Positions 1-64,000 of a DNA stretch of 64,000 bases are shown one piece after another. The stretch spans positions 2,097,001-2,161,000 of the forward strand of contig NZ_BTFW01000001.1 in the NCBI RefSeq assembly GCF_033242265.1. The letters run 5' to 3'. How positions within the stretch are numbered: position 1 is the first letter of the stretch; each line of letters begins with the position of its first letter. The notes beneath the pieces are model-generated. The model was not told the DNA's origin, made no database searches, and saw only the letters and a program-made list of their open reading frames with translations. A program made the translations under genes and the position numbers. The stretch is from Novosphingobium sp. IK01 (lineage in GTDB: Bacteria > Pseudomonadota > Alphaproteobacteria > Sphingomonadales > Sphingomonadaceae).

Positions 1-335
1 AAGCGCGGGGCAAATTCGTCGGTCGGATGGACGGCAACAGGCTCGCGCACGAGCTTGGGATCGATCGGCTCGGCAAAGGCGATGCCGAAGCGGTTGTCCT
101 GAACCCAGGCGACCACGCCCGCGACCCAGCCAACATGGCGCAGATGCGCGGCCAGCGGCGCGCCCTGAACCACGCGGACAGCCCCTTCGGCCATCATGCC
201 GCCTGCCGACAGGTTGCGCACGCGCACGCGATGCTCGCCGTCCTGCCCGTCCAGCCGCACGTCAGCCATCAGGAAGAGACTGTCTCTCCCGACCTGGCGA
301 TGGTCCTCCGATTGGCGATGATCGATGTCTGTCAT
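1..335 (-). CDS. PilZ domain protein (3' end cut by window edge)
   Basis: The reading frame opens at an ATG at 333-335 on the minus strand and runs off the left edge. The visible ~111 residues carry the PilZ pattern: an early R (QVGRDSLF), beta strands with RVRNLSAGGMMAE (the D/N-x-S-x-x-G part) and a later GVVAWVQDNRFGIAFAEP. PilZ domains bind cyclic di-GMP or act as adaptors. The canonical RxxxR motif is not obvious here (HRQVGRDS is the nearest match), so c-di-GMP binding is uncertain. No signal peptide or membrane segment is visible. The C-terminus is outside the window. Confidence 0.8.
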   Translation of the reverse strand, partial: MTDIDHRQSEDHRQVGRDSLFLMADVRLDGQDGEHRVRVRNLSAGGMMAEGAVRVVQGAPLAAHLRHVGWVAGVVAWVQDNRFGIAFAEPIDPKLVREPVAVHPTDEFAPR

Positions 336-590
336 CGTCAGATCCCGTTGTTCAGCCTGGCCGACCTGCCCCATCCTGCCCTGCCCACCATATGCCGGGA
401 GACATGCACCGGGCATCACAAGGACAAGCAGCAATCGCAGATCGCCACCTCACGGTATCAACAAAAACAGCAAAAATACCGTTAAAATTTCCCGGCCCGA
501 CCCGACAATCGACGGTAATGCTCCCGATATGGAGCAGATCACCCCCTCGCCAGCTCCCTTTCGGGCGCGGCGCGGGGGAGACTTCAACCT

Positions 591-1049
591 TCACATATCG
601 CGCGAGATCTTTTCGCGACGCTCGTGCGCTTCCTGCGCCTCGACGGTCATCGTGGCGATCGGACGGGCGATCAGACGCCCCAGACCGATGGGTTCGCCGG
701 TCACTTCGCAGAAACCGTATTCCCCTTCGTCGATGCGGCGCATGGCCGAGTCGATCTTGGCGATCAGCTTGCGCTGGCGGTCGCGCGTGCGCAGTTCGAT
801 GCCCCAATCGGTTTCGCTCGAAGCGCGATCGTTGAGATCGGGCTCGCGCAGCGGACCATCCTGAAGCGCGGACAGCGTGCCCGCCGATGCCGACAGAATG
901 GACTTCTTCCATTCGAGCAGGAGACGGCGGAAATAGTCGAGCTGCTGCTCGCTCATGTAGACTTCGTCGTCACTCGGAACGTAATCACCCGGCATGGCCC
1001 GGCGGGCCTTTGCCAACACGTCAATTTCGTCACCCAAGACCCCAGCCAT
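591..1049 (-). CDS. dksA: RNA polymerase-binding transcription factor DksA
   Basis: 152 residues. DksA binds the secondary channel of RNA polymerase and, with ppGpp, adjusts transcription in the stringent response. Visible features are the coiled-coil N-terminal half (EQQLDYFRRLLLEWKKSIL), an acidic tip region and the C-terminal GEYGFCEVTGEPIGLGRL stretch followed by RPIATMTVEAQ. Only one of the four zinc-finger cysteines is kept (C in GFCEVTG). As I recall, this is the usual state of alphaproteobacterial DksA. The start at 1049 is preferred over an upstream in-frame codon at 1097 because GGAGG lies about 6 bases ahead of it. Confidence 0.93.
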   Translation of the reverse strand: MAGVLGDEIDVLAKARRAMPGDYVPSDDEVYMSEQQLDYFRRLLLEWKKSILSASAGTLSALQDGPLREPDLNDRASSETDWGIELRTRDRQRKLIAKIDSAMRRIDEGEYGFCEVTGEPIGLGRLIARPIATMTVEAQEAHERREKISRDM

Positions 1050-1369
1050 CCGGCCCTCCGTGTTGCGCCTTCCGACGACCCCGGTCCCCGTTCGCACCGC
1101 GACAGCGCGATCAGCCCCGGATTGCCGCGCCTATAGGCAGGCGAGGAAGGCCACACAAGCACTTCCTCGTGGCTGTGCCACATTGCACCGGCCGATTTGC
1201 GCCCGGTCGTGCGGGAAAAACCCTCCCGAGAGGCGTATCCCCTTGTGAAATGCATGTTCGTGTGAGGCAAATCCTGCCCGGCGCACGAGAGTCTCCGCAC
1301 AGGCAATCATGCCTAACGATTTGTTTACCGTAACGGACGAACCTGTCCGAACCGGAGGAACCTGAAGGG
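1050..1369. other. Intergenic region between divergent dksA and Sel1-like gene
   Basis: 320 bases with no convincing gene. It must hold the promoters of dksA (leftward) and the Sel1-like gene (rightward). The segment around 1310-1340 is AT-richer than its surroundings (gatttgtttaccgtaacgg) and is the likeliest promoter core, but I could not assign -35/-10 boxes with confidence. GGAGG at 1354-1358 is the ribosome binding site of the rightward gene. Confidence 0.4.
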
Positions 1370-1774
1370 ATGGATCTTTCGGCCCCGCGTTTCGCAACAA
1401 AACGAAAGTTCCTGCCAATGTCGCCGACCCATTCCCCTGCCGCCCGCCTCACACCGGTTCCATCCACCCCTGATCGCGCGCCCGCGCCAGCCATCACCGC
1501 CCATGCGCTTGCTTCCGCCTGCCTCGCCGCAGCCGCGCAGGGGGATTGCGAAGGCTATTTCGATCTGGGCACGGCCTTCTCGACCGACGCGCAAGGGATC
1601 GGCTACGATCTGGTCGAGGCGCACAAATGGTTCAATCTGGCTGCGCTTGCCGGCCACGCAGACGCCGCCCGCGCCCGCGCCGACGTGGCCGAAGACATGA
1701 CCGCCCGCGAGATCGCCGAAGCGCAACGCCGCGCGCGCGAGTGGCTGCGCACGACCAGCCGCCGCGCGGCCTGA
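1370..1774 (+). CDS. Sel1-like repeat protein
   Basis: 134 residues. The central part (about residues 45-100) reads as one to two Sel1/TPR-like units: GYFDLGTAFS and then DLVEAHKWFNLAALAGHADA, the most recognisable Sel1 signature. An EIAEAQRRAREWL helix closes the protein. Sel1 repeats are helical protein-interaction modules. The N-terminal 40 residues are Pro/Ala-rich and low in complexity, with no clear signal peptide. GGAGG at 1354-1358 supports the start at 1370; an internal ATG at 1418 is possible. Its gene sits back-to-back with dksA. The partner and role are unknown. Confidence 0.75.
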   Translation: MDLSAPRFATKRKFLPMSPTHSPAARLTPVPSTPDRAPAPAITAHALASACLAAAAQGDCEGYFDLGTAFSTDAQGIGYDLVEAHKWFNLAALAGHADAARARADVAEDMTAREIAEAQRRAREWLRTTSRRAA

Positions 1775-1789
1775 AAACCGGCCTGCGGC

Positions 1790-2926
1790 TTACCCGCCCT
1801 TGCGATAGGGGGCCTGTCCGGCCAGTTCGATCTGGCCTTGCGCGATGCCCGCCCTTTCGCGGTCGAGAAATTCGGCGACGGCCCGCCGGAAACCATGATC
1901 GGCAATGTAGTGGGCCGACCAGGTCCGCACCGGCTCATAGCCGCGTGCCAGCTTGTGCTGCCCTTGCGCGCCCGCTTCCACGCGGGCGAGGCCCAGTTCG
2001 ATCGCCGCATCGATGGCCTGATAATAGCACAATTCGAAATGCAGGAAGGGCTTGTCGACCAGACAGCCCCAATAGCGGCCATAGAGCGTATCGGCGCCGA
2101 TGAAGTTGAGCGCGCCTGCCACCGGCTGCTGCGCCTCATCAAACGCCATGACCAGCAACACCCTGTCGGCCATCCGCGCGCCGATCAGGTCGAAAGCCGC
2201 GCGCGTGAGATAGGGGCGGCCCCATTTGCGCGCGCCGGTGTCCTGATAGAAATCCCAGAACGCGTCCCAGTGTTCGGGCCGGATCGCGCGGCCGGTCAGC
2301 CGCTCGATCCGCACGCCCGCCTGCGCGGCGGCGCGCTCCTTGCGCAAGTTCTTGCGCCGCCCCGACGAGAGCGCGGCGAGGAAATCGTCGAAGCTGCCAT
2401 AGCCGCGATTGGTCCAGTGGAACTGCAAATCGTTGCGCAAAAGCCAGCCCGCCTCCTCGAACACCGGCACCTGTCCGGGCGCGATGAACGTGGCATGGGC
2501 CGAGGACAGGCCGTTCTGGTCGACCACCGCCTCGGCCGCGCGCAGCAGTGGCAGGGCCAGTTCGGGATGGTCCCCGCAAAGCAGGCGCGGGCCGGTCGCG
2601 GGGGTGAAGGGCACGCTGATCTGGAGCTTGGGATAATAATCGCCCCCGGCGCGCTCCCAGGCATCGGCCCAGCCCTGATCGAACACATATTCGCCCTGGC
2701 TGTGCTGCTTGAGATAGGCCGGAAGCGCCGCCGCCGGGCGCCCTTCGGGATCGTCGATCAGCACGGGAAGCGGGATCCAGCCGCTGCCCCCACCCACGCT
2801 GCCCGATTCCTCAAGGGCGGTCAGGAAGGCATGGGTGGTGAACGGGTTGTCATGGCCTGCCAGCCGGTCCCAGTCTTCGGGCGCGATGCCCCCCACCGAC
2901 TGTTCGACCCGCGCGACCAGAGTCAT
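1790..2926 (-). CDS. GNAT-fold protein of the COG3146/DUF482 (peptidogalycan-like) family
   Basis: 378 residues, the usual family length. COG3146 proteins are double-GNAT proteins distantly related to FemAB-type aminoacyl transferases; their substrate is not established. Recognisable blocks are NPFTTHAFLTALEESGSVG near the N-terminus, LPAYLKQHSQGEYVFDQGWADA, SGRRKNLRKERAAA and the C-terminal GAQGQHKLARGYEPVRTWSAH. No signal peptide is present. The ATG overlaps the stop of the upstream GDPD gene by 4 bases (ATGA at 2923-2926), so the two are translationally coupled. Confidence 0.85.
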   Translation of the reverse strand: MTLVARVEQSVGGIAPEDWDRLAGHDNPFTTHAFLTALEESGSVGGGSGWIPLPVLIDDPEGRPAAALPAYLKQHSQGEYVFDQGWADAWERAGGDYYPKLQISVPFTPATGPRLLCGDHPELALPLLRAAEAVVDQNGLSSAHATFIAPGQVPVFEEAGWLLRNDLQFHWTNRGYGSFDDFLAALSSGRRKNLRKERAAAQAGVRIERLTGRAIRPEHWDAFWDFYQDTGARKWGRPYLTRAAFDLIGARMADRVLLVMAFDEAQQPVAGALNFIGADTLYGRYWGCLVDKPFLHFELCYYQAIDAAIELGLARVEAGAQGQHKLARGYEPVRTWSAHYIADHGFRRAVAEFLDRERAGIAQGQIELAGQAPYRKGG

Positions 2927-3777
2927 GATGCTGTGGCCTGTTCTGCGTGATCGGGCCCCGCATGGTCGGGCCCTGTGTGGTCGGGCAAGTGCAGGACCGC
3001 CCCTTCGGCAATCGGCGCATCGGCATAGGCAGCGGCACGGCGCGCATCGTCGGGCGTGCGCACGGTCCAGGTCAGCACGGGCACCCCGCGCCGACGCGCC
3101 AGACGCACGACGGGATTGTCAATGTCGGCAAGATCATAAGCCAGAAACTGGGGCCGGGCATGCCAGAGTGCAAGATGACGCCTGGCGCGCGCCAGCAAAG
3201 TCCGCCTGCCCTCGTCGCTGATCACCAGACCACGCACGACATGGGGCGCATAGCGGGCGAACCAGCCGGTCACGCGCGGGTCGAAACTCATCACCGCAAC
3301 CGGCCCGAGATAGCCTTCAAGGCAGCGGTTCACCGCAAGGCACAGCGGCACGATCCGCGCCGAGTCCCGGCTTTTCACCTCGATCAGCAGCGGCACGCGG
3401 GCGTCGATCACATCGAGCAGGGCCCGCAGGCTCGGCACGGTTTCACCCGCGACAGGCGCGCCGGTCTCGTCGAGCAGGGCGGTGTGGGCCAGTTCGGTCG
3501 AGGGTACCTCGCGCACGGCGCCGGTCCGTCCGGTCAGGCGCTCCATCGTCCAGTCGTGGAAAACCACGGCCTGCCCGTCGTGGCTGCGCTGGACATCGCA
3601 TTCGATGCCAAAGCCCCGCGCAACCGCTGCCCGCGCGGCCAGCAGCGAATTTTCGGGCACACCGGGGCCATGAAGACCCCGGTGTGCATAGATCGATCCG
3701 CTCAGCCAACCGGCCCGTGCATTCGCCCGGACCGGCAGCACAAAGCGCTCAAGCAGCGCTAACAGCAAAGACAGCAT
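2923..3777 (-). CDS. Glycerophosphodiester phosphodiesterase
   Basis: 284 residues from the chosen start. It hydrolyses glycerophosphodiesters to sn-glycerol 3-phosphate and an alcohol. Family motifs are present: AHRGLHGPGVPENSL (HRG and PENS), ECDVQRSHDGQAVVFHD (the metal-binding E-x-D and the HD) and LLIEVKS. A hydrophobic N-terminal stretch (LSLLLALLERFVLP) may be a membrane anchor. The start at 3777 was chosen for its GGAAG and for a modest 29-base overlap with ridA; an in-frame start at 3849 would overlap more. The C-terminus contains a 15-bp triplicate repeat encoding DHTGP/DHAGP/DHAEQ (2948-2992). Confidence 0.87.
   Translation of the reverse strand: MLSLLLALLERFVLPVRANARAGWLSGSIYAHRGLHGPGVPENSLLAARAAVARGFGIECDVQRSHDGQAVVFHDWTMERLTGRTGAVREVPSTELAHTALLDETGAPVAGETVPSLRALLDVIDARVPLLIEVKSRDSARIVPLCLAVNRCLEGYLGPVAVMSFDPRVTGWFARYAPHVVRGLVISDEGRRTLLARARRHLALWHARPQFLAYDLADIDNPVVRLARRRGVPVLTWTVRTPDDARRAAAYADAPIAEGAVLHLPDHTGPDHAGPDHAEQATAS
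2948..2992. repeat. 15-bp tandem repeat, three units, in GDPD 3' end
   Basis: Three consecutive 15-base units (TGATCGGGCCCCGCA, TGGTCGGGCCCTGTG, TGGTCGGGCAAGTGC) encode the Asp-His-x-Gly-Pro tail of the GDPD gene. It is one of several short triplicated repeats found at gene 3' ends in this window. Confidence 0.8.
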
Positions 3778-4216
3778 CGACTTCCACCGCGGCGCCGAGC
3801 GGCAGCACCGGCACGCCCACGGCGCTGCGGGCATGGCGGCCCGCATCACCGAACACCGCCACCATCAGTTCCGAGGCGCCATTGGCGACCTTGGGCTGGT
3901 CGGTGAAAGTGCCCGCCGAATTGATGAAGACGCCCAGCTTGACGACCTGTTCGATGCGGTCGAGCGAGCCGAGCGCGGCCTTGGCCTGCGCGAGCAGCAT
4001 CAGGCCGCAAGCCTTGGCAGCGGCGGTGCCGTCTTCGAGGCTGACATCCTCGCCCAGACGGCCGGTCACCAGCTTGCCATCGACGAAGGGGAGCTGGCCC
4101 GAGACATGCAGCAGCCCGCCCGCCAGCACGGTGGGCACATAGGCCGCCACGGGGGCCGCAGCCACCGGCAGTTCGAGGCCCAGTTCGGCAAGGCGGGCAT
4201 CAATCGAAACGGTCAT
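3749..4216 (-). CDS. RidA family protein (reactive intermediate/imine deaminase type)
   Basis: 155 residues. RidA-family enzymes hydrolyse enamine/imine intermediates released by PLP enzymes. The family block GLLHVSGQLPFVDGKL and the C-terminal HARSAVGVPVLPLGAAVEVDAVFAV are clear; the Arg of ARSAVGV corresponds to the substrate-binding Arg of RidA. The length matches the longer (~153 residue) YjgF-like subgroup rather than the 128-residue enterobacterial RidA. GGAG precedes the ATG by about 9 bases. It is first of a three-gene minus-strand run with the GDPD and GNAT genes. Confidence 0.9.
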   Translation of the reverse strand: MTVSIDARLAELGLELPVAAAPVAAYVPTVLAGGLLHVSGQLPFVDGKLVTGRLGEDVSLEDGTAAAKACGLMLLAQAKAALGSLDRIEQVVKLGVFINSAGTFTDQPKVANGASELMVAVFGDAGRHARSAVGVPVLPLGAAVEVDAVFAVSAA

Positions 4217-4281
4217 TCGTCAAAACTCCATGGGGAAAGGGCTGGGGGGGGAAAGGCTGGAAGGACACGCCGGAAGACCGT

Positions 4282-4917
4282 TCACGCAGGCCGGACATCT
4301 TCATCGAGCTGGGCCATGACCCAGGGCAGGGCATGGTCCCAGCTGTCGATCCGGGCATGGGCATGGCCCGCCTTGTGCGCACAATCGATATGCGGGGCAA
4401 GCAGCGGCTCGCCGCACAAGTGCAGGCGCATCACCTCGGGGGTGAGGCTGGCGGCGGAATGATGATGCTCGGGCAGGTCGTCGATGAACAGCGCGCGCGA
4501 GGGCTTGTACTCTTCGAGAATGGCCTTGAGCGCCGGGCCCTTGGGGCCCTGGTTGGTGAAGACCCGCGCATGGATGCCCAGATCGGCCAGTTGCCGGGTG
4601 CGCGCCTCGCGGTAGCTGTGCCCGAGATTGGTCAGGATCACGAAGTCGGCCCGGTCGGATATTGCGCCCACCGCCTCGACCGCCCCGGCAATCGCGGGCT
4701 GGGCATGCATCTGGGTGTCGAAGAAACCGTCGAGCAACTGCCAGATCCGCGCCGGCTCGACCGCGCGGCCATCATCGGCATGGCGCATCGCGGCGGCGAA
4801 ATTGTTGGTCTGGAGCGAGAAGTGGACGCCGTGGTTGGCCTCCACCCAGGCCTTGAACGGCGCGACCATGTGCAGCAGCACTTCATCGCAATCGCTGATC
4901 ACCAGCGGACGGCTCAT
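4282..4917 (-). CDS. HAD-superfamily hydrolase
   Basis: 211 residues. The N-terminal ISDCDEVLLHMVAP supplies the DxDx catalytic motif I (Asp10 nucleophile by position in the DCD). Motif II-like FVILTNLGHS and the C-terminal ALFIDDLPEHHH (acidic motif IV) are present, so the Rossmann-type HAD core is complete. A small alpha-helical cap lies between motifs I and II. The substrate cannot be told from sequence. Its ATG overlaps the stop of the DUF3572 gene by 4 bases (4914-4917). Confidence 0.85.
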   Translation of the reverse strand: MSRPLVISDCDEVLLHMVAPFKAWVEANHGVHFSLQTNNFAAAMRHADDGRAVEPARIWQLLDGFFDTQMHAQPAIAGAVEAVGAISDRADFVILTNLGHSYREARTRQLADLGIHARVFTNQGPKGPALKAILEEYKPSRALFIDDLPEHHHSAASLTPEVMRLHLCGEPLLAPHIDCAHKAGHAHARIDSWDHALPWVMAQLDEDVRPA

Positions 4918-5177
4918 CCCAGTTTCTCCCGTGCGGCGGCCAGAACTTGCGGGGGAACGTCGAGAGCCTGGGCCGCAGCGACCAGGTCGGGTTCATAGGC
5001 ACAGAGAAAATCGAGCACGCCTGCCAGCACCGCACGCTGCCCGGCTTCCCCGCTGCCAAGGCCGGCGCGCAGGCTGTCCGGGGTCAACCCCGTGAGCGCG
5101 AGGAACCGGTCGGCCCGCCCGCCCTCGGCCAGCACCCAGCCCAGCGCGGCCAGTGCCAGCTCTTGCGGATCGGGCAC
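4914..5177 (-). CDS. DUF3572 family protein
   Basis: 87 residues from a GTG at 5177. The sequence matches the small alphaproteobacterial DUF3572 family: ELALAALGWVLAEGGRADRFLALTGL, then LAGVLDFLCAYEPDLVAAAQAL. The function is unknown. The GTG is preceded by a pyrimidine-rich stretch with no Shine-Dalgarno, and the frame stays open upstream through LTIIREPSSP. The true start may therefore be a rare codon further upstream. It is translationally coupled to the HAD gene downstream. Confidence 0.75.
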   Translation of the reverse strand: MPDPQELALAALGWVLAEGGRADRFLALTGLTPDSLRAGLGSGEAGQRAVLAGVLDFLCAYEPDLVAAAQALDVPPQVLAAAREKLG

Positions 5178-5319
5178 GGGAGAGGAGGGTTCACGAATGA
5201 TTGTCAGAGCCTTTCCGGGGCAATAGAGCAGGATGCAAGCGCATGACGGCAGCAGGCCTTCCCTTCACGGGGAAGGCACCTCGCGCCCCATGCGATGCAG
5301 ACGCGTTTACAGGTGGTCA

Positions 5320-5682
5320 GTGGCAAAAAGAATTCTGGTTGTCGAGGACAACGACCTCAACCGCAAACTGTTCTGCGACCTGCTGGTCGCCAACGGCTTC
5401 ACGGTCGAACCCGTGGCCGATGGCCGCGAAGCAATCGAGCGCGCGCGCCAGTTCGTGCCGGGGCTGGTGATCATGGACATCCAGCTCCCCAATGTCTCGG
5501 GGCTGGAGCTGATCGAGGCGCTCAAGGCCGACCCCACGCTGCGCCCGATCCCGGTTCTGGCGGTCACCGCCTATGCCGGCAAGGGCGACGAGGAACGCAT
5601 CCGCGAGGCGGGCGCCGAAGGCTATCTGGCCAAGCCGGTTTCCATCGGCCCGTTCATGCAGGCGGTGATGAAGCTGGTGTAA
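5320..5682 (+). CDS. divK: Single-domain response regulator, DivK-like
   Basis: 120 residues, a lone receiver domain. It shows the DivK hallmarks: AKRILVVEDNDLNRKLFCDLL (acidic pocket), LVIMDIQLPNVSGLE with the phosphoacceptor Asp, VLAVTAYA and GYLAKPVS with the conserved Lys. In Caulobacter DivK, controlled by PleC/DivJ, directs cell-cycle polarity and CtrA activity. The GTG at 5320 is chosen because the family begins (M/V)AKRILVVEDN and AGGTGG lies just ahead. The pleD partner often found next to divK is absent; a palindromic repeat follows instead. Confidence 0.88.
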   Translation: MAKRILVVEDNDLNRKLFCDLLVANGFTVEPVADGREAIERARQFVPGLVIMDIQLPNVSGLELIEALKADPTLRPIPVLAVTAYAGKGDEERIREAGAEGYLAKPVSIGPFMQAVMKLV

Positions 5683-5691
5683 GCTCTTTGC

Positions 5692-5833
5692 CCGAAACTG
5701 GCGTTTCGGGTTGCTCGGCACCAGCCCACTCCCCCACCCGGCCTCCCATAGGGTACTATCGTAGGGAGGCCGGGTGGGGGAGTGGGCTGGTGCCGAGCCG
5801 AAATTCGCCTGAAAGGCGAATTTCCAATCCGAC
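5692..5833. repeat. Long palindromic intergenic element, copy A
   Basis: The core is a perfect 35-bp inverted repeat, 5713-5747 with 5764-5798, around the 16-base loop ATAGGGTACTATCGTA. It is flanked by a small left hairpin (CCGAAACTGGCGTTTCGG, 5693-5710) and a right hairpin (AAATTCGCC/GGCGAATTT, 5801-5823). A second copy lies at 47930-48073. It sits between divK and acp, both on the plus strand, and could act as a terminator or RNA structure. No transposase is present. Confidence 0.93.
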
Positions 5834-5934
5834 ACTAAACACGCGGGAAGGCTTGACAGATCGCCTTCCGGGCCGCTTTTCCGCCGCATTGTTCTGGCAG
5901 GGCGCAAGCCTTGCCGCCACGGAGACACACGTAC

Positions 5935-6174
5935 ATGGACCGCGCCGCCACTGCCGAAAAGATCGCCGAACTGGTCGGCCCCTTCAACAAGAAGGGCATC
6001 ACCATCAGCGAGGCCACGACCTTTGCCGGCGATCTGGAATGGGACAGCCTGACGGTGATGGATTTCGTCGCCGCCATCGAGGACGAATTCGACATCATCA
6101 TCAGCATGAACCAGCAGGCCGAGATCGAGACCTATGGCCAGCTGATCGACGCCGTCACCAAGCTTCAGGGTTGA
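5935..6174 (+). CDS. Acyl carrier protein linked to serine palmitoyltransferase
   Basis: 79 residues. It has the phosphopantetheine attachment motif DLEWDSLTVMDF with Ser38. It presumably delivers the acyl chain to the serine palmitoyltransferase encoded 7 bases downstream; in sphingolipid-making alphaproteobacteria an ACP gene next to spt is the standard arrangement. The start at 5935 is chosen by ACP family length; GGAG at 5921-5924 is the likely binding site. An in-frame start at 5911 would add eight residues. Confidence 0.9.
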   Translation: MDRAATAEKIAELVGPFNKKGITISEATTFAGDLEWDSLTVMDFVAAIEDEFDIIISMNQQAEIETYGQLIDAVTKLQG

Positions 6175-6181
6175 ACCACGC

Positions 6182-7381
6182 ATGACCGACCTGTTCTCCA
6201 AGTTCGATCCGCTGATCGAACAGCGCCGCGCGCTGCTTTCCACCGGGGTCACCGATCCGTTCAACCTGGTGATGGAAAAGGTGATCTCGCCCACCGTCGC
6301 GATGTGCAACGGGCGCGAGACGATCTTGCTCGGCACCTACAACTACATGGGCATGACCTTCGACCCCGACGTGATCGCGGCGGGCAAGAAGGCGCTCGAC
6401 GAGTTCGGCTCGGGCACGACCGGCAGCCGCGTGCTCAACGGCACTTATGCCGGGCACCGCGCGGTCGAGGATGCGCTCAAGGATTTCTATGGCATGGAGC
6501 ATGCCATGGTCTTCTCGACCGGCTACCAGGCCAACCTCGGCATCATCAGCACGATGGCGGGCAAGGGTGACTATGTCGTGCTCGACATCGACAGCCACGC
6601 CTCGATCTGGGACGGCTGCAAGATGGGCGACGCCGAGATCGTCCCCTTCAAGCACAACGACATCGAAGCCATGGAAAAGCGCCTCAAGCGCATTCCCGAA
6701 GGCGCGGGCAAGCTGGTCGTGCTCGAAGGCGTCTACTCGATGCTGGGCGACATCGCCCCGCTCAAGGAGATGATCGCGATCGCCAAGGCGCATGGCGCGA
6801 TGGTGCTGGTCGACGAGGCGCACTCGATGGGCTTCATCGGCCCCAACGGGCGCGGCGTGGCCGAAGAGCAGGGCGTGCTCGACCAGGTGGATTTCGTGAT
6901 CGGCACGTTCTCCAAGTCGGTCGGCACGGTCGGCGGCTTCTGCGTGTCGAACCACCCCAAGTTCGAGATCCTGCGCCTCGTGTGCCGTCCTTACGTGTTC
7001 ACCGCCTCGCTGCCCCCCAGCGTGGTCCACACGGCGGCCACCTCGATCCGCAAGCTGATGCACGCGGCCGACAAGCGCGCGCATCTGTGGGAAAACTCCA
7101 AGGTGCTCCACGCCGGGCTGACCCAGCGCGGCTTCAAGCTGGGAACGGAAACGCCCCAGAGCGCGATCATCTCGGTGATCATGCCCGATCTCGAACGCGG
7201 CGCGATGATGTGGGAGGCCCTGCTTCACGAAGGGCTCTACGTGAACCTCGCGCGTCCGCCGGCAACGCCTGCGGGCATGACCCTGCTGCGCTGCTCGCTC
7301 TGCGCCGCGCACAGCGCCGATCAGGTCCAGACGATCATCGGCATGTTCGAACGCGCCGGCAAGGCCGTGGGGATCATCTGA
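6182..7381 (+). CDS. spt: Serine palmitoyltransferase
   Basis: 399 residues, matching soluble homodimeric bacterial SPT. This PLP enzyme of the alpha-oxoamine synthase family condenses L-serine with an acyl thioester to give 3-ketosphinganine, the first step of sphingolipid synthesis. Visible motifs are NYMGMTFDP, GSGTTGSRVLNGTYAGH (substrate binding), LVDEAHSMGFIGPNGRG and TFSKSVGTVGGF, with Lys245 as the Schiff-base lysine. It follows acp by 7 bases and overlaps the SGNH gene by one base (TGATG), so the three form an operon. It supports a sphingomonad origin. Confidence 0.95.
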   Translation: MTDLFSKFDPLIEQRRALLSTGVTDPFNLVMEKVISPTVAMCNGRETILLGTYNYMGMTFDPDVIAAGKKALDEFGSGTTGSRVLNGTYAGHRAVEDALKDFYGMEHAMVFSTGYQANLGIISTMAGKGDYVVLDIDSHASIWDGCKMGDAEIVPFKHNDIEAMEKRLKRIPEGAGKLVVLEGVYSMLGDIAPLKEMIAIAKAHGAMVLVDEAHSMGFIGPNGRGVAEEQGVLDQVDFVIGTFSKSVGTVGGFCVSNHPKFEILRLVCRPYVFTASLPPSVVHTAATSIRKLMHAADKRAHLWENSKVLHAGLTQRGFKLGTETPQSAIISVIMPDLERGAMMWEALLHEGLYVNLARPPATPAGMTLLRCSLCAAHSADQVQTIIGMFERAGKAVGII

Positions 7382-8217
7382 TGAAGCGGGCAGTTCTGTT
7401 GCCGGGCCTGTGGCTGGGCCCATCCCTTGCCCTGCTGGCGGGGCTGCCCTCCCCCGCGATTGCTGCGCAGCAATCGCCCGAACCGCAGGCAGCCCCTGCT
7501 CCGGCCACACCGGTCCCCAGCGTGCAATTGCTGGCCGTCCCCACCGGGCCGACCGCGATGGTGCCCGAGCCCTGCACGCCCACCCGCACGGGCGGCTATG
7601 ACTGGGGCAACCTGTGCCGCTACCAGAAGGCCGACCGTCAGGTCGCGCCGCCGGTGCGCGCGGTGTTTCTGGGCGATTCCATCACCGAATGGTGGCTGAC
7701 GACCGCGCCCGCGCTGTTTGCCGGGGGCGGCCTGATCGACCGTGGTATCGCCGGACAGACCAGCCCGCAGATCCTCCTGCGCTTCTATCAGGACGTGGTG
7801 CGGCTTCACCCGCGCGTGGTCCACATCATGTGCGGCACCAACGACGTGGCGGGCAACACCGGCCCGACCAGCCCCGACGAATATGCCGCCAATATTCTGG
7901 CCATGGTCGATCTGGCGCGGGCCAACGGGATTTCGGTGGTGCTGGGCAGCGTGCTGCCCTCGGGCGGCTTCAACTGGCGCGCGGGGATGAAGCCCGCCGC
8001 CCAGATCGCCGCGCTCAACGTCTGGCTGAAGGACCTCGCCCGCACGCGCGGCCTCGTCTACGCCGATTACTACAGCGCGATGGCCACGCCCGAAGGCGCG
8101 ATGAAGCCGGGCCTGTCGGGCGACGGGGTCCACCCCAATGCCGCAGGCTATGCGATCATGGAACCGATAGCCCGCGCCGCGCTGGCCGAAGCCGAAGCTC
8201 AATCCGCCGCGCGGTAA
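7381..8217 (+). CDS. Secreted SGNH/GDSL-family hydrolase
   Basis: 278 residues with an N-terminal signal peptide (LLPGLWLGPSLALLAG...AIAAQ). The four SGNH blocks are present: FLGDSITEW (Ser nucleophile), DRGIAGQTS (Gly), MCGTNDVAGN (Asn) and GDGVHPN (catalytic Asp-x-x-His). Such enzymes are periplasmic esterases or acylhydrolases; the substrate here is unknown. Coupling to spt by a one-base overlap suggests a link to lipid metabolism, but that is inference. The 3' end overlaps the convergent EthD gene by 19 bases. Confidence 0.88.
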   Translation: MKRAVLLPGLWLGPSLALLAGLPSPAIAAQQSPEPQAAPAPATPVPSVQLLAVPTGPTAMVPEPCTPTRTGGYDWGNLCRYQKADRQVAPPVRAVFLGDSITEWWLTTAPALFAGGGLIDRGIAGQTSPQILLRFYQDVVRLHPRVVHIMCGTNDVAGNTGPTSPDEYAANILAMVDLARANGISVVLGSVLPSGGFNWRAGMKPAAQIAALNVWLKDLARTRGLVYADYYSAMATPEGAMKPGLSGDGVHPNAAGYAIMEPIARAALAEAEAQSAAR

Positions 8218-8498
8218 AGCACGGGAACGATGTCGGTAAAGTTGGCGATATCGGCCATCACCGCCGGGGCTTCCGGGCTGGCCAGCGCCGCGTCGATCGC
8301 CGCCTGGTCGGCAAAGCGCAACAGCACCGTCGCCGCCCAGGGCTGCGGGCCTGCCGGAAACAGCACTTCGGCCCCGATCAGGCCCAGCGGCCCCCAGGCC
8401 TTCTCGGCGAGCGGAATATGCGTCGCGGTATAATAGGCCGCATCGAAACGGGCACCTTCGTGGATGGGGTAGCTGACGATCACGGTAGCCATGGGCAT
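8199..8498 (-). CDS. EthD-domain small protein
   Basis: 99 residues. The dimeric alpha/beta-barrel EthD fold is suggested by TVIVSYPIHEGARFDAAYYTATHIPLAEKAWGPLG and the C-terminal ALASPEAPAVMADIANFTDIVPVLY. The best characterised member, EthD, is required for ETBE degradation, but most homologues have no known role. Two ATGs (8498 and 8492) are possible starts. No operon partner is visible. Confidence 0.85.
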   Translation of the reverse strand: MPMATVIVSYPIHEGARFDAAYYTATHIPLAEKAWGPLGLIGAEVLFPAGPQPWAATVLLRFADQAAIDAALASPEAPAVMADIANFTDIVPVLYRAAD

Positions 8499-8535
8499 GC
8501 TCTCACTTGAGGGAAACTAAAGACAAAACAGACAG

Positions 8536-8580
8536 TTCACAGCGTGTCTGGTCACAGCGTGTCTGGTCACGGCGCATCTG
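8536..8580. repeat. 15-bp tandem repeat carrying three in-frame stop codons
   Basis: Read on the minus strand, three 15-base units (CCAGATGCGCCGTGA, then CCAGACACGCTGTGA twice) lie at the 3' end of the CXXCW gene. Each unit ends in TGA, and since 15 is five codons all three stops are in the same frame. The first is the actual gene stop at 8567-8569. Confidence 0.85.
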
Positions 8581-9172
8581 GCACGGGAACAGGGCTGGCG
8601 GCAACAAGCGTTCCCCCCGCTTCGACCCACCCCTCGATCCCTTCATCGAACCAGCGGACGGGCGGAGCGGCCCCCTCTCGCCCGGCCCGGCCTGACGCCA
8701 AAGCCCGGGCCAGTCGCCGCGCAACATTCCAGCTCATCCAGCAATCGGCACGGCAGAACACCACCACCGGGCGCCCCGGATGGCGGCGGGCAAAACGCGC
8801 AACCGCCGCATCAAGCGCGCGCCAGAGCGCCGGCTCGGGCGGACTGAACCCGGTCTCGGGAAACCACAGCGCGCCCGCAATCGTCTCGTGCGGCTCGGCC
8901 AGCGTCCATGCCCCGGTGCGGGGATCACGCCGCGCCCCGGCGGCGGGCAGGACATCGAGAAACAGCGCATCGCGGCCCGGATGGAGCGCGCGCGCCTGCG
9001 CCGTGGTGATCGGCAAGGCCGGGGCCGGATCACGGTCCACCGGTGCGCGAAAGCGGGCGCTGCGATAGCCTTGCGCATCGAAAGGCTCCGCCTGCTGCGC
9101 CACCGCAGGCCCGCTGGCCGCAAGCAACACGAGGCACGCAATCCCCACAGCCTGTCGCAGGCGCTCCTTCAC
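8567..9172 (-). CDS. PQQ-dependent catabolism-associated CXXCW-motif (rhodanese-like) protein
   Basis: 201 residues with a signal peptide (QAVGIACLVLLAASGPAVAQQ). The rhodanese-like body contains VVVFCRADCWMSWNVARR, matching the ADCWMSWN signature of the family named for its CXXCW motif and found near PQQ-dependent dehydrogenases. FDEGIEGWVEAGG closes the domain. It presumably acts in the periplasm beside the divergent SoxYZ-like and metallohydrolase genes. The quinoprotein dehydrogenase itself is not in the window. Confidence 0.85.
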   Translation of the reverse strand: MKERLRQAVGIACLVLLAASGPAVAQQAEPFDAQGYRSARFRAPVDRDPAPALPITTAQARALHPGRDALFLDVLPAAGARRDPRTGAWTLAEPHETIAGALWFPETGFSPPEPALWRALDAAVARFARRHPGRPVVVFCRADCWMSWNVARRLARALASGRAGREGAAPPVRWFDEGIEGWVEAGGTLVAASPVPVPDAP

Positions 9173-9265
9173 GCTTCACCCTCACCCTTGGCCTATGGTG
9201 CAATTGTAGGCCGGGCCGCCACGGGCGCAATGGAGTCCTTGGTATGATGGAACAGGGGTAAGATT

Positions 9266-10000
9266 TTGGCCCAAGTGCTTCCCGCCGATCCCTTGCGCTC
9301 GCCGATGTGGGAGAACCACGCGGCCTGGCTGTTCGGCACGGCGCCTGTCCGCTTCGACGACATGGTGACCCTGCTCATGCCCGAGGTCACCGAAAACCAG
9401 CACGTCTTCCCCATCACCGTCGATGCGCGCGCCGTGCCCGGCGTGCAGCGCATCGTCGTGCTGATGGACCTCAACCCGCTGCCGCTGGCCATCGACCATG
9501 CCCCGCAAGGCGGGCGGGGCTATGTCGCGCTGCGCGTGAAGCTCGACCAGCGCACGCCCGTGCGCGCCGCCGCGCTCGATGGCCAGGGCCTCTGGCATGT
9601 TGCCGGGCGCTGGATCGATGCGGCGGGCGGGGGCTGCTCGGCCCCGCCGGTCAGCCGCGTCAAGGGCGACTGGGCGCAGCATCTGGGCGAAATGCGGGGC
9701 GGCCTCTGGCGTGAATCCGGGGCGGCACCGGGAGACTGGCGGGCGCGCGTGTGCGTGCGCCACCCGATGGACACCGGCTTCGTGGATTCGATTCCGGCCT
9801 ACAACCTCGAAACCATGACCGTGACCGACGCGCGCGGCACCGCGCTGGGCAAGATGACGATCAACGGCTCGGTCAGCGAGGACCCGGCCTTTACCCTGAT
9901 CCTGCCCGGAGACGCCCGCCCGCCCTTCGCGATCCACATGGCCGACAGCAATGGCCGCCTGTTCGACGGCATGCTGCACCCGCAGGAGCCCGCCCAATGA
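9266..10000 (+). CDS. Quinoprotein dehydrogenase-associated SoxYZ-like carrier protein
   Basis: 244 residues. It has the fused SoxY-like plus SoxZ-like layout seen next to quinoprotein dehydrogenases. The N-terminal half has ENQHVFPITVDARAVPGVQ and, after the SoxY-like part, GGGCSAPP with the conserved Cys. The C-terminal half has VRHPMDTGFVDSIPAYNLE, typical of SoxZ-type domains. The start is a TTG at 9266 with AGGGG ahead; an in-frame TGA at 9245-9247 prevents any long extension. As read, the protein has no signal peptide, although family members are normally periplasmic. Overlaps the next gene by 4 bases. Confidence 0.85.
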   Translation: MAQVLPADPLRSPMWENHAAWLFGTAPVRFDDMVTLLMPEVTENQHVFPITVDARAVPGVQRIVVLMDLNPLPLAIDHAPQGGRGYVALRVKLDQRTPVRAAALDGQGLWHVAGRWIDAAGGGCSAPPVSRVKGDWAQHLGEMRGGLWRESGAAPGDWRARVCVRHPMDTGFVDSIPAYNLETMTVTDARGTALGKMTINGSVSEDPAFTLILPGDARPPFAIHMADSNGRLFDGMLHPQEPAQ

Positions 10001-10977
10001 AGCTCTCGCGCCGCTCCCTGCTCTGCCTGACCGCAGCCCTTCCGATCCCCTTTGCGCTGCGAGCCTCCCCGGCCCGCGCCGAACCTTTCGCCGGGGCCTA
10101 CGACATCACCGCCAGCCCCATCGGCGAGGGCATCTGGCTCGTGCGCGGCGCCGACGAGGCCATTGCCTTTGCCAATGGCGGGGCCATCGCCAATGCCGTG
10201 ATCCTGTCCTGCCCGGAAGGCGGGGCGATCCTGTTCGATTGCGGCCCTTCGCTGCGCTATGCGCAAGGGCTGGCCGCGCTGGCCCGCAAGCTCACCGGCG
10301 GCCCCGTCCGCCGCGTGTTCATCAGCCACCTGCACCCCGATCATGCGCTGGGCGCGGGCGCCTTCGACCCGGCGATCCTGGCCGCCCTGCCCGCCACCCG
10401 CACCGATCTGGCCGCCGATGGCGAGGGGTTTTCCGATGCGATGTACCGCATCCTCGCCGACTGGATGCGCGGCACCAATCTGGCGCTGCCGGGCCTTGCC
10501 GTCAGCCCCGGCCCGCTCACCGTGGGCGGGCGCAAGCTCACCGCGCTCGCGCTTTCGGGCCATTCCCATGCCGATCTCGTGCTGGTCGACGAAGCCAGCG
10601 GCACCGTGCTGGCAGGCGATCTGGTGTTCCACGACCGCGCGCCCGCCACGCCCCACGCCGATCTCGCGCTCTGGCGCGCCAGCCTCGACCAGTTGGCCGC
10701 CCTGCCCCGGCGCCAGCTCGTTCCCGGCCATGGCCCGCTCGACACCGATGGCCGCGCGATCAGCCAGACCCGCGACTGGCTCGACTGGCTCGAACCGGCA
10801 CTCAACGGAGCCGTGAGCCAGGGCCTCGACATGGCCGAGGCAGGCCAGATGCCGATCCCCGGGCGTTTCTCCACCCTGAAGATGGCCCGCTACGAACTGA
10901 CCCGCAGCGTCTCGCACTTCTACCCCGCCATCGAAGCCATGCGCCTGCCGCGCATCGACAGCCCGGCGCAGGGTTAA
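9997..10977 (+). CDS. Quinoprotein relay system zinc metallohydrolase
   Basis: 326 residues in the metallo-beta-lactamase fold. The N-terminus has a twin-arginine-like or Sec signal (LSRRSLLCLTAALPIPFALR...ARAEP). Zinc motifs are ISHLHPDHALGAGAF (HxHxDH), ALSGHSHADLVLVD and LVPGHGPL. Proteins of this set (SoxH-like) occur with SoxYZ-like carriers beside PQQ dehydrogenases and are thought to take part in an electron or sulfur relay; the reaction is not established. ATGA overlap with the carrier gene indicates coupling. Confidence 0.87.
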   Translation: MKLSRRSLLCLTAALPIPFALRASPARAEPFAGAYDITASPIGEGIWLVRGADEAIAFANGGAIANAVILSCPEGGAILFDCGPSLRYAQGLAALARKLTGGPVRRVFISHLHPDHALGAGAFDPAILAALPATRTDLAADGEGFSDAMYRILADWMRGTNLALPGLAVSPGPLTVGGRKLTALALSGHSHADLVLVDEASGTVLAGDLVFHDRAPATPHADLALWRASLDQLAALPRRQLVPGHGPLDTDGRAISQTRDWLDWLEPALNGAVSQGLDMAEAGQMPIPGRFSTLKMARYELTRSVSHFYPAIEAMRLPRIDSPAQG

Positions 10978-10992
10978 GCTTCAGGGGTATTC

Positions 10993-11631
10993 TCAGGCAG
11001 CCAGTGGCGCACTCTTTTCGCAGCGTTCCTTGGCGGCCTTGTTGCCGCCCCCGCCCAGCATCGTGGCCGCCACGAACCCGGCGATGACGAGAACGACGAA
11101 CCCGGCCGTCACCAGCCCCAGATACTTGTCGATGAAGCGCTTGATCGGCGCCCCGAACAGGCGGAACAGCACGCCCACGATCATGAAGCTGATCGTGCGC
11201 GAAACCACGCTGGCCAGAATGAACGGCACCAGCGGCATGCCGATGAAACCCGCCGTGATCGTCAGCAGCTTGAAGGGGATCGGGGTCGCCCCCTTGATCA
11301 CGATGATCTCCACCCCATACTCGCGCAAATAGCAGGCCGCCTTGGGGAAACTTTCCGAAAGGTGGAGCAGCGCGAGCAGTTGCGTGCCCACGCTGTCGTA
11401 GAGGAAGTGCCCGATCGCATAGCCCAGAAGCCCGCCCAGCACCGATCCGGCGGTGGCCATCGCGGCATAGCGCACCGCCTTCTTCGGCTCGGCCAGGCAC
11501 ATCAGCCCCAGCAGCGGATGGGGCGGAACGGGAAAGAAGCTGGCTTCCATGAACGCGAACAGGAACAGCCACCAGGCGGCCCGGGGATGTGCGGCCTTGG
11601 CCAGGGTCCAGTCATAAAGGCGGCGCAACAT
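10993..11631 (-). CDS. YqaA/DedA-type (VTT domain) membrane protein
   Basis: 212 residues with about five membrane segments. The family features are FAFMEASFFPVPPHPLLGLMCL (short re-entrant region with the E and P residues), GYAIGHFLYDSVG and VIKGATPIPFKLLTITAGFIGM, the DedA-like loop with conserved G/P. DedA-family proteins are linked to lipid flipping and membrane homeostasis. The small C-terminal tail is hydrophilic and Lys-rich. The gene is convergent with the metallohydrolase gene and has no operon partner. Confidence 0.88.
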   Translation of the reverse strand: MLRRLYDWTLAKAAHPRAAWWLFLFAFMEASFFPVPPHPLLGLMCLAEPKKAVRYAAMATAGSVLGGLLGYAIGHFLYDSVGTQLLALLHLSESFPKAACYLREYGVEIIVIKGATPIPFKLLTITAGFIGMPLVPFILASVVSRTISFMIVGVLFRLFGAPIKRFIDKYLGLVTAGFVVLVIAGFVAATMLGGGGNKAAKERCEKSAPLAA

Positions 11632-12090
11632 GCTCTTTTCGTATCCCGTCTTGGCCTCGTCGCGCCCTTACCTAGTCGAGCACACCGGAAACCACCAGAA
11701 GCCTTTGTTCCGGTCACAGGCCCCTGTGCAAACATTTGGCGCAGGCATTTGACACTGGCATTTCCCGATCCGGTCAGGTGGCCGGGCGACAGGCCGCATC
11801 CGGCCATGCGGGCGCGCCCGGCACGCGGAGAACCGGCCCTTCGCGCGCAACCCATCGCAGCCCTACGCCGCTCCATCGCCATTTTTTTGCGCGTCTCTCG
11901 GGAACCCCTCCCGCGCTGCTGCATTTGAGGGGGCACATGAGGGTGGTTTAAACCGGGAAATGGAAGCGATGACAACTGATGTAGTTGTTTTTCTGCAACA
12001 CTTCGCGTGTCTGTCCGCTTGCATGAACTTAATGGAGCCGGTAGACAACCGCCACGACGTGGCATGATCTCGCACAAAAGGGGAAACGTA
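11632..12090. other. Intergenic region upstream of ompA
   Basis: 459 bases without a convincing gene; short open frames on both strands lack family features or binding sites. A weak hairpin ACAACT-gatgt-AGTTGT followed by a T-run lies at 11973-11994 and could be a leader structure or minor terminator. The stretch 11940-12030 is AT-richer and probably holds the ompA promoter and a long 5' leader. AGGGGA just before 12091 is the ompA binding site. Confidence 0.4.
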
Positions 12091-13197
12091 ATGCGGAAAC
12101 TGATCCTGGGCGTTGCCTTGGCATCAAGCGCACTGGCGTCGCCTGCCCTTGCTCGCAGCAAGAGCTGGTACGTTGAAGGCGATGGCGGCGTAATGCTGCA
12201 AGAAAACACCGACGTGAAGGTCAACGGCACCAGCAACGCGGCAACCTACGACAGCAAGACCGGCTACGACTTCGGCGGCATCGTCGGTTACGACTTCGGT
12301 GGCTTCCGCCTCGAAGCCGAAGGCAGCTATCGCCGCTCGAAGGCCGACAACCTGCTGAACAACAGCACGGGCGTCGCCTACTACCGTGACAATGGCGAAA
12401 TCGCCGGTCACGCCAGCGCGCTCAGCTTCATGGGCAATGCCCTGATCGACTTCGGTCCCGACGACGGCCTCCAGGGCTTCATCGGCGGCGGCGTCGGCGT
12501 TGCCAAGGTCGACTACGGTGTGACCACCGCGGCCGGCATCCTCGACGATTCGGACACCCGCTTTGCGTGGCAGGTTCTGGCCGGCGTTCGCGCTCCGGTC
12601 AGCAAGCACATCGACGTGGGTCTGAAGTATCGCTTCTTCAACGTCAGCAACGTGAACCTCGTGGGTTCGTCGGGCAGCTGGGCCGGTGCCGATATCTCGG
12701 GCCGCTTCCGCTCGCACTCGATCCTGGGCACGCTGACCTACAACTTCGGTGGCGAAGAAGCGGCTCCCCCGCCGCCCCCGCCGCCCCCGCCGCCGCCCCC
12801 GCCGCCTCCGCCCCCCCCGCCGCCTCCGCCGCCCCCGGCTCCGGTGTGCAACAAGGGCCCGTACATCGTGTTCTTCGACTGGAACAAGTCGGACATCACG
12901 CCTGAAGCGGCGACCATTCTCGACAACGCCATCACCCAGTATGGCAACTGCGAGACCGTTCCGATCATGCTGGCCGGCTACACCGACCGTTCGGGCACGC
13001 CCAAGTACAACCTTGGCCTCTCGAAGCGTCGTAACGAATCGGTCCAGGCTTACCTGACCGCGCACGGTGTCCCCGCTGCGTCGATCACCAGCCAGGCCTT
13101 CGGCGAAGCCAACCCGCGCGTTCCGACCGCCGACGGCGTTCGCGAACTCCAGAACCGTCGCGTGGAAATCACCTACGGTCCGGGTTCGGGCAACTGA
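12091..13197 (+). CDS. OmpA-family outer membrane protein
   Basis: 368 residues. Signal peptide at residues 1-22 (KLILGVALASSALASPALA), then an eight-strand beta-barrel-like domain (GYDFGGIVGYDFGGFRLE, LKYRFFNVSNVNL, LGTLTYNFGGE). A run of 24 consecutive prolines (12766-12837) follows, then the OmpA-like peptidoglycan-binding domain (YIVFFDWNKSDITPEA, LAGYTDRSGTPKYNLGLSKRR, NRRVEITYGPG). It anchors the outer membrane to peptidoglycan. Codon choice is strongly biased, consistent with high expression. A hairpin and a classical terminator follow. Confidence 0.95.
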   Translation: MRKLILGVALASSALASPALARSKSWYVEGDGGVMLQENTDVKVNGTSNAATYDSKTGYDFGGIVGYDFGGFRLEAEGSYRRSKADNLLNNSTGVAYYRDNGEIAGHASALSFMGNALIDFGPDDGLQGFIGGGVGVAKVDYGVTTAAGILDDSDTRFAWQVLAGVRAPVSKHIDVGLKYRFFNVSNVNLVGSSGSWAGADISGRFRSHSILGTLTYNFGGEEAAPPPPPPPPPPPPPPPPPPPPPPPPAPVCNKGPYIVFFDWNKSDITPEAATILDNAITQYGNCETVPIMLAGYTDRSGTPKYNLGLSKRRNESVQAYLTAHGVPAASITSQAFGEANPRVPTADGVRELQNRRVEITYGPGSGN

Positions 13198-13203
13198 GTT
13201 CAG

Positions 13204-13229
13204 TGTTCGGGCCCCAACCGGCCCGAACA
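13204..13229. other. Hairpin immediately after ompA
   Basis: A perfect 10-bp inverted repeat, TGTTCGGGCC and GGCCCGAACA, around a 6-base loop, starts 7 bases after the ompA stop. It has no T-run. It may protect the 3' end of the abundant ompA mRNA or act with the following terminator. Confidence 0.7.
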
Positions 13230-13250
13230 CCAGACTTAGCCAAAACGAAG

Positions 13251-13279
13251 AGGGGCCGGAGAAATCCGGCCCCTTTTTG
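13251..13279 (+). terminator. Rho-independent terminator of ompA
   Basis: A 10-bp perfect stem, AGGGGCCGGA and TCCGGCCCCT, with a GAAA tetraloop is followed by a T-run (CCCCTTTTTG). Position and form fit a strong intrinsic terminator for ompA. Confidence 0.93.
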
Positions 13280-13343
13280 TTGGTCTTGCCACTGCCCTTC
13301 ACCCCCGCGCGCCTCCCCAGGCCTCCTTCAGGACACCCCTCCC

Positions 13344-13907
13344 ATGCGCACCGCCCCTTTCTCCCGTGTCGCCATGCTGGCCACGGGCCTTGCCACCGCC
13401 CTGTCGCTGGCCGGTTGCACCACCGACGGCCCGAAGAGCACGCCTGCCCCCAAGGCGCAGGTCGTTGCCAATGCCTCGCTGATGCTCGCCAATGGCGCCA
13501 GCGCGGGCACCGCCGAACTGCTCCAGTTTCCCGGCGGCTATCGCGTCCATGTCGATGCCCGTGGCCTGACGCCGGGCGTTCACGGCATTCACCTGCACAC
13601 GACCGGCAAGTGTGACGCGCCCGGCTTCACCACCGCCGGTGGCCACCTCAACCCCGAAGGCCGCCAGCACGGCGCCGACAACCCGGCTGGCGCCCACATG
13701 GGCGACCTGACCAACCTGACCGTGGCAGCCGACGGCACCGGCGCGCTCGATTTCACGCTCCATGGCGGCGCCGATACCACCGGCCCGGCCCTGTTCGATG
13801 CCGATGGCACCGCCCTCGTCATCCACGCCGCCCCCGACGACTACAAGACCGACCCGAGCGGCAACAGCGGCGCGCGGCTGGCCTGCGGCGTCTTTGTCCG
13901 GCAGTAA
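13344..13907 (+). CDS. sodC: Cu/Zn superoxide dismutase-family lipoprotein
   Basis: 187 residues. The N-terminus is a lipoprotein signal (TGLATALSLAGC, lipobox LAGC). The SOD fold shows the copper and zinc ligands in order: GIHLHTTGKCDAPGF (H-x-H), AGGHLNP, AHMGDL (His and Asp) and LVIHAAPDDY, with Cys in KCDAP and LACGVF for the disulfide. It should dismutate superoxide in the periplasm, attached to a membrane. The start at 13344 fits the signal peptide, though the frame is open further upstream into the ompA terminator. Confidence 0.92.
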   Translation: MRTAPFSRVAMLATGLATALSLAGCTTDGPKSTPAPKAQVVANASLMLANGASAGTAELLQFPGGYRVHVDARGLTPGVHGIHLHTTGKCDAPGFTTAGGHLNPEGRQHGADNPAGAHMGDLTNLTVAADGTGALDFTLHGGADTTGPALFDADGTALVIHAAPDDYKTDPSGNSGARLACGVFVRQ

Positions 13908-13949
13908 GCACGCGCGTGTTCTGATTTTCAAAGGTATTGAAGAACAAGG

Positions 13950-14014
13950 GATAACGCAGGGGGCAGGGCCCCCTGCACCCCATTATCTTTGGATGGGGCA
14001 GTGCCTCTGGTCAG
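13950..14014. repeat. Dispersed GGGGCC-type hairpin repeat, copy 1
   Basis: GCAGGGGGCAGGGCCCCCTGC forms a hairpin and is followed by ACCCCATTATCTTTGG and a partial inverted copy (GGATGGGGCAGTGCC). Related copies lie at 39312-39424 and 46784-46830. It sits between the convergent SOD and TonB genes, where it may also terminate transcription. Confidence 0.75.
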
Positions 14015-14787
14015 GGCGCCCACCAGCGCTGCTCCCAGCCGTAATCCGCCGCCACCGGGTTCCCGTCGCGATCCAGCGCCGGGCGAAAGCGGAAGCGTTG
14101 GAGCGCGAGGCGGCAGGTGATCGCATCGGCTTCGTCGTTGCCGCTCGGGGCGTGGATGCGGCATCCGGTCGGATGGCCATCGGTTCCCACGCGCAAGACG
14201 ATGATCACCCGCTTTCCGGCGCGATCGGCGCGGCCTTGCGGCGGATAGTCGCGCGCGGCGGTAATGTCTCCGGCGGTCTTGACCGGCTTGCTTGCCCCGC
14301 CCCCGCCGCCCATGCCGTCTCCGCTGCCACCCGCCCCGGTGCCGTTTCCGGCAAGGCCGCCCCCGGTGCCCGCCCCGCTGGCCCCCGCGCCAGACAGGGT
14401 CTGGTTGCCATCGGCAGCAACCCGCGCCGCCGGAGGAGCGGCCAGCACGAAACGCGGCGGCGGGGCGGCAACGGCGATGGGCCGTGCCTTGCGCCCCATC
14501 GCACCGGTCGCGCCCGCGCTCTGGCGCGCAGCAGCGCGGGGATGGGGGGCCGGGGCCGTTGCAGGCGGTTCGAGCGGGATCGCCTCGGCCACGAGGCCGG
14601 GCAGGGATTCCCGCACGAGCGCCACCACCCCGCCCGCCAGCCCATGAACCAGCGCCCAGATCAGGCCGACATGCAGCAAGGCCACCAGCACAGCCACCGC
14701 GACCGTGCGCCCTCGCCCCTCGGGGAGGGCAAGGCCCCAGAAAAATCGACCGGAGATCGGGGGACGAATCATGGCCCGTACCAACAC
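14011..14787 (-). CDS. TonB-family protein
   Basis: About 258 residues. One membrane segment near the N-terminus (TVAVAVLVALLHVGLIWALVHG), a long Pro/Ala/Gly-rich periplasmic spacer, and a C-terminal TonB-like domain with RDYPPQGRADRAGKRVIIVLRVGTDGHPTGCRI and FRFRPALDRDGNPVAADYGWEQ. It would energise outer-membrane receptors or act as a TonB paralogue. The start is uncertain: GTG at 14787 with AAGGA close ahead, or ATG at 14772. No exbB/exbD or receptor gene is adjacent. Confidence 0.8.
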   Translation of the reverse strand: MLVRAMIRPPISGRFFWGLALPEGRGRTVAVAVLVALLHVGLIWALVHGLAGGVVALVRESLPGLVAEAIPLEPPATAPAPHPRAAARQSAGATGAMGRKARPIAVAAPPPRFVLAAPPAARVAADGNQTLSGAGASGAGTGGGLAGNGTGAGGSGDGMGGGGGASKPVKTAGDITAARDYPPQGRADRAGKRVIIVLRVGTDGHPTGCRIHAPSGNDEADAITCRLALQRFRFRPALDRDGNPVAADYGWEQRWWAP

Positions 14788-15009
14788 ATTCCTTCGGTAA
14801 AACCCGAAACCGGGCCCGGTTCCCGGCCATCGGCTTCATCGGGTCGACAAGCCAGGGCGTGGCCGCCAGGAGACAGAACAGCCCCCATCCGGGCAAATCG
14901 CATGATCGGGTGTATCGCGGCCTGACCGGATAGGCTAGGCTGGCGCCCTGTAAACATCGGGTTCCGGACACATGGTCCGGCGCGGCCGAAGGACCGCCGA
15001 GATTGGATC

Positions 15010-15357
15010 ATGCGAATTCTGGTTGTCGAGGACGAGCCCTTGCTCGCAATGCTGCTGGAAGAGAACCTTGCGGATCTCGGCCATGATGCGGTGACGGCGG
15101 TCGCCACGGTCGATCAGGCGCTCTGCGCGCTCGATCAGGGGCCCGTCGATGCCGCGCTGCTCGATTTCTCGCTGGGCAGCGACACCACCTCGGTTCCCGT
15201 GGCCCTGCGCCTGCGCGAAGAGGGCACGCCGTTCTTCTATCTCTCGGGCCATGCCTCGTTCGATCCCGATGCGGGCGCGCCCGAGGCGCCGCTGCTGGCC
15301 AAGCCGGTCAGCCTCGACGCGCTGCGCGATGCGCTGTCCTCGCTCGCCAGCACCTGA
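15010..15357 (+). CDS. Single-domain response regulator
   Basis: 115 residues, a lone receiver. MRILVVEDEPLLAMLLEENLADLGH gives the acidic pocket, AALLDFSLGSDTTSVP the phosphoacceptor Asp, PFFYLSGHAS the Ser switch position and LLAKPVSLDAL the Lys. No output domain is present, so it probably works by protein contact in a phosphorelay or as a phosphate sink. No kinase is adjacent. It faces away from the TonB gene, leaving about 220 bases for both promoters. Confidence 0.87.
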   Translation: MRILVVEDEPLLAMLLEENLADLGHDAVTAVATVDQALCALDQGPVDAALLDFSLGSDTTSVPVALRLREEGTPFFYLSGHASFDPDAGAPEAPLLAKPVSLDALRDALSSLAST

Positions 15358-15364
15358 GCGCCCT

Positions 15365-16174
15365 TCAGCTTTCCAGAAAACTGTCCCCCCGCGCAAGGCT
15401 GACCAGCCGCAGGCCATGATCGCGCGCACGGTCGGCCGCCAGGGTCGAGGCCGCCGAAACGGTGACCAGCAAGCCCACCCCGGCAATCACCGCCTTCTGC
15501 ACCAGTTCGAAGCTGCACCGCGCAGTCAGCACGACGAAACCGCTCGCCGGATCGGCCCCCGCGCGGGCCAGCGCGCCGATCAGCTTGTCGAAGGCATTGT
15601 GGCGGCCCACGTCCTCGCGCACGGTCAGGATCGTGCCATCGGGCGCACAAAAAGCCGCAGCATGGGCCGCCCGCGTGGCCCGGCCCAGCCGCTGGTGATC
15701 GCCCAGCGCCGCCGTCGCCCGGAAAATCGCCGCATCCGCAATATCCTCGCGCGGCTGCACCTGCGGCAAGGGCCGCAGGACCTGTTCGAGACTCTCGATT
15801 CCGCAGAGCCCGCAACTCCCCTCGGCCAGCCGCAACCGCGCGCGTTCGAGCAGGGGCGCCGCCGCATCGAGCGCCAGATTGATCCGCAGCATCCAGCCGC
15901 GCCCCGGAATCTCCGCCTCCTGCGCCGACACGAAAGCCGCAGGGTCGGCGATCAACTGCTCCGACAGGCAGAAGCCCAGCGCATAGTCTTCCAGATCGGC
16001 GGGCGTGGCCATCATCACGGCATAGCCCATGCCGTTGATCTCGATGGCCACGGGCGCTTCCTCGGCCAGCGCGCGGGTGATCGGCACGCTGGCGGCGCCA
16101 TCGGCGAAATGCTCGGCAAAGGCGCGCGGACTGGCGCCTTTCACCTGATCGACAGTCACGGCTAACTCCTTCAT
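15365..16174 (-). CDS. fdhD: Formate dehydrogenase accessory sulfurtransferase FdhD
   Basis: 269 residues. FdhD passes sulfur from IscS to the molybdenum cofactor of formate dehydrogenases. EEAPVAIEINGMGYAVMMATPADLEDYALGFCLSE is the family N-terminal block. SCGLCGIESLEQ carries the CxxC used in sulfur relay, and VREDVGRHNAFDKLIG is the most conserved family motif. The stop of mobA overlaps its ATG by 4 bases (16171-16174). No formate dehydrogenase structural gene is next to it. Confidence 0.94.
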   Translation of the reverse strand: MKELAVTVDQVKGASPRAFAEHFADGAASVPITRALAEEAPVAIEINGMGYAVMMATPADLEDYALGFCLSEQLIADPAAFVSAQEAEIPGRGWMLRINLALDAAAPLLERARLRLAEGSCGLCGIESLEQVLRPLPQVQPREDIADAAIFRATAALGDHQRLGRATRAAHAAAFCAPDGTILTVREDVGRHNAFDKLIGALARAGADPASGFVVLTARCSFELVQKAVIAGVGLLVTVSAASTLAADRARDHGLRLVSLARGDSFLES

Positions 16175-16776
16175 GCGCGGCCCCCCTCGCCACCGTCACG
16201 GCCCTGAGCCGCCGCCAGATCGGCAGGCGTGTTGATATTGCCCGGCGCGTGCGGAAACGTGACCATGCGCGCGCCCAGCGCCTGCGCCAGCGCCCGCAGC
16301 GAATGGCGCCCGTCACCGGCCAGAATGGCATCGACCACCGCGCCCGCCCCGGCGGGCCAGTGGCCGATCACCGGCTGGCTTTCGCAACAGGCCGGAGGCG
16401 GCGCCAGCAGGGCCAGCCCCTCTGCGTCGATCCCCACGCTATCGACCGCCACGGTCAGCACGCTGGCATAGCCATGGGCCGCCCCATGGTGAAGCGCGGC
16501 GGCGATCCCGCCCAGCGGCCCCATGCCGCCACGCGGGCGATCCGCCAGACAGACCTGCCCCGGCACCGTGCGCCCGACCACCACGACCCCGTCGCAATGC
16601 GCGCCCAGCATGGCGATGGCGCGGTCGAGCAGGCTGCGCCCGTCGAGCAGGGCCAAGGCCTTGTCGCTGCCAAAACGGCTCGACAGACCGCCCGCCAGCA
16701 CTGCGCCCAGAACGCGTCCCGGCTTCTGGTTCGGCTCGCCCATGCGTTTCAACTCCGATCTGGCAGGGTCATCCAT
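16171..16776 (-). CDS. mobA: Molybdenum cofactor guanylyltransferase MobA
   Basis: 201 residues (190 if the internal ATG at 16743 is used). MobA links GMP to molybdopterin to form the MGD cofactor needed by formate dehydrogenases. The nucleotidyltransferase signature GAVLAGGLSSRFGSDKALAL is at the N-terminus and RPRGGMGPLGGIAAAL follows. The usual metal-site sequence appears as AVDSVGID instead of the common D-x-P-F. NINTPADLAAA at the end is typical. Coupled to fdhD. Confidence 0.88.
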   Translation of the reverse strand: MDDPARSELKRMGEPNQKPGRVLGAVLAGGLSSRFGSDKALALLDGRSLLDRAIAMLGAHCDGVVVVGRTVPGQVCLADRPRGGMGPLGGIAAALHHGAAHGYASVLTVAVDSVGIDAEGLALLAPPPACCESQPVIGHWPAGAGAVVDAILAGDGRHSLRALAQALGARMVTFPHAPGNINTPADLAAAQGRDGGEGGRA

Positions 16777-16847
16777 GGCCTCCGGTGTGCGCCGCGCGCG
16801 CCCGTCCGGTCAAATCGAATTCCCGAAGACCTGATAGACCAGTCCTA

Positions 16848-17741
16848 TCAAACAGCACCCAGCGTGCGCGCCACGGTCAGCGCCGCCTTGGCCAGCGGCC
16901 CCATCGGCTGGCGGTCGAGCACGAGCAGCCCCAGCCGCTGCGCCGGATGGATGTCTGCCGCCATCGGGCGCACATCGAACCCGGCCAGCCCCTCGACCAG
17001 CCGCGCATAACCATCGGGCACGATTGTCGCGAACTGTCCCGAACCGACCAGCGACAACAGCGCCACGAGGCTGTCGGCCACCGCGCGCGGTGTCGCCGAA
17101 AGCCCCCGCGCGGCGAACTGCGCGTCGAGTATCCGGCGATACTGCATCCCCCCGTGGAGCAGCACCAGAGGCCGCGCCGCCGCCGCTGCCCATTCGACCA
17201 CCGCGCCCTCCTCTCCCCAGTCACCCCCGGACGGCGCGACATGCAGGAACCCCTCCTCGGCCAGCGGCACGGCCACGACATGGGCCGGGGGATCATGATC
17301 GAGGTATGTCAGCCCGGCATCGCACGAAAGCGCGGCCAGATCCTGCTCGATCTGGCGCGAGGGCGCCTGCTGCACCGCCAGCGACAACCCCGGATAGCGC
17401 TGCAACAGCGCCGCGCCAAAGCGTCCGACGAGCGGCAGCGCCGAGGGAATCGCCGCCAGCCGGAACGGCCCGGAGAGCGGCGCACTGGTGGCCGCCACGG
17501 CCTGGGTCATGCTGCCCATGGCCCCCAGAATCTGCTCGGCCCAGGGCAGCATCGCCTCGCCCTGTTCGGTCAGCCCGACAAAGCGCCGGTCGCGCTCGAC
17601 CAGCCGCTTGCCCAGTTCCTGTTCGAGCGCCACCAGCCCCGCCGAAAGCGTGGGCTGCGAAACCCCGCATTCCGCCGCCGCACGGGCAAAATGACGGTGG
17701 CGCGCAAGGGCCACGAAATACCGCAGATGGCGCAACTGCAT
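16848..17741 (-). CDS. LysR-family transcriptional regulator, probably of formate dehydrogenase genes
   Basis: 297 residues from MQLRHLRYFVALARHRHFARAA, the LysR winged-helix start; the frame is open upstream to 17846 but that extension lacks family sequence. The HTH covers about residues 15-60 (SQPTLSAGLVALEQELGKRL). The rest is a substrate-binding domain. Regulators of this subgroup commonly stand next to fds/fdh operons, and here fdhD-mobA follow on the same strand after a short gap. The target is inferred from context. Confidence 0.88.
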   Translation of the reverse strand: MQLRHLRYFVALARHRHFARAAAECGVSQPTLSAGLVALEQELGKRLVERDRRFVGLTEQGEAMLPWAEQILGAMGSMTQAVAATSAPLSGPFRLAAIPSALPLVGRFGAALLQRYPGLSLAVQQAPSRQIEQDLAALSCDAGLTYLDHDPPAHVVAVPLAEEGFLHVAPSGGDWGEEGAVVEWAAAAARPLVLLHGGMQYRRILDAQFAARGLSATPRAVADSLVALLSLVGSGQFATIVPDGYARLVEGLAGFDVRPMAADIHPAQRLGLLVLDRQPMGPLAKAALTVARTLGAV

Positions 17742-17961
17742 GGCCCGGCGCAGACTCCTCCAGAACTGAGAGACCGGCTCTATCACGGCAGGGCCGGAAT
17801 TCCATCGCCCCCGCTCCTGCGCGCAAGGGGAAACCGCAGCCATCACGGCTCCAATCGCTTCATTCCCGTGCGATCCACACGCCCGCGCCGCCTCAGTAGC
17901 GATTACTAAGGGTCATCCCGATGAGGCCATGATCCGAACGGACAGGAACGAGGCGCAAACC

Positions 17962-18195
17962 ATGCCAGCCGACCCCGCACGCCCTTCCACACCCCCATCT
18001 CCCCCGCTTTTCCTGGTGGGTCACAGCACGCCCATGCGCGCGGTGCTGCGCCTCATGGCCGAGCGGGACCTGCCGATGGTGGGCGTGGTCGATCCGCTCG
18101 GGCGGGTGGTCGGGGCCATCGGCGATGGCGAATTGCGCCGCCACCTCCACGGCCTCCTCGTGGCCTGCGCCCACGACGTCATGCGCCCGGCCTGA
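17962..18195 (+). CDS. Small half-CBS protein resembling the C-terminal part of KpsF/KdsD
   Basis: 77 residues. After a Pro-rich N-terminus, LVGHSTPMRAVLRLMAERDLPMVGVVDPLGRVVGAIGDGELRRHLHG reads as a single CBS motif. It closely resembles the last CBS repeat of arabinose-5-phosphate isomerases (KpsF/KdsD, ending in DGDLRR). No sugar isomerase domain is present here. It overlaps the kpsM-like start by one base (TGATG), so it heads the export operon. It may be a ligand sensor or a decayed remnant of kpsF. An ATG at 17929 is an alternative start. Confidence 0.65.
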   Translation: MPADPARPSTPPSPPLFLVGHSTPMRAVLRLMAERDLPMVGVVDPLGRVVGAIGDGELRRHLHGLLVACAHDVMRPA

Positions 18196-19004
18196 TGGAC
18201 CAGACCTTCCCCCCCCTCACGCGCCCGCCCCGCCCGCCACTGGTAGTCACGCTGTGCGTCTGGCGTGCGCTCATGCTGCGCGAGGCGCTGGCCCGGCTCT
18301 TTGCAACGCGCATTTCATGGGCCTGGGTCCTGTTCGAGCCGGTGTTCCATGTCGCTTACCTGCTCGCGCTCTATGCCGCCGTGCGCATTCATGCGGTGGG
18401 CAACCTCGACACGCCGGTGTGGATCATGGTCGGCATCCAGACCTACTTCCTCTTCCGCAAGACCGCCGATCACGTCGCCGGGGCCCCGGCGGACAACAGC
18501 GCGCTCTTTGCCTATCGGCAGGTCAAGCCGGTCGACACGCTGATCGCGCGGGCCCTGCTCGAAGGGGTAACCTGGCTGGTCGTCACCGCGCTGCTGGCCG
18601 GGGGTCTCGCGCTCTGGGGCCATCCTTTCGCGCCGGACACGCCGCTCACAATGATCGCCGCCTGGGTGGCGATGTGGCTGCTGGGCACCGGCTTTGCGAT
18701 GATCGTCTCGGCCTCGACCGCGCTCATGCGCGAGACGCGGCAAATGCTGCACATCGTGCTGCGCCCGCTCTACCTGATCTCGGGGGTGATGTTTCCGCTC
18801 GCCACGCTGCCCGCGCCCTGGCGGCAGGTGCTGATGCTCAATCCGCTCGCCCACGGGGTCGAACTCGCGCGCATGGGGCTCTCGCGCGGCTATCACGCCG
18901 TGCCCGAGACGGACGCGGGCTATCTGTGGGGCTGGGTGCTGGTCGTGGTCGGGCTGGGCCTGTCGCTGCAACTGACCCTCGCGCACAAGGTCGCGGCGCG
19001 GTGA
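18195..19004 (+). CDS. Capsule polysaccharide ABC exporter, membrane protein (KpsM-like)
   Basis: 269 residues with about six membrane segments in the ABC-2 arrangement. Family blocks are ALMLREALARLFATRISWAWVLFEP at the start, VWIMVGIQTYFLFRKT and LYLISGVMFPLATLPAPWRQVLMLNPLAHGVELAR near the end. It forms the pore with the KpsT-like ATPase and moves polysaccharide across the inner membrane. Start and stop overlap the neighbours (TGATG upstream, GTGA downstream), so subunits are made together. Confidence 0.92.
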   Translation: MDQTFPPLTRPPRPPLVVTLCVWRALMLREALARLFATRISWAWVLFEPVFHVAYLLALYAAVRIHAVGNLDTPVWIMVGIQTYFLFRKTADHVAGAPADNSALFAYRQVKPVDTLIARALLEGVTWLVVTALLAGGLALWGHPFAPDTPLTMIAAWVAMWLLGTGFAMIVSASTALMRETRQMLHIVLRPLYLISGVMFPLATLPAPWRQVLMLNPLAHGVELARMGLSRGYHAVPETDAGYLWGWVLVVVGLGLSLQLTLAHKVAAR

Positions 19005-19666
19005 TCGTCGCGCGCGGCCTCTCCAAACGCTACATGACCGCCCATGGCGCGGGCCCATGGGTGCTCGACGACGTGAACTTCGTGATCCCCCCGCGCGTGA
19101 GCGTGGGCATCCTGGGGGCCAACGGCGCGGGCAAGTCCACCCTGCTGCGCATTCTGGCGGGCGTCGACAAGCCCACGCGCGGGCAAGTGGAACGGCACTG
19201 CCGGGTGTCGTGGCCGCTGGGCTTTGGCGGCGGGCTTCAGGGCACGCTGACCGGGCGGCAGAACGCGCGCTTCGTCTGCCGCATCCACGGCCACGAGGAC
19301 GACATCCCCGAACGCCTCGCCCGGATCGCCGAATTTGCCGCCCTGGGTGACCGTTTCGACCAGCCGATCCGCACCTATTCGACCGGCATGGCCGCGCGGC
19401 TGCGCTTTGCCATCTCGCTGGCCTTCGATTTCGACGTCTACATCTCGGACGAGGCGACGGCAGCGGGTGATGCCACCTTCCGCGCCCGCGCGGCGGCCGA
19501 ATTCCGCCGCCGCGCCAGCCAGGCCAGCGTGATCATGGTCAGCCACGATCCGGGCACGCTCAAGCGCTTCTGCACGGCAGGCATGCTGCTCCACGCAGGC
19601 AAGCTCACCTGGTTCGACCATCTAGGCGACGCCGTGAAGGCCTATAAGGACACCCTCCCCAAATGA
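19001..19666 (+). CDS. Capsule polysaccharide ABC exporter, ATP-binding protein (KpsT-like)
   Basis: 221 residues from a GTG overlapping the kpsM-like stop by 4 bases. Walker A GANGAGKST at residues 39-47, signature region TYSTGMAARLRFAISLAF near residue 125, Walker B-like YISDEATAAGD and the switch His in VSHDPGTLKRFC. The shortened Walker B and TYSTGM signature are those of the capsule/O-antigen exporter ATPases. No C-terminal carbohydrate-binding domain is present, so it belongs to the KpsT rather than the Wzt type. Confidence 0.92.
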   Translation: MIVARGLSKRYMTAHGAGPWVLDDVNFVIPPRVSVGILGANGAGKSTLLRILAGVDKPTRGQVERHCRVSWPLGFGGGLQGTLTGRQNARFVCRIHGHEDDIPERLARIAEFAALGDRFDQPIRTYSTGMAARLRFAISLAFDFDVYISDEATAAGDATFRARAAAEFRRRASQASVIMVSHDPGTLKRFCTAGMLLHAGKLTWFDHLGDAVKAYKDTLPK

Positions 19667-20904
19667 CCGCGCCCACGATCCTGGCCGATCCGCCCTCTTC
19701 GCATCCGCCCACTTCCCATCCGCAACACGCGGATCAAAAGCCCGCCCCCGCTGCCGAGATACCAGCCATGGCCCCATCCTTCCCCCTGCCCGCCCTGCGT
19801 CCTGCCCGCCGCGCCTTGCGTGTGCGCCACATCGTGCTCGGTCTGGCTACGGCAAGCTCGCTGCTGGCCGGGCTCTACTGGGGGCTGCTCGCCTCGGACC
19901 TCTATGTCTGCGAGGCGCAAGTCGTGGTCGTGCGGGCGGACATGGGCGGGGTCGATCCGGGGGGGCTGGGCGGATTGCTCTCGGGCCTGCCGGGCGGGGG
20001 CAACCGGGCCGACCAGATGCTGCTGCGCAGCCACCTGCTCTCGCTCGATATGCTCGCCCGCCTCGATGCAGAGCTGCACTTGCGCCAGCGCTATGCCGAT
20101 CATGCCCACGATCCATTGGCCCGCCTTCGCGATGCCCATGCCCCGCTCGCCCGCTTTGCCGATTACATGAAGCGGCGCATCGCAATCGATTACGACGACA
20201 ACGAAGGCGTCCTCCATGTCGAGGCGGCGGCCTTCGATCCCCAGACCGCGCAGGCCATCGTCGCCACGATGCTGCGCGAAGGCGCGCAGTTCATGAACCG
20301 CAACGACCACCGCCTCGCGCAAGTGCAGGTCGATTTCCTCTCGGGCGAGGCCCAGCGCATGGGCGCCCGCAACGAAGCTGCGCGCAAGGCCCTGCTCGCC
20401 TATCAGAACAAGGCCGGGATGGTCTCGCCCGAAGACACCCTGCAATCGGTTGCAGGCACCATCGCCCAGCTCGAGGCGCGGCGCAGCGCCTTGCAGACCC
20501 AGTTGGGCACGCTCGAAGCCTATCTCGTCCCCAGCCATCCCGATGTCGTCGCCTTGCGCCAGCAGATCGCGGCGGTCGATGGCGAACTCGCGCGCGAGCG
20601 GGACCGCGCCGCCTCGAACGCGCCCGGCGCCCTCAACCGCAGCGCCGACGCCTTCCGCCAGCTCGAACAGGAAGCCCAGTTCAGCCAGGGCCTCTACCAG
20701 ACCACGCTGGCCGCGCTCGAAAAGGGGCGGATCACCGCGATGCAGGCGATGAAGCAGGTCTCGGTGATCCAGTCGCCCAGCCTGCCCGAGTATCCCGCCC
20801 GGCCCCGCCGCTTCGTCAACACGCTGGTCTTCACCCTCGCCGCCTTCCTGACGGCGGGCATCGCGCTGCTGCTGGTGGCCGTGGTGCGCGACCACATCGA
20901 TTGA
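19663..20904 (+). CDS. Capsule export inner-membrane periplasmic protein (KpsE/CtrB/BexC-like)
   Basis: 413 residues. Two membrane segments, about residues 55-77 and 388-410, bracket a periplasmic domain with coiled-coil stretches (RRSALQTQLGTLEAYLVPSHPDVV). The C-terminal PARPRRFVNTLVFTLAAFLTAGIAL is the typical end of PCP-type export proteins. It links the ABC transporter to the outer-membrane channel. The first 45 residues are a Pro-rich cytoplasmic tail. ATGA overlap with the ATPase gene. Confidence 0.9.
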   Translation: MTAPTILADPPSSHPPTSHPQHADQKPAPAAEIPAMAPSFPLPALRPARRALRVRHIVLGLATASSLLAGLYWGLLASDLYVCEAQVVVVRADMGGVDPGGLGGLLSGLPGGGNRADQMLLRSHLLSLDMLARLDAELHLRQRYADHAHDPLARLRDAHAPLARFADYMKRRIAIDYDDNEGVLHVEAAAFDPQTAQAIVATMLREGAQFMNRNDHRLAQVQVDFLSGEAQRMGARNEAARKALLAYQNKAGMVSPEDTLQSVAGTIAQLEARRSALQTQLGTLEAYLVPSHPDVVALRQQIAAVDGELARERDRAASNAPGALNRSADAFRQLEQEAQFSQGLYQTTLAALEKGRITAMQAMKQVSVIQSPSLPEYPARPRRFVNTLVFTLAAFLTAGIALLLVAVVRDHID

Positions 20905-20949
20905 TCCCATTCCCGGCTCCTTTTGCGGGGCCTGCCAAGGACTGCGCCC

Positions 20950-22785
20950 ATGCGCCCCACTCGCTTCCTGATGATCAGCCTCCTGATTGCCGGCCCGACT
21001 CTCAGCTCCCCTTGCGCGCTGGCGCAGGGCCTGCCGCCCGGCCTTGCCGGTCAGGCGCTGCAACAGGCCGACCCGGCCACACTGGCCGCGCTGGTCGGCT
21101 CGCTGGGGCCGGGCGCGGTCGCTTCGGCCACCGGGAATGCCGCCACCACGGCCCCCGTCCCGAATGGCATGGCCGCGCCGACGCTGCCCTCGATCGTCCC
21201 CACGCTGGCCACCCCGCTGGCGACCGCCATCGACGCGGGCGCCCCGCCGGTCGTGCCCGGCGCGATGTCCCCGCTCGACAGCGCGGCCAATCTGGCCAGC
21301 CCGGTCTTCGGCGCGCGGCTGTTCACCGGGGCCTTCGCCCGCGCCGGGTCCGCGCGATTCAACCCCGATTACATGGTCACCCCCGGCGACAGGGTGGTGC
21401 TGCGACTGTGGGGCGCGTTCCAGTTCGCGCAAGTCCAGACGGTCGATCCGCAAGGCAATGTCTTCCTGCCCAATATCGGCCCGGTCGCGCTGGGCGGCGT
21501 GCGCAATGCCGATCTGCAACGCGTGGTAGCGGGCGCCGCGGCGGGCACCTTTCGCAGCAATGTCTATGTCTATGCCGCGCTGGCCGAGGCGCAGCCGGTG
21601 CGCGTCTATGTCGGCGGCTTCGTGCGCCGCCCCGGCCTCTATGATGGCACCAGCATGGACGGCCTGCTCCACTATCTCGATGCGGCAGGCGGCATCGACC
21701 CGGATCGCGGCACGTTCATCGATGTCGAGGTCAAGCGCGGCAGCCAGGTGCGCGCCCGCGTCAACCTCTACCAGTTCCTGTTCCGGGGCCTGATGGCGCC
21801 CGTCGCGCTGGCCGATGGCGACGTGATCTTCGTGGGCCCCCGCCAGCAGACGGTGACGGTGACGGGGCTGGCCAACAATCCCAACATCTTCGAATTTCCG
21901 CGCCAGTCCCACCCGACAACCGCCGATGTCATGCTGCTCGCCGCGCCCCAACCGGCCGCCACCCACATCCGCATCACCCGGATGACCGGCCCTGTCCGCA
22001 ATGTCGAATATCACCCCATCGCACAGGCAGGCGCGGTGCCGGTGGCCGATGGCGACACCCTCGAATTCACCGCCGACAAGAAAGCCGGCACGATCACCGT
22101 GCGGATCGAGGGCGAGCACGACAGCGCGCAGGAATATGTGCTGCCCTATGGCGCGCGGCTGGGCGATCTCCTGCGGCAGGTCCACTTTTCAGACCGCTCG
22201 GACGAGGCGAGCATCCAGCTTTTCCGCCAGAGCGTCCACGACCGCCAGAAGACCATGCTGGAGACCAGCCTGCGCAGCCTCGAACAATCGGTGCTCACCG
22301 CCCGCTCGGGCACCAACGAGGAATCGCAATTGCGCCGCAACGAGGCCGATCAGGTGCTCGCGTGGATCGACCGCGCGCGCAAGGTCGAACCCATCGGCCA
22401 GGTCGTCGTCGGACATGGCCCCACGCGCGACGATCTCCTGCTCGAAAACGGCGACCTGCTGCGCGTCCCCACGCGCGACGGGCTCGTGCTGGTCAGCGGC
22501 GAAGTGCTGTTCCCCAATGCCGTCGCGTGGCAACCGGGCCTCGATGCGCAAGCCTATGTCGCCCGCGCGGGCGGCTTCACCCCCAACGGGGCCCACAAGC
22601 GAATCGTCGTTGCCCATGCCGACGGCAGTTTCGAGGACGTTGCCCCCACCAGCCAGTCGCTGCGCACCGGCGACGAACTGCTCGTCCTCCCCCGGCTCGA
22701 CACCAAGTCGCGCCAGATGTGGAAGGATATTACCCAGATCCTCTACCAGCTCGCCGTCAGCGCCCGTGTCGTGCTGGGCCTGTAA
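20950..22785 (+). CDS. Polysaccharide export outer-membrane protein (KpsD/Wza-type, SLBB domains)
   Basis: 611 residues with a signal peptide ending near PCALAQG. The poly_export domain shows FNPDYMVTPGDRVVLRLWGAF and VQTVDPQGNVFLPNIGPVALGGV. At least three SLBB-like units follow (VRVYVGGFVRRPGLYDG, RIEGEHDSAQEYVLPYG, VLVSGEVLFPNAVAW). It forms the outer-membrane exit for the polysaccharide. The Cys near the cleavage site does not sit in a proper lipobox, so it is probably not a lipoprotein. AAGGA lies 8 bases before the chosen ATG. Confidence 0.9.
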   Translation: MRPTRFLMISLLIAGPTLSSPCALAQGLPPGLAGQALQQADPATLAALVGSLGPGAVASATGNAATTAPVPNGMAAPTLPSIVPTLATPLATAIDAGAPPVVPGAMSPLDSAANLASPVFGARLFTGAFARAGSARFNPDYMVTPGDRVVLRLWGAFQFAQVQTVDPQGNVFLPNIGPVALGGVRNADLQRVVAGAAAGTFRSNVYVYAALAEAQPVRVYVGGFVRRPGLYDGTSMDGLLHYLDAAGGIDPDRGTFIDVEVKRGSQVRARVNLYQFLFRGLMAPVALADGDVIFVGPRQQTVTVTGLANNPNIFEFPRQSHPTTADVMLLAAPQPAATHIRITRMTGPVRNVEYHPIAQAGAVPVADGDTLEFTADKKAGTITVRIEGEHDSAQEYVLPYGARLGDLLRQVHFSDRSDEASIQLFRQSVHDRQKTMLETSLRSLEQSVLTARSGTNEESQLRRNEADQVLAWIDRARKVEPIGQVVVGHGPTRDDLLLENGDLLRVPTRDGLVLVSGEVLFPNAVAWQPGLDAQAYVARAGGFTPNGAHKRIVVAHADGSFEDVAPTSQSLRTGDELLVLPRLDTKSRQMWKDITQILYQLAVSARVVLGL

Positions 22786-22942
22786 CCTCCCGGCGAAGCG
22801 CCAGAAGCTCGCCTTCACCACATGAAATCAAGCACCTGACCCCATCCCCTGTTAACACATTTTTCCAATTGTGTTCATAGCCCCTGCAGGTTGCAACGGC
22901 TAGATCCAGACCCAGCAAGGATCACCAAAAAGGGATATCTCC

Positions 22943-23293
22943 ATGTTCAAGTCATCCAAGGTCGGCGTGGTGTCTGCTGTTGCGGCACTGGCCACTTTCG
23001 CCACCGCCGCCATCCCCACCACGTCGTTCGCCCGCGACAATGGCCGTGATCGCTATGAGGACTCGCGCTATGACAACCACGGTCGCGACCGCCGCGACTA
23101 CCGCCACCGCTGCGGCAGCGGCGACGGCGCCGTAGGCACGATCGCGGGCGGCGCGGGCGGTGCCCTGCTCGGCAATGCTCTGGGCGGTGGCACGCTGGGC
23201 ACGATCGCCGGCGGCGTCGGCGGCGCCCTGGTCGGCCGCACCCTCGACAAGCAGCACACCCGCAACCGCAACCGCGAACGCAACGGCTGCTGA
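22943..23293 (+). CDS. Glycine-zipper 2TM-type secreted protein
   Basis: 116 residues. Signal peptide (VVSAVAALATFATAAIP...SFARD), a charged Arg/Asp/Tyr-rich stretch, and then two glycine-zipper repeats (AGGAGGALLGNALGGGTLG, IAGGVGGALVGRTLD). Such proteins insert in or associate with the outer membrane; many are annotated as Rickettsia 17-kDa-like surface antigens. AAAGGG precedes the ATG and a strong terminator follows, so it is a single-gene unit inserted between the export and synthesis parts of the polysaccharide locus. Confidence 0.82.
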   Translation: MFKSSKVGVVSAVAALATFATAAIPTTSFARDNGRDRYEDSRYDNHGRDRRDYRHRCGSGDGAVGTIAGGAGGALLGNALGGGTLGTIAGGVGGALVGRTLDKQHTRNRNRERNGC

Positions 23294-23314
23294 AAACACC
23301 CGTAAATCACGCAA

Positions 23315-23355
23315 GCCGCCGCATTCCTTGCCGGACTGCGGCGGCGTTTGTTTTT
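23315..23355 (+). terminator. Rho-independent terminator of the glycine-zipper gene
   Basis: A 9-bp stem, GCCGCCGCA with TGCGGCGGC, encloses a 13-base loop and is followed by GTTTGTTTTT. It starts 22 bases after the stop codon. Confidence 0.88.
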
Positions 23356-23400
23356 CCACTTCCTGTTAAAGCGGGCACTCTGCGGCCACCCCATGGCCGA

Positions 23401-23892
23401 TCAGGGTGTATGCGCAGCAGACAATTCCGCTGCCGGGTATGCGGCTAACTCCGCACGCAACTGGCGGATGAACGGTTCGGGGTCGTCGACCCGCAAGGCG
23501 ATCACGTGAAAGGCGGGTCTGCGTCGTTTGAAGCCCTCGCGGGGGAGCGGGGCGCACAGCGACAGCATGACATTGGGCCAGAACAGGAACGCCGTGTTCC
23601 AGGTCGGAGGCGCGCGCACGCTGTCCGGGGCGACCTCGGTTTCGACATGGGCCAGTGCGGAAAAGGGAATCAGGCGGTCGAACAACACGCCACCGCGCAA
23701 GCGCAGGCCATCGGCTTCGAGCAGGATCGGGCGCAAGCGGAACGACTTGATCAGGCCGACCAGAGTGACCAGCGCCACACTGCTGATCAGCGACATGATC
23801 AGAGCCGCCGTCCGGCTCCAATGGCTCACCAGCAGGTGAACCACCGTCAGTTCCACCAGCGACAGGCACAACAGCGCCACCCCCATCGGCAT
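23401..23892 (-). CDS. Hypothetical two-segment membrane protein, start uncertain
   Basis: 163 residues from the ATG at 23892. Two hydrophobic segments (MGVALLCLSLVELTVVHLLV and ALIMSLISSVALVTLVGLI) are followed by a PH-like beta-rich soluble part (RLRPILLEADGLRLRGG). I do not recognise the family. The frame stays open 30 codons upstream (IRIALFRWGDEPDVPDGARAF...) to a TAA at 23983-23985 without any ATG, GTG or TTG. The protein either starts at 23892, uses a rare codon, or is truncated at its 5' end. Confidence 0.6.
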   Translation of the reverse strand: MPMGVALLCLSLVELTVVHLLVSHWSRTAALIMSLISSVALVTLVGLIKSFRLRPILLEADGLRLRGGVLFDRLIPFSALAHVETEVAPDSVRAPPTWNTAFLFWPNVMLSLCAPLPREGFKRRRPAFHVIALRVDDPEPFIRQLRAELAAYPAAELSAAHTP

Positions 23893-23982
23893 GATCTGCT
23901 GATGGTAGGAAAAGGCCCGCGCCCCGTCGGGAACGTCGGGCTCGTCCCCCCACCGGAACAGGGCGATCCGAATTGCTCCAGT

Positions 23983-24490
23983 TTAGAATTAAATACTGAG
24001 TATTGGCGCGAATGTACTTCGCGATTGCACCGGGATTGATTGCTTCCGGATGTTTCCATGCTCGCCAAGGGAGGAAAACTAAGTGATCCTCCGTTCATCA
24101 GTTCAAGCAGAAGGAAAGTGGGAGGGGCGAAATCGTGAGCCTGACATCGCAAGATCCGGATCACGAGGCATAACCGCAAGGATTGGCCGCCAGCGTGGCG
24201 GCGGCTCCGGCCATCCATCCACTGGCCGAACCGCCGCCCGCACCGGCTGATTTCCGCATGTGTTCGGGCCTGTCAGGGGTGCCCGTTTCGGGAGCCTCCT
24301 GTTCAGGGCTTCCTATGCAGAGGGCGCCATCTGGAAATGGCATTCCAAGACGCCGTTCGAGGGCGCCTGTTCAGGCCCGACATCACCTGTCTGGCCCTCG
24401 CCCTACCGTTTTTTGGGCAACGTCCATCGTAGCGTGGCGAAATTAAGCCTTTCGCCACGGGGAAACACGTAAGGAAAGGGGGATAGCGCC
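23983..24490. other. Intergenic region before the polysaccharide synthesis genes
   Basis: About 500 bases with no gene I can support. It contains an AT-rich patch at 23981-24010 with the inverted repeat AATAC-TGA-GTATT (23992-24004), a possible operator or promoter for rightward transcription. AAGGGGG at 24475-24481 is the binding site for the following dehydrogenase gene. Part of 24250-24440 has coding-like composition, but its frames are short and match nothing I know. Confidence 0.4.
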
Positions 24491-25813
24491 ATGGCCACAG
24501 CGGCGCCTTTGAGGGATGAAACCGAAGAGATGATGACCCCTGCCCACCGCTTCAAGCGGGTCTCCGTGATCGGCCTTGGCTATATCGGCCTGCCCACTGC
24601 TGCCGTCTTTGCGTCCCGCGGGATCGAGGTGATCGGCGTGGACGTCAACGAGATCGCGGTCCAGACCATCAACAAGGGGCGCATCCACATCGTCGAGCCC
24701 GACCTCGACATGGTGGTCCACGCCGCCGCGCGCGAGGGGCGCCTGCGCGCCACGCTCACGCCCGAACCGGCAGACGCCTTCCTGATCGCCGTGCCCACAC
24801 CGTTCCGCGAAGGGCACGAGCCCGACCTTTCCTATATCGAGGCCGCCGCCAGGGCGATTGCCCCGGTTCTGGTCAAGGGCAATCTGGTCGTGCTCGAATC
24901 GACATCCCCGGTGGGGACGACCGAGCAGATCGCCGCCTGGCTCGCCGCCGAACGGCCCGATCTTTCCTTCCCGCAGGACGCGGGCGACGAGGCCGACATC
25001 CGCATCGCCTATTGCCCGGAGCGCGTGCTGCCCGGCCATGTCCTGCGCGAACTGGTGGAGAACGACCGCGTGATCGGCGGCTTGACCGCGCGCTGCTCGG
25101 CCGAGGCGGTTTCGCTCTACAGCACGTTCGTGAAGGGGGAATGCGTGGTCACCACCGCGCGCACCGCCGAGATGTGCAAGCTGACCGAAAACGCCTTCCG
25201 CGACGTCAACATCGCCTTTGCCAACGAACTGTCGATCCTGTCGGACAAGCTGGGCATCAGCGTGTGGGAACTGATCCGGCTGGCCAACCGCCATCCGCGC
25301 GTCAACATTCTCCAGCCCGGCCCCGGCGTGGGCGGCCATTGCATCGCGGTCGACCCGTGGTTCATCGTCAACCGCAACCCGAATGAGGCAAAGCTGATCC
25401 ACAGCGCCCGGCTGGTCAACGACAGCAAGCCGCACTGGGTGGTCGACAAAGTGATGGAGGCCGCCCGCGCCGTCGCCGCGCGCAAGGGTTGCGCGCCCGA
25501 GGAGGTCCGCGTGGCCGCCTTCGGCCTCGCCTTCAAGCCCGACATCGACGACTTGCGCGAAAGCCCGGCGGTGGAAATCGTCAAGGACCTCGCCGCCCGC
25601 TTCACCCGGCCGATTCTGGCCGTGGAACCCAATATCGCCGCCCTGCCGCCTGCCCTGTCGGCCTGCGGTGTCGAACTGATCGACGGCTTTGCCGCTCTCG
25701 ATCAGGCCGATGTCTGGACCCTGCTGGTCGATCACCGCCCGTTCAAGACCGTCTCGCCCAAGCGGCGCGACGGGGTGGAGATCGTCGATGCGCGCGGGAT
25801 CTGGACGGACTGA
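24491..25813 (+). CDS. wecC: UDP-N-acetyl-D-mannosamine dehydrogenase-type nucleotide-sugar dehydrogenase
   Basis: 440 residues. It oxidises UDP-ManNAc (or a related UDP-sugar) to the uronic acid with two NAD+, supplying an acidic sugar. The NAD-binding Rossmann motif VSVIGLGYIGLPTAAVFA is at residues 24-41. EMCKLTENAFRDVNIAFANE holds catalytic residues and GVGGHCIAVDPWF the nucleophilic Cys284. The C-terminal UDP-binding domain (FGLAFKPDIDDLRESPA) is complete. The WecC assignment rests on overall pattern; UDP-Glc or GDP-Man specificity is not excluded. First gene of the synthesis segment. Confidence 0.85.
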   Translation: MATAAPLRDETEEMMTPAHRFKRVSVIGLGYIGLPTAAVFASRGIEVIGVDVNEIAVQTINKGRIHIVEPDLDMVVHAAAREGRLRATLTPEPADAFLIAVPTPFREGHEPDLSYIEAAARAIAPVLVKGNLVVLESTSPVGTTEQIAAWLAAERPDLSFPQDAGDEADIRIAYCPERVLPGHVLRELVENDRVIGGLTARCSAEAVSLYSTFVKGECVVTTARTAEMCKLTENAFRDVNIAFANELSILSDKLGISVWELIRLANRHPRVNILQPGPGVGGHCIAVDPWFIVNRNPNEAKLIHSARLVNDSKPHWVVDKVMEAARAVAARKGCAPEEVRVAAFGLAFKPDIDDLRESPAVEIVKDLAARFTRPILAVEPNIAALPPALSACGVELIDGFAALDQADVWTLLVDHRPFKTVSPKRRDGVEIVDARGIWTD

Positions 25814-25859
25814 CCACCCTCGCACAGCCCCGCCCGGCGCGGGGCCCCATGGGGAGCCG

Positions 25860-28800
25860 ATGATCGAAGCCCGTACCCATGACCCCGCCGCTCCGCAGCC
25901 CTCCTCTCCCTCCAGCCCGCCTGCCCCCCCTCTCCATTCCCATGTTCGCCTGCTCGGGCCGGAAGGCCTGAGCCACCGCGAAGACGCCCCCGAAGGCACC
26001 AAAGCCGGGCGTGACAGCACCGGGGATGTCGAGATCGATGGGACCGCCCTCGCGGATGTGTCCTTTGCGCCCACGCCCGTTCAGGCCGCGCCCCTCCGGT
26101 TTTTCCCCGCGCCCTCTCCCGATCCTTGTACCCTCGTGCGGGCAAGCGCGGCGGGCCCCACCGCATCTCCGGTCATGGCCGGGCCTCTTGCCGCCGGGGC
26201 GCCGCCTCCGGCTGACCCTATGCCCGCCGCCCCTGTGTTCGCCGACACCATGCTGGCCGACCTGCTGGCCTGGCGCCAGCGCGCCGAGCAGGCCGAGCAC
26301 CTGGCTGCGCTGGCCAAGGCCCAGGCTCTCGAACAGGAACGGCTGATCGAGGCCTATGAACTGCGCGAGCAGGTCGTCATTCAGGACATGCCCTATCAAC
26401 TGGGCGCGCTGCTCATCCGCAGTTTTCGTTCGCCTGTCGGGCTCTGGCGGCTGCCCTCCGGGCTGCTGGCCTTGCGGCGCAAGGCGCGGCGGGCCAAGGC
26501 GGCCCCGGCAAGGGCCAGCGTCCCGATGCTACGGCCTGCCAAGGACCTGAGCCATGCGAGCAAGGCCCCGGAAGCGGTGCTTCTGCCTGCTCCGCCGATC
26601 ACCCGCGCCCGGCAACGCGCGCTCGAACAGGCCCGCGCCGAGGAAGAAGCCCGTGCGAAGGCCGAGGCCCTCGCCGAGAGCCAGGCCCTCGCCCGCGCGC
26701 AAGCCGAAGTGGAAGCCGCCGCACAGGCCGTTGCCAGGGCTGCGGCCCAGGCCGCCGCACAAGCCGAAGCCAGGGCAAGCGCCCAAGCGCAGGCGGAGGC
26801 GCGCGCGGAAGCGATGGCCCGCGCAAAAATCCTGACAGAACAGGCGCGGACCCTGTTGCCCGACGATCCGGCGGGCGCGGCGCAGGCCGCCATGGCCGCC
26901 CATGCCGCCGATCCGCGCCCGTGGCGGGCCAAGTGGCTGGCCTTCCGGCTCTATGACATCGGCCAGTTGCGCCAGCCCGCCGCCTTGCTGGCCGGATTGC
27001 CCGCCGATCTCGCGCTCAGCCCGTCGGAAGACTTGCGCGTTCGCCAGATCGAGGCGCAGGCCCGCCTGCTCGACCAGGGCCTCTCGCTGCCAGAACCCGC
27101 GCGCAAACCGGCCTATGAGCCATGCCCGCGCAGCCTGCTCTATTGCGCGGCAAGCGCGCTGCCCTGGCATACCAGCGGCTATACCACCCGCACACAGGCG
27201 CTGCTTCAGGCCCTTGCCGCCCATGGCGCCGGGGAGGATCCACAGCAGGCCATCACGCTGACCGCGCTGACCCGCGCCGGCTACCCGTGGGACCGTTCGG
27301 ACAGCACGGGCACGCCCGAAGACATCACCTCGCATCACGACGGGATCGACTGGCACCATGTGCGCCATCCCTCGCAGTCCATGCCGCTCGATCTCTATGT
27401 CGCGCGGGCGGCCATCGGCATCGCGCGCGTGGCCCGCAACGCACAAGTGGCGGTGATCCATGCCGCGTCCAACCATGTCAACGCGTTGCCCGCGCTCGTC
27501 GCCGCCCGGCGGCTGGGGATCCCGTTTCATTACGAGATGCGCGGGCTGTGGGAGCTGAGCCGGGCGGCCAATGTCGCCGGGTTCGACCAGAGCGAGCGGT
27601 TCGCGCTGGGGCTGGCGCTCGAAGCGCAAGTCGCCCACGCGGCGGACCACCTCCATGTCATCTCGCGCCCGCTGGCCGATCATGTGATCGCGCGCTGGGG
27701 CATTGATCCGGCGCGGGTGACGATCCTGCCCAACGGCATTGACGCCGCCCGCTTTGCCGCCATCGCACCGCCACGCGCCGCCGCCTTCACGCTGGGCTAT
27801 GCCGGGGCGCTGGTCGGCTATGAAGGGCTCGACCTCCTGCTCGACGCGCTGGCCCTGCTGCGCGCGCAAGACCGAACGATTGCGCTGACGATCATCGGCG
27901 ATGGTCCGCTGCGCGAGGCCCTCGAACAGCAGGCCCTGCGGCTCGGGCTGGCCGGACAGGTCCACTTTGCCGGACGCCTTGCGCCCGACGAGGCCCGCGC
28001 GCGTCTGGCCACATGCCATGCCACCGCCCTGCCCCGCCGGGCCAGCCCGGTGACCGAACTGGTGCCCCCGATCAAGCTGGTCGAGGCCATGGCGCTGGGC
28101 GTCGTGCCGGTCGTGCCCGACCTGCCGGTCTTCCGCGCCGAGGCGCGCGACGGGGAAACCGCGCTGTTCTTCCGGGCCGACGATGCCGCCAGTCTGGCGC
28201 AAGCCATTGCCCGCCTGCACGACGATGGCGCGCTCACCCGCCGCCTGGGCGAAACTGCGCGCGCCCATGCGCTGGGCACCCGCGACTGGGCGCAGCAGGC
28301 CGCCGCCATCGCCGCGCATCTGCCCGCTCCACCCGAACCACTGCCCGAAACCACGGCTGCGGAGGACGGTGCCGCGCCAGAACCGGAACCCGAAGTCGTC
28401 CCCTTCCCCGATTGCCTGCCCGACAAGCCCGCGCTGATCGCCGCCGTGGCCGATCAGGGGGCCGCGCCCGCGCTGGCCGCGCTCGACGCGGTCGACTGGG
28501 ACGACGATGCCGGGCGTGCCGATGGGGCCTTGCGCCTCGCCGCCCTGCTGGCCGAGGCTGACCTGCACGAAGCCGGGGCCGTTCTGGCCGAGGAAGCGCT
28601 TACCCGCGACCGCTCGCCCGCCACGCTGCTGCGCGCCTATGCCGCCTTTCAGCGGGCGGGGCAGTTCGCCCGCTGCGACGATCTTCTCGCCGAGCTGGAC
28701 CACCACCCGGCCCGCCATACCGACAAGGCCCTGCCCGCGCGGATCGAACGGTTGCGGCAGGGCTATGCCGGGCAGCTCGACATGCTGCGCCTGATCGGTC

Positions 28801-30299
28801 CGCGCCGAGCGCGGGTGATGCCGCCGGTGCCCGGTCGGCTGTGCTATGTGCTGCACAATTCCCTGCCCTGGACTTCGGGCGGCTATGCCACGCGCAGCCA
28901 CGGGCTGGCCCGCGGGCTTCAGGACGCCGGGTGCGAGGTCATCGTGCTCTCACGGCCCGGTTACCCCTGCGACGTTCTTCCCGCAGCCGAGACCGAATCT
29001 TTGCCCGAAGAGGATGTGATCGAGGGCATCCGCTATCTGCGCACGCCCAGGCCTTCGCGCGCCAAGATGCGCTATGCCCGCTATGTTCCGGCGGCAGCGG
29101 CCGCGCTGGAGGCCCGTTTTCGCGCCTTGCGCCCTGCCGTGGTCGTGGCCGCCTCGAACCATGTCGTTGCCCTGCCCGCGCTGATCGCGGCGCGACGGCT
29201 GGGCATTCCGTTCGCCTACGAGGTGCGCGGCTTCTGGGAAGTGACGCGCATGTCACGCAACGCAGCCTATGCCCGGACGGCGGCCTACAAGGTTCAGGAA
29301 CTGCTCGAAACCGCGATTGCCCGGCAGGCCGATCAGGTCTTCACGCTGACCGCGCCGATGCGCGAGGAACTGGCCGGGCGCGGGGTTCCGCCCGAACGCA
29401 TCGCGCTCCTGCCCAATTCGTGCGATCCCGCGCGCTTTCAACCGGCCCGCCTCGATCCGGCAGGTTCCACCATGCCGCCCCATCCGCTGTTTCCCCAAGG
29501 GGTTCCGGTGATCGGCTATGTCGGCACTTTCGTCGACTACGAGGGGCTGGAAGATCTGGCGCTGGCCTGCGCCCGGTTGAGGCGCGAGGGGCGGGAATTC
29601 CGCCTGCTGCTGGTCGGCAGCGAGAACACCAGCGGACAGGATGCCCGGCCCGAGGCGAAGACGGACGCAACACCGGGTGCCCAGCCGGCCGATCAGCCCG
29701 ACACACAGCCGATCCCCCCCGCCGATGAGACAGACAATCTGGAAGGCACGCCGGAAAACGGGCCCGACGACTTGGCCGAAACCGCGCCTGACGAGGCTGT
29801 TCCCCTCGGCCCGATCAGCCAGGCGATTGCCGCCATCGCGCAGGACGGCGGCTTTGCCGACTGGCTGATCATGCCCGGCCGCGTGCCTCACGAAGAGGTC
29901 GAGAACTGGTACGCCCGGATCGACATCTGCCCGTTCCCGCGCAAGCCATGGCCGGTGTGCGAGATGGTCTCGCCGATGAAGCCGCTCGAAGCGCTGGCGA
30001 TGGAAAAGGCGGTGGTCGTGCCCGATGTGCGCGCACTGGCCGAGATGATCACGCACGAGGCCACCGGCCTTGTCTATGCCAAGGGCGATATCGAGAGTCT
30101 GGCTGCCGCGCTGGCCCGCCTGCTCGACGATCAGGCCTTGCGCCAGACACTGGGGCGGCAGGGCCGCGAATGGGTCGTGGCCGAGCGCACCTGGGCCCGA
30201 ACCGGCGCGACCGCCTGCGCGCTGCTCGCCCCGTTCCTCGCCCAGTCCCTCCCCCAATCCCCCGCCACCACGCCTTGCCCGCAGGAGGATGCCGCATGA
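25860..30299 (+). CDS. Giant tandem glycosyltransferase (two GT4-type domains in one chain)
   Basis: 1479 residues. Residues 1-220 are Pro/Ala-rich; an Ala/Glu/Arg coiled coil spans about 255-335. The first GT-B glycosyltransferase covers about 421-820 (LPWHTSGYTTRTQ, ASNHVNALPALVAARRLGIPF, PNGIDAARF, PPIKLVEAMALG). A helical TPR-like linker follows (845-985), then a second GT-B domain from 992 to the end (LPWTSGGYATRSHG, ASNHVVALPALIAARRLGIPF, SPMKPLEALAMEKAV) with an acidic low-complexity insert at about 1254-1317. The two halves are clearly related, which suggests internal duplication. Probably cytoplasmic polymer synthesis; the sugar is unknown. Confidence 0.85.
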   Translation: MIEARTHDPAAPQPSSPSSPPAPPLHSHVRLLGPEGLSHREDAPEGTKAGRDSTGDVEIDGTALADVSFAPTPVQAAPLRFFPAPSPDPCTLVRASAAGPTASPVMAGPLAAGAPPPADPMPAAPVFADTMLADLLAWRQRAEQAEHLAALAKAQALEQERLIEAYELREQVVIQDMPYQLGALLIRSFRSPVGLWRLPSGLLALRRKARRAKAAPARASVPMLRPAKDLSHASKAPEAVLLPAPPITRARQRALEQARAEEEARAKAEALAESQALARAQAEVEAAAQAVARAAAQAAAQAEARASAQAQAEARAEAMARAKILTEQARTLLPDDPAGAAQAAMAAHAADPRPWRAKWLAFRLYDIGQLRQPAALLAGLPADLALSPSEDLRVRQIEAQARLLDQGLSLPEPARKPAYEPCPRSLLYCAASALPWHTSGYTTRTQALLQALAAHGAGEDPQQAITLTALTRAGYPWDRSDSTGTPEDITSHHDGIDWHHVRHPSQSMPLDLYVARAAIGIARVARNAQVAVIHAASNHVNALPALVAARRLGIPFHYEMRGLWELSRAANVAGFDQSERFALGLALEAQVAHAADHLHVISRPLADHVIARWGIDPARVTILPNGIDAARFAAIAPPRAAAFTLGYAGALVGYEGLDLLLDALALLRAQDRTIALTIIGDGPLREALEQQALRLGLAGQVHFAGRLAPDEARARLATCHATALPRRASPVTELVPPIKLVEAMALGVVPVVPDLPVFRAEARDGETALFFRADDAASLAQAIARLHDDGALTRRLGETARAHALGTRDWAQQAAAIAAHLPAPPEPLPETTAAEDGAAPEPEPEVVPFPDCLPDKPALIAAVADQGAAPALAALDAVDWDDDAGRADGALRLAALLAEADLHEAGAVLAEEALTRDRSPATLLRAYAAFQRAGQFARCDDLLAELDHHPARHTDKALPARIERLRQGYAGQLDMLRLIGPRRARVMPPVPGRLCYVLHNSLPWTSGGYATRSHGLARGLQDAGCEVIVLSRPGYPCDVLPAAETESLPEEDVIEGIRYLRTPRPSRAKMRYARYVPAAAAALEARFRALRPAVVVAASNHVVALPALIAARRLGIPFAYEVRGFWEVTRMSRNAAYARTAAYKVQELLETAIARQADQVFTLTAPMREELAGRGVPPERIALLPNSCDPARFQPARLDPAGSTMPPHPLFPQGVPVIGYVGTFVDYEGLEDLALACARLRREGREFRLLLVGSENTSGQDARPEAKTDATPGAQPADQPDTQPIPPADETDNLEGTPENGPDDLAETAPDEAVPLGPISQAIAAIAQDGGFADWLIMPGRVPHEEVENWYARIDICPFPRKPWPVCEMVSPMKPLEALAMEKAVVVPDVRALAEMITHEATGLVYAKGDIESLAAALARLLDDQALRQTLGRQGREWVVAERTWARTGATACALLAPFLAQSLPQSPATTPCPQEDAA

Positions 30300-31303
30300 T
30301 CGAGCTTACCCCCTTCATCCGCCAGTTGCGGCGCAGGATGGCCGCCCTGACACCCGGTCCCAACCGCTTTGCGATCAGGACCGGCACGGTGCCTGTCCAC
30401 TTCCGCGTGCATTTCGTGCCCGGCGCCACGGGGATGCTCGTCTCGTTCCATGGGGCGACCTGCCGGGCGCGGCGCGAGGCGCCGATCTTCAACGCCTTCA
30501 ACCCCGATCTGACCGCGCTGCATCAGGTGAGCGTGAGCGATCCCTCGATGCAGCTTCCCGGCGATTTCCGCATCGCGTGGTTTGCCGGGCACGAAGGGTT
30601 CGACACCCCCGCCCTGTTCGCCCGCGTCTTTCGCGACATGGCGCGCACACTGGGCGTGGAGCGCACGCTGTTCTTCGGGACATCGGGCGGCGGCTTTGCC
30701 GCGCTGGTGCAATCGCATGCCATGCCCGGATCGGTCGCGGTGGTGGTCAACCCGCAGACTTCGATCCTGCGCTATCATCCCACGCTCGTCGAACCCTATC
30801 GGCAGGCCTGCTGGCCCGCGCTGGCCGGGAACGAGGATCTGGCCGGGGCGATAGAGGCCGATTGCACCCGCCTCTATGGCGAGGGGTTCCGCAACACGGT
30901 GATCTATATCCAGTCACTGGGCGACCGGCATCACTATCGCGCCCACATGCTGCCCTTTGCCGCCGCCATTTCGGCCCGCGCGCAGGCCGACCGCGTGCTG
31001 TTCCACACCCGCTACAACGGGGTTCACGGCCACAGCCAGAGCCGCGAGGACTATGCCGACTGGCTGCGCGCCGCCGCGCTCAGCCCCTCGACCGCCCCGC
31101 TCGACCTGCTCGACACCTGGCACGGGTTGAACGCCCCCGCACGAACCCGGAACGCGCAAGCCCAAAGCCCCCAACCGCACCCCGCGCCCGCCTCCTTCCC
31201 CCGCAGCGACGACACGCGCCCCGCCGACATCCAGACCAGCGCCCGGCTCGAAACCTGGCTGGAGCGGCAATCCGCCCCCACCCCCGCACGGAAGGCTGCC
31301 TGA
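30296..31303 (+). CDS. Alpha/beta-hydrolase-like protein of the polysaccharide locus
   Basis: 335 residues, no signal peptide. TLFFGTSGGGFAALVQSHAMPG contains a nucleophile elbow (G-T-S-G-G) and GVHGHSQS near residue 240 may supply the His, so an alpha/beta-hydrolase or acyltransferase fold is likely. The last ~60 residues are Pro-rich and disordered. The role is unknown; trimming or acylation of the polymer would fit the context. ATGA overlap with the tandem glycosyltransferase and TGATG overlap with the GSCFA gene place it firmly in the operon. Confidence 0.65.
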   Translation: MIELTPFIRQLRRRMAALTPGPNRFAIRTGTVPVHFRVHFVPGATGMLVSFHGATCRARREAPIFNAFNPDLTALHQVSVSDPSMQLPGDFRIAWFAGHEGFDTPALFARVFRDMARTLGVERTLFFGTSGGGFAALVQSHAMPGSVAVVVNPQTSILRYHPTLVEPYRQACWPALAGNEDLAGAIEADCTRLYGEGFRNTVIYIQSLGDRHHYRAHMLPFAAAISARAQADRVLFHTRYNGVHGHSQSREDYADWLRAAALSPSTAPLDLLDTWHGLNAPARTRNAQAQSPQPHPAPASFPRSDDTRPADIQTSARLETWLERQSAPTPARKAA

Positions 31304-32358
31304 TGATCAATCCCTATCGCGGGCGCCCGACACGCGCGTTCTGGAAGGCCGCCGTGGCCCAGCGCCATCTGGCCGATATCGACGAACTGTGGGCGCCCAT
31401 GGCGCTTACCCCGGCCGACCGCATCGCCACGGCGGGAAGCTGCTTTGCCCAGCATATCGGGCAGGCGCTGGCCCGGCGCGGCGCGCATTTCCTCGATTGC
31501 GAGCCGCCCCCGCCGATCTTTGCCGATACGGAGGAAGCGCGCCGCTTCGGCTATCGCGTGTTCTCGTGCCGCTATGGCAATGTCTATACCGCGCGCCAGA
31601 TGCGCCAGCTCGCCGAGGAAGCACTGGACCTGCGCCCCCCGTGCGAGACCGTGTGGGAGCGCGAGGGCCGTTTTTACGATGCGCTGCGCCCCGGCGTCGA
31701 TCCGGTCGGGCAGGCCAGCGTGCAGGCCGTGCGCCATGCCCGCCGCCTCCATCTGGCCGCCGTGCGCACGATGCTCAAAACGCTCGATGTCATGGTCTTC
31801 ACGCTCGGGCTGACCGAATGCTGGGAAGATCTGGCCGACGGCACGGTCTATCCGGTCGCCCCCGGCACACTGGCGGGCAGTTTCGATCCGCAGGCCCATG
31901 CCTTCCGCAACTTGCGCCATGGCGAGGTTCTGGCCGACATGGAGGCGTTCTGGGCCTTGCTGCGGCAGGTCAATCCGGGCGCGCGCATGCTGCTGACGGT
32001 CTCGCCCGTGCCGCTGATGGCCACGGCGACGACCGCCCATGACCATACCGGGGGGCATGTCCTGCCCGCCACGATCTATTCCAAGTCGGTGCTGCGCGCG
32101 GTGGCCGGTGATCTGGCCGATGCCCATGCCGATATCGCCTATTTCCCGTCCTACGAGATCATCACCGGCCATCCGGCGCGCGGGATGTTCTTCAACCCCG
32201 ACTTGCGCACGGTGAACGCCATGGGGGTCGATCTCGTCATGCGGCACTTCTTCTCCGGGCCGCTGGAACAGGCCTTTGCCGCCCATGCCCCCGGCACCGA
32301 TCCGGCCCCCGAAGGGGAAGCCATCTGCGAGGAAGGCCGCATCACCGAAACGCTCTGA
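31303..32358 (+). CDS. GSCFA-domain protein
   Basis: 351 residues. The family-defining ATAGSCFAQHIGQALARRG is at the N-terminus, followed by FSCRYGNVYTARQMRQL and VFTLGLTECWED. GSCFA proteins are SGNH-hydrolase relatives that occur in bacterial surface-polysaccharide clusters; the Ser of GSCFA is the presumed nucleophile. YEIITGHPARG and FFNPDLRTVN are also typical. It probably modifies the glycan or its precursor. Coupled to its upstream neighbour. Confidence 0.85.
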   Translation: MINPYRGRPTRAFWKAAVAQRHLADIDELWAPMALTPADRIATAGSCFAQHIGQALARRGAHFLDCEPPPPIFADTEEARRFGYRVFSCRYGNVYTARQMRQLAEEALDLRPPCETVWEREGRFYDALRPGVDPVGQASVQAVRHARRLHLAAVRTMLKTLDVMVFTLGLTECWEDLADGTVYPVAPGTLAGSFDPQAHAFRNLRHGEVLADMEAFWALLRQVNPGARMLLTVSPVPLMATATTAHDHTGGHVLPATIYSKSVLRAVAGDLADAHADIAYFPSYEIITGHPARGMFFNPDLRTVNAMGVDLVMRHFFSGPLEQAFAAHAPGTDPAPEGEAICEEGRITETL

Positions 32359-32377
32359 TCCGCGAAAGGACCCTGGC

Positions 32378-33394
32378 ATGGACCCGCTGCATCCGTCCGA
32401 CACCCCGACTTCCCCCCTGCTGCTGCCTCCCCCGCCTGCCGCGTCCGGGCCGGAGCCTTCCGGATCACCGCGCCCGCTGGAAACCTTCGTCGTGCTGTGC
32501 GGCATGCCGCGCTGCGGGACGCGCCAGTTCGCCGATTTCCTCAACCGTCACCCGCGCCTGTGCCTTCAGGGCGAAATTCGCGGCACCCTTCTGGGCACGA
32601 TCCGCGGCGCGCTCGAAGCGGCCCAACAGGCCTACCCCAGGGGCTATGCCGCGCGCGCCTTTCGCGAAAAACGCGCGCGCGGGGTGATCGACCTGTTCGG
32701 CCTGCTGTCCAAGGGCAACCGGATCACCAAGCAGGGGGCCGACATCCACGGCTTCAAATGCCCGCAGATGGAGCGCCAGCAAGGCCACATCACCGCCATC
32801 GTGCGCCCGGCGTTCAAGCGGCTGGTCTGGCTCCACGCGATCCGCAACCCGGTCGACTGCTGGCTGTCGCTGCGGGCGATGCCATGGTTTTCCGACGATC
32901 CCGACCAGTTCGTCGAGCGCTATTGCAGCAGCCTCGATTACGCGCGCGCAATCGCAGAACGAAGTGGGGCAGAACGGGGCGGGACGGAAACCGGTGCGCC
33001 CCCCGTGACGGCAGGCGCGCCGGCCCCCACCTTGGCCATGGGCACGACCATCGCCGCGCTCGACCTCGACGCCTTCATCGCCAGCGCCGACAAACCCGGC
33101 TGGCTCGGCCAGCACCTGTTCACCCCGCTCGGCCTTGCCCCGAGCGCCGCCGAACTGGCCCATTTCGCCGCGACGACCGACAATCGCAATGCCACCACCC
33201 GCGCCACGGGCGCCGCGCGGTCCCGCATGCTCGATCCCGCCGACCACGCCCGGTTCGAACACCATGCCCCCCGGCTCGAAGCGGCCATCGCCGCCTACAA
33301 CGCGCGGCTGGGCACGCAACTGGCCCTGCGCCTGCCCCCGCTCCATGAGGCCCGGATCGAAGCGGAACCGGCCGACGCGAGGCACGCGGCATGA
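32378..33394 (+). CDS. Sulfotransferase-family protein
   Basis: 338 residues. VVLCGMPRCGTRQFADFLNRHP carries the 5'-phosphosulfate-binding loop of PAPS-dependent sulfotransferases (x-P-R-C/S-G-T), and LHAIRNPVDCWLSLRAMPWF matches the 3'-phosphate-binding R-N-P-x-D-x-x-x-S element. It should transfer sulfate from PAPS to a sugar hydroxyl or amine. A Pro-rich 35-residue N-terminal tail precedes the domain and there is no signal peptide. It lies 19 bases after the GSCFA gene with AAAGGA before the ATG. Confidence 0.85.
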   Translation: MDPLHPSDTPTSPLLLPPPPAASGPEPSGSPRPLETFVVLCGMPRCGTRQFADFLNRHPRLCLQGEIRGTLLGTIRGALEAAQQAYPRGYAARAFREKRARGVIDLFGLLSKGNRITKQGADIHGFKCPQMERQQGHITAIVRPAFKRLVWLHAIRNPVDCWLSLRAMPWFSDDPDQFVERYCSSLDYARAIAERSGAERGGTETGAPPVTAGAPAPTLAMGTTIAALDLDAFIASADKPGWLGQHLFTPLGLAPSAAELAHFAATTDNRNATTRATGAARSRMLDPADHARFEHHAPRLEAAIAAYNARLGTQLALRLPPLHEARIEAEPADARHAA

Positions 33395-34443
33395 GCCCCC
33401 GGTTCTCCCCGGCCCGATTTCCGCCCGGAGCATGGGCCGGTGTCCTGCTGGCCCTGCTCGCGCTCCTTTGCGCCGGGGGACCGGCCCGTGCGGCCACGCT
33501 CTATCTTGCCCCCACGGGCAGCGATGCCGCCCCCGGCACCAGCCCCGGAACAGCTCTGGCCACGCTGGGCGCCGCGCTCGCCCGCGCGCAGATGGCCGCG
33601 CCGGGCGAGGAAACCCGCGTGCTGATCCTGCCCGGTGTCTATCGCGGGCAGACCATCGCCATCGACGGGCGCCGCCTGCACGGCCCCCTCACGCTGATGG
33701 GCCAACAGACGGCCCCTGCTGCGCCCCCGACCTTCGTGGGCACCGGGCGCGAGACGTGGCTGCGCCTGCGCGCCGCCGAAGGGCAGGACAGCGGGTTGAC
33801 CGTCAAGGGCCTGCGCATCGTCCACTATGCCACCGCGATCACCCTGAACGGCAACCGCGAGGATCCCGCCGCCTTCAATCGCGGCACCGTGCTGGCCGAT
33901 CTCGTGCTCGAACAGATCGGCAGCGACACCTTGAATGGCGACGGCACCGATGGGCCCTCCCGCCCGTCAACCGCCGCGATCCGCCTGGTCAACGCGCGCG
34001 ACACCACGATCCGGGGCGTGACCTTCCGGGCCATCCGCAACAACCCGCCGCAGACCTGCCCCGGCCTCCACGCGATCTATCTGGCCAGCCATGCCACGGG
34101 CGCGCGGATCGAGGGCAACACGTTCGCCGATTTCTGCGGCAGCGCGATCAAGCTGCGCGACGATTCCGGCGGGGCGACGATCACCGGCAACCGCTTTTCC
34201 GGCGCGGATGGCGCCCCCGCGATCGAGGAATGGTTCTGCGACATGGACCGCACCGACGAATGCACCAAGGCTGCCGGGGAATGCCCGTCGACCGGAATCG
34301 TGATCGGCCCCAACGACTTTGGCGCGATGCCCGCCAGCCTGCGCATCCGCGTGCGGGGCTCGCGCGCGCAGCGGCCCTGGTGCCCGCCGGGCAGCGCCCG
34401 AGCGCCGCGTTTCATCCTGCCGGGCGGCAAAACCCTGCCCTGA
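33391..34443 (+). CDS. Secreted right-handed beta-helix protein
   Basis: 350 residues with a signal peptide (GVLLALLALLCAGGPARA). ATLYLAPTGSDAAPGTSPGTALATLGAAL is the common N-terminal cap of parallel beta-helix polysaccharide-active proteins. The middle has repeated N-x-F/I rungs (GARIEGNTFADFCGSAIKL, GGATITGNRFSG). It could be a lyase, epimerase or binding protein for the exported polymer; no catalytic residues can be assigned. Conserved Cys pairs near the C-terminus (CDMDRTDEC) suggest disulfides. Coupled to the sulfotransferase by ATGA. Confidence 0.8.
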   Translation: MSPRFSPARFPPGAWAGVLLALLALLCAGGPARAATLYLAPTGSDAAPGTSPGTALATLGAALARAQMAAPGEETRVLILPGVYRGQTIAIDGRRLHGPLTLMGQQTAPAAPPTFVGTGRETWLRLRAAEGQDSGLTVKGLRIVHYATAITLNGNREDPAAFNRGTVLADLVLEQIGSDTLNGDGTDGPSRPSTAAIRLVNARDTTIRGVTFRAIRNNPPQTCPGLHAIYLASHATGARIEGNTFADFCGSAIKLRDDSGGATITGNRFSGADGAPAIEEWFCDMDRTDECTKAAGECPSTGIVIGPNDFGAMPASLRIRVRGSRAQRPWCPPGSARAPRFILPGGKTLP

Positions 34444-34476
34444 CGCCCCCCGCCTCCCCTGCAAAGGAACCGTGCC

Positions 34477-35520
34477 ATGGCCTTTGCGGCCCCTTCCCCC
34501 TCAATCGAACCGGCTTCCACGCTGAAAATCGCGCTGGTCGCCGACGAACTGACCCGCGCCTGCCTGACCCCTGAATGCCGCCTCGTCGATGTGCCGCCGC
34601 TCACCACCACCTGGGGCTTCCATCGCTTCCTGAGCGCCGCCCGGCCCGACATGCTGCTGGTGGAAAGCACATGGCAGGGCCCCGCGCAAAGCTGGCGCTA
34701 TCGCGTGGCCAGTTCTCCGCGCCATGCCTGGCTGCGCAGCAACCGGCGGCTGCGCCTGCTCGTGCGCGTGGCGCGCGACATGGGCATTCCCACGGTGTTC
34801 TGGAACAAGGAAGACGGCGTCCACTTCGACCGCTTCATCGCCAGCGCGCGCCTGTTCGAGCATGTCTTCACGGTTGATGCCAATTGCCTCGACCGTTATC
34901 GCACGGTCATGGGGGCGCAGGCCTCGGTCCATGTCCTGCCCTTTCCGGTCCAGCCCGCCTATCACCGGTTCACCGGCTTTGCCTTCCGCCACCATCAGGC
35001 CGCCTTCGTGGGCAGCTACAGCACCCATATCCACCAGACCCGCCGTGCGTGGCAGGACATGGCCTTTTCCGCCGCGCTCGACAGCGGGCTGGGCCTGACG
35101 GTCTATGATCGCAATTCGGCACGCCCCTCGCGCATCTATCGCTATCCGCAGTGGGAGGGGCTGGCCGTGCACCCTGCGGTCGCCCATTGCGAGACGGCGC
35201 GCATCTACAAGGATCACGTCGCCTCGCTCAACGTCAACACCGTCACCGATTCCGCCACGATGTTCTCGCGCCGTCTGGTCGAGATCCTGGCCTGCGGGGG
35301 AATTGCCGTCACCTCGGCGTCCCGCTCGGTCGATGCGCTGTTCGCGCCCTATTGCCACGTCGTGCGCGATGCCGATGAAGCGCGCGACCTCTTCGCGCGG
35401 CTGCGCCATGGTCCGGCGCCCGATGACCTCGACCGCGCAAGGGCGGGCGCCGCCCATGTCGCCGCCCACCACACCTGGGACCAGCGCCTGGCCGAAATCG
35501 CGGCGGTCGTGCGGGTATAG
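34477..35520 (+). CDS. CgeB-like glycosyltransferase
   Basis: 347 residues. IPTVFWNKEDGVHFDRFIASA, VHVLPFPVQPAYH and AAFVGSYSTHIHQTR match the CgeB/DUF3880-type GT-B proteins. The C-terminal SATMFSRRLVEILACGGIAVTS is the nucleotide-sugar side with the conserved Glu. It probably adds a sugar in the same polysaccharide pathway. It is the last gene of the locus. The stop codon is part of a 14-bp triplicate repeat (35515-35556). Confidence 0.83.
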   Translation: MAFAAPSPSIEPASTLKIALVADELTRACLTPECRLVDVPPLTTTWGFHRFLSAARPDMLLVESTWQGPAQSWRYRVASSPRHAWLRSNRRLRLLVRVARDMGIPTVFWNKEDGVHFDRFIASARLFEHVFTVDANCLDRYRTVMGAQASVHVLPFPVQPAYHRFTGFAFRHHQAAFVGSYSTHIHQTRRAWQDMAFSAALDSGLGLTVYDRNSARPSRIYRYPQWEGLAVHPAVAHCETARIYKDHVASLNVNTVTDSATMFSRRLVEILACGGIAVTSASRSVDALFAPYCHVVRDADEARDLFARLRHGPAPDDLDRARAGAAHVAAHHTWDQRLAEIAAVVRV

Positions 35521-35556
35521 GCGCGCAGATATAGGCGCGCGGGTATAGACGCACCG
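35515..35556. repeat. 14-bp tandem repeat duplicating a TAG stop
   Basis: Three units (GTATAGGCGCGCAG, ATATAGGCGCGCGG, GTATAGACGCACCG) begin inside the last codons of the CgeB-like gene. The first TAG is its stop codon; copies follow 14 and 28 bases later. Confidence 0.83.
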
Positions 35557-35622
35557 CATGCCCTTGCCTCCCTGCCGTGGCCCGCTAGTGTCATTTGCAA
35601 TCGAACAGGGGAGCACGACATT

Positions 35623-36933
35623 TTGGCCCGGCGCCTAACGCTGTATATCATCATCGCCATGATTCTGGGCATCGCCACCGGCTATGCCCTGCACCAGTCT
35701 TTCCCGGCAGACAGTCCGACCCTGGCCAGCGCGGCGCAGACGCTCAAGCTTCTGCCCGACGTGTTCCTGCGCGCGATCAAGATGATCATCGCGCCGCTGA
35801 TCCTCTCCACGCTGATCGCGGGCATCGCGGGCATGGGCGACAGCAGCGCGCTGGGGCGCATCGGCGGGCGGGCGCTTGGCTGGTTCATGGGCGCCAGCCT
35901 GCTCTCGATCAGCCTGGGGCTCCTGCTGGTCAACCTGTTCCGGCCGGGTGACGGCCTGCGTTTTGCCGCGACCGAGAAAATCGGCACGCTGGATACGGCC
36001 GATTTCACCGTGCACCACTTCGTGCTCGAAATCGTGCCGACCAGCCTGTTCGACGCGATGGCGCAGAACAACGTGCTGCAAATCCTCATCTTTGCGGTCT
36101 TTGCCGGGCTCGCGCTGTCCGCACTGGGCGAAAAGGGCGCGCCGCTGCTGCGCGGGGCCGAAGCCCTCGCCGCGCTCATGCTCACGATGACCGACTATGT
36201 GATGAAGGCCGCCCCGCTGGCGGTGTTCGGCGCGCTGGGCGCGGTCGTGGCGACGAAGGGGCTGGGCATCATCGCCACGTATGGCGTGTTCGTCTCGGAA
36301 TTCTTCTTCTCGCTGCTGCTGCTGTGGTGCGTGCTGGGCGGGCTGGGCGCGATCTTCCTGGGGAAGCGCATCCTGCTGCTTGCGCGCTATATCCGCGAGC
36401 CGCTGCTGCTGGCCTTTTCCACCGCCAGTTCGGAAAGCGCCCTGCCCAAGCTGTTCGAGCAGCTCGACCGCTTCGGCGTGCCGCGCCGCATCTCGGGCTT
36501 CGTGCTGCCGCTGGGCTATTCGTTCAACCTCGACGGCTCGATGATGTACACGAGCTTTGCGACGATGTTCATCGCGCAGGCCTACAATATCCCGCTGTCC
36601 ATCGGACAGCAGATCGCCATGCTGCTCACGCTGATGGTCACGTCCAAAGGCATCGCCGGGGTTCCCCGCGCGAGCCTGGTGGTCATCGCCGCCACGCTCA
36701 CCCAATTCGGCCTGCCTGTCGAGGGGATCGCGCTGCTGCTGGGCGTGGACACGTTCCTCGACATGGGGCGCACGGCCACCAATGTCGTGGGCAATGCCAT
36801 CGCCACCTGCGTCGTCACCCGCTGGGAGGGCATGTTGCAAGTGCCGCTCGATCCCGATGCGCCCGAGCCCGTGCCCCCGCACGATACGCCCGAGCATGGG
36901 CGGCGGGGGCTCAATCTCGATCCTGAGCAGTAA
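35623..36933 (+). CDS. Dicarboxylate/amino acid:cation symporter (DAACS family)
   Basis: 436 residues with eight or more membrane segments. The family core is visible: LIFAVFAGLALSALGEKG, the serine-rich hairpin AFSTASSESALPKLFEQL, GFVLPLGYSFNLDGSMMYTSF and the C-terminal DTFLDMGRTATNVVGNAIAT with Asp and Asn cation/substrate ligands. It imports C4-dicarboxylates or acidic amino acids with Na+ or H+. The start is a TTG with GGGGAG about 10 bases ahead. Single-gene unit; the following repeat may terminate it. Confidence 0.92.
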   Translation: MARRLTLYIIIAMILGIATGYALHQSFPADSPTLASAAQTLKLLPDVFLRAIKMIIAPLILSTLIAGIAGMGDSSALGRIGGRALGWFMGASLLSISLGLLLVNLFRPGDGLRFAATEKIGTLDTADFTVHHFVLEIVPTSLFDAMAQNNVLQILIFAVFAGLALSALGEKGAPLLRGAEALAALMLTMTDYVMKAAPLAVFGALGAVVATKGLGIIATYGVFVSEFFFSLLLLWCVLGGLGAIFLGKRILLLARYIREPLLLAFSTASSESALPKLFEQLDRFGVPRRISGFVLPLGYSFNLDGSMMYTSFATMFIAQAYNIPLSIGQQIAMLLTLMVTSKGIAGVPRASLVVIAATLTQFGLPVEGIALLLGVDTFLDMGRTATNVVGNAIATCVVTRWEGMLQVPLDPDAPEPVPPHDTPEHGRRGLNLDPEQ

Positions 36934-36937
36934 AAAG

Positions 36938-37052
36938 GGGCCCCTCCGTCAGCCCTTCGGGCGGCTTGCCTCCCCATTTCATGGGGAGGACCTTCCCGAT
37001 CCTCCCCGCTTGCGGGGAGGGGGACCACCCGCGCAGCGGGTGGTGGAGGGGC
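36938..37052. repeat. Intergenic GGGGAGG hairpin element
   Basis: The ends are inverted (GGCCCCTCC and GGTGGAGGGGC). Inside are two hairpins: CCTCCCCATTTCATGGGGAGG and CCTCCCCGCTTGCGGGGAGG, and a third, ACCACCCGCGCAGCGGGTGGT. Elements of this look are, as I recall, common between genes of sphingomonads. Only one copy is in the window. It lies between the convergent symporter and nth genes, probably also acting as a terminator. Confidence 0.8.
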
Positions 37053-37054
37053 AA

Positions 37055-37711
37055 TCAGCCCGCCTTCTTCCCCGGCTTCTCCAGCACCTTGCCCTTGAAC
37101 GCACACAAATCCACCACCGGACAGCGCCAGCACTCGGGCGTGCGCGCCTTGCAGATATAGCGCCCGTGCAGGATCAGCCAGTGATGCGCGCCTAGCCGGA
37201 AGGGGCCCGGCACTTTCTTGTCGAGCCCGGCCTCGACCGCCTCGGGCGTCTTGCCCTTGGCAAGGCCGGTACGGTTGCCCACGCGGAAAATGTGGGTGTC
37301 GACCGCGAAAGTCTCCATCCCGAAGGCGGTGTTCAGCACGACATTGGCGGTCTTGCGCCCGACACCGGGCAGCGCGGTCAGCGCCTCGCGACTCGCCGGA
37401 ACCTCGCCCCCATAATCGCGCACGAGGATTTGCGAGAGCGCGATGACGTTCTTGGCCTTGGTGTTGAACAGCCCGATCGACTTGATGTGCTCTTTCAGCC
37501 CCTCCTCGCCCAGCGCGACCATCTGCGCAGGCGTCTTGACCTCCTCGAACAGACGCTTCGTGGCCTTGTTGACCCCCACGTCGGTCGCCTGGGCCGAGAT
37601 CGTCACGGCCACCAGCAACTGATAGGTATTGCCATAAGCCAGTTCGGTTTCCGGCGCCGGGTTGGCCTCGGCCAGACGGCGGAAGAACTCGAAGATCTGG
37701 TCCTTCTTCAA
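37055..37711 (-). CDS. nth: Endonuclease III
   Basis: 218 residues. This DNA glycosylase/AP lyase removes oxidised pyrimidines in base-excision repair. The helix-hairpin-helix TALPGVGRKTANVVLNTAFG contains the catalytic Lys, AVDTHIFRVGNR the catalytic Asp, and the [4Fe-4S] cluster ligands are C-x6-C-x2-C-x5-C (from CKARTPEC). The start is a TTG four bases after the dapB stop, with GAAGG about 8 bases ahead. Probably co-transcribed with dapB. Confidence 0.95.
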   Translation of the reverse strand: MKKDQIFEFFRRLAEANPAPETELAYGNTYQLLVAVTISAQATDVGVNKATKRLFEEVKTPAQMVALGEEGLKEHIKSIGLFNTKAKNVIALSQILVRDYGGEVPASREALTALPGVGRKTANVVLNTAFGMETFAVDTHIFRVGNRTGLAKGKTPEAVEAGLDKKVPGPFRLGAHHWLILHGRYICKARTPECWRCPVVDLCAFKGKVLEKPGKKAG

Positions 37712-37715
37712 GGGA

Positions 37716-38450
37716 TCAGCCTTCGAGGCCGAGCACGTCGGGCATCGTGTAGCGGCCCGGCGCGCGGCCCAGCAGCCACTGCGCCGCGCGCACCGCGCCG
37801 CGCGCGAAGATGCCCCGGTTCTCGGCCATGTGCGACAGGCTCAGGCGCTCGTTGTCAGTCAGAAAATGAATGGTGTGATCGCCCGCCACGCTGCCCCCGC
37901 GCAGCGCGGCAAAGCCGATGGTGCCCGCCTCGCGCGCGCCGGTGATCCCGTCGCGCCCGCGCACGGCCACGTCCTTCAGGCCCACATGGCGCCCGCGCGC
38001 CGCCGCCTCGCCCAGCAACAGCGCCGTGCCCGAAGGCGCGTCGACCTTCATGCGGTGGTGCGTCTCGACGATCTCGATGTCCCAGTCTTCGCCCAGTCGC
38101 TCGGCCGCCTCGCGCACGAGATGGGCCAGCAGCGTGACCCCGAGCGAGGTATTGCCGGTCTGAAGCACCGGAATCGAAACCGCCGCCGCGTCGATCAGCC
38201 AGTGGTGACGCTCCTCAAGCCCGGTCGTGCCGACCACGATCGGCTTGCCCGCCGCAATCGCCGCATCGAGCGTGAATTCCAGCGCGCCCGGCGCGGAAAA
38301 ATCGACCAGCACGTCGCTTGCCTGCGCCAGCGCGGCCACGTCGCCCTCGCGGTCGATCCCGCCCGAAAGTTCGTGCCCGGCCGCCACCACCGCCGCGCCC
38401 AAGGCCTGCCCCATGCGCCCCGCGCTGCCGATAATGCCGATCCGTGCCAT
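37716..38450 (-). CDS. dapB: 4-hydroxy-tetrahydrodipicolinate reductase
   Basis: 244 residues. DapB reduces hydroxy-tetrahydrodipicolinate with NAD(P)H in lysine and diaminopimelate synthesis. ARIGIIGSAGRMGQALG is the dinucleotide-binding loop, VVGTTGLEE and EIVETHHRMKVDAPSGTAL the catalytic region (His-His and Lys), and TIGFAALRGGSVAGDHT the family C-terminal block. The start at 38450 is chosen by homology; the frame is open further upstream without family sequence. Confidence 0.95.
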   Translation of the reverse strand: MARIGIIGSAGRMGQALGAAVVAAGHELSGGIDREGDVAALAQASDVLVDFSAPGALEFTLDAAIAAGKPIVVGTTGLEERHHWLIDAAAVSIPVLQTGNTSLGVTLLAHLVREAAERLGEDWDIEIVETHHRMKVDAPSGTALLLGEAAARGRHVGLKDVAVRGRDGITGAREAGTIGFAALRGGSVAGDHTIHFLTDNERLSLSHMAENRGIFARGAVRAAQWLLGRAPGRYTMPDVLGLEG

Positions 38451-38580
38451 AGTCGCCGTTCCCTGTCCGAATGTCGCGCGCATCCTTAAAGTCGCTTTGC
38501 GCGTTGGCAAACAGGCAATGATGCAAACAGGCGAAGGCCTTCCATTGGCACAACCCCGCCGATCCGGCATGATGCGCGCC

Positions 38581-39303
38581 ATGGCCCTGCCCCAACATAT
38601 CGTGATCCTCACCGGCGCGGGAATCAGCGCCGAAAGCGGCATCGACACCTTCCGCGATGGCGGCGGACTGTGGGAGCAGCACCGGGTCGAGGATGTCGCC
38701 ACGCCCGAGGCCTTCGAGCGCGCACCCGATCTGGTCCTGCGATTCTACGACATGCGCCGCGCCGCGATTCAGGAGCGCCACCCCAACGCCGCCCACCACT
38801 GGCTCGCCCGCCTCGAACGCGAATGGCCCGCCCATGTCGCGGGTGGCAGCGTCACCGTGGTGACCCAGAATGTCGACGACCTCCACTTGCGCGCCGGGTC
38901 TCAGGCGGTCATCGCCATGCACGGCCAGCACCTCTCGGCGTGGTGTACCACGTGCGATGCCCGCCACCGCTGGACCGGCCCGCTGATCGACCGCCCGCCC
39001 TGCCCCAGTTGCGAGGCCCGCGCGCTGCGGCCCGACATCGTGTGGTTCGGCGAAGTGCCCTACGAGATGGACGCGATCATGGCCGCGATGGACCGGGCCG
39101 ACCTGTTCGTCTCCATCGGCACCTCGGGCGCGGTCTACCCGGCAGCAGGTCTGGTGCGTCTGGCCCGCGAAATCGGCGCGGAAACGCTCGAACTGAACCT
39201 CGAACGCAGTCAAGGCTCGGCCTGGTTCGACGAAACCCGGCTGGGACGGGCGACCGAAGTGGTTCCGGCCTGGGTGGATGAGATGCTGAAAAGAAAAGAA
39301 TAA
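38581..39303 (+). CDS. cobB: NAD-dependent protein deacylase (sirtuin, CobB-type)
   Basis: 240 residues. Sir2 motifs: VILTGAGISAESGIDTFRD (NAD binding), VVTQNVDDLHLRAGS, MHGQHLSAWC with the catalytic His and four zinc cysteines (CTTC and CPSC). VWFGEVPYEMD and VSIGTSGAVYPAAG complete the fold. Sirtuins remove acyl groups from lysines using NAD+. The Y-x-x-R of desuccinylases appears as FYDMRR, so activity on acidic acyl groups is possible. ATGs just upstream (38572) are alternative starts. Confidence 0.92.
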   Translation: MALPQHIVILTGAGISAESGIDTFRDGGGLWEQHRVEDVATPEAFERAPDLVLRFYDMRRAAIQERHPNAAHHWLARLEREWPAHVAGGSVTVVTQNVDDLHLRAGSQAVIAMHGQHLSAWCTTCDARHRWTGPLIDRPPCPSCEARALRPDIVWFGEVPYEMDAIMAAMDRADLFVSIGTSGAVYPAAGLVRLAREIGAETLELNLERSQGSAWFDETRLGRATEVVPAWVDEMLKRKE

Positions 39304-39311
39304 AGAATAAC

Positions 39312-39424
39312 GAAGGGGCCATCGCCCCTTCACCCCATTAGCTTTGGCTGGCCTTGTGCCTGGCGCCACGTCGCGCAAGCCAGCCAACGCCAAGTTAACG
39401 GGGTGCAGGGGCGATGGCCCCTGC
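39312..39424. repeat. Dispersed GGGGCC-type hairpin repeat, copy 2 (inverted pair)
   Basis: GAAGGGGCCATCGCCCCTTC plus ACCCCATTAGCTTTGGC at the left faces an inverted copy at the right (GCCAAGTTAACGGGGTGC, then AGGGGCGATGGCCCCT), joined through GGCTGGC/GCCAGCC arms. So here the unit is complete and palindromic over about 110 bp. It lies between the convergent cobB and moeB-like genes. Confidence 0.82.
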
Positions 39425-39440
39425 TTTCATCTTCTTGTTC

Positions 39441-40226
39441 TTAATGCCCCGAGCACCCCGGATCGCGGGCGATGCGCATCGTCCGCAGGCCCGGCTTCAG
39501 CCCGTCGAGCACATGCAACTGGCCCCATTGCGGATCGCCGAGGCTCGACACCCCTTCGAGCAGCACGCGCAACGCGGCCATCGCGCCGAAGGTGCCCACC
39601 ATGCCCACCATCGCGCCCAGCACCCCTTGCGACGCGCAAGTATCGCAATCCTGTGCGTCGAAGGCATCGCCCACGAAGCAGCGGTAACAGGCGTGGCCGG
39701 GGCGGTGGCCTGCGAAATTGGCGACTTGTCCCTGAAAGCGGCCCAGCGCCGCGCTGGTAAGCGGCACCCCGGCGGCGACGCAAGCGTCCGAGACGGCCAA
39801 CCGCGTGGCGAAATTGTCCGAGCCATCGAGCACGAGGTCGGCCCCGGCGACGAGGGTTTGGGCATTGTCGCGTCCGATCCGGGTGCAATGGACGCTGGCT
39901 TCCAGCACCGGGTCGAACCGGGCCAGCCAGTCGGCGGCGGCCTGCGCCTTGGGCCGGCCGATATCGGCGGTGGTGAAGATCGTCTGGCGCTGGAGGTTGG
40001 AGGCCTCGATCCCATCGTCGTCGATCAGGGTGAAGCGCCCGATTCCCGCCCCCGCCAGATATTGCAGTGCGGGCGCGCCGATCCCGCCCAGCCCCACCAG
40101 CACGACATGCGAGGCCACCAGCCGCGCCTGCCCGGCCCCGCCCACTTCGGGCAGAACGATGTGACGGGCGAAGCGGTCGAGGCGATCGCGCGAAAGGGGG
40201 GCATGCGAAAGGGGAGCGGGTGTCAT
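39441..40226 (-). CDS. ThiF/MoeB-family adenylyltransferase
   Basis: 261 residues. E1-like enzyme that adenylates the C-terminus of a sulfur-carrier protein (ThiS or MoaD). The nucleotide loop VVLVGLGGIGAPALQYLAGAGIG, DDDGIEASNLQRQTIFTTADIG (Arg and Asp ligands) and DGSDNFATRLAVSDACV are typical. Zinc cysteines occur as CYRC and CDTC. No rhodanese domain is fused, so MoeB and ThiF cannot be separated by sequence alone. Start at 40226 by family length. Confidence 0.88.
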   Translation of the reverse strand: MTPAPLSHAPLSRDRLDRFARHIVLPEVGGAGQARLVASHVVLVGLGGIGAPALQYLAGAGIGRFTLIDDDGIEASNLQRQTIFTTADIGRPKAQAAADWLARFDPVLEASVHCTRIGRDNAQTLVAGADLVLDGSDNFATRLAVSDACVAAGVPLTSAALGRFQGQVANFAGHRPGHACYRCFVGDAFDAQDCDTCASQGVLGAMVGMVGTFGAMAALRVLLEGVSSLGDPQWGQLHVLDGLKPGLRTMRIARDPGCSGH

Positions 40227-40273
40227 GTTGCGCGGGGTAGGCCTCCGCGCCTCAAAATGCGAGAGAAACGCGC

Positions 40274-40441
40274 ATGAAAGATCGTCTCTGGATCGTACTC
40301 GTGCTGGCCCTGATCGCGGGGCTTCTGGCAGGATGGTGGGGCAAGGGCCGCTGGGCCGAACATCTCTGCGCGCAGCGCGGTGGCCTGTGGTTCGAACATG
40401 CGAGCGCCTGTGCGCAGGTGGCTGTGCGCAAACCAGCGTGA
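40274..40441 (+). CDS. Small single-pass membrane protein
   Basis: 55 residues. One N-terminal membrane segment (WIVLVLALIAGLLAGWW) is followed by AEHLCAQRGGLWFEHASAC, the C-x4-GG-x-W-x7-C pattern often seen in short secreted or membrane proteins of sphingomonads. The function is unknown. A weak purine-rich site (GAGAGAAA) precedes the ATG. The last part of the gene overlaps the beginning of the phased repeat region that leads to dnaA. Confidence 0.55.
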   Translation: MKDRLWIVLVLALIAGLLAGWWGKGRWAEHLCAQRGGLWFEHASACAQVAVRKPA

Positions 40442-40457
40442 AACCCTGAGCGGAACC

Positions 40458-40820
40458 TGTGTACCGGCAGGGGATACCCTTGGGCAAAGGCCCTGCAAAA
40501 GCCCTGCAAAAGCCCGGCAGAACGGGGGTACAAACGGGGGGAAACCGCTGGCTTACCGGTGCAAAAGCGGTGGACCGGCAGCGGACAAGCCGGTGCAAAC
40601 ACGGCGCACAGCCCTGTGGAAATCCTGATCACAAGTCTGTTGACCGGGCGTGCACTGCCTTGCGGAAAAACGGTGCATGACCCTGTTCAACACGGGCGCA
40701 CAACCTTGTGCAACAGTGGTGGACAGGGCTGTGACTATCGCGTGCACCGGGGGGGCAAAAGGCTGTGCAGGCCCGGTGGAGAGCCTGCGCAGGACTTGTG
40801 GAGTGAGGCGGGAAAACAGG
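40458..40820. repeat. Helically phased 22-23 bp degenerate repeat array next to dnaA
   Basis: Sixteen units begin at 40458, 40481, 40503, 40526, 40548, 40569, 40592, 40615, 40638, 40661, 40684, 40707, 40730, 40752, 40775 and 40797. Intervals are 21-23 bases (mean 22.6). Each unit opens with a motif like TGTGSAAAA and has a second G-rich/GTGCAC-like motif about 11-12 bases later. The best units (TGTGGAAAT at 40615, TGTGCAACA at 40707, TGTGGAGTG at 40797) resemble inverted, imperfect DnaA boxes (TGTGGATAA). The sequence is too degenerate for recent tandem duplication, so spacing rather than sequence seems conserved. Confidence 0.75.
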
Positions 40821-40857
40821 CCCGTTTCCGCCGCCCGAAGCGGGGGAAACGGGCCTG
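40817..40857 (-). terminator. Rho-independent terminator of dnaA
   Basis: A perfect 13-bp stem (CAGGCCCGTTTCC with GGAAACGGGCCTG) and a GC-rich loop. On the minus strand it begins 5 bases after the dnaA stop and is followed by TTTT. Confidence 0.92.
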
Positions 40858-40862
40858 CCGAA

Positions 40863-42323
40863 TCAGTCTTCGAGCTGGCGCAGCAGGGTGCGCACGTCGC
40901 CGTCCATGTCGGCGTCGCGGTTGCGCAGTTCCTCGATCAGGCGCACCGCGTGGATCACCGTGGAGTGATCGCGGCCACCGAACTTGCGCCCGATTTCCGG
41001 GTACGAGCGCGGGGTCAGCACCTTGGCGAGGTACATCGCCACCTGACGCGGGCGCACGATGGCGCGCGCGCGGCGCTTGGAGGCCATTTCCGTGCGGTCG
41101 ACGCGGTAGAACTGGCAGACCGTGCGCTGGATCTCGTCGATGGTGATACGGCGGCGGTTGGCCGAGAGGATGTCGGTCAACTGCTCTTCGGCCAGTTGCA
41201 GGCTCACCGGCTGGCCGGTCAGCTGGGCAAAGGCGATCAGCTTGTTGAGGCCGCCGACCAGTTCGCGCACGTTGCGGTTGATCGTGCGGGCGAGGAACTC
41301 GACCACGTCCTGGGGCACTTGCGCACTGGTGAAGCGCGAGAGGCGGTGATCGAGGATCTGGCGGCGCAGTTCGATGTCGGCGGGCTGGATGTCGGCGACA
41401 AGGCCCATCGAGAGGCGCGAGAGCAGGCGCTGCTCGACCCCGTCGAGCGCCTGGGGCGCACGGTCGGCGGCAACGATGAGGCGCTTGCCCGCGCTCATCA
41501 GCGCGTCGATCGTGTGGAGGAATTCCTCCTGCGTGCTCGCCTTGCCGATGATGAACTGGATGTCGTCGACCAGCAGCATGTCGAAGCCGCGCAGGCGCGA
41601 CTTGAACTCGATCATCTCGTTCTGGCGCATGGCCTGGACGAATTCGATCATGAACCGCTCGGCCGAGCAATAGAAGATGCGCGCGCCCGGATGGGCGGCG
41701 GCATAGCCATTGGCGATGGCGTGGAGCAGGTGGGTCTTGCCCTGGCCGGTCGAGCCCTTGAGATAGAGCGGCGAGAACTGCGGCGGCTCTGCGGCGGCCA
41801 TGCGCTGGGCGGCGTTCATCGCGAGGATGTTGGCCGAGCCCTGCACGAAGTCGGTAAAGGTCAGCGTGGGATCGATGCCCGAGGAGGCCGCATCGAAACC
41901 GGCCACGCTCGACGAAGCGGCGGCGGGCGCGGCGCGGGCTGCGGGGGCCAGCTTGAGCGCGGTTTCGTTGGCAGCCGCCGGAACGGTCAGCGCAGGCGCG
42001 GCCCCGCCAGCACCCATCCCGCCGACACGCAGTTCGGGCATGGCGCGGCGACGCGGGTGGACGGTGATGCGAACCTGGCGCACTTCGGCACGCGCGATCT
42101 TCCAGGCCAGCGAGAGACGGTCGGCAAAGCGGTCGGCCACCCAGTTGGCCGAAAATTCGGTCGGCAGGAACAGGTCGAGGGTGCCGGTTTCCTTGCAGAA
42201 GCTGCCCAGCTGGATCGGCTTGATCCACTGGGTGTGCAACTGCGGGCCAAGGTCCTTCTTGAGACCCTGGCTGATGTCGGCCCAGTCCGCGGCCAGGTCC
42301 AGAGCTTCCTGGTCCTCGCTCAT
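40863..42323 (-). CDS. dnaA: Chromosomal replication initiator protein DnaA
   Basis: 486 residues from ATG 42323. Domain I (LGPQLHTQWIKPIQL), a variable Ala-rich domain II, the AAA+ domain III with Walker A YLKGSTGQGKTHLLHAIANG and Walker B FDMLLVDDIQFI, and the domain IV DNA-binding helix with the DnaA signature (GGRDHSTVIHAVRLIEEL) near the C-terminus. DnaA binds DnaA boxes and opens oriC. The frame is open upstream to 42638; GTG/ATG codons there could extend the protein, but no family sequence is recognisable before SEDQEALDLAADW. Confidence 0.96.
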   Translation of the reverse strand: MSEDQEALDLAADWADISQGLKKDLGPQLHTQWIKPIQLGSFCKETGTLDLFLPTEFSANWVADRFADRLSLAWKIARAEVRQVRITVHPRRRAMPELRVGGMGAGGAAPALTVPAAANETALKLAPAARAAPAAASSSVAGFDAASSGIDPTLTFTDFVQGSANILAMNAAQRMAAAEPPQFSPLYLKGSTGQGKTHLLHAIANGYAAAHPGARIFYCSAERFMIEFVQAMRQNEMIEFKSRLRGFDMLLVDDIQFIIGKASTQEEFLHTIDALMSAGKRLIVAADRAPQALDGVEQRLLSRLSMGLVADIQPADIELRRQILDHRLSRFTSAQVPQDVVEFLARTINRNVRELVGGLNKLIAFAQLTGQPVSLQLAEEQLTDILSANRRRITIDEIQRTVCQFYRVDRTEMASKRRARAIVRPRQVAMYLAKVLTPRSYPEIGRKFGGRDHSTVIHAVRLIEELRNRDADMDGDVRTLLRQLED

Positions 42324-42742
42324 GCCCCCATCACGTCCTTTCCGGGCCGCCGCGGTCTGCCCGGCAGCGCGCCCGGCACCGACAGAAGCCATTGCAGCCG
42401 AAGCGCCGCGCGCCCCGCCACCGTTGCCGAATTGATCAATCTTCACGCTTAGCTGTCCCACGAATGTCCAGACCTCAAGCCAACTGGCAGCCCCGGCCTC
42501 ACATACCACCAAACCCGCGCACCAAACCCGCGACAGGATCCCCTGACGCAGACGAGACCGCCCGCCCGCCAGTGCCGGGCAGGCACGACGGTTGTCGTAT
42601 CGAGCGATGTTCCGTGACACCGAAAGGCCGTTCGGCACGCATCGCAGCGAACCGGCCGACCAGCGGCGTGAGGCCCTGTCTATGAGGCTCTGCGGGGGCT
42701 GTGAAGCCCACCGGGCGCAAAATTTCTGAAATAATTAGCCTT

Positions 42743-42844
42743 GACTCAACAACTGCGCCATAAACACACAAGTCTCTGATTCAAAACAAATTAATCAAAT
42801 GTCAGCCATGCGAATCGCCATGAATCCAAGCGACTAGGCGAATC
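42743..42844. promoter_or_regulatory. Cluster of five GANTC (CcrM methylation) sites in the dnaA promoter region
   Basis: GACTC at 42743, GATTC at 42778, GAATC at 42812, 42822 and 42840: five sites in 102 bases. CcrM methylates GANTC in many alphaproteobacteria, and in Caulobacter methylation state influences dnaA transcription. The density here is far above the chance rate of one per 256 bases. Confidence 0.6.
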
Positions 42845-42886
42845 TGCCCGCAGCCGACATGACACCGCACGCCGCCGAGACGAAAA

Positions 42887-42911
42887 TGGCCGGCGTTCAT
42901 CACGCCGGCCA
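42887..42911 (-). terminator. Rho-independent terminator of rpsT
   Basis: A 10-bp perfect stem, TGGCCGGCGT and ACGCCGGCCA, with a 5-base loop. On the minus strand it follows the rpsT stop by about 50 bases and ends in TTTTC. Confidence 0.92.
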
Positions 42912-42963
42912 AAGCCGTAATTCTGCGTAGCCCACCCTCCTTAGGAAGATGGGCCGGGCCGAA

Positions 42964-43224
42964 TCAGAGAGCAGCGACTCGCTTCGACAGGCGCGAGAGC
43001 TTGCGGGCAGCGGTGTTCTTGTGAACGACGCCGCGGGCCACGCCACGGGCCAGCTCGGGCTGCGCAGCCTTGAGGGCTTCGGCGGCCACGGTCTTGTCGC
43101 CACCGGCCAGAGCGGCCTCGACCTTCTTCACGAAGGTGCGGATGCGCGAAAGGCGGTTGCCGTTGATTTCGGCGCGGCGTTCGTTGCGACGGATGCGCTT
43201 GCGGGCTTGCGGCGTATTGGCCAT
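42964..43224 (-). CDS. rpsT: 30S ribosomal protein S20
   Basis: 86 residues. [20 protein letters not shown] is the typical S20 N-terminus and [22 protein letters not shown] the C-terminus. S20 binds 16S rRNA early in 30S assembly. The start at 43224 is set by the family; the 12 residues in frame upstream are not conserved. The rpsT-dnaA order is common in alphaproteobacteria. Confidence 0.97.
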
Positions 43225-43399
43225 GTTTGTCCTGTTTCGTCCTCTGGCGGGCCACCCCAAGGGGCGGGCCGGGAATGTCCTGGTGCTTGCACGTACAAGG
43301 CGGGCAAGCCCGCCGGAAAGCGGCGCCCTTACCGAGCTTGTGGCGAATCGTCAAGGCGATGTCTGGCCCCACGCCCTCCATCGGCCCTTTCGGGACCAG

Positions 43400-44455
43400 T
43401 CAGGGGGCGATCCATCCGGCCAGTTCACGCCGAACGAGCGCCTCTAGCAGATCGATCCCCCCCTGCGAAGCATTAAGACAGGCCAGCGCGGCAAATTGCG
43501 TGCCCCCTGCCGCCACGAAGTCGTCGCGCCCGCGCAGGGCCAGTTCCTCCAGCGTTTCGAGGCAGTCCGCCGAAAAGCCCGGCGCGGCGATGGCCACCGC
43601 GCGCGTGCCGCTGCGCGCCAGTTCGACCAGCGTGGCATCGGTTGCCGGTTCGAGCCACTTGGCCCGGCCAAAGCGCGACTGGAAGCTGGTCATGACCCGC
43701 AAGCCCGGATGGCTGCGCGCAAAGGCCGCTTCGAGCAGGCGCGAGGTCTTGCGGCAATGGCAGTGATAGGGATCGCCCAGATGGAGCGTGCGCTCGGGCA
43801 TGCCGTGATAGCTGAGCAGCAGCACTTCGGGCACGAAGGCCAGATCGGCGATCTGGCGCGCCAGATCGGCATGGAGCGCCTCGATCGCCGCCGGATCGTC
43901 GTGATAGGGGGGCAGCGTGCGCAGCGCGGGCAGGCGGCGGCGCGCCGTGATCCACGCGGCCAGCCCGTCGAGTGCGCTGGCGGTCGTCGCGCCCGAATAT
44001 TGCGGGTAGAGCGGGGCGACGAGGATGCGCTCGCATCCGGCCTCCAGCAGGGCGTCGAGTTCCTGCGCCATCGCCGGGTTCTGGTAGCGCATGGCGTGGC
44101 GCACCACCACGGCCTCGCCCAGACGCTCCTGAAGTGCGCGGGCCTGCGCCGCCGTGATCGCCGCCAGCGGCGAGCCATCCGGCCCCCAGACCTGCTGATA
44201 GGCATGGGCGGATTTGGCCGGGCGCGTGCGCAGGATGATGCCGTGGAGGATCGGCAACCAGAGCAGGCGCGGGATCTCGACCACGCGGCGGTCCGACAGG
44301 AACTCGCGCAAGTAGCGCCGCACGGCGCCGGGCGTGGGCGCATCGGGCGTGCCCAGATTGACCAGCAGGACACCCACCCGCCCGGTCTTCACGCGCAGGT
44401 GATCGGCAGGAAGGGCTGCGGGACAGGCATGAGGAGCGGCAGGAGGGATCATCAC
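43400..44455 (-). CDS. hemH: Ferrochelatase
   Basis: 351 residues. It inserts Fe2+ into protoporphyrin IX, the last step of protoheme synthesis. VGVLLVNLGTPDAPTPGAVRRYLREFLSD is the classic N-terminal block. VLLLSYHGMPERTLHLGDPYHCHC contains the metal-binding His and a His/Cys-rich loop; SFQSRFGRAKWLEPATD and the conserved Glu region FSADCLETLEEL follow. Its ATG overlaps the stop of the upstream molybdenum hydroxylase gene (44452-44455). Confidence 0.95.
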   Translation of the reverse strand: MMIPPAAPHACPAALPADHLRVKTGRVGVLLVNLGTPDAPTPGAVRRYLREFLSDRRVVEIPRLLWLPILHGIILRTRPAKSAHAYQQVWGPDGSPLAAITAAQARALQERLGEAVVVRHAMRYQNPAMAQELDALLEAGCERILVAPLYPQYSGATTASALDGLAAWITARRRLPALRTLPPYHDDPAAIEALHADLARQIADLAFVPEVLLLSYHGMPERTLHLGDPYHCHCRKTSRLLEAAFARSHPGLRVMTSFQSRFGRAKWLEPATDATLVELARSGTRAVAIAAPGFSADCLETLEELALRGRDDFVAAGGTQFAALACLNASQGGIDLLEALVRRELAGWIAP

Positions 44456-46746
44456 AGGCCTTCTGAAAGGAGGGGCAGGCGGCGCAATCGCAGCCCGGTG
44501 GCCGAAAACAGCGCATTGGCAATGGCCGGAGCCACCGCCACCACGCCCAGCTCGCCCGGATCGAAGGGCGCGAAGGCCTCGGCGTCACGCTGTCCCGGCA
44601 GTTGAGGGGGCCCATCGATAAAGACAATATCGACCTTGGGGCAATCGGCCAGCAAGGGCAGGCCAAGCTGGCCCAGACGCCCGGCCAGGGGCCTGCCCCC
44701 GGCATAGCCGGTGCTGCCCCCCACCGCCAGACCGAGGCCGAAGATCAGCCCGCCCTCGATCTGCTGGCGCGCCAGATCGGCGTTGATCACCCGCCCGATG
44801 TCGACACAGGCGCAAAGGCGCTCCACCCGGATCGCATCGGCCTGCCTTTGCGCGGTGGCGACCACGGCCACATGCCCCTCGCGCAGGCCTTCGGGCGTGT
44901 CGAGCCGCATCGTATGGCAGGCGATCCCCTGCCCCGAGGCATCCCCCCCGCCACCCCACATCGCGGCCCGCGCCACCCCTTGCAGGCAGGCGGCCAGACG
45001 CGGCTGGTGACCAAGCATCGCCATGCGGAAGGCCAGCGGCTCGGCCCCGCCAAAATGCGCGCATTCGTCGATGAAGCTCTCGGTCAGGAACGCGCTGATC
45101 GCGTGGCCCCCGCCGCGCATCCGCGCGGTCGGCAAGGGCACGTGCACCGGCACATGCTCGACCGCGCATTCGGGGATCGCATAAGGCGGCATCGCCCCTT
45201 CGAGCGCGAGCGGATCGGCACTGTCCTGCCAGCGCGCGCGGGCACTGGCCGCGCCTTCGCCGTTCACCACCCGCGCCGCCGTCTCGCGCAGGCTCGCCGG
45301 GCAGGCGATCCGCGCGCGCCAGCCGAGCAGTTGCTGGCGATCGGGCCCCATCCCCGCGTCGAGCCGGGCGGCCACCGGCATGCGCGGAAAGCCGGCCAGC
45401 GCCTCCTGCCAGCGCGACCAGGTGAGTTGCACGGGCTTGCCTGTCGCCCGCGCGAGCGCGGCGGCCTCGGCCGCGATCCGCATGTCGAGCCGCGCGTCGA
45501 AGCTGCCCCCCGCCTCCATCGGATAGACCACCACCGCGCTTTCACGCACCTGCGCCGCGCGCGCGCCCTCGCGGCGGGCGGCTTCGGGTGCCTGCGTCGC
45601 CAGCCAGAGTTCGAGGCGCCCGTGTTCGAGCCGCGCAGTGCAGGTGGCGGTTTCGAGCGGGGCATGAAGCGCCGGTTCGATATCGTAGCGCGCCGACAGG
45701 CTCGGCTGGGCGAGCAGCGCGTCAGGATCGCCCTGCGCCCACAGGCGATGGCGCGTGCCCTCGCGCAGGGCCTTATCGAGCGCGGCGTCGATGGAATTGG
45801 TATCGGCCACGATTCCGTGGCGGGAATGAAAGCGCGGCTCCATCGCCTGCACCGCGCGATTTGCCGCATGCCATGTCGTGCCGATGGCGGCCAGCCAGCC
45901 GCGCGCATGGACCACGCCCAGACACCCCGGCACCCGCGCGGCGGCCTGCGCATCCCAGCTTGCCAGAACCGTGTCGCCCTGCGGCCCATGGGCAATCGCC
46001 GCATGGACCATGCCCGGCAGGCGCACGTCCCCGGCAAAGACGAAGCTGCCATCGACTTTGGCAGGCAGGTCGAGCCGGGGAAAGGCCAGCGGTCCGCCCA
46101 AAGCCACCTGATCAGGCCGCTCGCGCGCGGGGCTTTCGCGCAAGACCGGCTCCTCGGGCGCCTCCTGCGCCAGCGCCGCCTCGACCAGATCGGCGAAGGC
46201 CAGCTTGCGGCCTTTGCCGACAACCGCATGATCGCGGGTGTCGAGCGTGCCCGCCTCCACGCCCCAGCGCGCCGCCGCCGCCGCGACCAGCATCATGCGC
46301 AAGCCCGCCGCCGCCCGCCGCAACGGCGCCTCGAACGCGGCCAGCCCCGTGCCAGCCACGGTCGCCATCACCGGATCGGCGGAAAGGACCGGCAACCACG
46401 CCGGTCGCGTCAACGGCGCCCAGCACGCGCCCAGCACCGCATCGGCATAGACCGGGCTGACCGGCGCCGGCTCGACCGCCACCCGCCGCCAGTCCGCGCC
46501 CAGCTCCACCGCGACGATCTGGGCGAACAGGCTCGTCACCCCCTGCCCCATCTCGCAGGCCGGAACCGCCACGCTCAAGGTGCCATCGCGCGCCAGCTTG
46601 AGATAGCTGTCGACCACATGCTGCCCACGCGCAGCCACCAGCGGCGAGCCATAGCGCCTCGGCACGAGCGCAAACCCGGCCACCAGCGCACCGCCTGCGC
46701 CCAGGCCGATCAACAGGCCACGCCGGGTGGGCTTGTGCAGTGCCAT
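44452..46746 (-). CDS. Xanthine dehydrogenase-family molybdopterin-binding subunit (IorB-like)
   Basis: 764 residues. A twin-arginine-type N-terminus (PTRRGLLIGLGAGGALVAGF) points to the periplasm. The molybdenum cofactor-binding subunit pattern of isoquinoline 1-oxidoreductase beta and aldehyde dehydrogenases is seen in ACEMGQGVTSLFAQIVAVELG, YPMEAGGSFDARLDMRIAAEA, RGGGHAISAFLTESFIDECA and VDIGRVINADLARQQIEGG. No small [2Fe-2S] subunit gene is adjacent. The substrate is unknown. Start at 46746 removes an upstream extension made of repeat sequence. Confidence 0.87.
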   Translation of the reverse strand: MALHKPTRRGLLIGLGAGGALVAGFALVPRRYGSPLVAARGQHVVDSYLKLARDGTLSVAVPACEMGQGVTSLFAQIVAVELGADWRRVAVEPAPVSPVYADAVLGACWAPLTRPAWLPVLSADPVMATVAGTGLAAFEAPLRRAAAGLRMMLVAAAAARWGVEAGTLDTRDHAVVGKGRKLAFADLVEAALAQEAPEEPVLRESPARERPDQVALGGPLAFPRLDLPAKVDGSFVFAGDVRLPGMVHAAIAHGPQGDTVLASWDAQAAARVPGCLGVVHARGWLAAIGTTWHAANRAVQAMEPRFHSRHGIVADTNSIDAALDKALREGTRHRLWAQGDPDALLAQPSLSARYDIEPALHAPLETATCTARLEHGRLELWLATQAPEAARREGARAAQVRESAVVVYPMEAGGSFDARLDMRIAAEAAALARATGKPVQLTWSRWQEALAGFPRMPVAARLDAGMGPDRQQLLGWRARIACPASLRETAARVVNGEGAASARARWQDSADPLALEGAMPPYAIPECAVEHVPVHVPLPTARMRGGGHAISAFLTESFIDECAHFGGAEPLAFRMAMLGHQPRLAACLQGVARAAMWGGGGDASGQGIACHTMRLDTPEGLREGHVAVVATAQRQADAIRVERLCACVDIGRVINADLARQQIEGGLIFGLGLAVGGSTGYAGGRPLAGRLGQLGLPLLADCPKVDIVFIDGPPQLPGQRDAEAFAPFDPGELGVVAVAPAIANALFSATGLRLRRLPLLSEGL

Positions 46747-46783
46747 CACGCGTTCCCGGAAGAAAAAAGGAAGAAAAGAGAAT

Positions 46784-46830
46784 AGCAGGGGCCATCGCCC
46801 CTGCACCCCATTATCTTGGGCGATGTGGGC
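46784..46830. repeat. Dispersed GGGGCC-type hairpin repeat, copy 3
   Basis: GCAGGGGCCATCGCCCCTGC hairpin followed by ACCCCATTATCTTGGG. It is the same core as copies at 13950 and 39312. It lies in the leader upstream of the molybdenum hydroxylase gene. Confidence 0.82.
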
Positions 46831-46881
46831 ACGTTCGGATTTTTGGAGAACATCCTGAAGTTTGAATTTTTATAGACTTCA

Positions 46882-46913
46882 TTCGTCATCCCCGCCTACG
46901 CGGGGATGACGAA
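46882..46913. repeat. REP-like palindrome, possible terminator for mrp
   Basis: Perfect 14-bp inverted repeat, TTCGTCATCCCCGC and GCGGGGATGACGAA, around CTAC, 5 bases from the mrp stop. Palindromes with the CGTCATCCCCGC core are frequent intergenic elements in many proteobacteria. Here it may help end the mrp transcript. Confidence 0.85.
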
Positions 46914-46918
46914 ATATC

Positions 46919-47893
<975 letters not shown>

Positions 47894-47929
47894 TGGTATC
47901 TCGTCCTTTGCTCTGGGCCTTGGTGCCTG

Positions 47930-48073
47930 ATCCGAAACTGCCGTTTCGGATCGTTCGGCACCGGCCCGCTCCCCCACCCGGCCTCCCTACGATAGTACCC
48001 TATGGGAGGTCGGGTGGGGGAGCGGGCCGGTGCCGAACCGAAATTCGCCTCTTCGGCGAATTTCGAATCAGAC
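47930..48073. repeat. Long palindromic intergenic element, copy B (loop inverted)
   Basis: Arms 47953-47987 and 48004-48038 pair over 34 of 35 positions around the loop TACGATAGTACCCTAT, the exact reverse complement of the loop in copy A. The flanking small hairpins (CCGAAACTGCCGTTTCGG; AAATTCGCC/GGCGAATTT) keep the same orientation as in copy A. It occupies the divergent promoter region between mrp and hflK. Confidence 0.93.
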
Positions 48074-48234
48074 TCCTGCCCTTGCGGGAGGCGCCCGCTT
48101 GCGGTTCGCCCCTAGCAGACGAAATTTGGGAACGAGACCCTGTTTTTCACGCCAGACCTTCCTATAACACCTCTCATGACTGCATTTGGTGGACTGCCTC
48201 CGCGCGCCCCGGCGCCCCTTTCGGTATTCAGGCC

Positions 48235-49434
48235 ATGACCGGCCCCAAGAGCCCGTGGGGCAGCGACGGGGAGCCTCCAAAGAGCGATACCCCGGCAGAA
48301 CAGAACGGGACGGACAGCACCAGGCCCCCCGAAGAAACCCCCGCTGGAGAGGCCCCTGCGGACGAACCCGGCCAGCCGGGCGCCCCGCGCAATCCCTGGC
48401 TCCCGCCCAGCCGCGAACCGCGCCGCCCACCCAGCATCGAGGACATCTTTCGCGCCCGCGCAGGCGGCAAGCCCGGTAACGGCGGCGGGAATGGGGGCAA
48501 AGGCGGTGGTGGTGGCGGCAATCCGCTCTGGGGCCCCGGCGGGCCGACGCTGCGCCTGCCCCCGCGCCCCGATGGCAAGTCGTGGGCGCCGCTCGGGCTG
48601 GCGGCGCTGGCCCTGCTGTGGATCGGCGCCTCGACCGTCCACCGCCTCGCCCCGCAGGAACAGGGCGTGGTCACCACGTTCGGGTCCTATTCGGGCACGC
48701 TCCATCCGGGCGTCTCGTTCACGCTGCCCTGGCCGATCCAGTCGGTCGAGACGCGCGACGTGACCTCGATCCAGCGTTTCACCTTCCCCGAGGGCGATAG
48801 CGAGCGCCTGATGCTCACCGGCGACCAGAACCTCGTCAACCTGAGCTATCTGGTCCGCTGGAACATCAAGGATCTCAAGCTCTACACGTTCCAGCTGGCC
48901 GAGCCCGACCAGACCGTGCGCGAGGTGGCCGAAGCCTCGATGCGCGCCGCCATCGCCGAGGTTACCCTCAACGATGCCATGGGCACGGGCCGCGCGATGA
49001 TCGAGCAGAACGTGCGCGAGCGGATGCAGCGCGTGCTCGACGCCTATCATTCCGGGGTCAAGATCCAGGGGGTCGAGATCACCAAGATCGACCCGCCCGC
49101 AAAGGTCGTCGATGCCTTCAAGGAAGTGCTCGCCGCCCAGCAGGACGCGCAGAGCGAGGTCAACCGCGCGCAGGCCTGGGCCCAGCAGAAGACCGCCGCC
49201 GCACAGGCCGCCGCCGCCGCCTTCGACATGGTCTATGGCCAGTACAAGCTGGCCCCCGAAGTGACCAAGCGGCGCATGTACTATGAAACGATGGAGCGCG
49301 TGCTGAGCCAGACCGACAAGGTGATCGTCGAGGCGCCCGGCACGGTGCCCTATCTGCCCCTGCCTGCGCTCAGGCAGCGCCCCGCACCGGACGCCACCCC
49401 CGATCCGGCCTCGCAGAAAGGGAGCAATCCCTGA
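48235..49434 (+). CDS. hflK: FtsH protease modulator HflK
   Basis: 399 residues. A Pro/Gly-rich cytoplasmic N-terminus is followed by one membrane segment (PLGLAALALLWIGASTVHRL) and an SPFH/band-7 domain (LAPQEQGVVTTFGSYSGTLHPGVSFTLPWP, AYHSGVKIQGVEITKIDPP). HflK with HflC forms the large cage that regulates the membrane protease FtsH. TGATG overlap with hflC. The long Gly-rich stretch around residue 90 is usual for HflK. Confidence 0.95.
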   Translation: MTGPKSPWGSDGEPPKSDTPAEQNGTDSTRPPEETPAGEAPADEPGQPGAPRNPWLPPSREPRRPPSIEDIFRARAGGKPGNGGGNGGKGGGGGGNPLWGPGGPTLRLPPRPDGKSWAPLGLAALALLWIGASTVHRLAPQEQGVVTTFGSYSGTLHPGVSFTLPWPIQSVETRDVTSIQRFTFPEGDSERLMLTGDQNLVNLSYLVRWNIKDLKLYTFQLAEPDQTVREVAEASMRAAIAEVTLNDAMGTGRAMIEQNVRERMQRVLDAYHSGVKIQGVEITKIDPPAKVVDAFKEVLAAQQDAQSEVNRAQAWAQQKTAAAQAAAAAFDMVYGQYKLAPEVTKRRMYYETMERVLSQTDKVIVEAPGTVPYLPLPALRQRPAPDATPDPASQKGSNP

Positions 49435-50276
49435 TGGAACGCTTCCTGCAAGACAATCGCCGCCTGCTGGCGGGCGCGGCCATCGCGGTGGTCGCGCTGC
49501 TCTCGTGCCTGACCACCGTTCCCGAGACCCAGCAAGCCGTCGTCGTGCGGCTGGGCGATCCGGTCCGCGTGATCAACCGCTTCCGCCCCAATGCCGATTT
49601 CGGACAGACCGGCGCGGGGCTGGTCTGGCGCATCCCGCTGCTCGAACAGGTCGTGCGGATCGACAAGCGCGTGCTCGATGTCGACATGGAGCGCCAGCAG
49701 GTCACCTCGCTCGACCAGCGCCGCCTCGAAGTCGATGCCTATGCCCGCTTCCGCGTGATCGATCCGATCAAGATGTACCAGACCGCCGGAACCGTCGACA
49801 AAGTGGCCGAGCAGCTCCAGCCGATCCTCAATTCGGTACTGCGCCAGGAACTGGGCAAGCGCACGTTCGCCTCGCTGCTCACGCCCGAGCGCGGCGCGGC
49901 CATGGTCCATATCCGCGAAGGGCTCGACCGCGAGGCACGCGAATATGGCGCGCAAGTGATCGACGTGCGGATCAAGCGCGCCGACCTTCCCGACGGCACC
50001 CCGCTCGAATCGGCTTTCACCCGCATGGCCACCGCCCGCAACCAGGAAGCCACCACGATCCGCGCCCAGGGCGACAAGAACGCCCAGATCATCCGCGCCC
50101 AGGCCGATGCCGAGGCCGCGCGGACCTATGCCGCCAGTTTCGGCAAGGACCCGGAGTTCTACGACTTCTACCGCGCGATGCAGAGCTATGACGCGACTTT
50201 CGCGCAAAAGGGCTCCAGCACCTCGATCATCCTGTCCCCCGACAACCGCTATCTCAAGCAATTCCGCGGGCAATGA
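49434..50276 (+). CDS. hflC: FtsH protease modulator HflC
   Basis: 280 residues. N-terminal membrane segment (LLAGAAIAVVALLSCLTTVP) and band-7 domain (ETQQAVVVRLGDPVRVINRF, LLEQVVRIDKRVLDVDMERQQ). The C-terminal ATTIRAQGDKNAQIIRAQADAEAARTYAASFGKDPEFYDFYR is the HflC hallmark. Partner of HflK in the periplasmic cage around FtsH. Its ATG overlaps the hflK stop. Confidence 0.95.
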   Translation: MERFLQDNRRLLAGAAIAVVALLSCLTTVPETQQAVVVRLGDPVRVINRFRPNADFGQTGAGLVWRIPLLEQVVRIDKRVLDVDMERQQVTSLDQRRLEVDAYARFRVIDPIKMYQTAGTVDKVAEQLQPILNSVLRQELGKRTFASLLTPERGAAMVHIREGLDREAREYGAQVIDVRIKRADLPDGTPLESAFTRMATARNQEATTIRAQGDKNAQIIRAQADAEAARTYAASFGKDPEFYDFYRAMQSYDATFAQKGSSTSIILSPDNRYLKQFRGQ

Positions 50277-50438
50277 GGCCTTCCCCCCCTTCAAATCCGC
50301 GTTTTGTTGCACAGATTAACGGGACCCGTTCCATTCAAAGTCCGTTCATGCGACGAAGCGTGAAACATACCCCGTGACCGGGCGCGGATTTCCCTCATTT
50401 TTCGCGTCTCGCAAACTGCCAGTAAAGGATCTACCCTC

Positions 50439-51992
50439 GTGCGATATGCTTATGGTGTGACAACTGCCCTGCTCCTGGCCGGCAGCGCGTTCACGCTGGC
50501 CACGGGCTTCCCCGCCGGTGCCCAGGTGGCCCAGAACGACAGTTCGCAGATCCAGGCGATCACCCCGCGCGTGGGTGCGCCATCGAGCTTTGCCGACCTC
50601 ACCGCCCAGCTCCAGCCCGCCGTGGTCAACATCTCGACCCGCCAGCGCGTCAAGGTCCAGTCCAACAACCCCTTCGCGGGCACGCCCTTTGGCGACATGT
50701 TCGGCGGCGGTCAGGGCGGCACCACCACCCGCGAGGCACAGTCGCTGGGCTCGGGCTTCATCATCTCGGCCGATGGCTATATCGTGACCAACAATCACGT
50801 GATCACCGCCGAAGGCCAGGGCGAAGTGGAATCGATTTCGGTCACCACCCCGGACGGCACCGAATATCCGGCCAAGCTCATCGGCAAGGACGCCCAGTCG
50901 GACCTCGCCGTGCTCAAGATCACCGGCACCAAGCCCTTCCCGTTCGTGAAGTTCGGGGATTCGCGCAAGGCGCGCGTGGGCGACTGGGTGATCGCCATCG
51001 GCAACCCGTTCGGTCTGGGTGGCACGGTCACGCAGGGGATCATCTCGGCGGTCTATCGCAACACCGGCCAGGGCGGCGCCTATGACCGCTATCTCCAGAC
51101 CGACGCCTCGATCAACCGCGGCAACTCGGGCGGCCCGATGTTCGACATGGCCGGCAACGTGATCGGCATCAACAACGCGATCTATTCGCCCACCGGCGGC
51201 AGCGTGGGCATCGGCTTTGCCATCCCCGCCGAAATCGCCGCACCCATCGTCGAAAAGCTGCGCACCGGCCAGACCATCGACCGTGGCTATCTGGGCGTGC
51301 GCATCCAGGCCCTGTCTGAAGACCTCGCCGCCTCGCTGGGCCTTGCCAAGAACCGGGGCGAGTTCATCCAGTCGGTCGAGCCGGGCGCTGGCGCAGCCAA
51401 GGCGGGCATTCAGGCCGGCGACGTGGTGACCCGCGTGGATGGCCGCGATGTCACCCCCGAACAGACGCTTTCGTTCCTGGTGGCCAACACCCCGCCGGGC
51501 AAGAAGATCAGCATCGACCTGCTGCGCAATGGCAAGCCGATGAGCGTGCAGGCCGTGGTCGGCAAGCGCCCGACCGACGAGGAACTGGCCAACCAGAGCT
51601 TCGACCCCGACCAGCAGGACGACGGCGGCTTCGGCCAGGGCGACGGCCCGAACAGCGACCAGCAGCAGAAGCAGGTCCAGGCCGGCAGCGCCATCCAGAA
51701 GTCGCTCGGCCTCTCGGCCATCCCGCTCACCCCGACCATCGCCCGCCAGCTCGGCGCCAGCGAGGACGTGCGCGGTCTGGTCGTCTCGAATGTCGACAGC
51801 GCCTCGGACGCGGGCTCCAAGGGCCTCCAGCGCGGCGATATCCTGCTCTCGGCCAACTACCGCGTGCTGGCGACCGTCGCCGATCTCGACGCTGTGGTCC
51901 GTCAGGCCAAGACCGAAAATCGCGAGGCGGTCCTGCTGCGCGTCCAGCGCCGTGGCCAGCCGCCGATCTACGTGCCGATCCGCCTGCGCTGA
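50439..51992 (+). CDS. degP: Periplasmic serine protease of the Do/DegP (HtrA) family
   Basis: 517 residues with a signal peptide (TALLLAGSAFTLATGFPAGAQ). The catalytic triad is visible: VTNNHVITAEG (His about 120), DAQSDLAVLK (Asp about 154) and INRGNSGGPMF (Ser about 230). Two PDZ domains follow (DRGYLGVRIQALSEDLA; then RQLGASEDVRGLVVSNVDS). It degrades or refolds damaged envelope proteins. GTG start with AAGGA about 9 bases upstream. Following hflKC, it makes an envelope quality-control neighbourhood, and a strong terminator comes after. Confidence 0.95.
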   Translation: MRYAYGVTTALLLAGSAFTLATGFPAGAQVAQNDSSQIQAITPRVGAPSSFADLTAQLQPAVVNISTRQRVKVQSNNPFAGTPFGDMFGGGQGGTTTREAQSLGSGFIISADGYIVTNNHVITAEGQGEVESISVTTPDGTEYPAKLIGKDAQSDLAVLKITGTKPFPFVKFGDSRKARVGDWVIAIGNPFGLGGTVTQGIISAVYRNTGQGGAYDRYLQTDASINRGNSGGPMFDMAGNVIGINNAIYSPTGGSVGIGFAIPAEIAAPIVEKLRTGQTIDRGYLGVRIQALSEDLAASLGLAKNRGEFIQSVEPGAGAAKAGIQAGDVVTRVDGRDVTPEQTLSFLVANTPPGKKISIDLLRNGKPMSVQAVVGKRPTDEELANQSFDPDQQDDGGFGQGDGPNSDQQQKQVQAGSAIQKSLGLSAIPLTPTIARQLGASEDVRGLVVSNVDSASDAGSKGLQRGDILLSANYRVLATVADLDAVVRQAKTENREAVLLRVQRRGQPPIYVPIRLR

Positions 51993-52056
51993 CCGGGTGC
52001 GGGCCTGATCGTCCCAGGCTCGCCCTGATCGTCGCAGGCCCGCAGGGTTTCCCTGG

Positions 52057-52093
52057 AAAGGCCGGTGTCCCTCCCACGGGACACCGGCCTTTT
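52057..52093 (+). terminator. Rho-independent terminator of degP
   Basis: A perfect 15-bp stem, AAAGGCCGGTGTCCC and GGGACACCGGCCTTT, with a 6-base loop is followed by TTTT. It lies 65 bases after the stop. Before it, 52010-52045 contains an imperfect direct duplication (CCTGATCGTCCCAGG, CCTGATCGTCGCAGG). Confidence 0.92.
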
Positions 52094-52200
52094 ATCGTCT
52101 CGTGACGATCAGGCGCCGACCGTCCCCTTATGGCACAGCAGCCCTTGCTCTTGCCGGCATGCGGGGGTTAAGCTGCGCAGACGTGGAGCGGGAGGCTGTC

Positions 52201-52593
52201 ATGCACGCCGAACTTCTTGCAGAACTTGCCCATGCGCCCGGTGCCGCGCCGGTTTCCGCCGCGCTGTCTGCTGCGGCTCCATCTGCTGCCGGGTCGAGCG
52301 TTCTGGTACAGGACATCTCGATCGACACGCTGGGCAAGATAGTCTCCATCCAGCTGCTCGCCGGGCCCGATGCCCGCACCGGGCGCCGTATCCCGCTCGA
52401 ACTGCTGTTCCGCGATGTCGAAGCCGTGACGGTCGATGCCGACATCATCGAACTGCGCTGCAATGCCGAGGCTGGCGTGATCGCCTATTGGCACCTGGCC
52501 CCCGGCGCGGGCACCTCGCACATCCATCTGGCCCATGGCCACGTCTCGATCGCCGCCTGCTGCGCGCCCGTCCTCACCCGCCTGCGCCATTAA
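52201..52593 (+). CDS. Hypothetical protein
   Basis: 130 residues, not recognised. An Ala-rich helix (residues 1-35) is followed by a compact alpha/beta-looking part (VLVQDISIDTLGKIVSIQLLAG, PLELLFRDVEAVTVDADIIELRCNAEAGVIAYWHL) ending in HGHVSIAACCAPVLTRLRH. No signal peptide or membrane segment is visible. GGGAGG stands 6 bases before the ATG, so translation is likely. It lies between the degP terminator and the convergent PBP1a gene. Confidence 0.65.
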   Translation: MHAELLAELAHAPGAAPVSAALSAAAPSAAGSSVLVQDISIDTLGKIVSIQLLAGPDARTGRRIPLELLFRDVEAVTVDADIIELRCNAEAGVIAYWHLAPGAGTSHIHLAHGHVSIAACCAPVLTRLRH

Positions 52594-52629
52594 GGCCTGT
52601 CCACGCTGCGGAGGAAGGCAGCGCCTTCC

Positions 52630-54888
52630 TTAGAACCCCTGCCACTCCTGCGCCTGCGACCGGGCAGGCGGCTTGGGGGGTGTCGCAGGCCGGGGCGCCG
52701 GGGCACGCGGCGCAGTGGCCGGATGCGTGCGCCCGGTGGCGCGATCGAGCAGGTCATCGCTCGCCGCCGGTTGCGCATTGCGCGGGGCCGAAGGCGTGCG
52801 CGCCGGAGCCTGGCCGCGCGGCGGCGGCCCATCCCCGAGACCATCCTGATCGACGGGAATGGCGTCGTCGGGCGTGCGCCCCTGCGGCTGGCCCGGAATC
52901 CGGTTCTGGCCCGGCATGCCCTGGTCGTCCAGACCATCGCCCTGCTGGCCGTTGACGATGTTGCCGTTCTCGTCGGTATAGGAATAGTCGGCGGGGTTGT
53001 TGAGCATGGCCTCGTCGTCCGGCTCCAGATTCCAGCCGGGAAGCTGGAGCTGGGTCTGGAACTGCTCGACCGGGCGCTTGGCCGTCGCCACGCGCATGTA
53101 GCTGGCAAAGGCGCGCGCGGGCGCGGTGCCGCCCTGAAGGCCGGGTACGGGGCGGGCATCGTCGCGGCCCATCCACACGCCGGTCGTCACCCCGCTGGAG
53201 AAACCGAGGAACCAGCCGTCCTTGTTGGAGCTGGTCGTCCCGGTCTTGCCCGCCACCGGGCGCCCGATCTGCGCGGCGCGGCCCGTACCGATGTTGACGG
53301 CGGTCTGGAGCAGGTCGGTGATCTCGGCGGCGACATAGTCGGGCACGAGCTGCTGGCTGGCGTCGGGGCGGTGGCTGTAGAGCACTTCCCCGTCGGTCGT
53401 GGTCACCTTGCGGATGCCATAAGGCGTCACCAGACGCCCCTTGGCCTCGACCGAGGCGAAGGCGCGCACCATGTCGATCACGCGCACGTCACTGCTGCCC
53501 AGCACCATCGAGGGCAGGGTGTTGATCGGGGTGGTGATGCCAAAGCGCCGCGCCATGTTGGCCACCGCGCCAAAGCCCACTTCGTTGCCCAGTTGCGCGG
53601 CCACGGTGTTCTTCGAATAGGCAAAGGCGGTGCGCACGTCGATCTGGCCGGCATATGTGCCGCCCGAATTGCGCGGGCTCCACCCGTCGATGGTCACCGG
53701 CTCGTCCATCACCCGATCCTCGGGGCGATAGCCGCGTTCGAGCGCGGCCAGATAGACGAAGAGCTTCCACGCCGAGCCGGGCTGGCGCACGGCATTGGTG
53801 GCGCGGTTGTAGTTCGAGGTCACGTAGTCGGTGCCCCCGACCATGGCCAGCACGGCGCCGTCGCGGTCGACGCTGACGAGCGCGCCTTGCGCGCCCTTGG
53901 GCACCTGTGCGGCAATCGCGTCGGTCGCGGCGCGCTGCGCGGTAGGGTCGAGCGTCGTCCACACCTCGATCGGCTGGTCGTTGTCGGGCAGCAGCACGTC
54001 GAGCTGGGGCAGGACCCAGTCGGTGAAATAGCGGGCCGAATTCTGGCCCTGTTCGGCGGCCAGATGGATGGTCTTGAAGTTGACGTTCTCGGCCTGGGCC
54101 GGGGTCAGCGCGCCGGCATCGACCATCGTGGAAAGCACGACTTTGGCGCGGTCTACCGCCGCCTGCGCATCCGCCGTGGGCGAATAGTGCGAGGGCGCCT
54201 TGACGAGCCCGGCGATGATCGCCGCCTCGCCGAGCGAGAGCTGTTCGCCCGAATGGCCGAAGAACTTGCGCGCGGCCGAATCCACGCCATAGGCGCCGCC
54301 GCCGAAGTAGACCTTGTTGAGGTAGAGTTCGAGGATCTGGTCCTTGGAAAACTTGCTTTCCAGCGCCAGCGCCAGCACCGCCTCGCGGATCTTGCGATCG
54401 AACGTGCGGCTGCTGTTGAGGAAGATGTTGCGGGCCAGCTGCTGGGTGATGGTCGAGCCACCCTGACGCCAGTGCCCGCTTTCCGCGCGCACCATCAGCG
54501 AGCGCAGGATGCCGACCGGATCGACGCCCCAGTGCTCGCGGAAGCGACGGTCTTCCACCGAAACCAGTGCATCCTTCATCGAGTTCGGGATGCGGTTATA
54601 GGGAATCCACTTGCCGTAGCTGGGCCCGAGCGTGACGATTTCGGTGCCGTCATTCGCGCGCACGACGATCATCTGCCCGGCCTGGCTGGACTTCAGCTTG
54701 TCGTAGCCGGGCAGCGAGCGCGCGGTCACGAAGACCGCCCCGGCGATCCCGAGCGCGCCCAGCAGCGCGAGGCCCACGCCCCACACCACGATGCGGCGAA
54801 GCCATCGGCCAAGCAGGGAAGATTCGCGGCTGCGCTGCGAGGGGGTTGCGCCGTCTTGCGAGCGGCGGGGCACGTCCCGTCTGGCCAT
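52630..54888 (-). CDS. mrcA: Penicillin-binding protein 1A (class A, transglycosylase/transpeptidase)
   Basis: 752 residues. A cytoplasmic tail, one membrane segment (VVWGVGLALLGALGIAGAVF) and a GT51 domain (SVEDRRFREHWGVDPVG, GGSTITQQLARNIFLN) precede the transpeptidase domain with SxxK in GSAWKLF (Ser about 371), SxN in SKNTVAAQLG and KTGTT at about 547. It polymerises and crosslinks peptidoglycan. The last ~130 residues form a Pro/Gln/Asp-rich low-complexity tail. The start lacks a strong Shine-Dalgarno. Confidence 0.95.
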   Translation of the reverse strand: MARRDVPRRSQDGATPSQRSRESSLLGRWLRRIVVWGVGLALLGALGIAGAVFVTARSLPGYDKLKSSQAGQMIVVRANDGTEIVTLGPSYGKWIPYNRIPNSMKDALVSVEDRRFREHWGVDPVGILRSLMVRAESGHWRQGGSTITQQLARNIFLNSSRTFDRKIREAVLALALESKFSKDQILELYLNKVYFGGGAYGVDSAARKFFGHSGEQLSLGEAAIIAGLVKAPSHYSPTADAQAAVDRAKVVLSTMVDAGALTPAQAENVNFKTIHLAAEQGQNSARYFTDWVLPQLDVLLPDNDQPIEVWTTLDPTAQRAATDAIAAQVPKGAQGALVSVDRDGAVLAMVGGTDYVTSNYNRATNAVRQPGSAWKLFVYLAALERGYRPEDRVMDEPVTIDGWSPRNSGGTYAGQIDVRTAFAYSKNTVAAQLGNEVGFGAVANMARRFGITTPINTLPSMVLGSSDVRVIDMVRAFASVEAKGRLVTPYGIRKVTTTDGEVLYSHRPDASQQLVPDYVAAEITDLLQTAVNIGTGRAAQIGRPVAGKTGTTSSNKDGWFLGFSSGVTTGVWMGRDDARPVPGLQGGTAPARAFASYMRVATAKRPVEQFQTQLQLPGWNLEPDDEAMLNNPADYSYTDENGNIVNGQQGDGLDDQGMPGQNRIPGQPQGRTPDDAIPVDQDGLGDGPPPRGQAPARTPSAPRNAQPAASDDLLDRATGRTHPATAPRAPAPRPATPPKPPARSQAQEWQGF

Positions 54889-55075
54889 CAGTGGTTACCG
54901 GTTTCCTCGAAAGCGCAAGAATGCGCAAAAATTGCACCCCATGCGCCGCCCTTGCACGGGCGATCTGTAACGCAGGGTTAATGGACAGCCCCCCGGCTTC
55001 GCCACCAGCCTGGAAGCCCACTGGGAGGCAGTCTGGAAGCCCGCCGGGGGGCGCACGAAACCGCTTTCTAACGCA

Positions 55076-55474
55076 TCAATCTTCCGGCGTGAAGTCGAGC
55101 GCGGCACTGTTCATGCAATAGCGCAGCCCGGTGGGGGCCGGACCATCGGGGAAAACATGCCCCAGATGCCCCTCGCACCGCGCGCAGCGCACTTCGGTGC
55201 GGATCATGCCATGGCTGACATCGCGAAATTCCTCGACCGCGCCTTCGTCGACCGGGCGGGTGAAGCTGGGCCAGCCACAGCCGCTGTCGAACTTGGCGGT
55301 CGAGGTGAACAGCGGCTGCCCGCATCCGGCACAGGCATAGTCCCCGCTGGCCTTGTTGCGATCATACTTGCCGGTAAAGGCCCGCTCGGTGCCAGCCTGA
55401 CGCAGGACGTGGTACTGCTCGGGGCTCAACCGTTCACGCCACTCCGCCTCGGTCAACACGATCTTGTCGGTCAT
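55076..55474 (-). CDS. msrB: Peptide methionine-(R)-S-oxide reductase MsrB
   Basis: 132 residues from ATG 55474, which has AGGAG 6 bases ahead; an ATG at 55480 would add two residues. It repairs methionine-R-sulfoxide. Zinc ligands are CAGC and [14 protein letters not shown] is the family block; [11 protein letters not shown] contains the catalytic Cys. The cytoplasmic form, without a signal peptide. Two CCCATATGGG palindromes lie directly upstream. Confidence 0.95.
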
Positions 55475-55492
55475 CACCATCTCCTTTTGCCG

Positions 55493-55514
55493 CCCATATG
55501 GGGGCCCATATGGG
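55493..55514. promoter_or_regulatory. Two CCCATATGGG palindromes, possible operator
   Basis: Identical 10-bp palindromes at 55493-55502 and 55505-55514, 12 bases apart, in the space between divergent msrB and hxlR-type genes. The spacing of about one helical turn suits cooperative binding of a dimeric regulator. No such pair is seen elsewhere in the window. Confidence 0.4.
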
Positions 55515-55640
55515 GACAGGGCCGGGTCACGGCAATGAAACAGGAGCCCGCCGCCGGCATTCCCTCAATGAAACAGGAAACTGGCACCGTCAGGCAAACT
55601 TCCGGGCCTTTTGCCCGCGCTCGTCGCTTAAATTTTCGTG

Positions 55641-55646
55641 TATAAT
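55641..55646 (+). promoter_or_regulatory. Likely -10 element of the HxlR-type gene
   Basis: A perfect TATAAT lies 20 bases before the start codon, giving a short leader. I see no good -35 at 17 bases, so an activator or an extended -10 contact (CGTGTATAAT) may be needed. Confidence 0.4.
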
Positions 55647-55665
55647 GTGTTACAGGCCCTTGGTC

Positions 55666-56205
55666 ATGCAGAAGAACAAAGAATCACTGGCGGATCTGGC
55701 CCAGTGCGGCCTGCCCGTCGCGCTGGAAGTCATGGGTGAACGCTGGTCGTTCCTGATCCTGCGGGCCGCCTTCAATGGCATCTGCCATTTCGAGGAATTT
55801 CTTACCCAGTTGGGCATTGCCCGCAATATCCTGTCGAACCGCCTCTCGCGGCTGGTCGACCATGGCATTCTGGCCCGCGCGCCCTGTTCGGACGACCGTC
55901 GGCGCGTCGAATACCGGTTGACGGCCAAGGGCTTCGACCTCCTGCCCGCCATGCTGGCCTTGCGCCAGTGGGGCGAAAAATGGGGCGCGGCGGTCTGTCG
56001 CAACCAGGTCCTGTGCGACGAGCGCGACGGTCGCCCGATCGCCCCGCTGCTCCTGCGCGCCCACGATGGCCGGCTGCTCGGCGTGACCGACCTGATCTGG
56101 CGCACGCAGGAAGAAATCGCCCGGAGCGAGGCTGAAGCCGGGGCGGCGCCTGCAAATCAGGACACGATCGACCGGAAGGTTCTGGGAGAAACCCTGGTCC
56201 GCTGA
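55666..56205 (+). CDS. HxlR-family winged-helix transcriptional regulator
   Basis: 179 residues. CGLPVALEVMGERWSFLILRAAFNGICHFEEFLTQLGIARNILSNRLSRLVDHGIL is the HxlR DNA-binding domain, with Cys near the N-terminus as in redox- or aldehyde-sensing members. VEYRLTAKGFDLLPAMLALRQWGEKW completes the fold. A C-terminal extension of about 60 residues is longer than in minimal HxlR proteins. It is divergent from msrB, so regulation of msrB or itself is plausible. Confidence 0.88.
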   Translation: MQKNKESLADLAQCGLPVALEVMGERWSFLILRAAFNGICHFEEFLTQLGIARNILSNRLSRLVDHGILARAPCSDDRRRVEYRLTAKGFDLLPAMLALRQWGEKWGAAVCRNQVLCDERDGRPIAPLLLRAHDGRLLGVTDLIWRTQEEIARSEAEAGAAPANQDTIDRKVLGETLVR

Positions 56206-56363
56206 GGGATCAGGAAGGAAGGGCCTGAAAAGGCATTCGGGGCAGGATCGCCGGTGGAAACGGCGACCCTGCCCCGCCGACCGCACGGGGGACTGTTCGT
56301 GCGGCAAGGCTCCTTGTGGACGCAGACGGCTGAACGCCAGCGGAACGGCGCTGTTAAGGTTCG

Positions 56364-56408
56364 TTCAGACAATATCTTTTCAGACAATCCCTGTTCAGAC
56401 CGGGCATC
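56364..56408. repeat. 15-bp direct repeat TTCAGAC, three units
   Basis: TTCAGACAATATCTT, TTCAGACAATCCCTG and TTCAGACCGGGCATC start at 56364, 56379 and 56394. They lie between the convergent HxlR and UrcA genes. Confidence 0.65.
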
Positions 56409-56477
56409 ATCGCGCCGATGCATGAAAGACCGGACAAGGCCGCATCGGGGAAACGCCAGCCTGCGCGGGCGAGCGGC

Positions 56478-56855
56478 TCAGCGGCTGGCGAGAACCTGCT
56501 GATGCGTCATGGCCAGTTGGCCTTCGCCCTGCTGGACCGCCGCCACGAAACAGCTCTGGCGCTGCTGGGCTTCGGTCAGGGTCGTCTTGTCGGCCCGCAT
56601 GCCGCAGACATTGCGCGCGGCCATGCGCAGGCGCCGCTCCGCCGTCTCGCGCCCTTGCGCCGAATGGAGATCGAGATCGGCGACCTTCACCGCCACATGG
56701 GGCATGTCGGCACGGGCATCGGGCACTTCACCGGCAAAGGCGGTCCCCGCGCTTGCAGCCAGAGCGGCGGCGGCCAGAGTTGCGGTGGTCAGCGCGGCTA
56801 GAGGGTTCAGGCGCGAATGGCTCAGGAACGAGGAAGCGGAAAAGGGAGCGAACAT
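56478..56855 (-). CDS. UrcA family protein
   Basis: 125 residues with a signal peptide (LTTATLAAAALAASAGTAFAGE). VAVKVADLDLHSAQGRETAERRLRMAARNVCG is the UrcA core, with a second Cys (QRQSCFVAAV) for a disulfide. The family is common in sphingomonads and relatives; its function is unknown. AAAGGA stands 8 bases before the chosen ATG. Confidence 0.87.
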   Translation of the reverse strand: MFAPFSASSFLSHSRLNPLAALTTATLAAAALAASAGTAFAGEVPDARADMPHVAVKVADLDLHSAQGRETAERRLRMAARNVCGMRADKTTLTEAQQRQSCFVAAVQQGEGQLAMTHQQVLASR

Positions 56856-57210
56856 GGCACGGTATCCTTTCGGGACGGGTCGAAAGAGCACGACCGGAGA
56901 GTGGTGAACCGCCCTGCACCAGACTGAAGTGGCTTCTGGCTTGCGGTATGACGTCCTTTTACCGCCCCGCCCGCCGCGCCGCGCGTCGGGCTCGACCAGC
57001 CCGCCTGCCGCCCCGACAGGAGCCCCCCGTCCCCGACGAAAGCCCACCGCGATCCGCCCAACGACATGTCCGCGACGGATTCTGCCCCGACGAACGGCAT
57101 GAACAGGCGCCACGGGGCGAACAACAGGCCTGGCAATTTGCGGCCACTGCGGAGCAATGCGCAACCCGGCCTTTGCCCTGCGGCAAGAATGGGCGCACTA
57201 TGACGATGTC

Positions 57211-57477
57211 ATGGCAACAGCGATCATCTTCGTGCTGGGCATCGTGAACTTCGCGCTCAACCGCGCGGTCATGGCTTGCGACCATCCGGTCATGCGCCAG
57301 ATGCCGCCACTGATCCGTTCGGTGAACCAGCGTTTTTCGCTCGTGATCGAGTTCGGGATGCTGGTGGCCGGGATGATGCTGGCCGCGCAAGGGATGGTCT
57401 GGGGCGCGATCGGCTATGGTCTCTACAGCCTGATAAACGGCGCCTCGGCCTGGCTGATCCTGACGGGACGGGTTTGA
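57211..57477 (+). CDS. Small multi-pass membrane protein
   Basis: 88 residues (106 if the ATG at 57157 is used). Three hydrophobic stretches are visible: TAIIFVLGIVNFALNRAVM, LVIEFGMLVAGMMLAAQGM and AIGYGLYSLINGASAWLIL. I do not recognise a named family. The stop codon is part of a 14-bp duplication (57464-57491), so a second TGA follows 14 bases later. Confidence 0.6.
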   Translation: MATAIIFVLGIVNFALNRAVMACDHPVMRQMPPLIRSVNQRFSLVIEFGMLVAGMMLAAQGMVWGAIGYGLYSLINGASAWLILTGRV

Positions 57478-57491
57478 CGGGCCGGGTTTGA
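57464..57491. repeat. 14-bp duplication including the TGA stop
   Basis: CGGGACGGGTTTGA and CGGGCCGGGTTTGA are adjacent; the first ends with the gene's stop codon. Confidence 0.75.
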
Positions 57492-57566
57492 ACGCCCCAT
57501 CAGGCGGCCCATGACCGGGAACCTCCAGCCCATCCGGCGCATTGCCGGGGCGGAGGTCTTGCATTC

Positions 57567-58511
57567 ATGTCATCCCGATCGCAGCAGTTCGACGATTCGC
57601 CCGAAAACCCGGTGACGAATCCGGTATCCGGTCCCCTGTGGCTGCTCCTCAACCCCGCCAGCGGCAGCAATTCCGAAGACTCGCAAGACCAGTTGCTGGC
57701 CGCCCTTGCCCACAGCGGCCATGCCCCTGCCCGCGTGCTGCGCCTGCCCGAAGACCCGCTGCCCACCCGCGCCATGCTCGAAGAAGCCGGGGTCGGCATT
57801 CTGGCGATCTTCACCGGCGATGGCACCGCCAATGCCCAGATCGAGAAGCTCCATGGCTGGCCCGGCGCCGTGCTGGTCCTGCCGGGCGGCACGCAGAACC
57901 TCCTGTCCAAGGCCCTCCATGGCCATGCCGATGCCCCCGCCATTGTCCGGCGCCTGGGCACGCCCGGCATGATCCGCACCCGCCGTCAGGGCGTGCGCAC
58001 TTCGGCGGGCAATGCCCTGGTCGAAGTGCTGGCCGGGCCGGGCGCGACATGGGCCGATGTGCGCGAAGGCGTGCGCGAGGGAGACCTTGGCGTGATCGCC
58101 ACCGCGCTGGGCGAAGCGCTCCACCACACGACACAGGGCGCCCCGGTCGTCGTCTCCGATCCGCCGCTGGGCAAGCGGGAGGGCTACCGCGCCGTCCGCA
58201 TCGATGCGCAGGCGGGCGCGCTCGACCTCGACGGCTACGACGCCGACGACTGGGCCGACATCGTGGCCCATGGCGTTTCGATCCTGATCCGGCGCGATTT
58301 CCGGCAGGGCCCGCACGAGGAACTGGGACAGGCCCCTGCCGTCACCTGCACCAGCGCCGAGCCCATCGCCCTGATGATCGACGGCGAGCGCCGCGAGGGC
58401 TGCTGCGAGGAAACCTTCACCTGCATCGACATCCCGCTCGATTTCCTCGCCACGCGTTCCGACATCGCCCCGCGTGCAGACATCACCCCGTGTTCAGGCC
58501 CCACCCCTTGA
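57567..58511 (+). CDS. Diacylglycerol kinase-family lipid kinase (YegS/DagK-like)
   Basis: 314 residues. PLWLLLNPASGSNSED opens the kinase domain, GILAIFTGDGTANAQIEKL carries the GDGT nucleotide motif and VLVLPGGTQNLLSKALHG the following loop. Members phosphorylate diacylglycerol, sphingosine or related lipids with ATP; in a sphingolipid producer a sphingoid substrate is possible but not shown. The last 18 residues are three 18-bp repeats (58455-58508). Next to the phosphoesterase gene on the same strand. Confidence 0.87.
   Translation: MSSRSQQFDDSPENPVTNPVSGPLWLLLNPASGSNSEDSQDQLLAALAHSGHAPARVLRLPEDPLPTRAMLEEAGVGILAIFTGDGTANAQIEKLHGWPGAVLVLPGGTQNLLSKALHGHADAPAIVRRLGTPGMIRTRRQGVRTSAGNALVEVLAGPGATWADVREGVREGDLGVIATALGEALHHTTQGAPVVVSDPPLGKREGYRAVRIDAQAGALDLDGYDADDWADIVAHGVSILIRRDFRQGPHEELGQAPAVTCTSAEPIALMIDGERREGCCEETFTCIDIPLDFLATRSDIAPRADITPCSGPTP
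58455..58508. repeat. 18-bp degenerate tandem repeat at lipid kinase C-terminus
   Basis: Units encode RSDIAP, RADITP and CSGPTP just before the stop. The last unit is the most diverged. Confidence 0.6.
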
Positions 58512-58567
58512 CGGAACCGGCATCAGGGGGAAAGGCAGCGGTTCCTCCCAATCGGACGCCTTTTGCC

Positions 58568-59392
58568 ATGACCCGCCTGTTTCACATCAGCGACCTTCAC
58601 TTCGGGCTCGAAGATCCGCTTGCGCTGGCCTGGCTGGTCGATTGCGTGGCCCGCGAGAAGCCCGCCGGAGTGATCGTCACCGGCGACCTCACGATGCGCG
58701 CCCGCGCCCGCGAATTTGCCGCCGCCACGCGCTGGATCAGCGATCTGGGCGTGCCGGTCTCGATTGGCGTGGGCAATCACGACCTGCCCTATTTCAACCC
58801 GCTCGAACGCGCGTTCGATCCCTATCGCCGCTATCGCCGGCTCGAACAGGCCGTGGGCAACCCGCTGACCGTGCCGGGCCTGGCCATCGTGCCGCTCAAG
58901 ACCACCGCGCGCGCGCAGTGGCGCTTCAACTGGTCGAAGGGCCATGTCGCCCCCGCCGAACTGGCCCATTGCCTTGCGCACATCGACGCCCTGCCCCGTG
59001 GCACCCGTGTCCTCGTGGCCTGCCACCACCCGCTGGTCGAAGCCGGAACCCATGGGCAGGCCCTCACCCGCCATGGCGAGCAGGCGCTGACCGAACTGGC
59101 CCGGCGCGGGGTCATGGCGGTGCTCTCGGGCCATGTCCACGATGCCTTCGACCTCATCCACCCCACGCCCGAAGGCCCGGTGCGGATGATCGGCGCGGGC
59201 ACGCTTTCGCTGCGCACGCGCTCGACCCCGCCCAGCTTCAACGACCTGACCCTGTCGGGCGCCGATATCGCGGTGACCGTGCGCAACCTCGAAGCCGTGC
59301 CGACCCCGGCCATGCAGATCGAGGACATCCCCGAAGACGCCCTGCCCCCCAGCCAGCCGGGCGAGCCGATTGCCCCGGTCGCACTGGGCTGA
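58568..59392 (+). CDS. Metallophosphoesterase
   Basis: 274 residues in the calcineurin-like family. RLFHISDLHFGLEDP (D-x-H), VIVTGDLTMRARAREF (GDL), VGNHDLPYFNP (GNHD), ACHHPLVEAG and LSGHVHDAFDL (GHxH) supply the two-metal site. It resembles the cyclic-nucleotide phosphodiesterase-like group; the substrate is unknown. The gap to the lipid kinase gene is 56 bases. Its stop codon is part of a 14-bp triplicate. Confidence 0.88.
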   Translation: MTRLFHISDLHFGLEDPLALAWLVDCVAREKPAGVIVTGDLTMRARAREFAAATRWISDLGVPVSIGVGNHDLPYFNPLERAFDPYRRYRRLEQAVGNPLTVPGLAIVPLKTTARAQWRFNWSKGHVAPAELAHCLAHIDALPRGTRVLVACHHPLVEAGTHGQALTRHGEQALTELARRGVMAVLSGHVHDAFDLIHPTPEGPVRMIGAGTLSLRTRSTPPSFNDLTLSGADIAVTVRNLEAVPTPAMQIEDIPEDALPPSQPGEPIAPVALG

Positions 59393-59422
59393 TCGCGCTG
59401 GGCTGATCGCACTGGGCTAAGG
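59381..59422. repeat. 14-bp tandem repeat duplicating the stop codon
   Basis: GCACTGGGCTGATC, GCGCTGGGCTGATC and GCACTGGGCTAAGG. The first TGA ends the phosphoesterase gene; TGA and TAA copies follow at 14-base steps. Confidence 0.85.
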
Positions 59423-59432
59423 ATCCCTTTTC

Positions 59433-60449
59433 ATGCACTTCTTCTCCGACAACGCCGCCAGCGTCCACCCCAGCGTCTGGGCCGCGATGCAGGCCGCCGA
59501 CAGCCCCGATTTCGCCTATGACGCCGACGCGCTGAGCCGCAGCCTCGACGAGGCCTTCTCGGCCCTGTTCGGCGCGCCCTGCACCGCGCTGTGGGTGGCG
59601 ACCGGGACAGCGGCCAATTGCCTCGCGCTTTCGGCCATGGTGCCGCCCCATGGCGCCGTGGTCTGCCACCACGAGGCGCATATCGAGATGGACGAAGGCG
59701 GCGCGCCGGGCCTGTTCCTCCATGGTGCCAAGCTGCTGCTGGCCGAAGGCGAAGGCGGCCTGCTCACGCCCGAGACGATTCTCCGGCGCATCGCCCCGAT
59801 CCGCCCCGGCGTCCATCAGGTCCAGCCCCACGCCATCTCGATCACGCAGGCAAGCGAACAGGGCCGCGTCTATCGTCCGCAAGAAGTCGCCGCCATCGGC
59901 GCGCTGGCCCGCGCGCGGGGCCTTGGCCTCCACATGGACGGCGCGCGGCTGGCCAATGCCATCGCCCATCTCGATTGCACGCCCGCCGCCGTGACGGTCG
60001 AGGCCGGGGTCGATGCGCTCAGCTTCGGCTTCATCAAGAACGGTGGCCTGAGCGCCGAAGCCATGGTCTTCTTCGATCCCGCGCTGGCCGAGCGCGTGCG
60101 CTTTGCCCGCAAGCAGTCAGGGCACCTGCAATCGAAGGGCCGCTATCTGGCCGCGCAAATCCTCGCCCTGCTCGAACACGACCAGTGGCGGGCCAATGCC
60201 CGCGCCGCCAATGCCGCCGCGCAGGAACTGGCCGGGGCCTGTGCCGGGCGCCTGATCGAGCCGGTCGAGGCCAACGAACTGTTCGTGATCCTGAGCGAGC
60301 CGGAAAAAACCGCCTTGCGCGGCGCGGGCTTCGATTTCTACGACTGGCCCGCCCCGCAAGGCGCGCCGGGCGCCGCCCGGCTGGTCACCGCATGGAACAG
60401 CGACCCGGTCCATGTCGCCGCGCTCGCCCGCGCGATTGCGAACTTATGA
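59433..60449 (+). CDS. Threonine aldolase-family PLP enzyme
   Basis: 338 residues. It cleaves L-threonine or allo-threonine to glycine and acetaldehyde. FFSDNAASVHPSVWAAM, WVATGTAANCLALSAMVPP, CHHEAHIEMDEGGAPG and LHMDGARLANAIAHL (Asp binding PLP nitrogen) are present; the Schiff-base Lys is in FGFIKNGGLSAEA. The length fits the family. AAGGA is 10 bases before the ATG. The 3' end overlaps the convergent SDR gene by 6 bases. Confidence 0.9.
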   Translation: MHFFSDNAASVHPSVWAAMQAADSPDFAYDADALSRSLDEAFSALFGAPCTALWVATGTAANCLALSAMVPPHGAVVCHHEAHIEMDEGGAPGLFLHGAKLLLAEGEGGLLTPETILRRIAPIRPGVHQVQPHAISITQASEQGRVYRPQEVAAIGALARARGLGLHMDGARLANAIAHLDCTPAAVTVEAGVDALSFGFIKNGGLSAEAMVFFDPALAERVRFARKQSGHLQSKGRYLAAQILALLEHDQWRANARAANAAAQELAGACAGRLIEPVEANELFVILSEPEKTALRGAGFDFYDWPAPQGAPGAARLVTAWNSDPVHVAALARAIANL

Positions 60450-61286
60450 GGCGGCGGCCAGCAGGGGCGCCTCCACCTCTGCCTCGGGGCTGAGCGCGGC
60501 GAGCGCGCGCAGCCCCTCGCGAAACGTCGGATAGGCAGGGCGCCAGCCGAGCACGCGGCGCGCCTTGCCCGCGCTCACCCGGCGGTTTTCGGCATAGAAG
60601 GCGCGCGCCATCGGCGAAAGCCCGGCCTCGTCGGCCCGCAACAGCGGCGGCGGCGCAATCCCCAGCAGCCGCGCGGCTTCCTCGACCACCGCGTTCTGGC
60701 TGGTGGGCTCGTCATCGGCCAGGTTGTAGACGCCCTCGGGCGCATCGAGCGCGGCGATCACCCCTCCGGCAATATCCTCGACATGGATGCGGCTGAAGAC
60801 TTGTCCGGGCTGGTCGATGCGGTGGGCGGCGCCTGCCTGCAACCGGTCGAGCATGTTGCGACCCGGCCCATAGATGCCCGGCAGGCGGAAAACCCGCACA
60901 TCGCCGCGCAGCGCCTGCCAGCCCAGATCGGCCACGACCCGCGCCGTCCGCCTTCCGCCCCCCAGCGGCGCGCTTTCATCGACCCAGGCCCCGCCGGTAT
61001 CGCCATAGACCCCGGTGGAGGAAAGATAGCCCAGCCAGCGCCCCGGCCAGTCGCGCAGGGCGGCGCGGTGATGGTCGAGCACGGGGTCGCTGCCATCGCG
61101 CGCGGGGGGAACGGACGAGAGCACATGGCTCGCCCGGTCGAGCGCGGCATCGATGGCGGCATAGTCGTCGAAGGCGATGGTTCCGGCCCGCCCGGTGCCT
61201 TCGACCTGCCAGCCGCGCGCGCGCAGCTTCCGGGCCAGCACTTGCGCGCTGTAGCCCATTCCGAAGATCAGCATGTGTCCGGTCAT
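60444..61286 (-). CDS. NAD-dependent epimerase/dehydratase-like SDR protein (YeeZ type)
   Basis: 280 residues. MLIFGMGYSAQVLARKLRARGWQVEGTGR is a slightly altered Rossmann G-x-G-x-x-A loop (GMGYSA), LGYLSSTGVYGDTGGAWVDE the Ser-Thr/Tyr region and FRLPGIYGPGRNMLDRL the family block. Members of this subgroup lack clear activity data. ATG 61286 has CGGAGAG 6 bases ahead. Divergent from pepN. Confidence 0.83.
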   Translation of the reverse strand: MTGHMLIFGMGYSAQVLARKLRARGWQVEGTGRAGTIAFDDYAAIDAALDRASHVLSSVPPARDGSDPVLDHHRAALRDWPGRWLGYLSSTGVYGDTGGAWVDESAPLGGGRRTARVVADLGWQALRGDVRVFRLPGIYGPGRNMLDRLQAGAAHRIDQPGQVFSRIHVEDIAGGVIAALDAPEGVYNLADDEPTSQNAVVEEAARLLGIAPPPLLRADEAGLSPMARAFYAENRRVSAGKARRVLGWRPAYPTFREGLRALAALSPEAEVEAPLLAAAS

Positions 61287-61378
61287 GGTCACTCTCCGTT
61301 TACCCTGTCTACGCCTTTCGTGCCCGATTTGCACATCATCAATTGCCCCCGGCGAGCGGTCTACCTAAGTTCACGCGC

Positions 61379-64000
61379 ATGAACGATCTTGCCAGCCAGC
61401 CCGCCCAGTTCACACCCGCCGTCATTCATCGCGCCGATTATCGCCCGCCCGCCTGGCTGGTGCCCGATATCGCGCTCGATTTCGTGCTCGACCTGACCGA
61501 AACACGGGTGAGCGCCACGCTCGATGTCGAGCGCAATCCGGCGGCGCAAGACGCGACCGCCCCGCTGCGCCTCAATGGCGACGGCATCGTGGCGGGCGCC
61601 GTGCTGGTCGATGGCGAACCGCACAATGCCTGGGCGATGGAAGGCGACGATCTGGTGATCGACCTTCCCGGTTCAGCCCATCAGGTCACCATCGAGACCA
61701 CGATCAATCCGACCGCCAATACCCAGCTTTCGGGCCTCTATGCCTCGGGCGGGCTGCTGTGCACGCAGTGCGAGGCCGAAGGCTTCCGCCGGATCACCTT
61801 CTTCCCCGACCGGCCCGATGTCCTGAGCTGCTACACCGTCACGCTCACGGCGGACAAGGCGCAGTTCCCGGTGCTGCTCTCGAACGGCAACCCGGTCGAC
61901 AGTGGCGAGGAAGACGATGGCTCGCACTGGGCGATCTGGCATGATCCCTGGCCCAAGCCTTCGTACCTGTTCGCGCTCGTCGCGGGCGATCTGGTGCCCA
62001 CGCGCGACCGTTTCACCACGGCCTCGGGCCGCGCGGTGGACCTTGCCATCTGGGTCCGCGCGGGCGACGAGACGCGCACGGGCCATGCCATGCGCTCGCT
62101 GATCGCCTCGATGCAGTGGGACGAGAAGGTCTATGGCCGCGAATACGACCTCGACCTGTTCAACATTGTCGCCGTGTCCGATTTCAACGCCGGGGCGATG
62201 GAGAACAAGGGCCTCAACATCTTCAACACCCGCTACATCCTGGCCGACCCGGACACCGCCACCGATGGCGACTATGACGCGGTCGAAGGCGTGGTCGCCC
62301 ACGAATACTTCCACAACTGGTCGGGCAACCGCGTGACCTGCCGCGACTGGTTCCAGCTCAGCCTCAAGGAAGGCTTCACCGTGCTGCGCGACCAGCAGTT
62401 CTCGGCGGATCGCGGCTCGCCCCCGGTCAAGCGGATCGAGGACGTGCGGATCTTGCGCGCGGCCCAGTTTCCTGAGGATTCGGGGCCCCTGGCCCACCCG
62501 ATCCGCCCGGATTCCTATCAGGAAATCAGCAATTTCTACACCGCGACGGTCTATAACAAGGGCGCCGAGGTGATCCGCATGATGACCGTTCTGGCCGGCC
62601 CCGAACGCTTCCGCGCCGGGACCGACCTCTATTTCGAGCGCCACGACGGGCAAGCGGCAACCTGCGAGGATTTCGTGACCGCCATCGAGGAGGGCGCGCA
62701 GATCGACCTTGCCCAGTTCCGCCGCTGGTACGAGCAGGCCGGAACCCCGCGCGTGGACGTGGCGCTGAGCCATGATCCGGTCTCGGGCCGCGTCACCCTC
62801 GCCCTCAAGCAGACCGTGCCGCCCACGCCGGGCCAGAGCGTCAAGCAGCCGATGGTCATCCCGCTGCGCACCGCCCTGTTCGACCGCCAGAGCGGCACGC
62901 ATGGCGGCGAACACCTGATCGTGCTGACGCAAGGGCAGCAGCAGTTCACGTTCGAGGGCCATGCCCGGCCCCCGGTGCTCTCGATCAATCGCGGGTTTTC
63001 CGCGCCGGTGGCCATTATCGCCCCGCAGACAGTCGAGGATCTGGTCTTCCTCGCCGCCCACGACGATGATCCGTTTGCCCGCTACGAGGCGATGCAGCAG
63101 CTCGTCGTCCAGCACCTCGTCGCCGCCGTCGAAGGGCGCCTCGACGATGACGCGCGCGAGGCTGGCCGCAAGGCCATCGGCGGCGCGCTCGCGGCGATCC
63201 TCGCCGATGCCGGGCTGGACGATCTGATGCGCGGCGAACTCGTCATGCTGCCGGGCGAGGCCTATCTGGCCGAACAGCTCAATCCGGTTGACCCGGCCCG
63301 CGTCCATGCCGAGCGTGAGGCGCTCAAGGCCTGGCTGGGCCGCGAACTGGCGCCCGCGTGGACCGCGCTCCACGACCGCTGCGCCGCCGTTCCCTTCAGC
63401 CTCGACGCCGCCGCGCGCGGCGCGCGCAAGCTCAAGACGCAGGCGCTCGTCTATCTGGCCGCCGCCGACCCGCAAGGCACCGCCCTGCGCGCCAAGGCGC
63501 AATATGATGCCGCCGACAACATGACCGACCGTCAGGGTGCGCTCATGGTCCTGTGCGGCCTCGACTGCCCGCAGCGCGAGGAAGCGCTCGATCACTTCCA
63601 CGCCCGCTTTGCCGACAACCGGCTGGTGATCGACAAGTGGTTCTCGCTTCAGGCAGGCTCGCTCCACCCCGATGCGCTCGCCCATGTCCAGGCACTGGCG
63701 CATCATCCCGATTTCACGCTCACCAACCCCAACCGCGTGCGCGCGCTCTACATGGCGATGGCAGCCAATCCGGCGGCCTTCCACGCCGCCGACGGGGCGG
63801 GCTATCGCACGATTGCCGACCTGATCCTCGCGCTCGATCCGATCAACGGCAATGTCGCCGCGCGCTTCGTTGCCCCGCTCGGGCGCTGGCGCCGGGTCGA
63901 ACCGGGCCGTGCGGCGCTGATGCGCGCCGAACTCGAACGGATCGCCGCCGCCCCCCGCCTCTCGCGTGATGTGCGCGAGCAGGTGAGCAAGAGCCTGGAA
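61379..64000 (+). CDS. pepN: Aminopeptidase N (3' end cut by window edge)
   Basis: 874 codons are visible without a stop. Zinc aminopeptidase of the M1 family, removing N-terminal residues from peptides in the cytoplasm. The exopeptidase motif GAMENKGLNIF is at 272-276 and the zinc site HEYFH at 308-312 with the third ligand Glu about residue 331 (LKEGFTVLRDQQ). Pfam-like C-terminal DUF3458 regions follow (TALFDRQSGTHGG...). The family is about 870-885 residues, so only a few codons are missing. Confidence 0.95.
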   Translation, partial: MNDLASQPAQFTPAVIHRADYRPPAWLVPDIALDFVLDLTETRVSATLDVERNPAAQDATAPLRLNGDGIVAGAVLVDGEPHNAWAMEGDDLVIDLPGSAHQVTIETTINPTANTQLSGLYASGGLLCTQCEAEGFRRITFFPDRPDVLSCYTVTLTADKAQFPVLLSNGNPVDSGEEDDGSHWAIWHDPWPKPSYLFALVAGDLVPTRDRFTTASGRAVDLAIWVRAGDETRTGHAMRSLIASMQWDEKVYGREYDLDLFNIVAVSDFNAGAMENKGLNIFNTRYILADPDTATDGDYDAVEGVVAHEYFHNWSGNRVTCRDWFQLSLKEGFTVLRDQQFSADRGSPPVKRIEDVRILRAAQFPEDSGPLAHPIRPDSYQEISNFYTATVYNKGAEVIRMMTVLAGPERFRAGTDLYFERHDGQAATCEDFVTAIEEGAQIDLAQFRRWYEQAGTPRVDVALSHDPVSGRVTLALKQTVPPTPGQSVKQPMVIPLRTALFDRQSGTHGGEHLIVLTQGQQQFTFEGHARPPVLSINRGFSAPVAIIAPQTVEDLVFLAAHDDDPFARYEAMQQLVVQHLVAAVEGRLDDDAREAGRKAIGGALAAILADAGLDDLMRGELVMLPGEAYLAEQLNPVDPARVHAEREALKAWLGRELAPAWTALHDRCAAVPFSLDAAARGARKLKTQALVYLAAADPQGTALRAKAQYDAADNMTDRQGALMVLCGLDCPQREEALDHFHARFADNRLVIDKWFSLQAGSLHPDALAHVQALAHHPDFTLTNPNRVRALYMAMAANPAAFHAADGAGYRTIADLILALDPINGNVAARFVAPLGRWRRVEPGRAALMRAELERIAAAPRLSRDVREQVSKSLE

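Follow-up and report, generated by a model that had tools for sequence, protein, structure and literature searches.

Directly downstream of dnaA in Novosphingobium sp. IK01 lies a degenerate, regularly spaced repeat array, and its position raises the question whether it is a replication origin, a platform that binds the initiator protein DnaA, or an element that acts in another way. We analysed it within a window of 64,000 nucleotides (contig NZ_BTFW01000001.1, positions 2,097,001 to 2,161,000; positions given without kb, Mb or the word chromosome refer to this window). The array is situated between the dnaA stop codon and a convergent small open reading frame, and its units read in the sense direction of dnaA, i.e., on the minus strand. 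The following features are relevant:

40863..42323, minus strand: dnaA, with the domains DnaA_N, Bac_DnaA ATPase and Bac_DnaA_C (Pfam)
40817..40857, minus strand: hairpin with a TTTTCCC tail, separating dnaA from the array (RNA folding of 40800–40866, z −5.0)
40807..40815, minus strand: weak first unit that overlaps the hairpin's T-tract (chain model: score 2.7, step 10)
40447..40805, minus strand: core array of 32 DnaA-box-like 9-mers, head to tail (autocorrelation, consensus scan, relatives' motif, chain model)
40484..40519, minus strand: most regular tandem stretch in the array, period 11, 3.3 copies (Tandem Repeats Finder)
40409..40446, minus strand: candidate extension of three units with steps of 12, 12 and 14, on the 3′ end of the small open reading frame (chain model)
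40274..40441, plus strand: small open reading frame of 55 amino acids facing dnaA, with a hydrophobic N-terminus by eye
39441..40226, minus strand: ThiF/MoeB-family gene, which follows the array in the reading direction of dnaA (Pfam ThiF)

Upstream of dnaA are the genes for ribosomal protein S20 and ferrochelatase. The encoded DnaA is identical (100%, 486 residues compared) to the DnaA of an N. capsulatum MAG, and the true start of the gene may lie further upstream than the annotated position 42323. The hairpin is likely the intrinsic terminator of dnaA, and it is absent from a simple terminator scan despite its strong fold. The initial annotation had set the edge of the array at the dnaA terminator, and this is borne out: the array starts at this hairpin, with its weak first unit on the T-tract. 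The far edge is uncertain since the three additional units overlap the 3′ end of the small open reading frame. The latter has no Pfam match; N. pokkalii and strain SG919 seem, by eye, to have a similar open reading frame in this position.

The autocorrelation of the region 40441–40820 has peaks at lags 11 (z 6.7), 12 (z 3.9), 22 (z 4.1), 23 (z 7.0), 33 (z 4.0), 34 (z 5.9) and 46 (z 5.6) and troughs at lags 15–17, 29 and 40. None of 1000 dinucleotide shuffles matched the values at these peaks, so the period is real. The positions of the peaks imply a true unit of about 11.3 bp and not of 22.6 bp as had been proposed: the longer period comprises two units, lag 11 being as strong as lag 23, and what had been described as a recurring half-unit motif is the unit itself. 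An unfitted scan with TTDTNCACA allowing up to two mismatches found 18 boxes in sense and 5 in antisense orientation, as compared to a mean of 6.1 and a maximum of 15 in 1000 shuffles of the sense strand. The distances below 60 bp among these 18 boxes are exclusively 11, 12, 22, 23, 33–35, 44–46, 55, 57 and 58 bp. A chain model placed 36 units over 40409–40815 with a mean step of 11.37, and the 31 steps of the 32-unit core are either 11 (22 times) or 12 (9 times). As steps of 11 and 12 carry no penalty in this model, it favours them, and the unfitted box distances are therefore the cleaner evidence for the pitch. The array reaches a chain score of 210, whereas the scores of 584 further pieces of 430 bp from the window (both strands) average 7.3 and have a maximum of 21; this maximum served as the cut-off for the relatives. 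Tandem Repeats Finder reports a single stretch within the array (40484–40519, period 11), which suggests growth through slippage or unequal exchange.

The letters of the units were compared with a motif derived from relatives. For this motif, EM training was carried out on the 25 dnaA 3′ regions with the strongest periodicity at 11, 12, 23 and 34 bp, the window species being excluded. A first, unconstrained run yielded a low-information T/C motif; a second run with fixed site density yielded GcTTgTCCACAG, which contains the DnaA box. Since the window species was left out of the training, these letters are independent of the window, whereas the pitch of the 25 training loci is not independent evidence because the loci were chosen for their periodicity. 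In the array the relatives' motif has 21 matches with successive gaps of 11, 12, 22, 23, 33 or 34 bp, as compared to at most 8 in the best plus-strand 370-bp stretches of the window. With TTATCCACA or TTWTNCACA as the yardstick of a DnaA box, the units of the window resemble DnaA boxes imperfectly: they agree with TTDTNCACA at 5–8 of the 9 positions, none of them being perfect, and only four units in the array have a single mismatch (consensus scan and chain model):

40558..40566, minus strand: TTTTGCACC, the top-scoring unit
40615..40623, minus strand: ATTTCCACA (TGTGGAAAT on the forward strand), a strong unit
40661..40669, minus strand: TTTTCCGCA, a strong unit
40707..40715, minus strand: TGTTGCACA

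Several units had been taken for imperfect inverted DnaA boxes, among them the one at 40615. The likeness is borne out, as this unit is among the best in sense orientation, but the boxes are not inverted: they are direct repeats on one strand. In the 360 kb of the genome examined the array is the densest box cluster (21 boxes per 350 bp; next 10; mean 1.3), and its chain score of 204.7 is the best of 3232 half-overlapping 430-bp pieces (both strands). The next score is 42.1; the next-best chains, at 2,424 kb within an open reading frame of 422 amino acids and at 2,416 kb, were not counted as arrays. Outside the array, phased pairs show at most a slight enrichment towards the origin (17 in the 90 kb near it vs. 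35 in 270 kb). Mapping of sinks by the genome-wide pair pattern was discarded as too noisy (up to three mismatches: 32 forward and 30 reverse matches vs. 10 and 19 for the backward pattern; 12 places inspected by eye). A short run of about 4–6 DnaA-box-like 9-mers with steps of 11–12 bp was seen at positions 2376305–2376362 of the chromosome, directly after a short open reading frame (84 amino acids from the first ATG) and about 38 kb from the hemE region.

Of 139 dnaA loci of relatives, 119 remained once duplicates and loci extending less than 200 nt beyond dnaA had been removed; the chain-model run and the unfitted box counts comprise the 113 loci with at least 1400 nt, excluding the window species. 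In the first 250 bp after dnaA of these 113 loci, the untrained pattern TTWTNCACA (up to two mismatches) occurs 190 times in sense and 73 times in antisense direction, whereas the control stretches 600–850 bp away contain 47 and 29 boxes. The distances between sense boxes (5–60 bp) are 11 or 12 bp in 38 of 139 cases, with other peaks at 22–24, 33–35, 44–47 and 57–58 bp and a small one at 31 bp; in the control stretches no pair distance reaches four counts. In the first 250 bp of the 89 held-out loci, which are still relatives, a chain score of at least 21 is reached 13 times in sense and 3 times in antisense direction and not once in either of two controls. Altogether 41 of the 119 loci attain this score: the window and the related MAG, 22 of the 25 used for training, and a further 17; locus L109, which has a GGDEF neighbour, scores 20.3 and thus falls just below the cut-off. 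The remaining 78 loci have no such chain (for example N. subterraneum 5.5, N. taihuense 4.8 and N. nitrogenifigens 7.0), and the array is therefore dispensable within the genus. From other families of the order, 19 loci were scored after dnaA, and none has an array (best score 16.5).

The 39 loci at which a chain starts within 120 nt of the dnaA stop have between 4 and 36 units. N. pokkalii (17 units), strain SG919 (19 units) and MAG J_51 (15 units) keep the same pitch in diverged sequences, which supports the initial view that the spacing rather than the sequence is conserved. Some members of Novosphingobium and of neighbouring genera have shorter arrays after dnaA, with the same pitch and orientation. 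The next gene at array-bearing loci varies (ThiF, SDR, AMP-binding, TetR and, in L100 and L117, GGDEF), and thus the array goes with dnaA and not with the neighbour. A k-mer enrichment across the relatives' loci was swamped by the ThiF/MoeB coding sequence. Between the window and the nearest relative (locus L056, a MAG), 12 of 324 box sites and 3 of 83 spacer sites differ, an equal degree of divergence; over its full length the array differs at 15 of 407 sites, about as much as the neighbouring ThiF gene (35 of 786). No indels separate the two arrays. Nine substitutions fall on specified box positions, two of them at a matching base, whereas 70% of these positions match (P 0.004 in a post hoc test on a small sample).

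Some further observations were made at the relatives' loci. In L177, L178, L180, L183, L184 and L198 the units after dnaA often read TTnTCGACAGG by eye, with a C-to-G change at box position 6. Downstream of its short box array, Novosphingobium sp. Rr 2-17 has, also by eye, a distinct tandem of roughly 15 bp with three copies of CTGGACAACCC. The genome of locus L005 contains a DnaA-ATPase-like protein stretch at 12 places with identical scores, presumably the ATPase of a multi-copy insertion element.

As to the origin of replication, the 10-kb pieces on either side of dnaA have a negative GC skew. Only the 2-kb piece 40001–42000 deviates (+0.11), which is probably due to the minus-strand coding of dnaA itself. 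All stretches sampled between 0.76 and 2.40 Mb (8- to 10-kb scale) have a negative skew, whereas it is positive in 12 of 13 between 2.41 and 3.43 Mb (exception 2.48 Mb) and in all five between 0 and 0.70 Mb. These signs place an origin-type switch at 2.40–2.42 Mb. At this place are parB (2,402 kb) and hemE (2,413,476–2,414,477), the latter next to a kinase-pyrophosphorylase gene, and published work puts the origin of most Sphingomonadaceae at hemE (PMC4741004). The gene dnaA is found at 2.138 Mb, so that skew switch, hemE and parB are 265–277 kb away from the array; the distance to the hemE region is about 277 kb or 7.8% of the chromosome, whose contig has 3,533,901 bases. The intergenic region between hemE and the kinase-pyrophosphorylase gene (368 bp, 2414487–2414855 of the chromosome) has an AT-rich dip with GC down to 0.45 and carries on both strands imperfect DnaA boxes of the type found in the array, the best being CTTTCCACA and GTTTCCACA. 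This region is likely the chromosomal oriC. The imperfection of its boxes suggests that the DnaA of the host works with imperfect boxes.

We suggest that the array serves as a scaffold on which DnaA binds cooperatively and is thereby titrated and perhaps inactivated, a reading to which, judged from the sequence, we give about an even chance. DnaA binding, low affinity, cooperativity, titration and any ATP hydrolysis are what we infer here. The 32–36 mostly low-affinity boxes, all in one direction and 2–3 bp apart, would form the scaffold, and DnaA, probably in its ATP form, would bind to it cooperatively as a head-to-tail oligomer. Such an oligomer is suggested by the steps of 11 and 12 bp, which correspond exactly to gaps of 2 and 3 bp between 9-mers. 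At a distance of about 277 kb from the origin, the array would be copied some time after initiation; its duplication would then withdraw DnaA, and may help to inactivate it, to an extent sufficient to hold back re-initiation. As the array is linked in cis to dnaA, each new copy of dnaA would bring its own sink. A platform or titration role was among the possibilities named initially, and the features of the sequence fit it.

Several properties of DnaA described for other bacteria are consistent with such a scaffold. In E. coli, DnaA is reported to prefer box pairs that are 2 or 3 bp apart, and at purH an increase of the gap from 3 to 4 bp strongly lowers DnaA binding while a decrease from 3 to 2 bp does not (PMC11317965). 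For T. maritima DnaA and two boxes in the same direction, binding is reported to be best at a distance of 2 bp (PMC10316083). The weak boxes of E. coli oriC are described as being filled cooperatively by ATP-DnaA (PMC5742627). The double DnaA boxes described for E. coli (Stringer et al. 2024, PMC11317965) are likewise 9-mers at a distance of 2 or 3 bp, as in all 31 steps of the core, and the table of that paper writes them in one direction; they are pairs, however, whereas the array is a chain of more than 30. The low-affinity arrays of E. coli oriC and boxes 3–5 of T. maritima oriC are similar as well, in that close boxes in the same direction bind ATP-DnaA as cooperative oligomers (PMC5742627, PMC10316083). 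They have, however, about five boxes per half and are located beside an unwinding element, whereas the array is off-origin and without an AT-rich element.

A further close parallel is datA of E. coli, a non-coding box cluster away from the origin whose essential boxes share one direction (PMC5742627); the boxes of the array are boxes by likeness only. According to the coordinates in PMC11317965, datA is about 467 kb from oriC, as compared to about 277 kb for the array. By analogy, the position and size of the array suggest a sink that may double after initiation like datA. The differences are considerable: datA has 5 boxes and an IHF site on which its activity is reported to depend (PMC4585315), and it includes high-affinity boxes (PMC5742627), whereas the array consists of 32–36 imperfect contiguous boxes next to dnaA. 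Thus the array has the off-oriC cluster in one direction but no IHF site within it at up to one mismatch; in the whole window there are five one-mismatch matches to the IHF consensus, and none of them is within 1.9 kb of the array. The DnaA-box clusters of Bacillus subtilis and Streptomyces coelicolor are described as repressing untimely initiation and are called datA-analogous (PMC5742627); we liken them to the array as chromosomal clusters of boxes. In the open-access literature, covered mostly by titles and the beginnings of abstracts, we recognised no description of a long phased DnaA-box array after dnaA and found none of datA-like control for the Sphingomonadaceae group.

Some findings count against the scaffold. 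There is no perfect box and no IHF consensus with up to one mismatch within 1.9 kb, 78 of the 119 loci stay below the chain cut-off, boxes and spacers have diverged equally from L056, and phased pairs are hardly, if at all, denser near the origin. In addition, DnaA boxes of E. coli are reported to accumulate on the lagging strand (PMC12371093); the boxes of the array are on the coding strand of dnaA, which a fork from hemE would copy co-directionally, and this too speaks against it. These points have to be weighed together with the alternatives. The array might bind DnaA but act locally, by a feedback on dnaA, for example as a roadblock against read-through into the next gene, as a shield from convergent transcription or as a partner in a promoter loop. 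Such a role, which we regard as rather unlikely, would agree with the array staying with dnaA while the next gene changes, with the small convergent open reading frame that runs into the array, and with the lack of a strong box by the relatives' motif in the region 5′ of dnaA (42331–42960, best score 6.0), as a feedback, if any, is then not obviously exerted at the promoter. On the other hand, the hairpin already separates dnaA from the array, 32–36 sites would seem to exceed the need of a roadblock, and most of the relatives examined have no clear array. Alternatively, a few functional DnaA boxes after dnaA could have seeded a repeat, which then grew by slippage in the N. capsulatum lineage and would by now be largely neutral. 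The regular 11-bp tandem, the range from 4 to 36 units and the equal divergence of boxes and spacers are all compatible with this history. We nevertheless hold it to be improbable, as the diverged arrays of N. pokkalii, SG919 and J_51 keep the pitch, as there are no indels relative to L056, and as substitutions at matching box positions are fewer than expected in the small post hoc comparison given above.

The array could also act as RNA or via RNA polymerase, either as a rut-like site for Rho loading or as a structured 3′ region of dnaA, the spacing of C and U giving the period. Regular pyrimidine spacing is a trait of rut sites, and the sense strand is richer in C (0.356) than in G (0.265). 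But the recurring letters include T-T-x-T and A-C-A-G, neither of which is known to be needed for rut. The fold of 40640–40780 is strong (z −5.2), although that of 40500–40640 is not (z 0.1), and the best 141-nt stretch is equalled in folding by 36 of 150 permutations of the units. The local signal is thus largely explained by the make-up of the units, and a conserved RNA structure was rejected. The whole array folds better than all but one of 60 unit permutations, so some additional pairing is possible. In the relatives the fold z is 0.1 and 0.3 (N. pokkalii), −1.0 (J_51), −2.8 and −2.2 (SG919) and −3.1 to −1.8 (N. capsulatum MAG); this range from 0.3 to −3.1 argues against a consistent RNA structure. 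Moreover, the hairpin precedes the array, and no Rfam family reaches the gathering score in 40200–41000, where the two matches, ar7 and P17, are both far below it. We consider an action as RNA quite improbable. Most improbable by far is a replication origin, be it the main one, an accessory one or what is left of an ancestral origin linked to dnaA. A dense group of DnaA boxes next to dnaA would speak for it, as this is the usual layout of origins in many bacteria, and an origin had indeed been among the initial proposals. However, the skew sign is steady at the array and changes at hemE and parB, about 277 kb away; GC is at least 0.59 in every 100-bp window of 39900–41300, so that the array has no AT-rich unwinding element, while the hemE intergenic region dips to 0.45; and the 19 loci of other families have no array after dnaA. 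The array has neither the skew switch nor the neighbourhood of hemE and was rejected as an origin on account of skew, hemE/parB position and base composition.

Returning to the scaffold, the linkage of the array to dnaA suggests a bolder reading in which source and sink are coupled by design. The array would polymerise a DnaA filament of at least 30 protomers, gene dosage and binding sites would double together, and this cis-linked pair would act as an IHF-free initiation timer in Sphingomonadaceae, which we think is possible but doubtful. Evidence for the initiator titration model has been described as long lacking in E. coli (PMC12371093). If DnaA binds, the locus would be a naturally occurring array in which more than 30 boxes point the same way at the cooperative pitch, and it would provide a test bed for long DnaA filaments on duplex DNA and for initiator titration. 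The graded lengths of the arrays, from 4 to 36 units, together with the arrayless species, would allow a comparative test of the coupling between source and sink.
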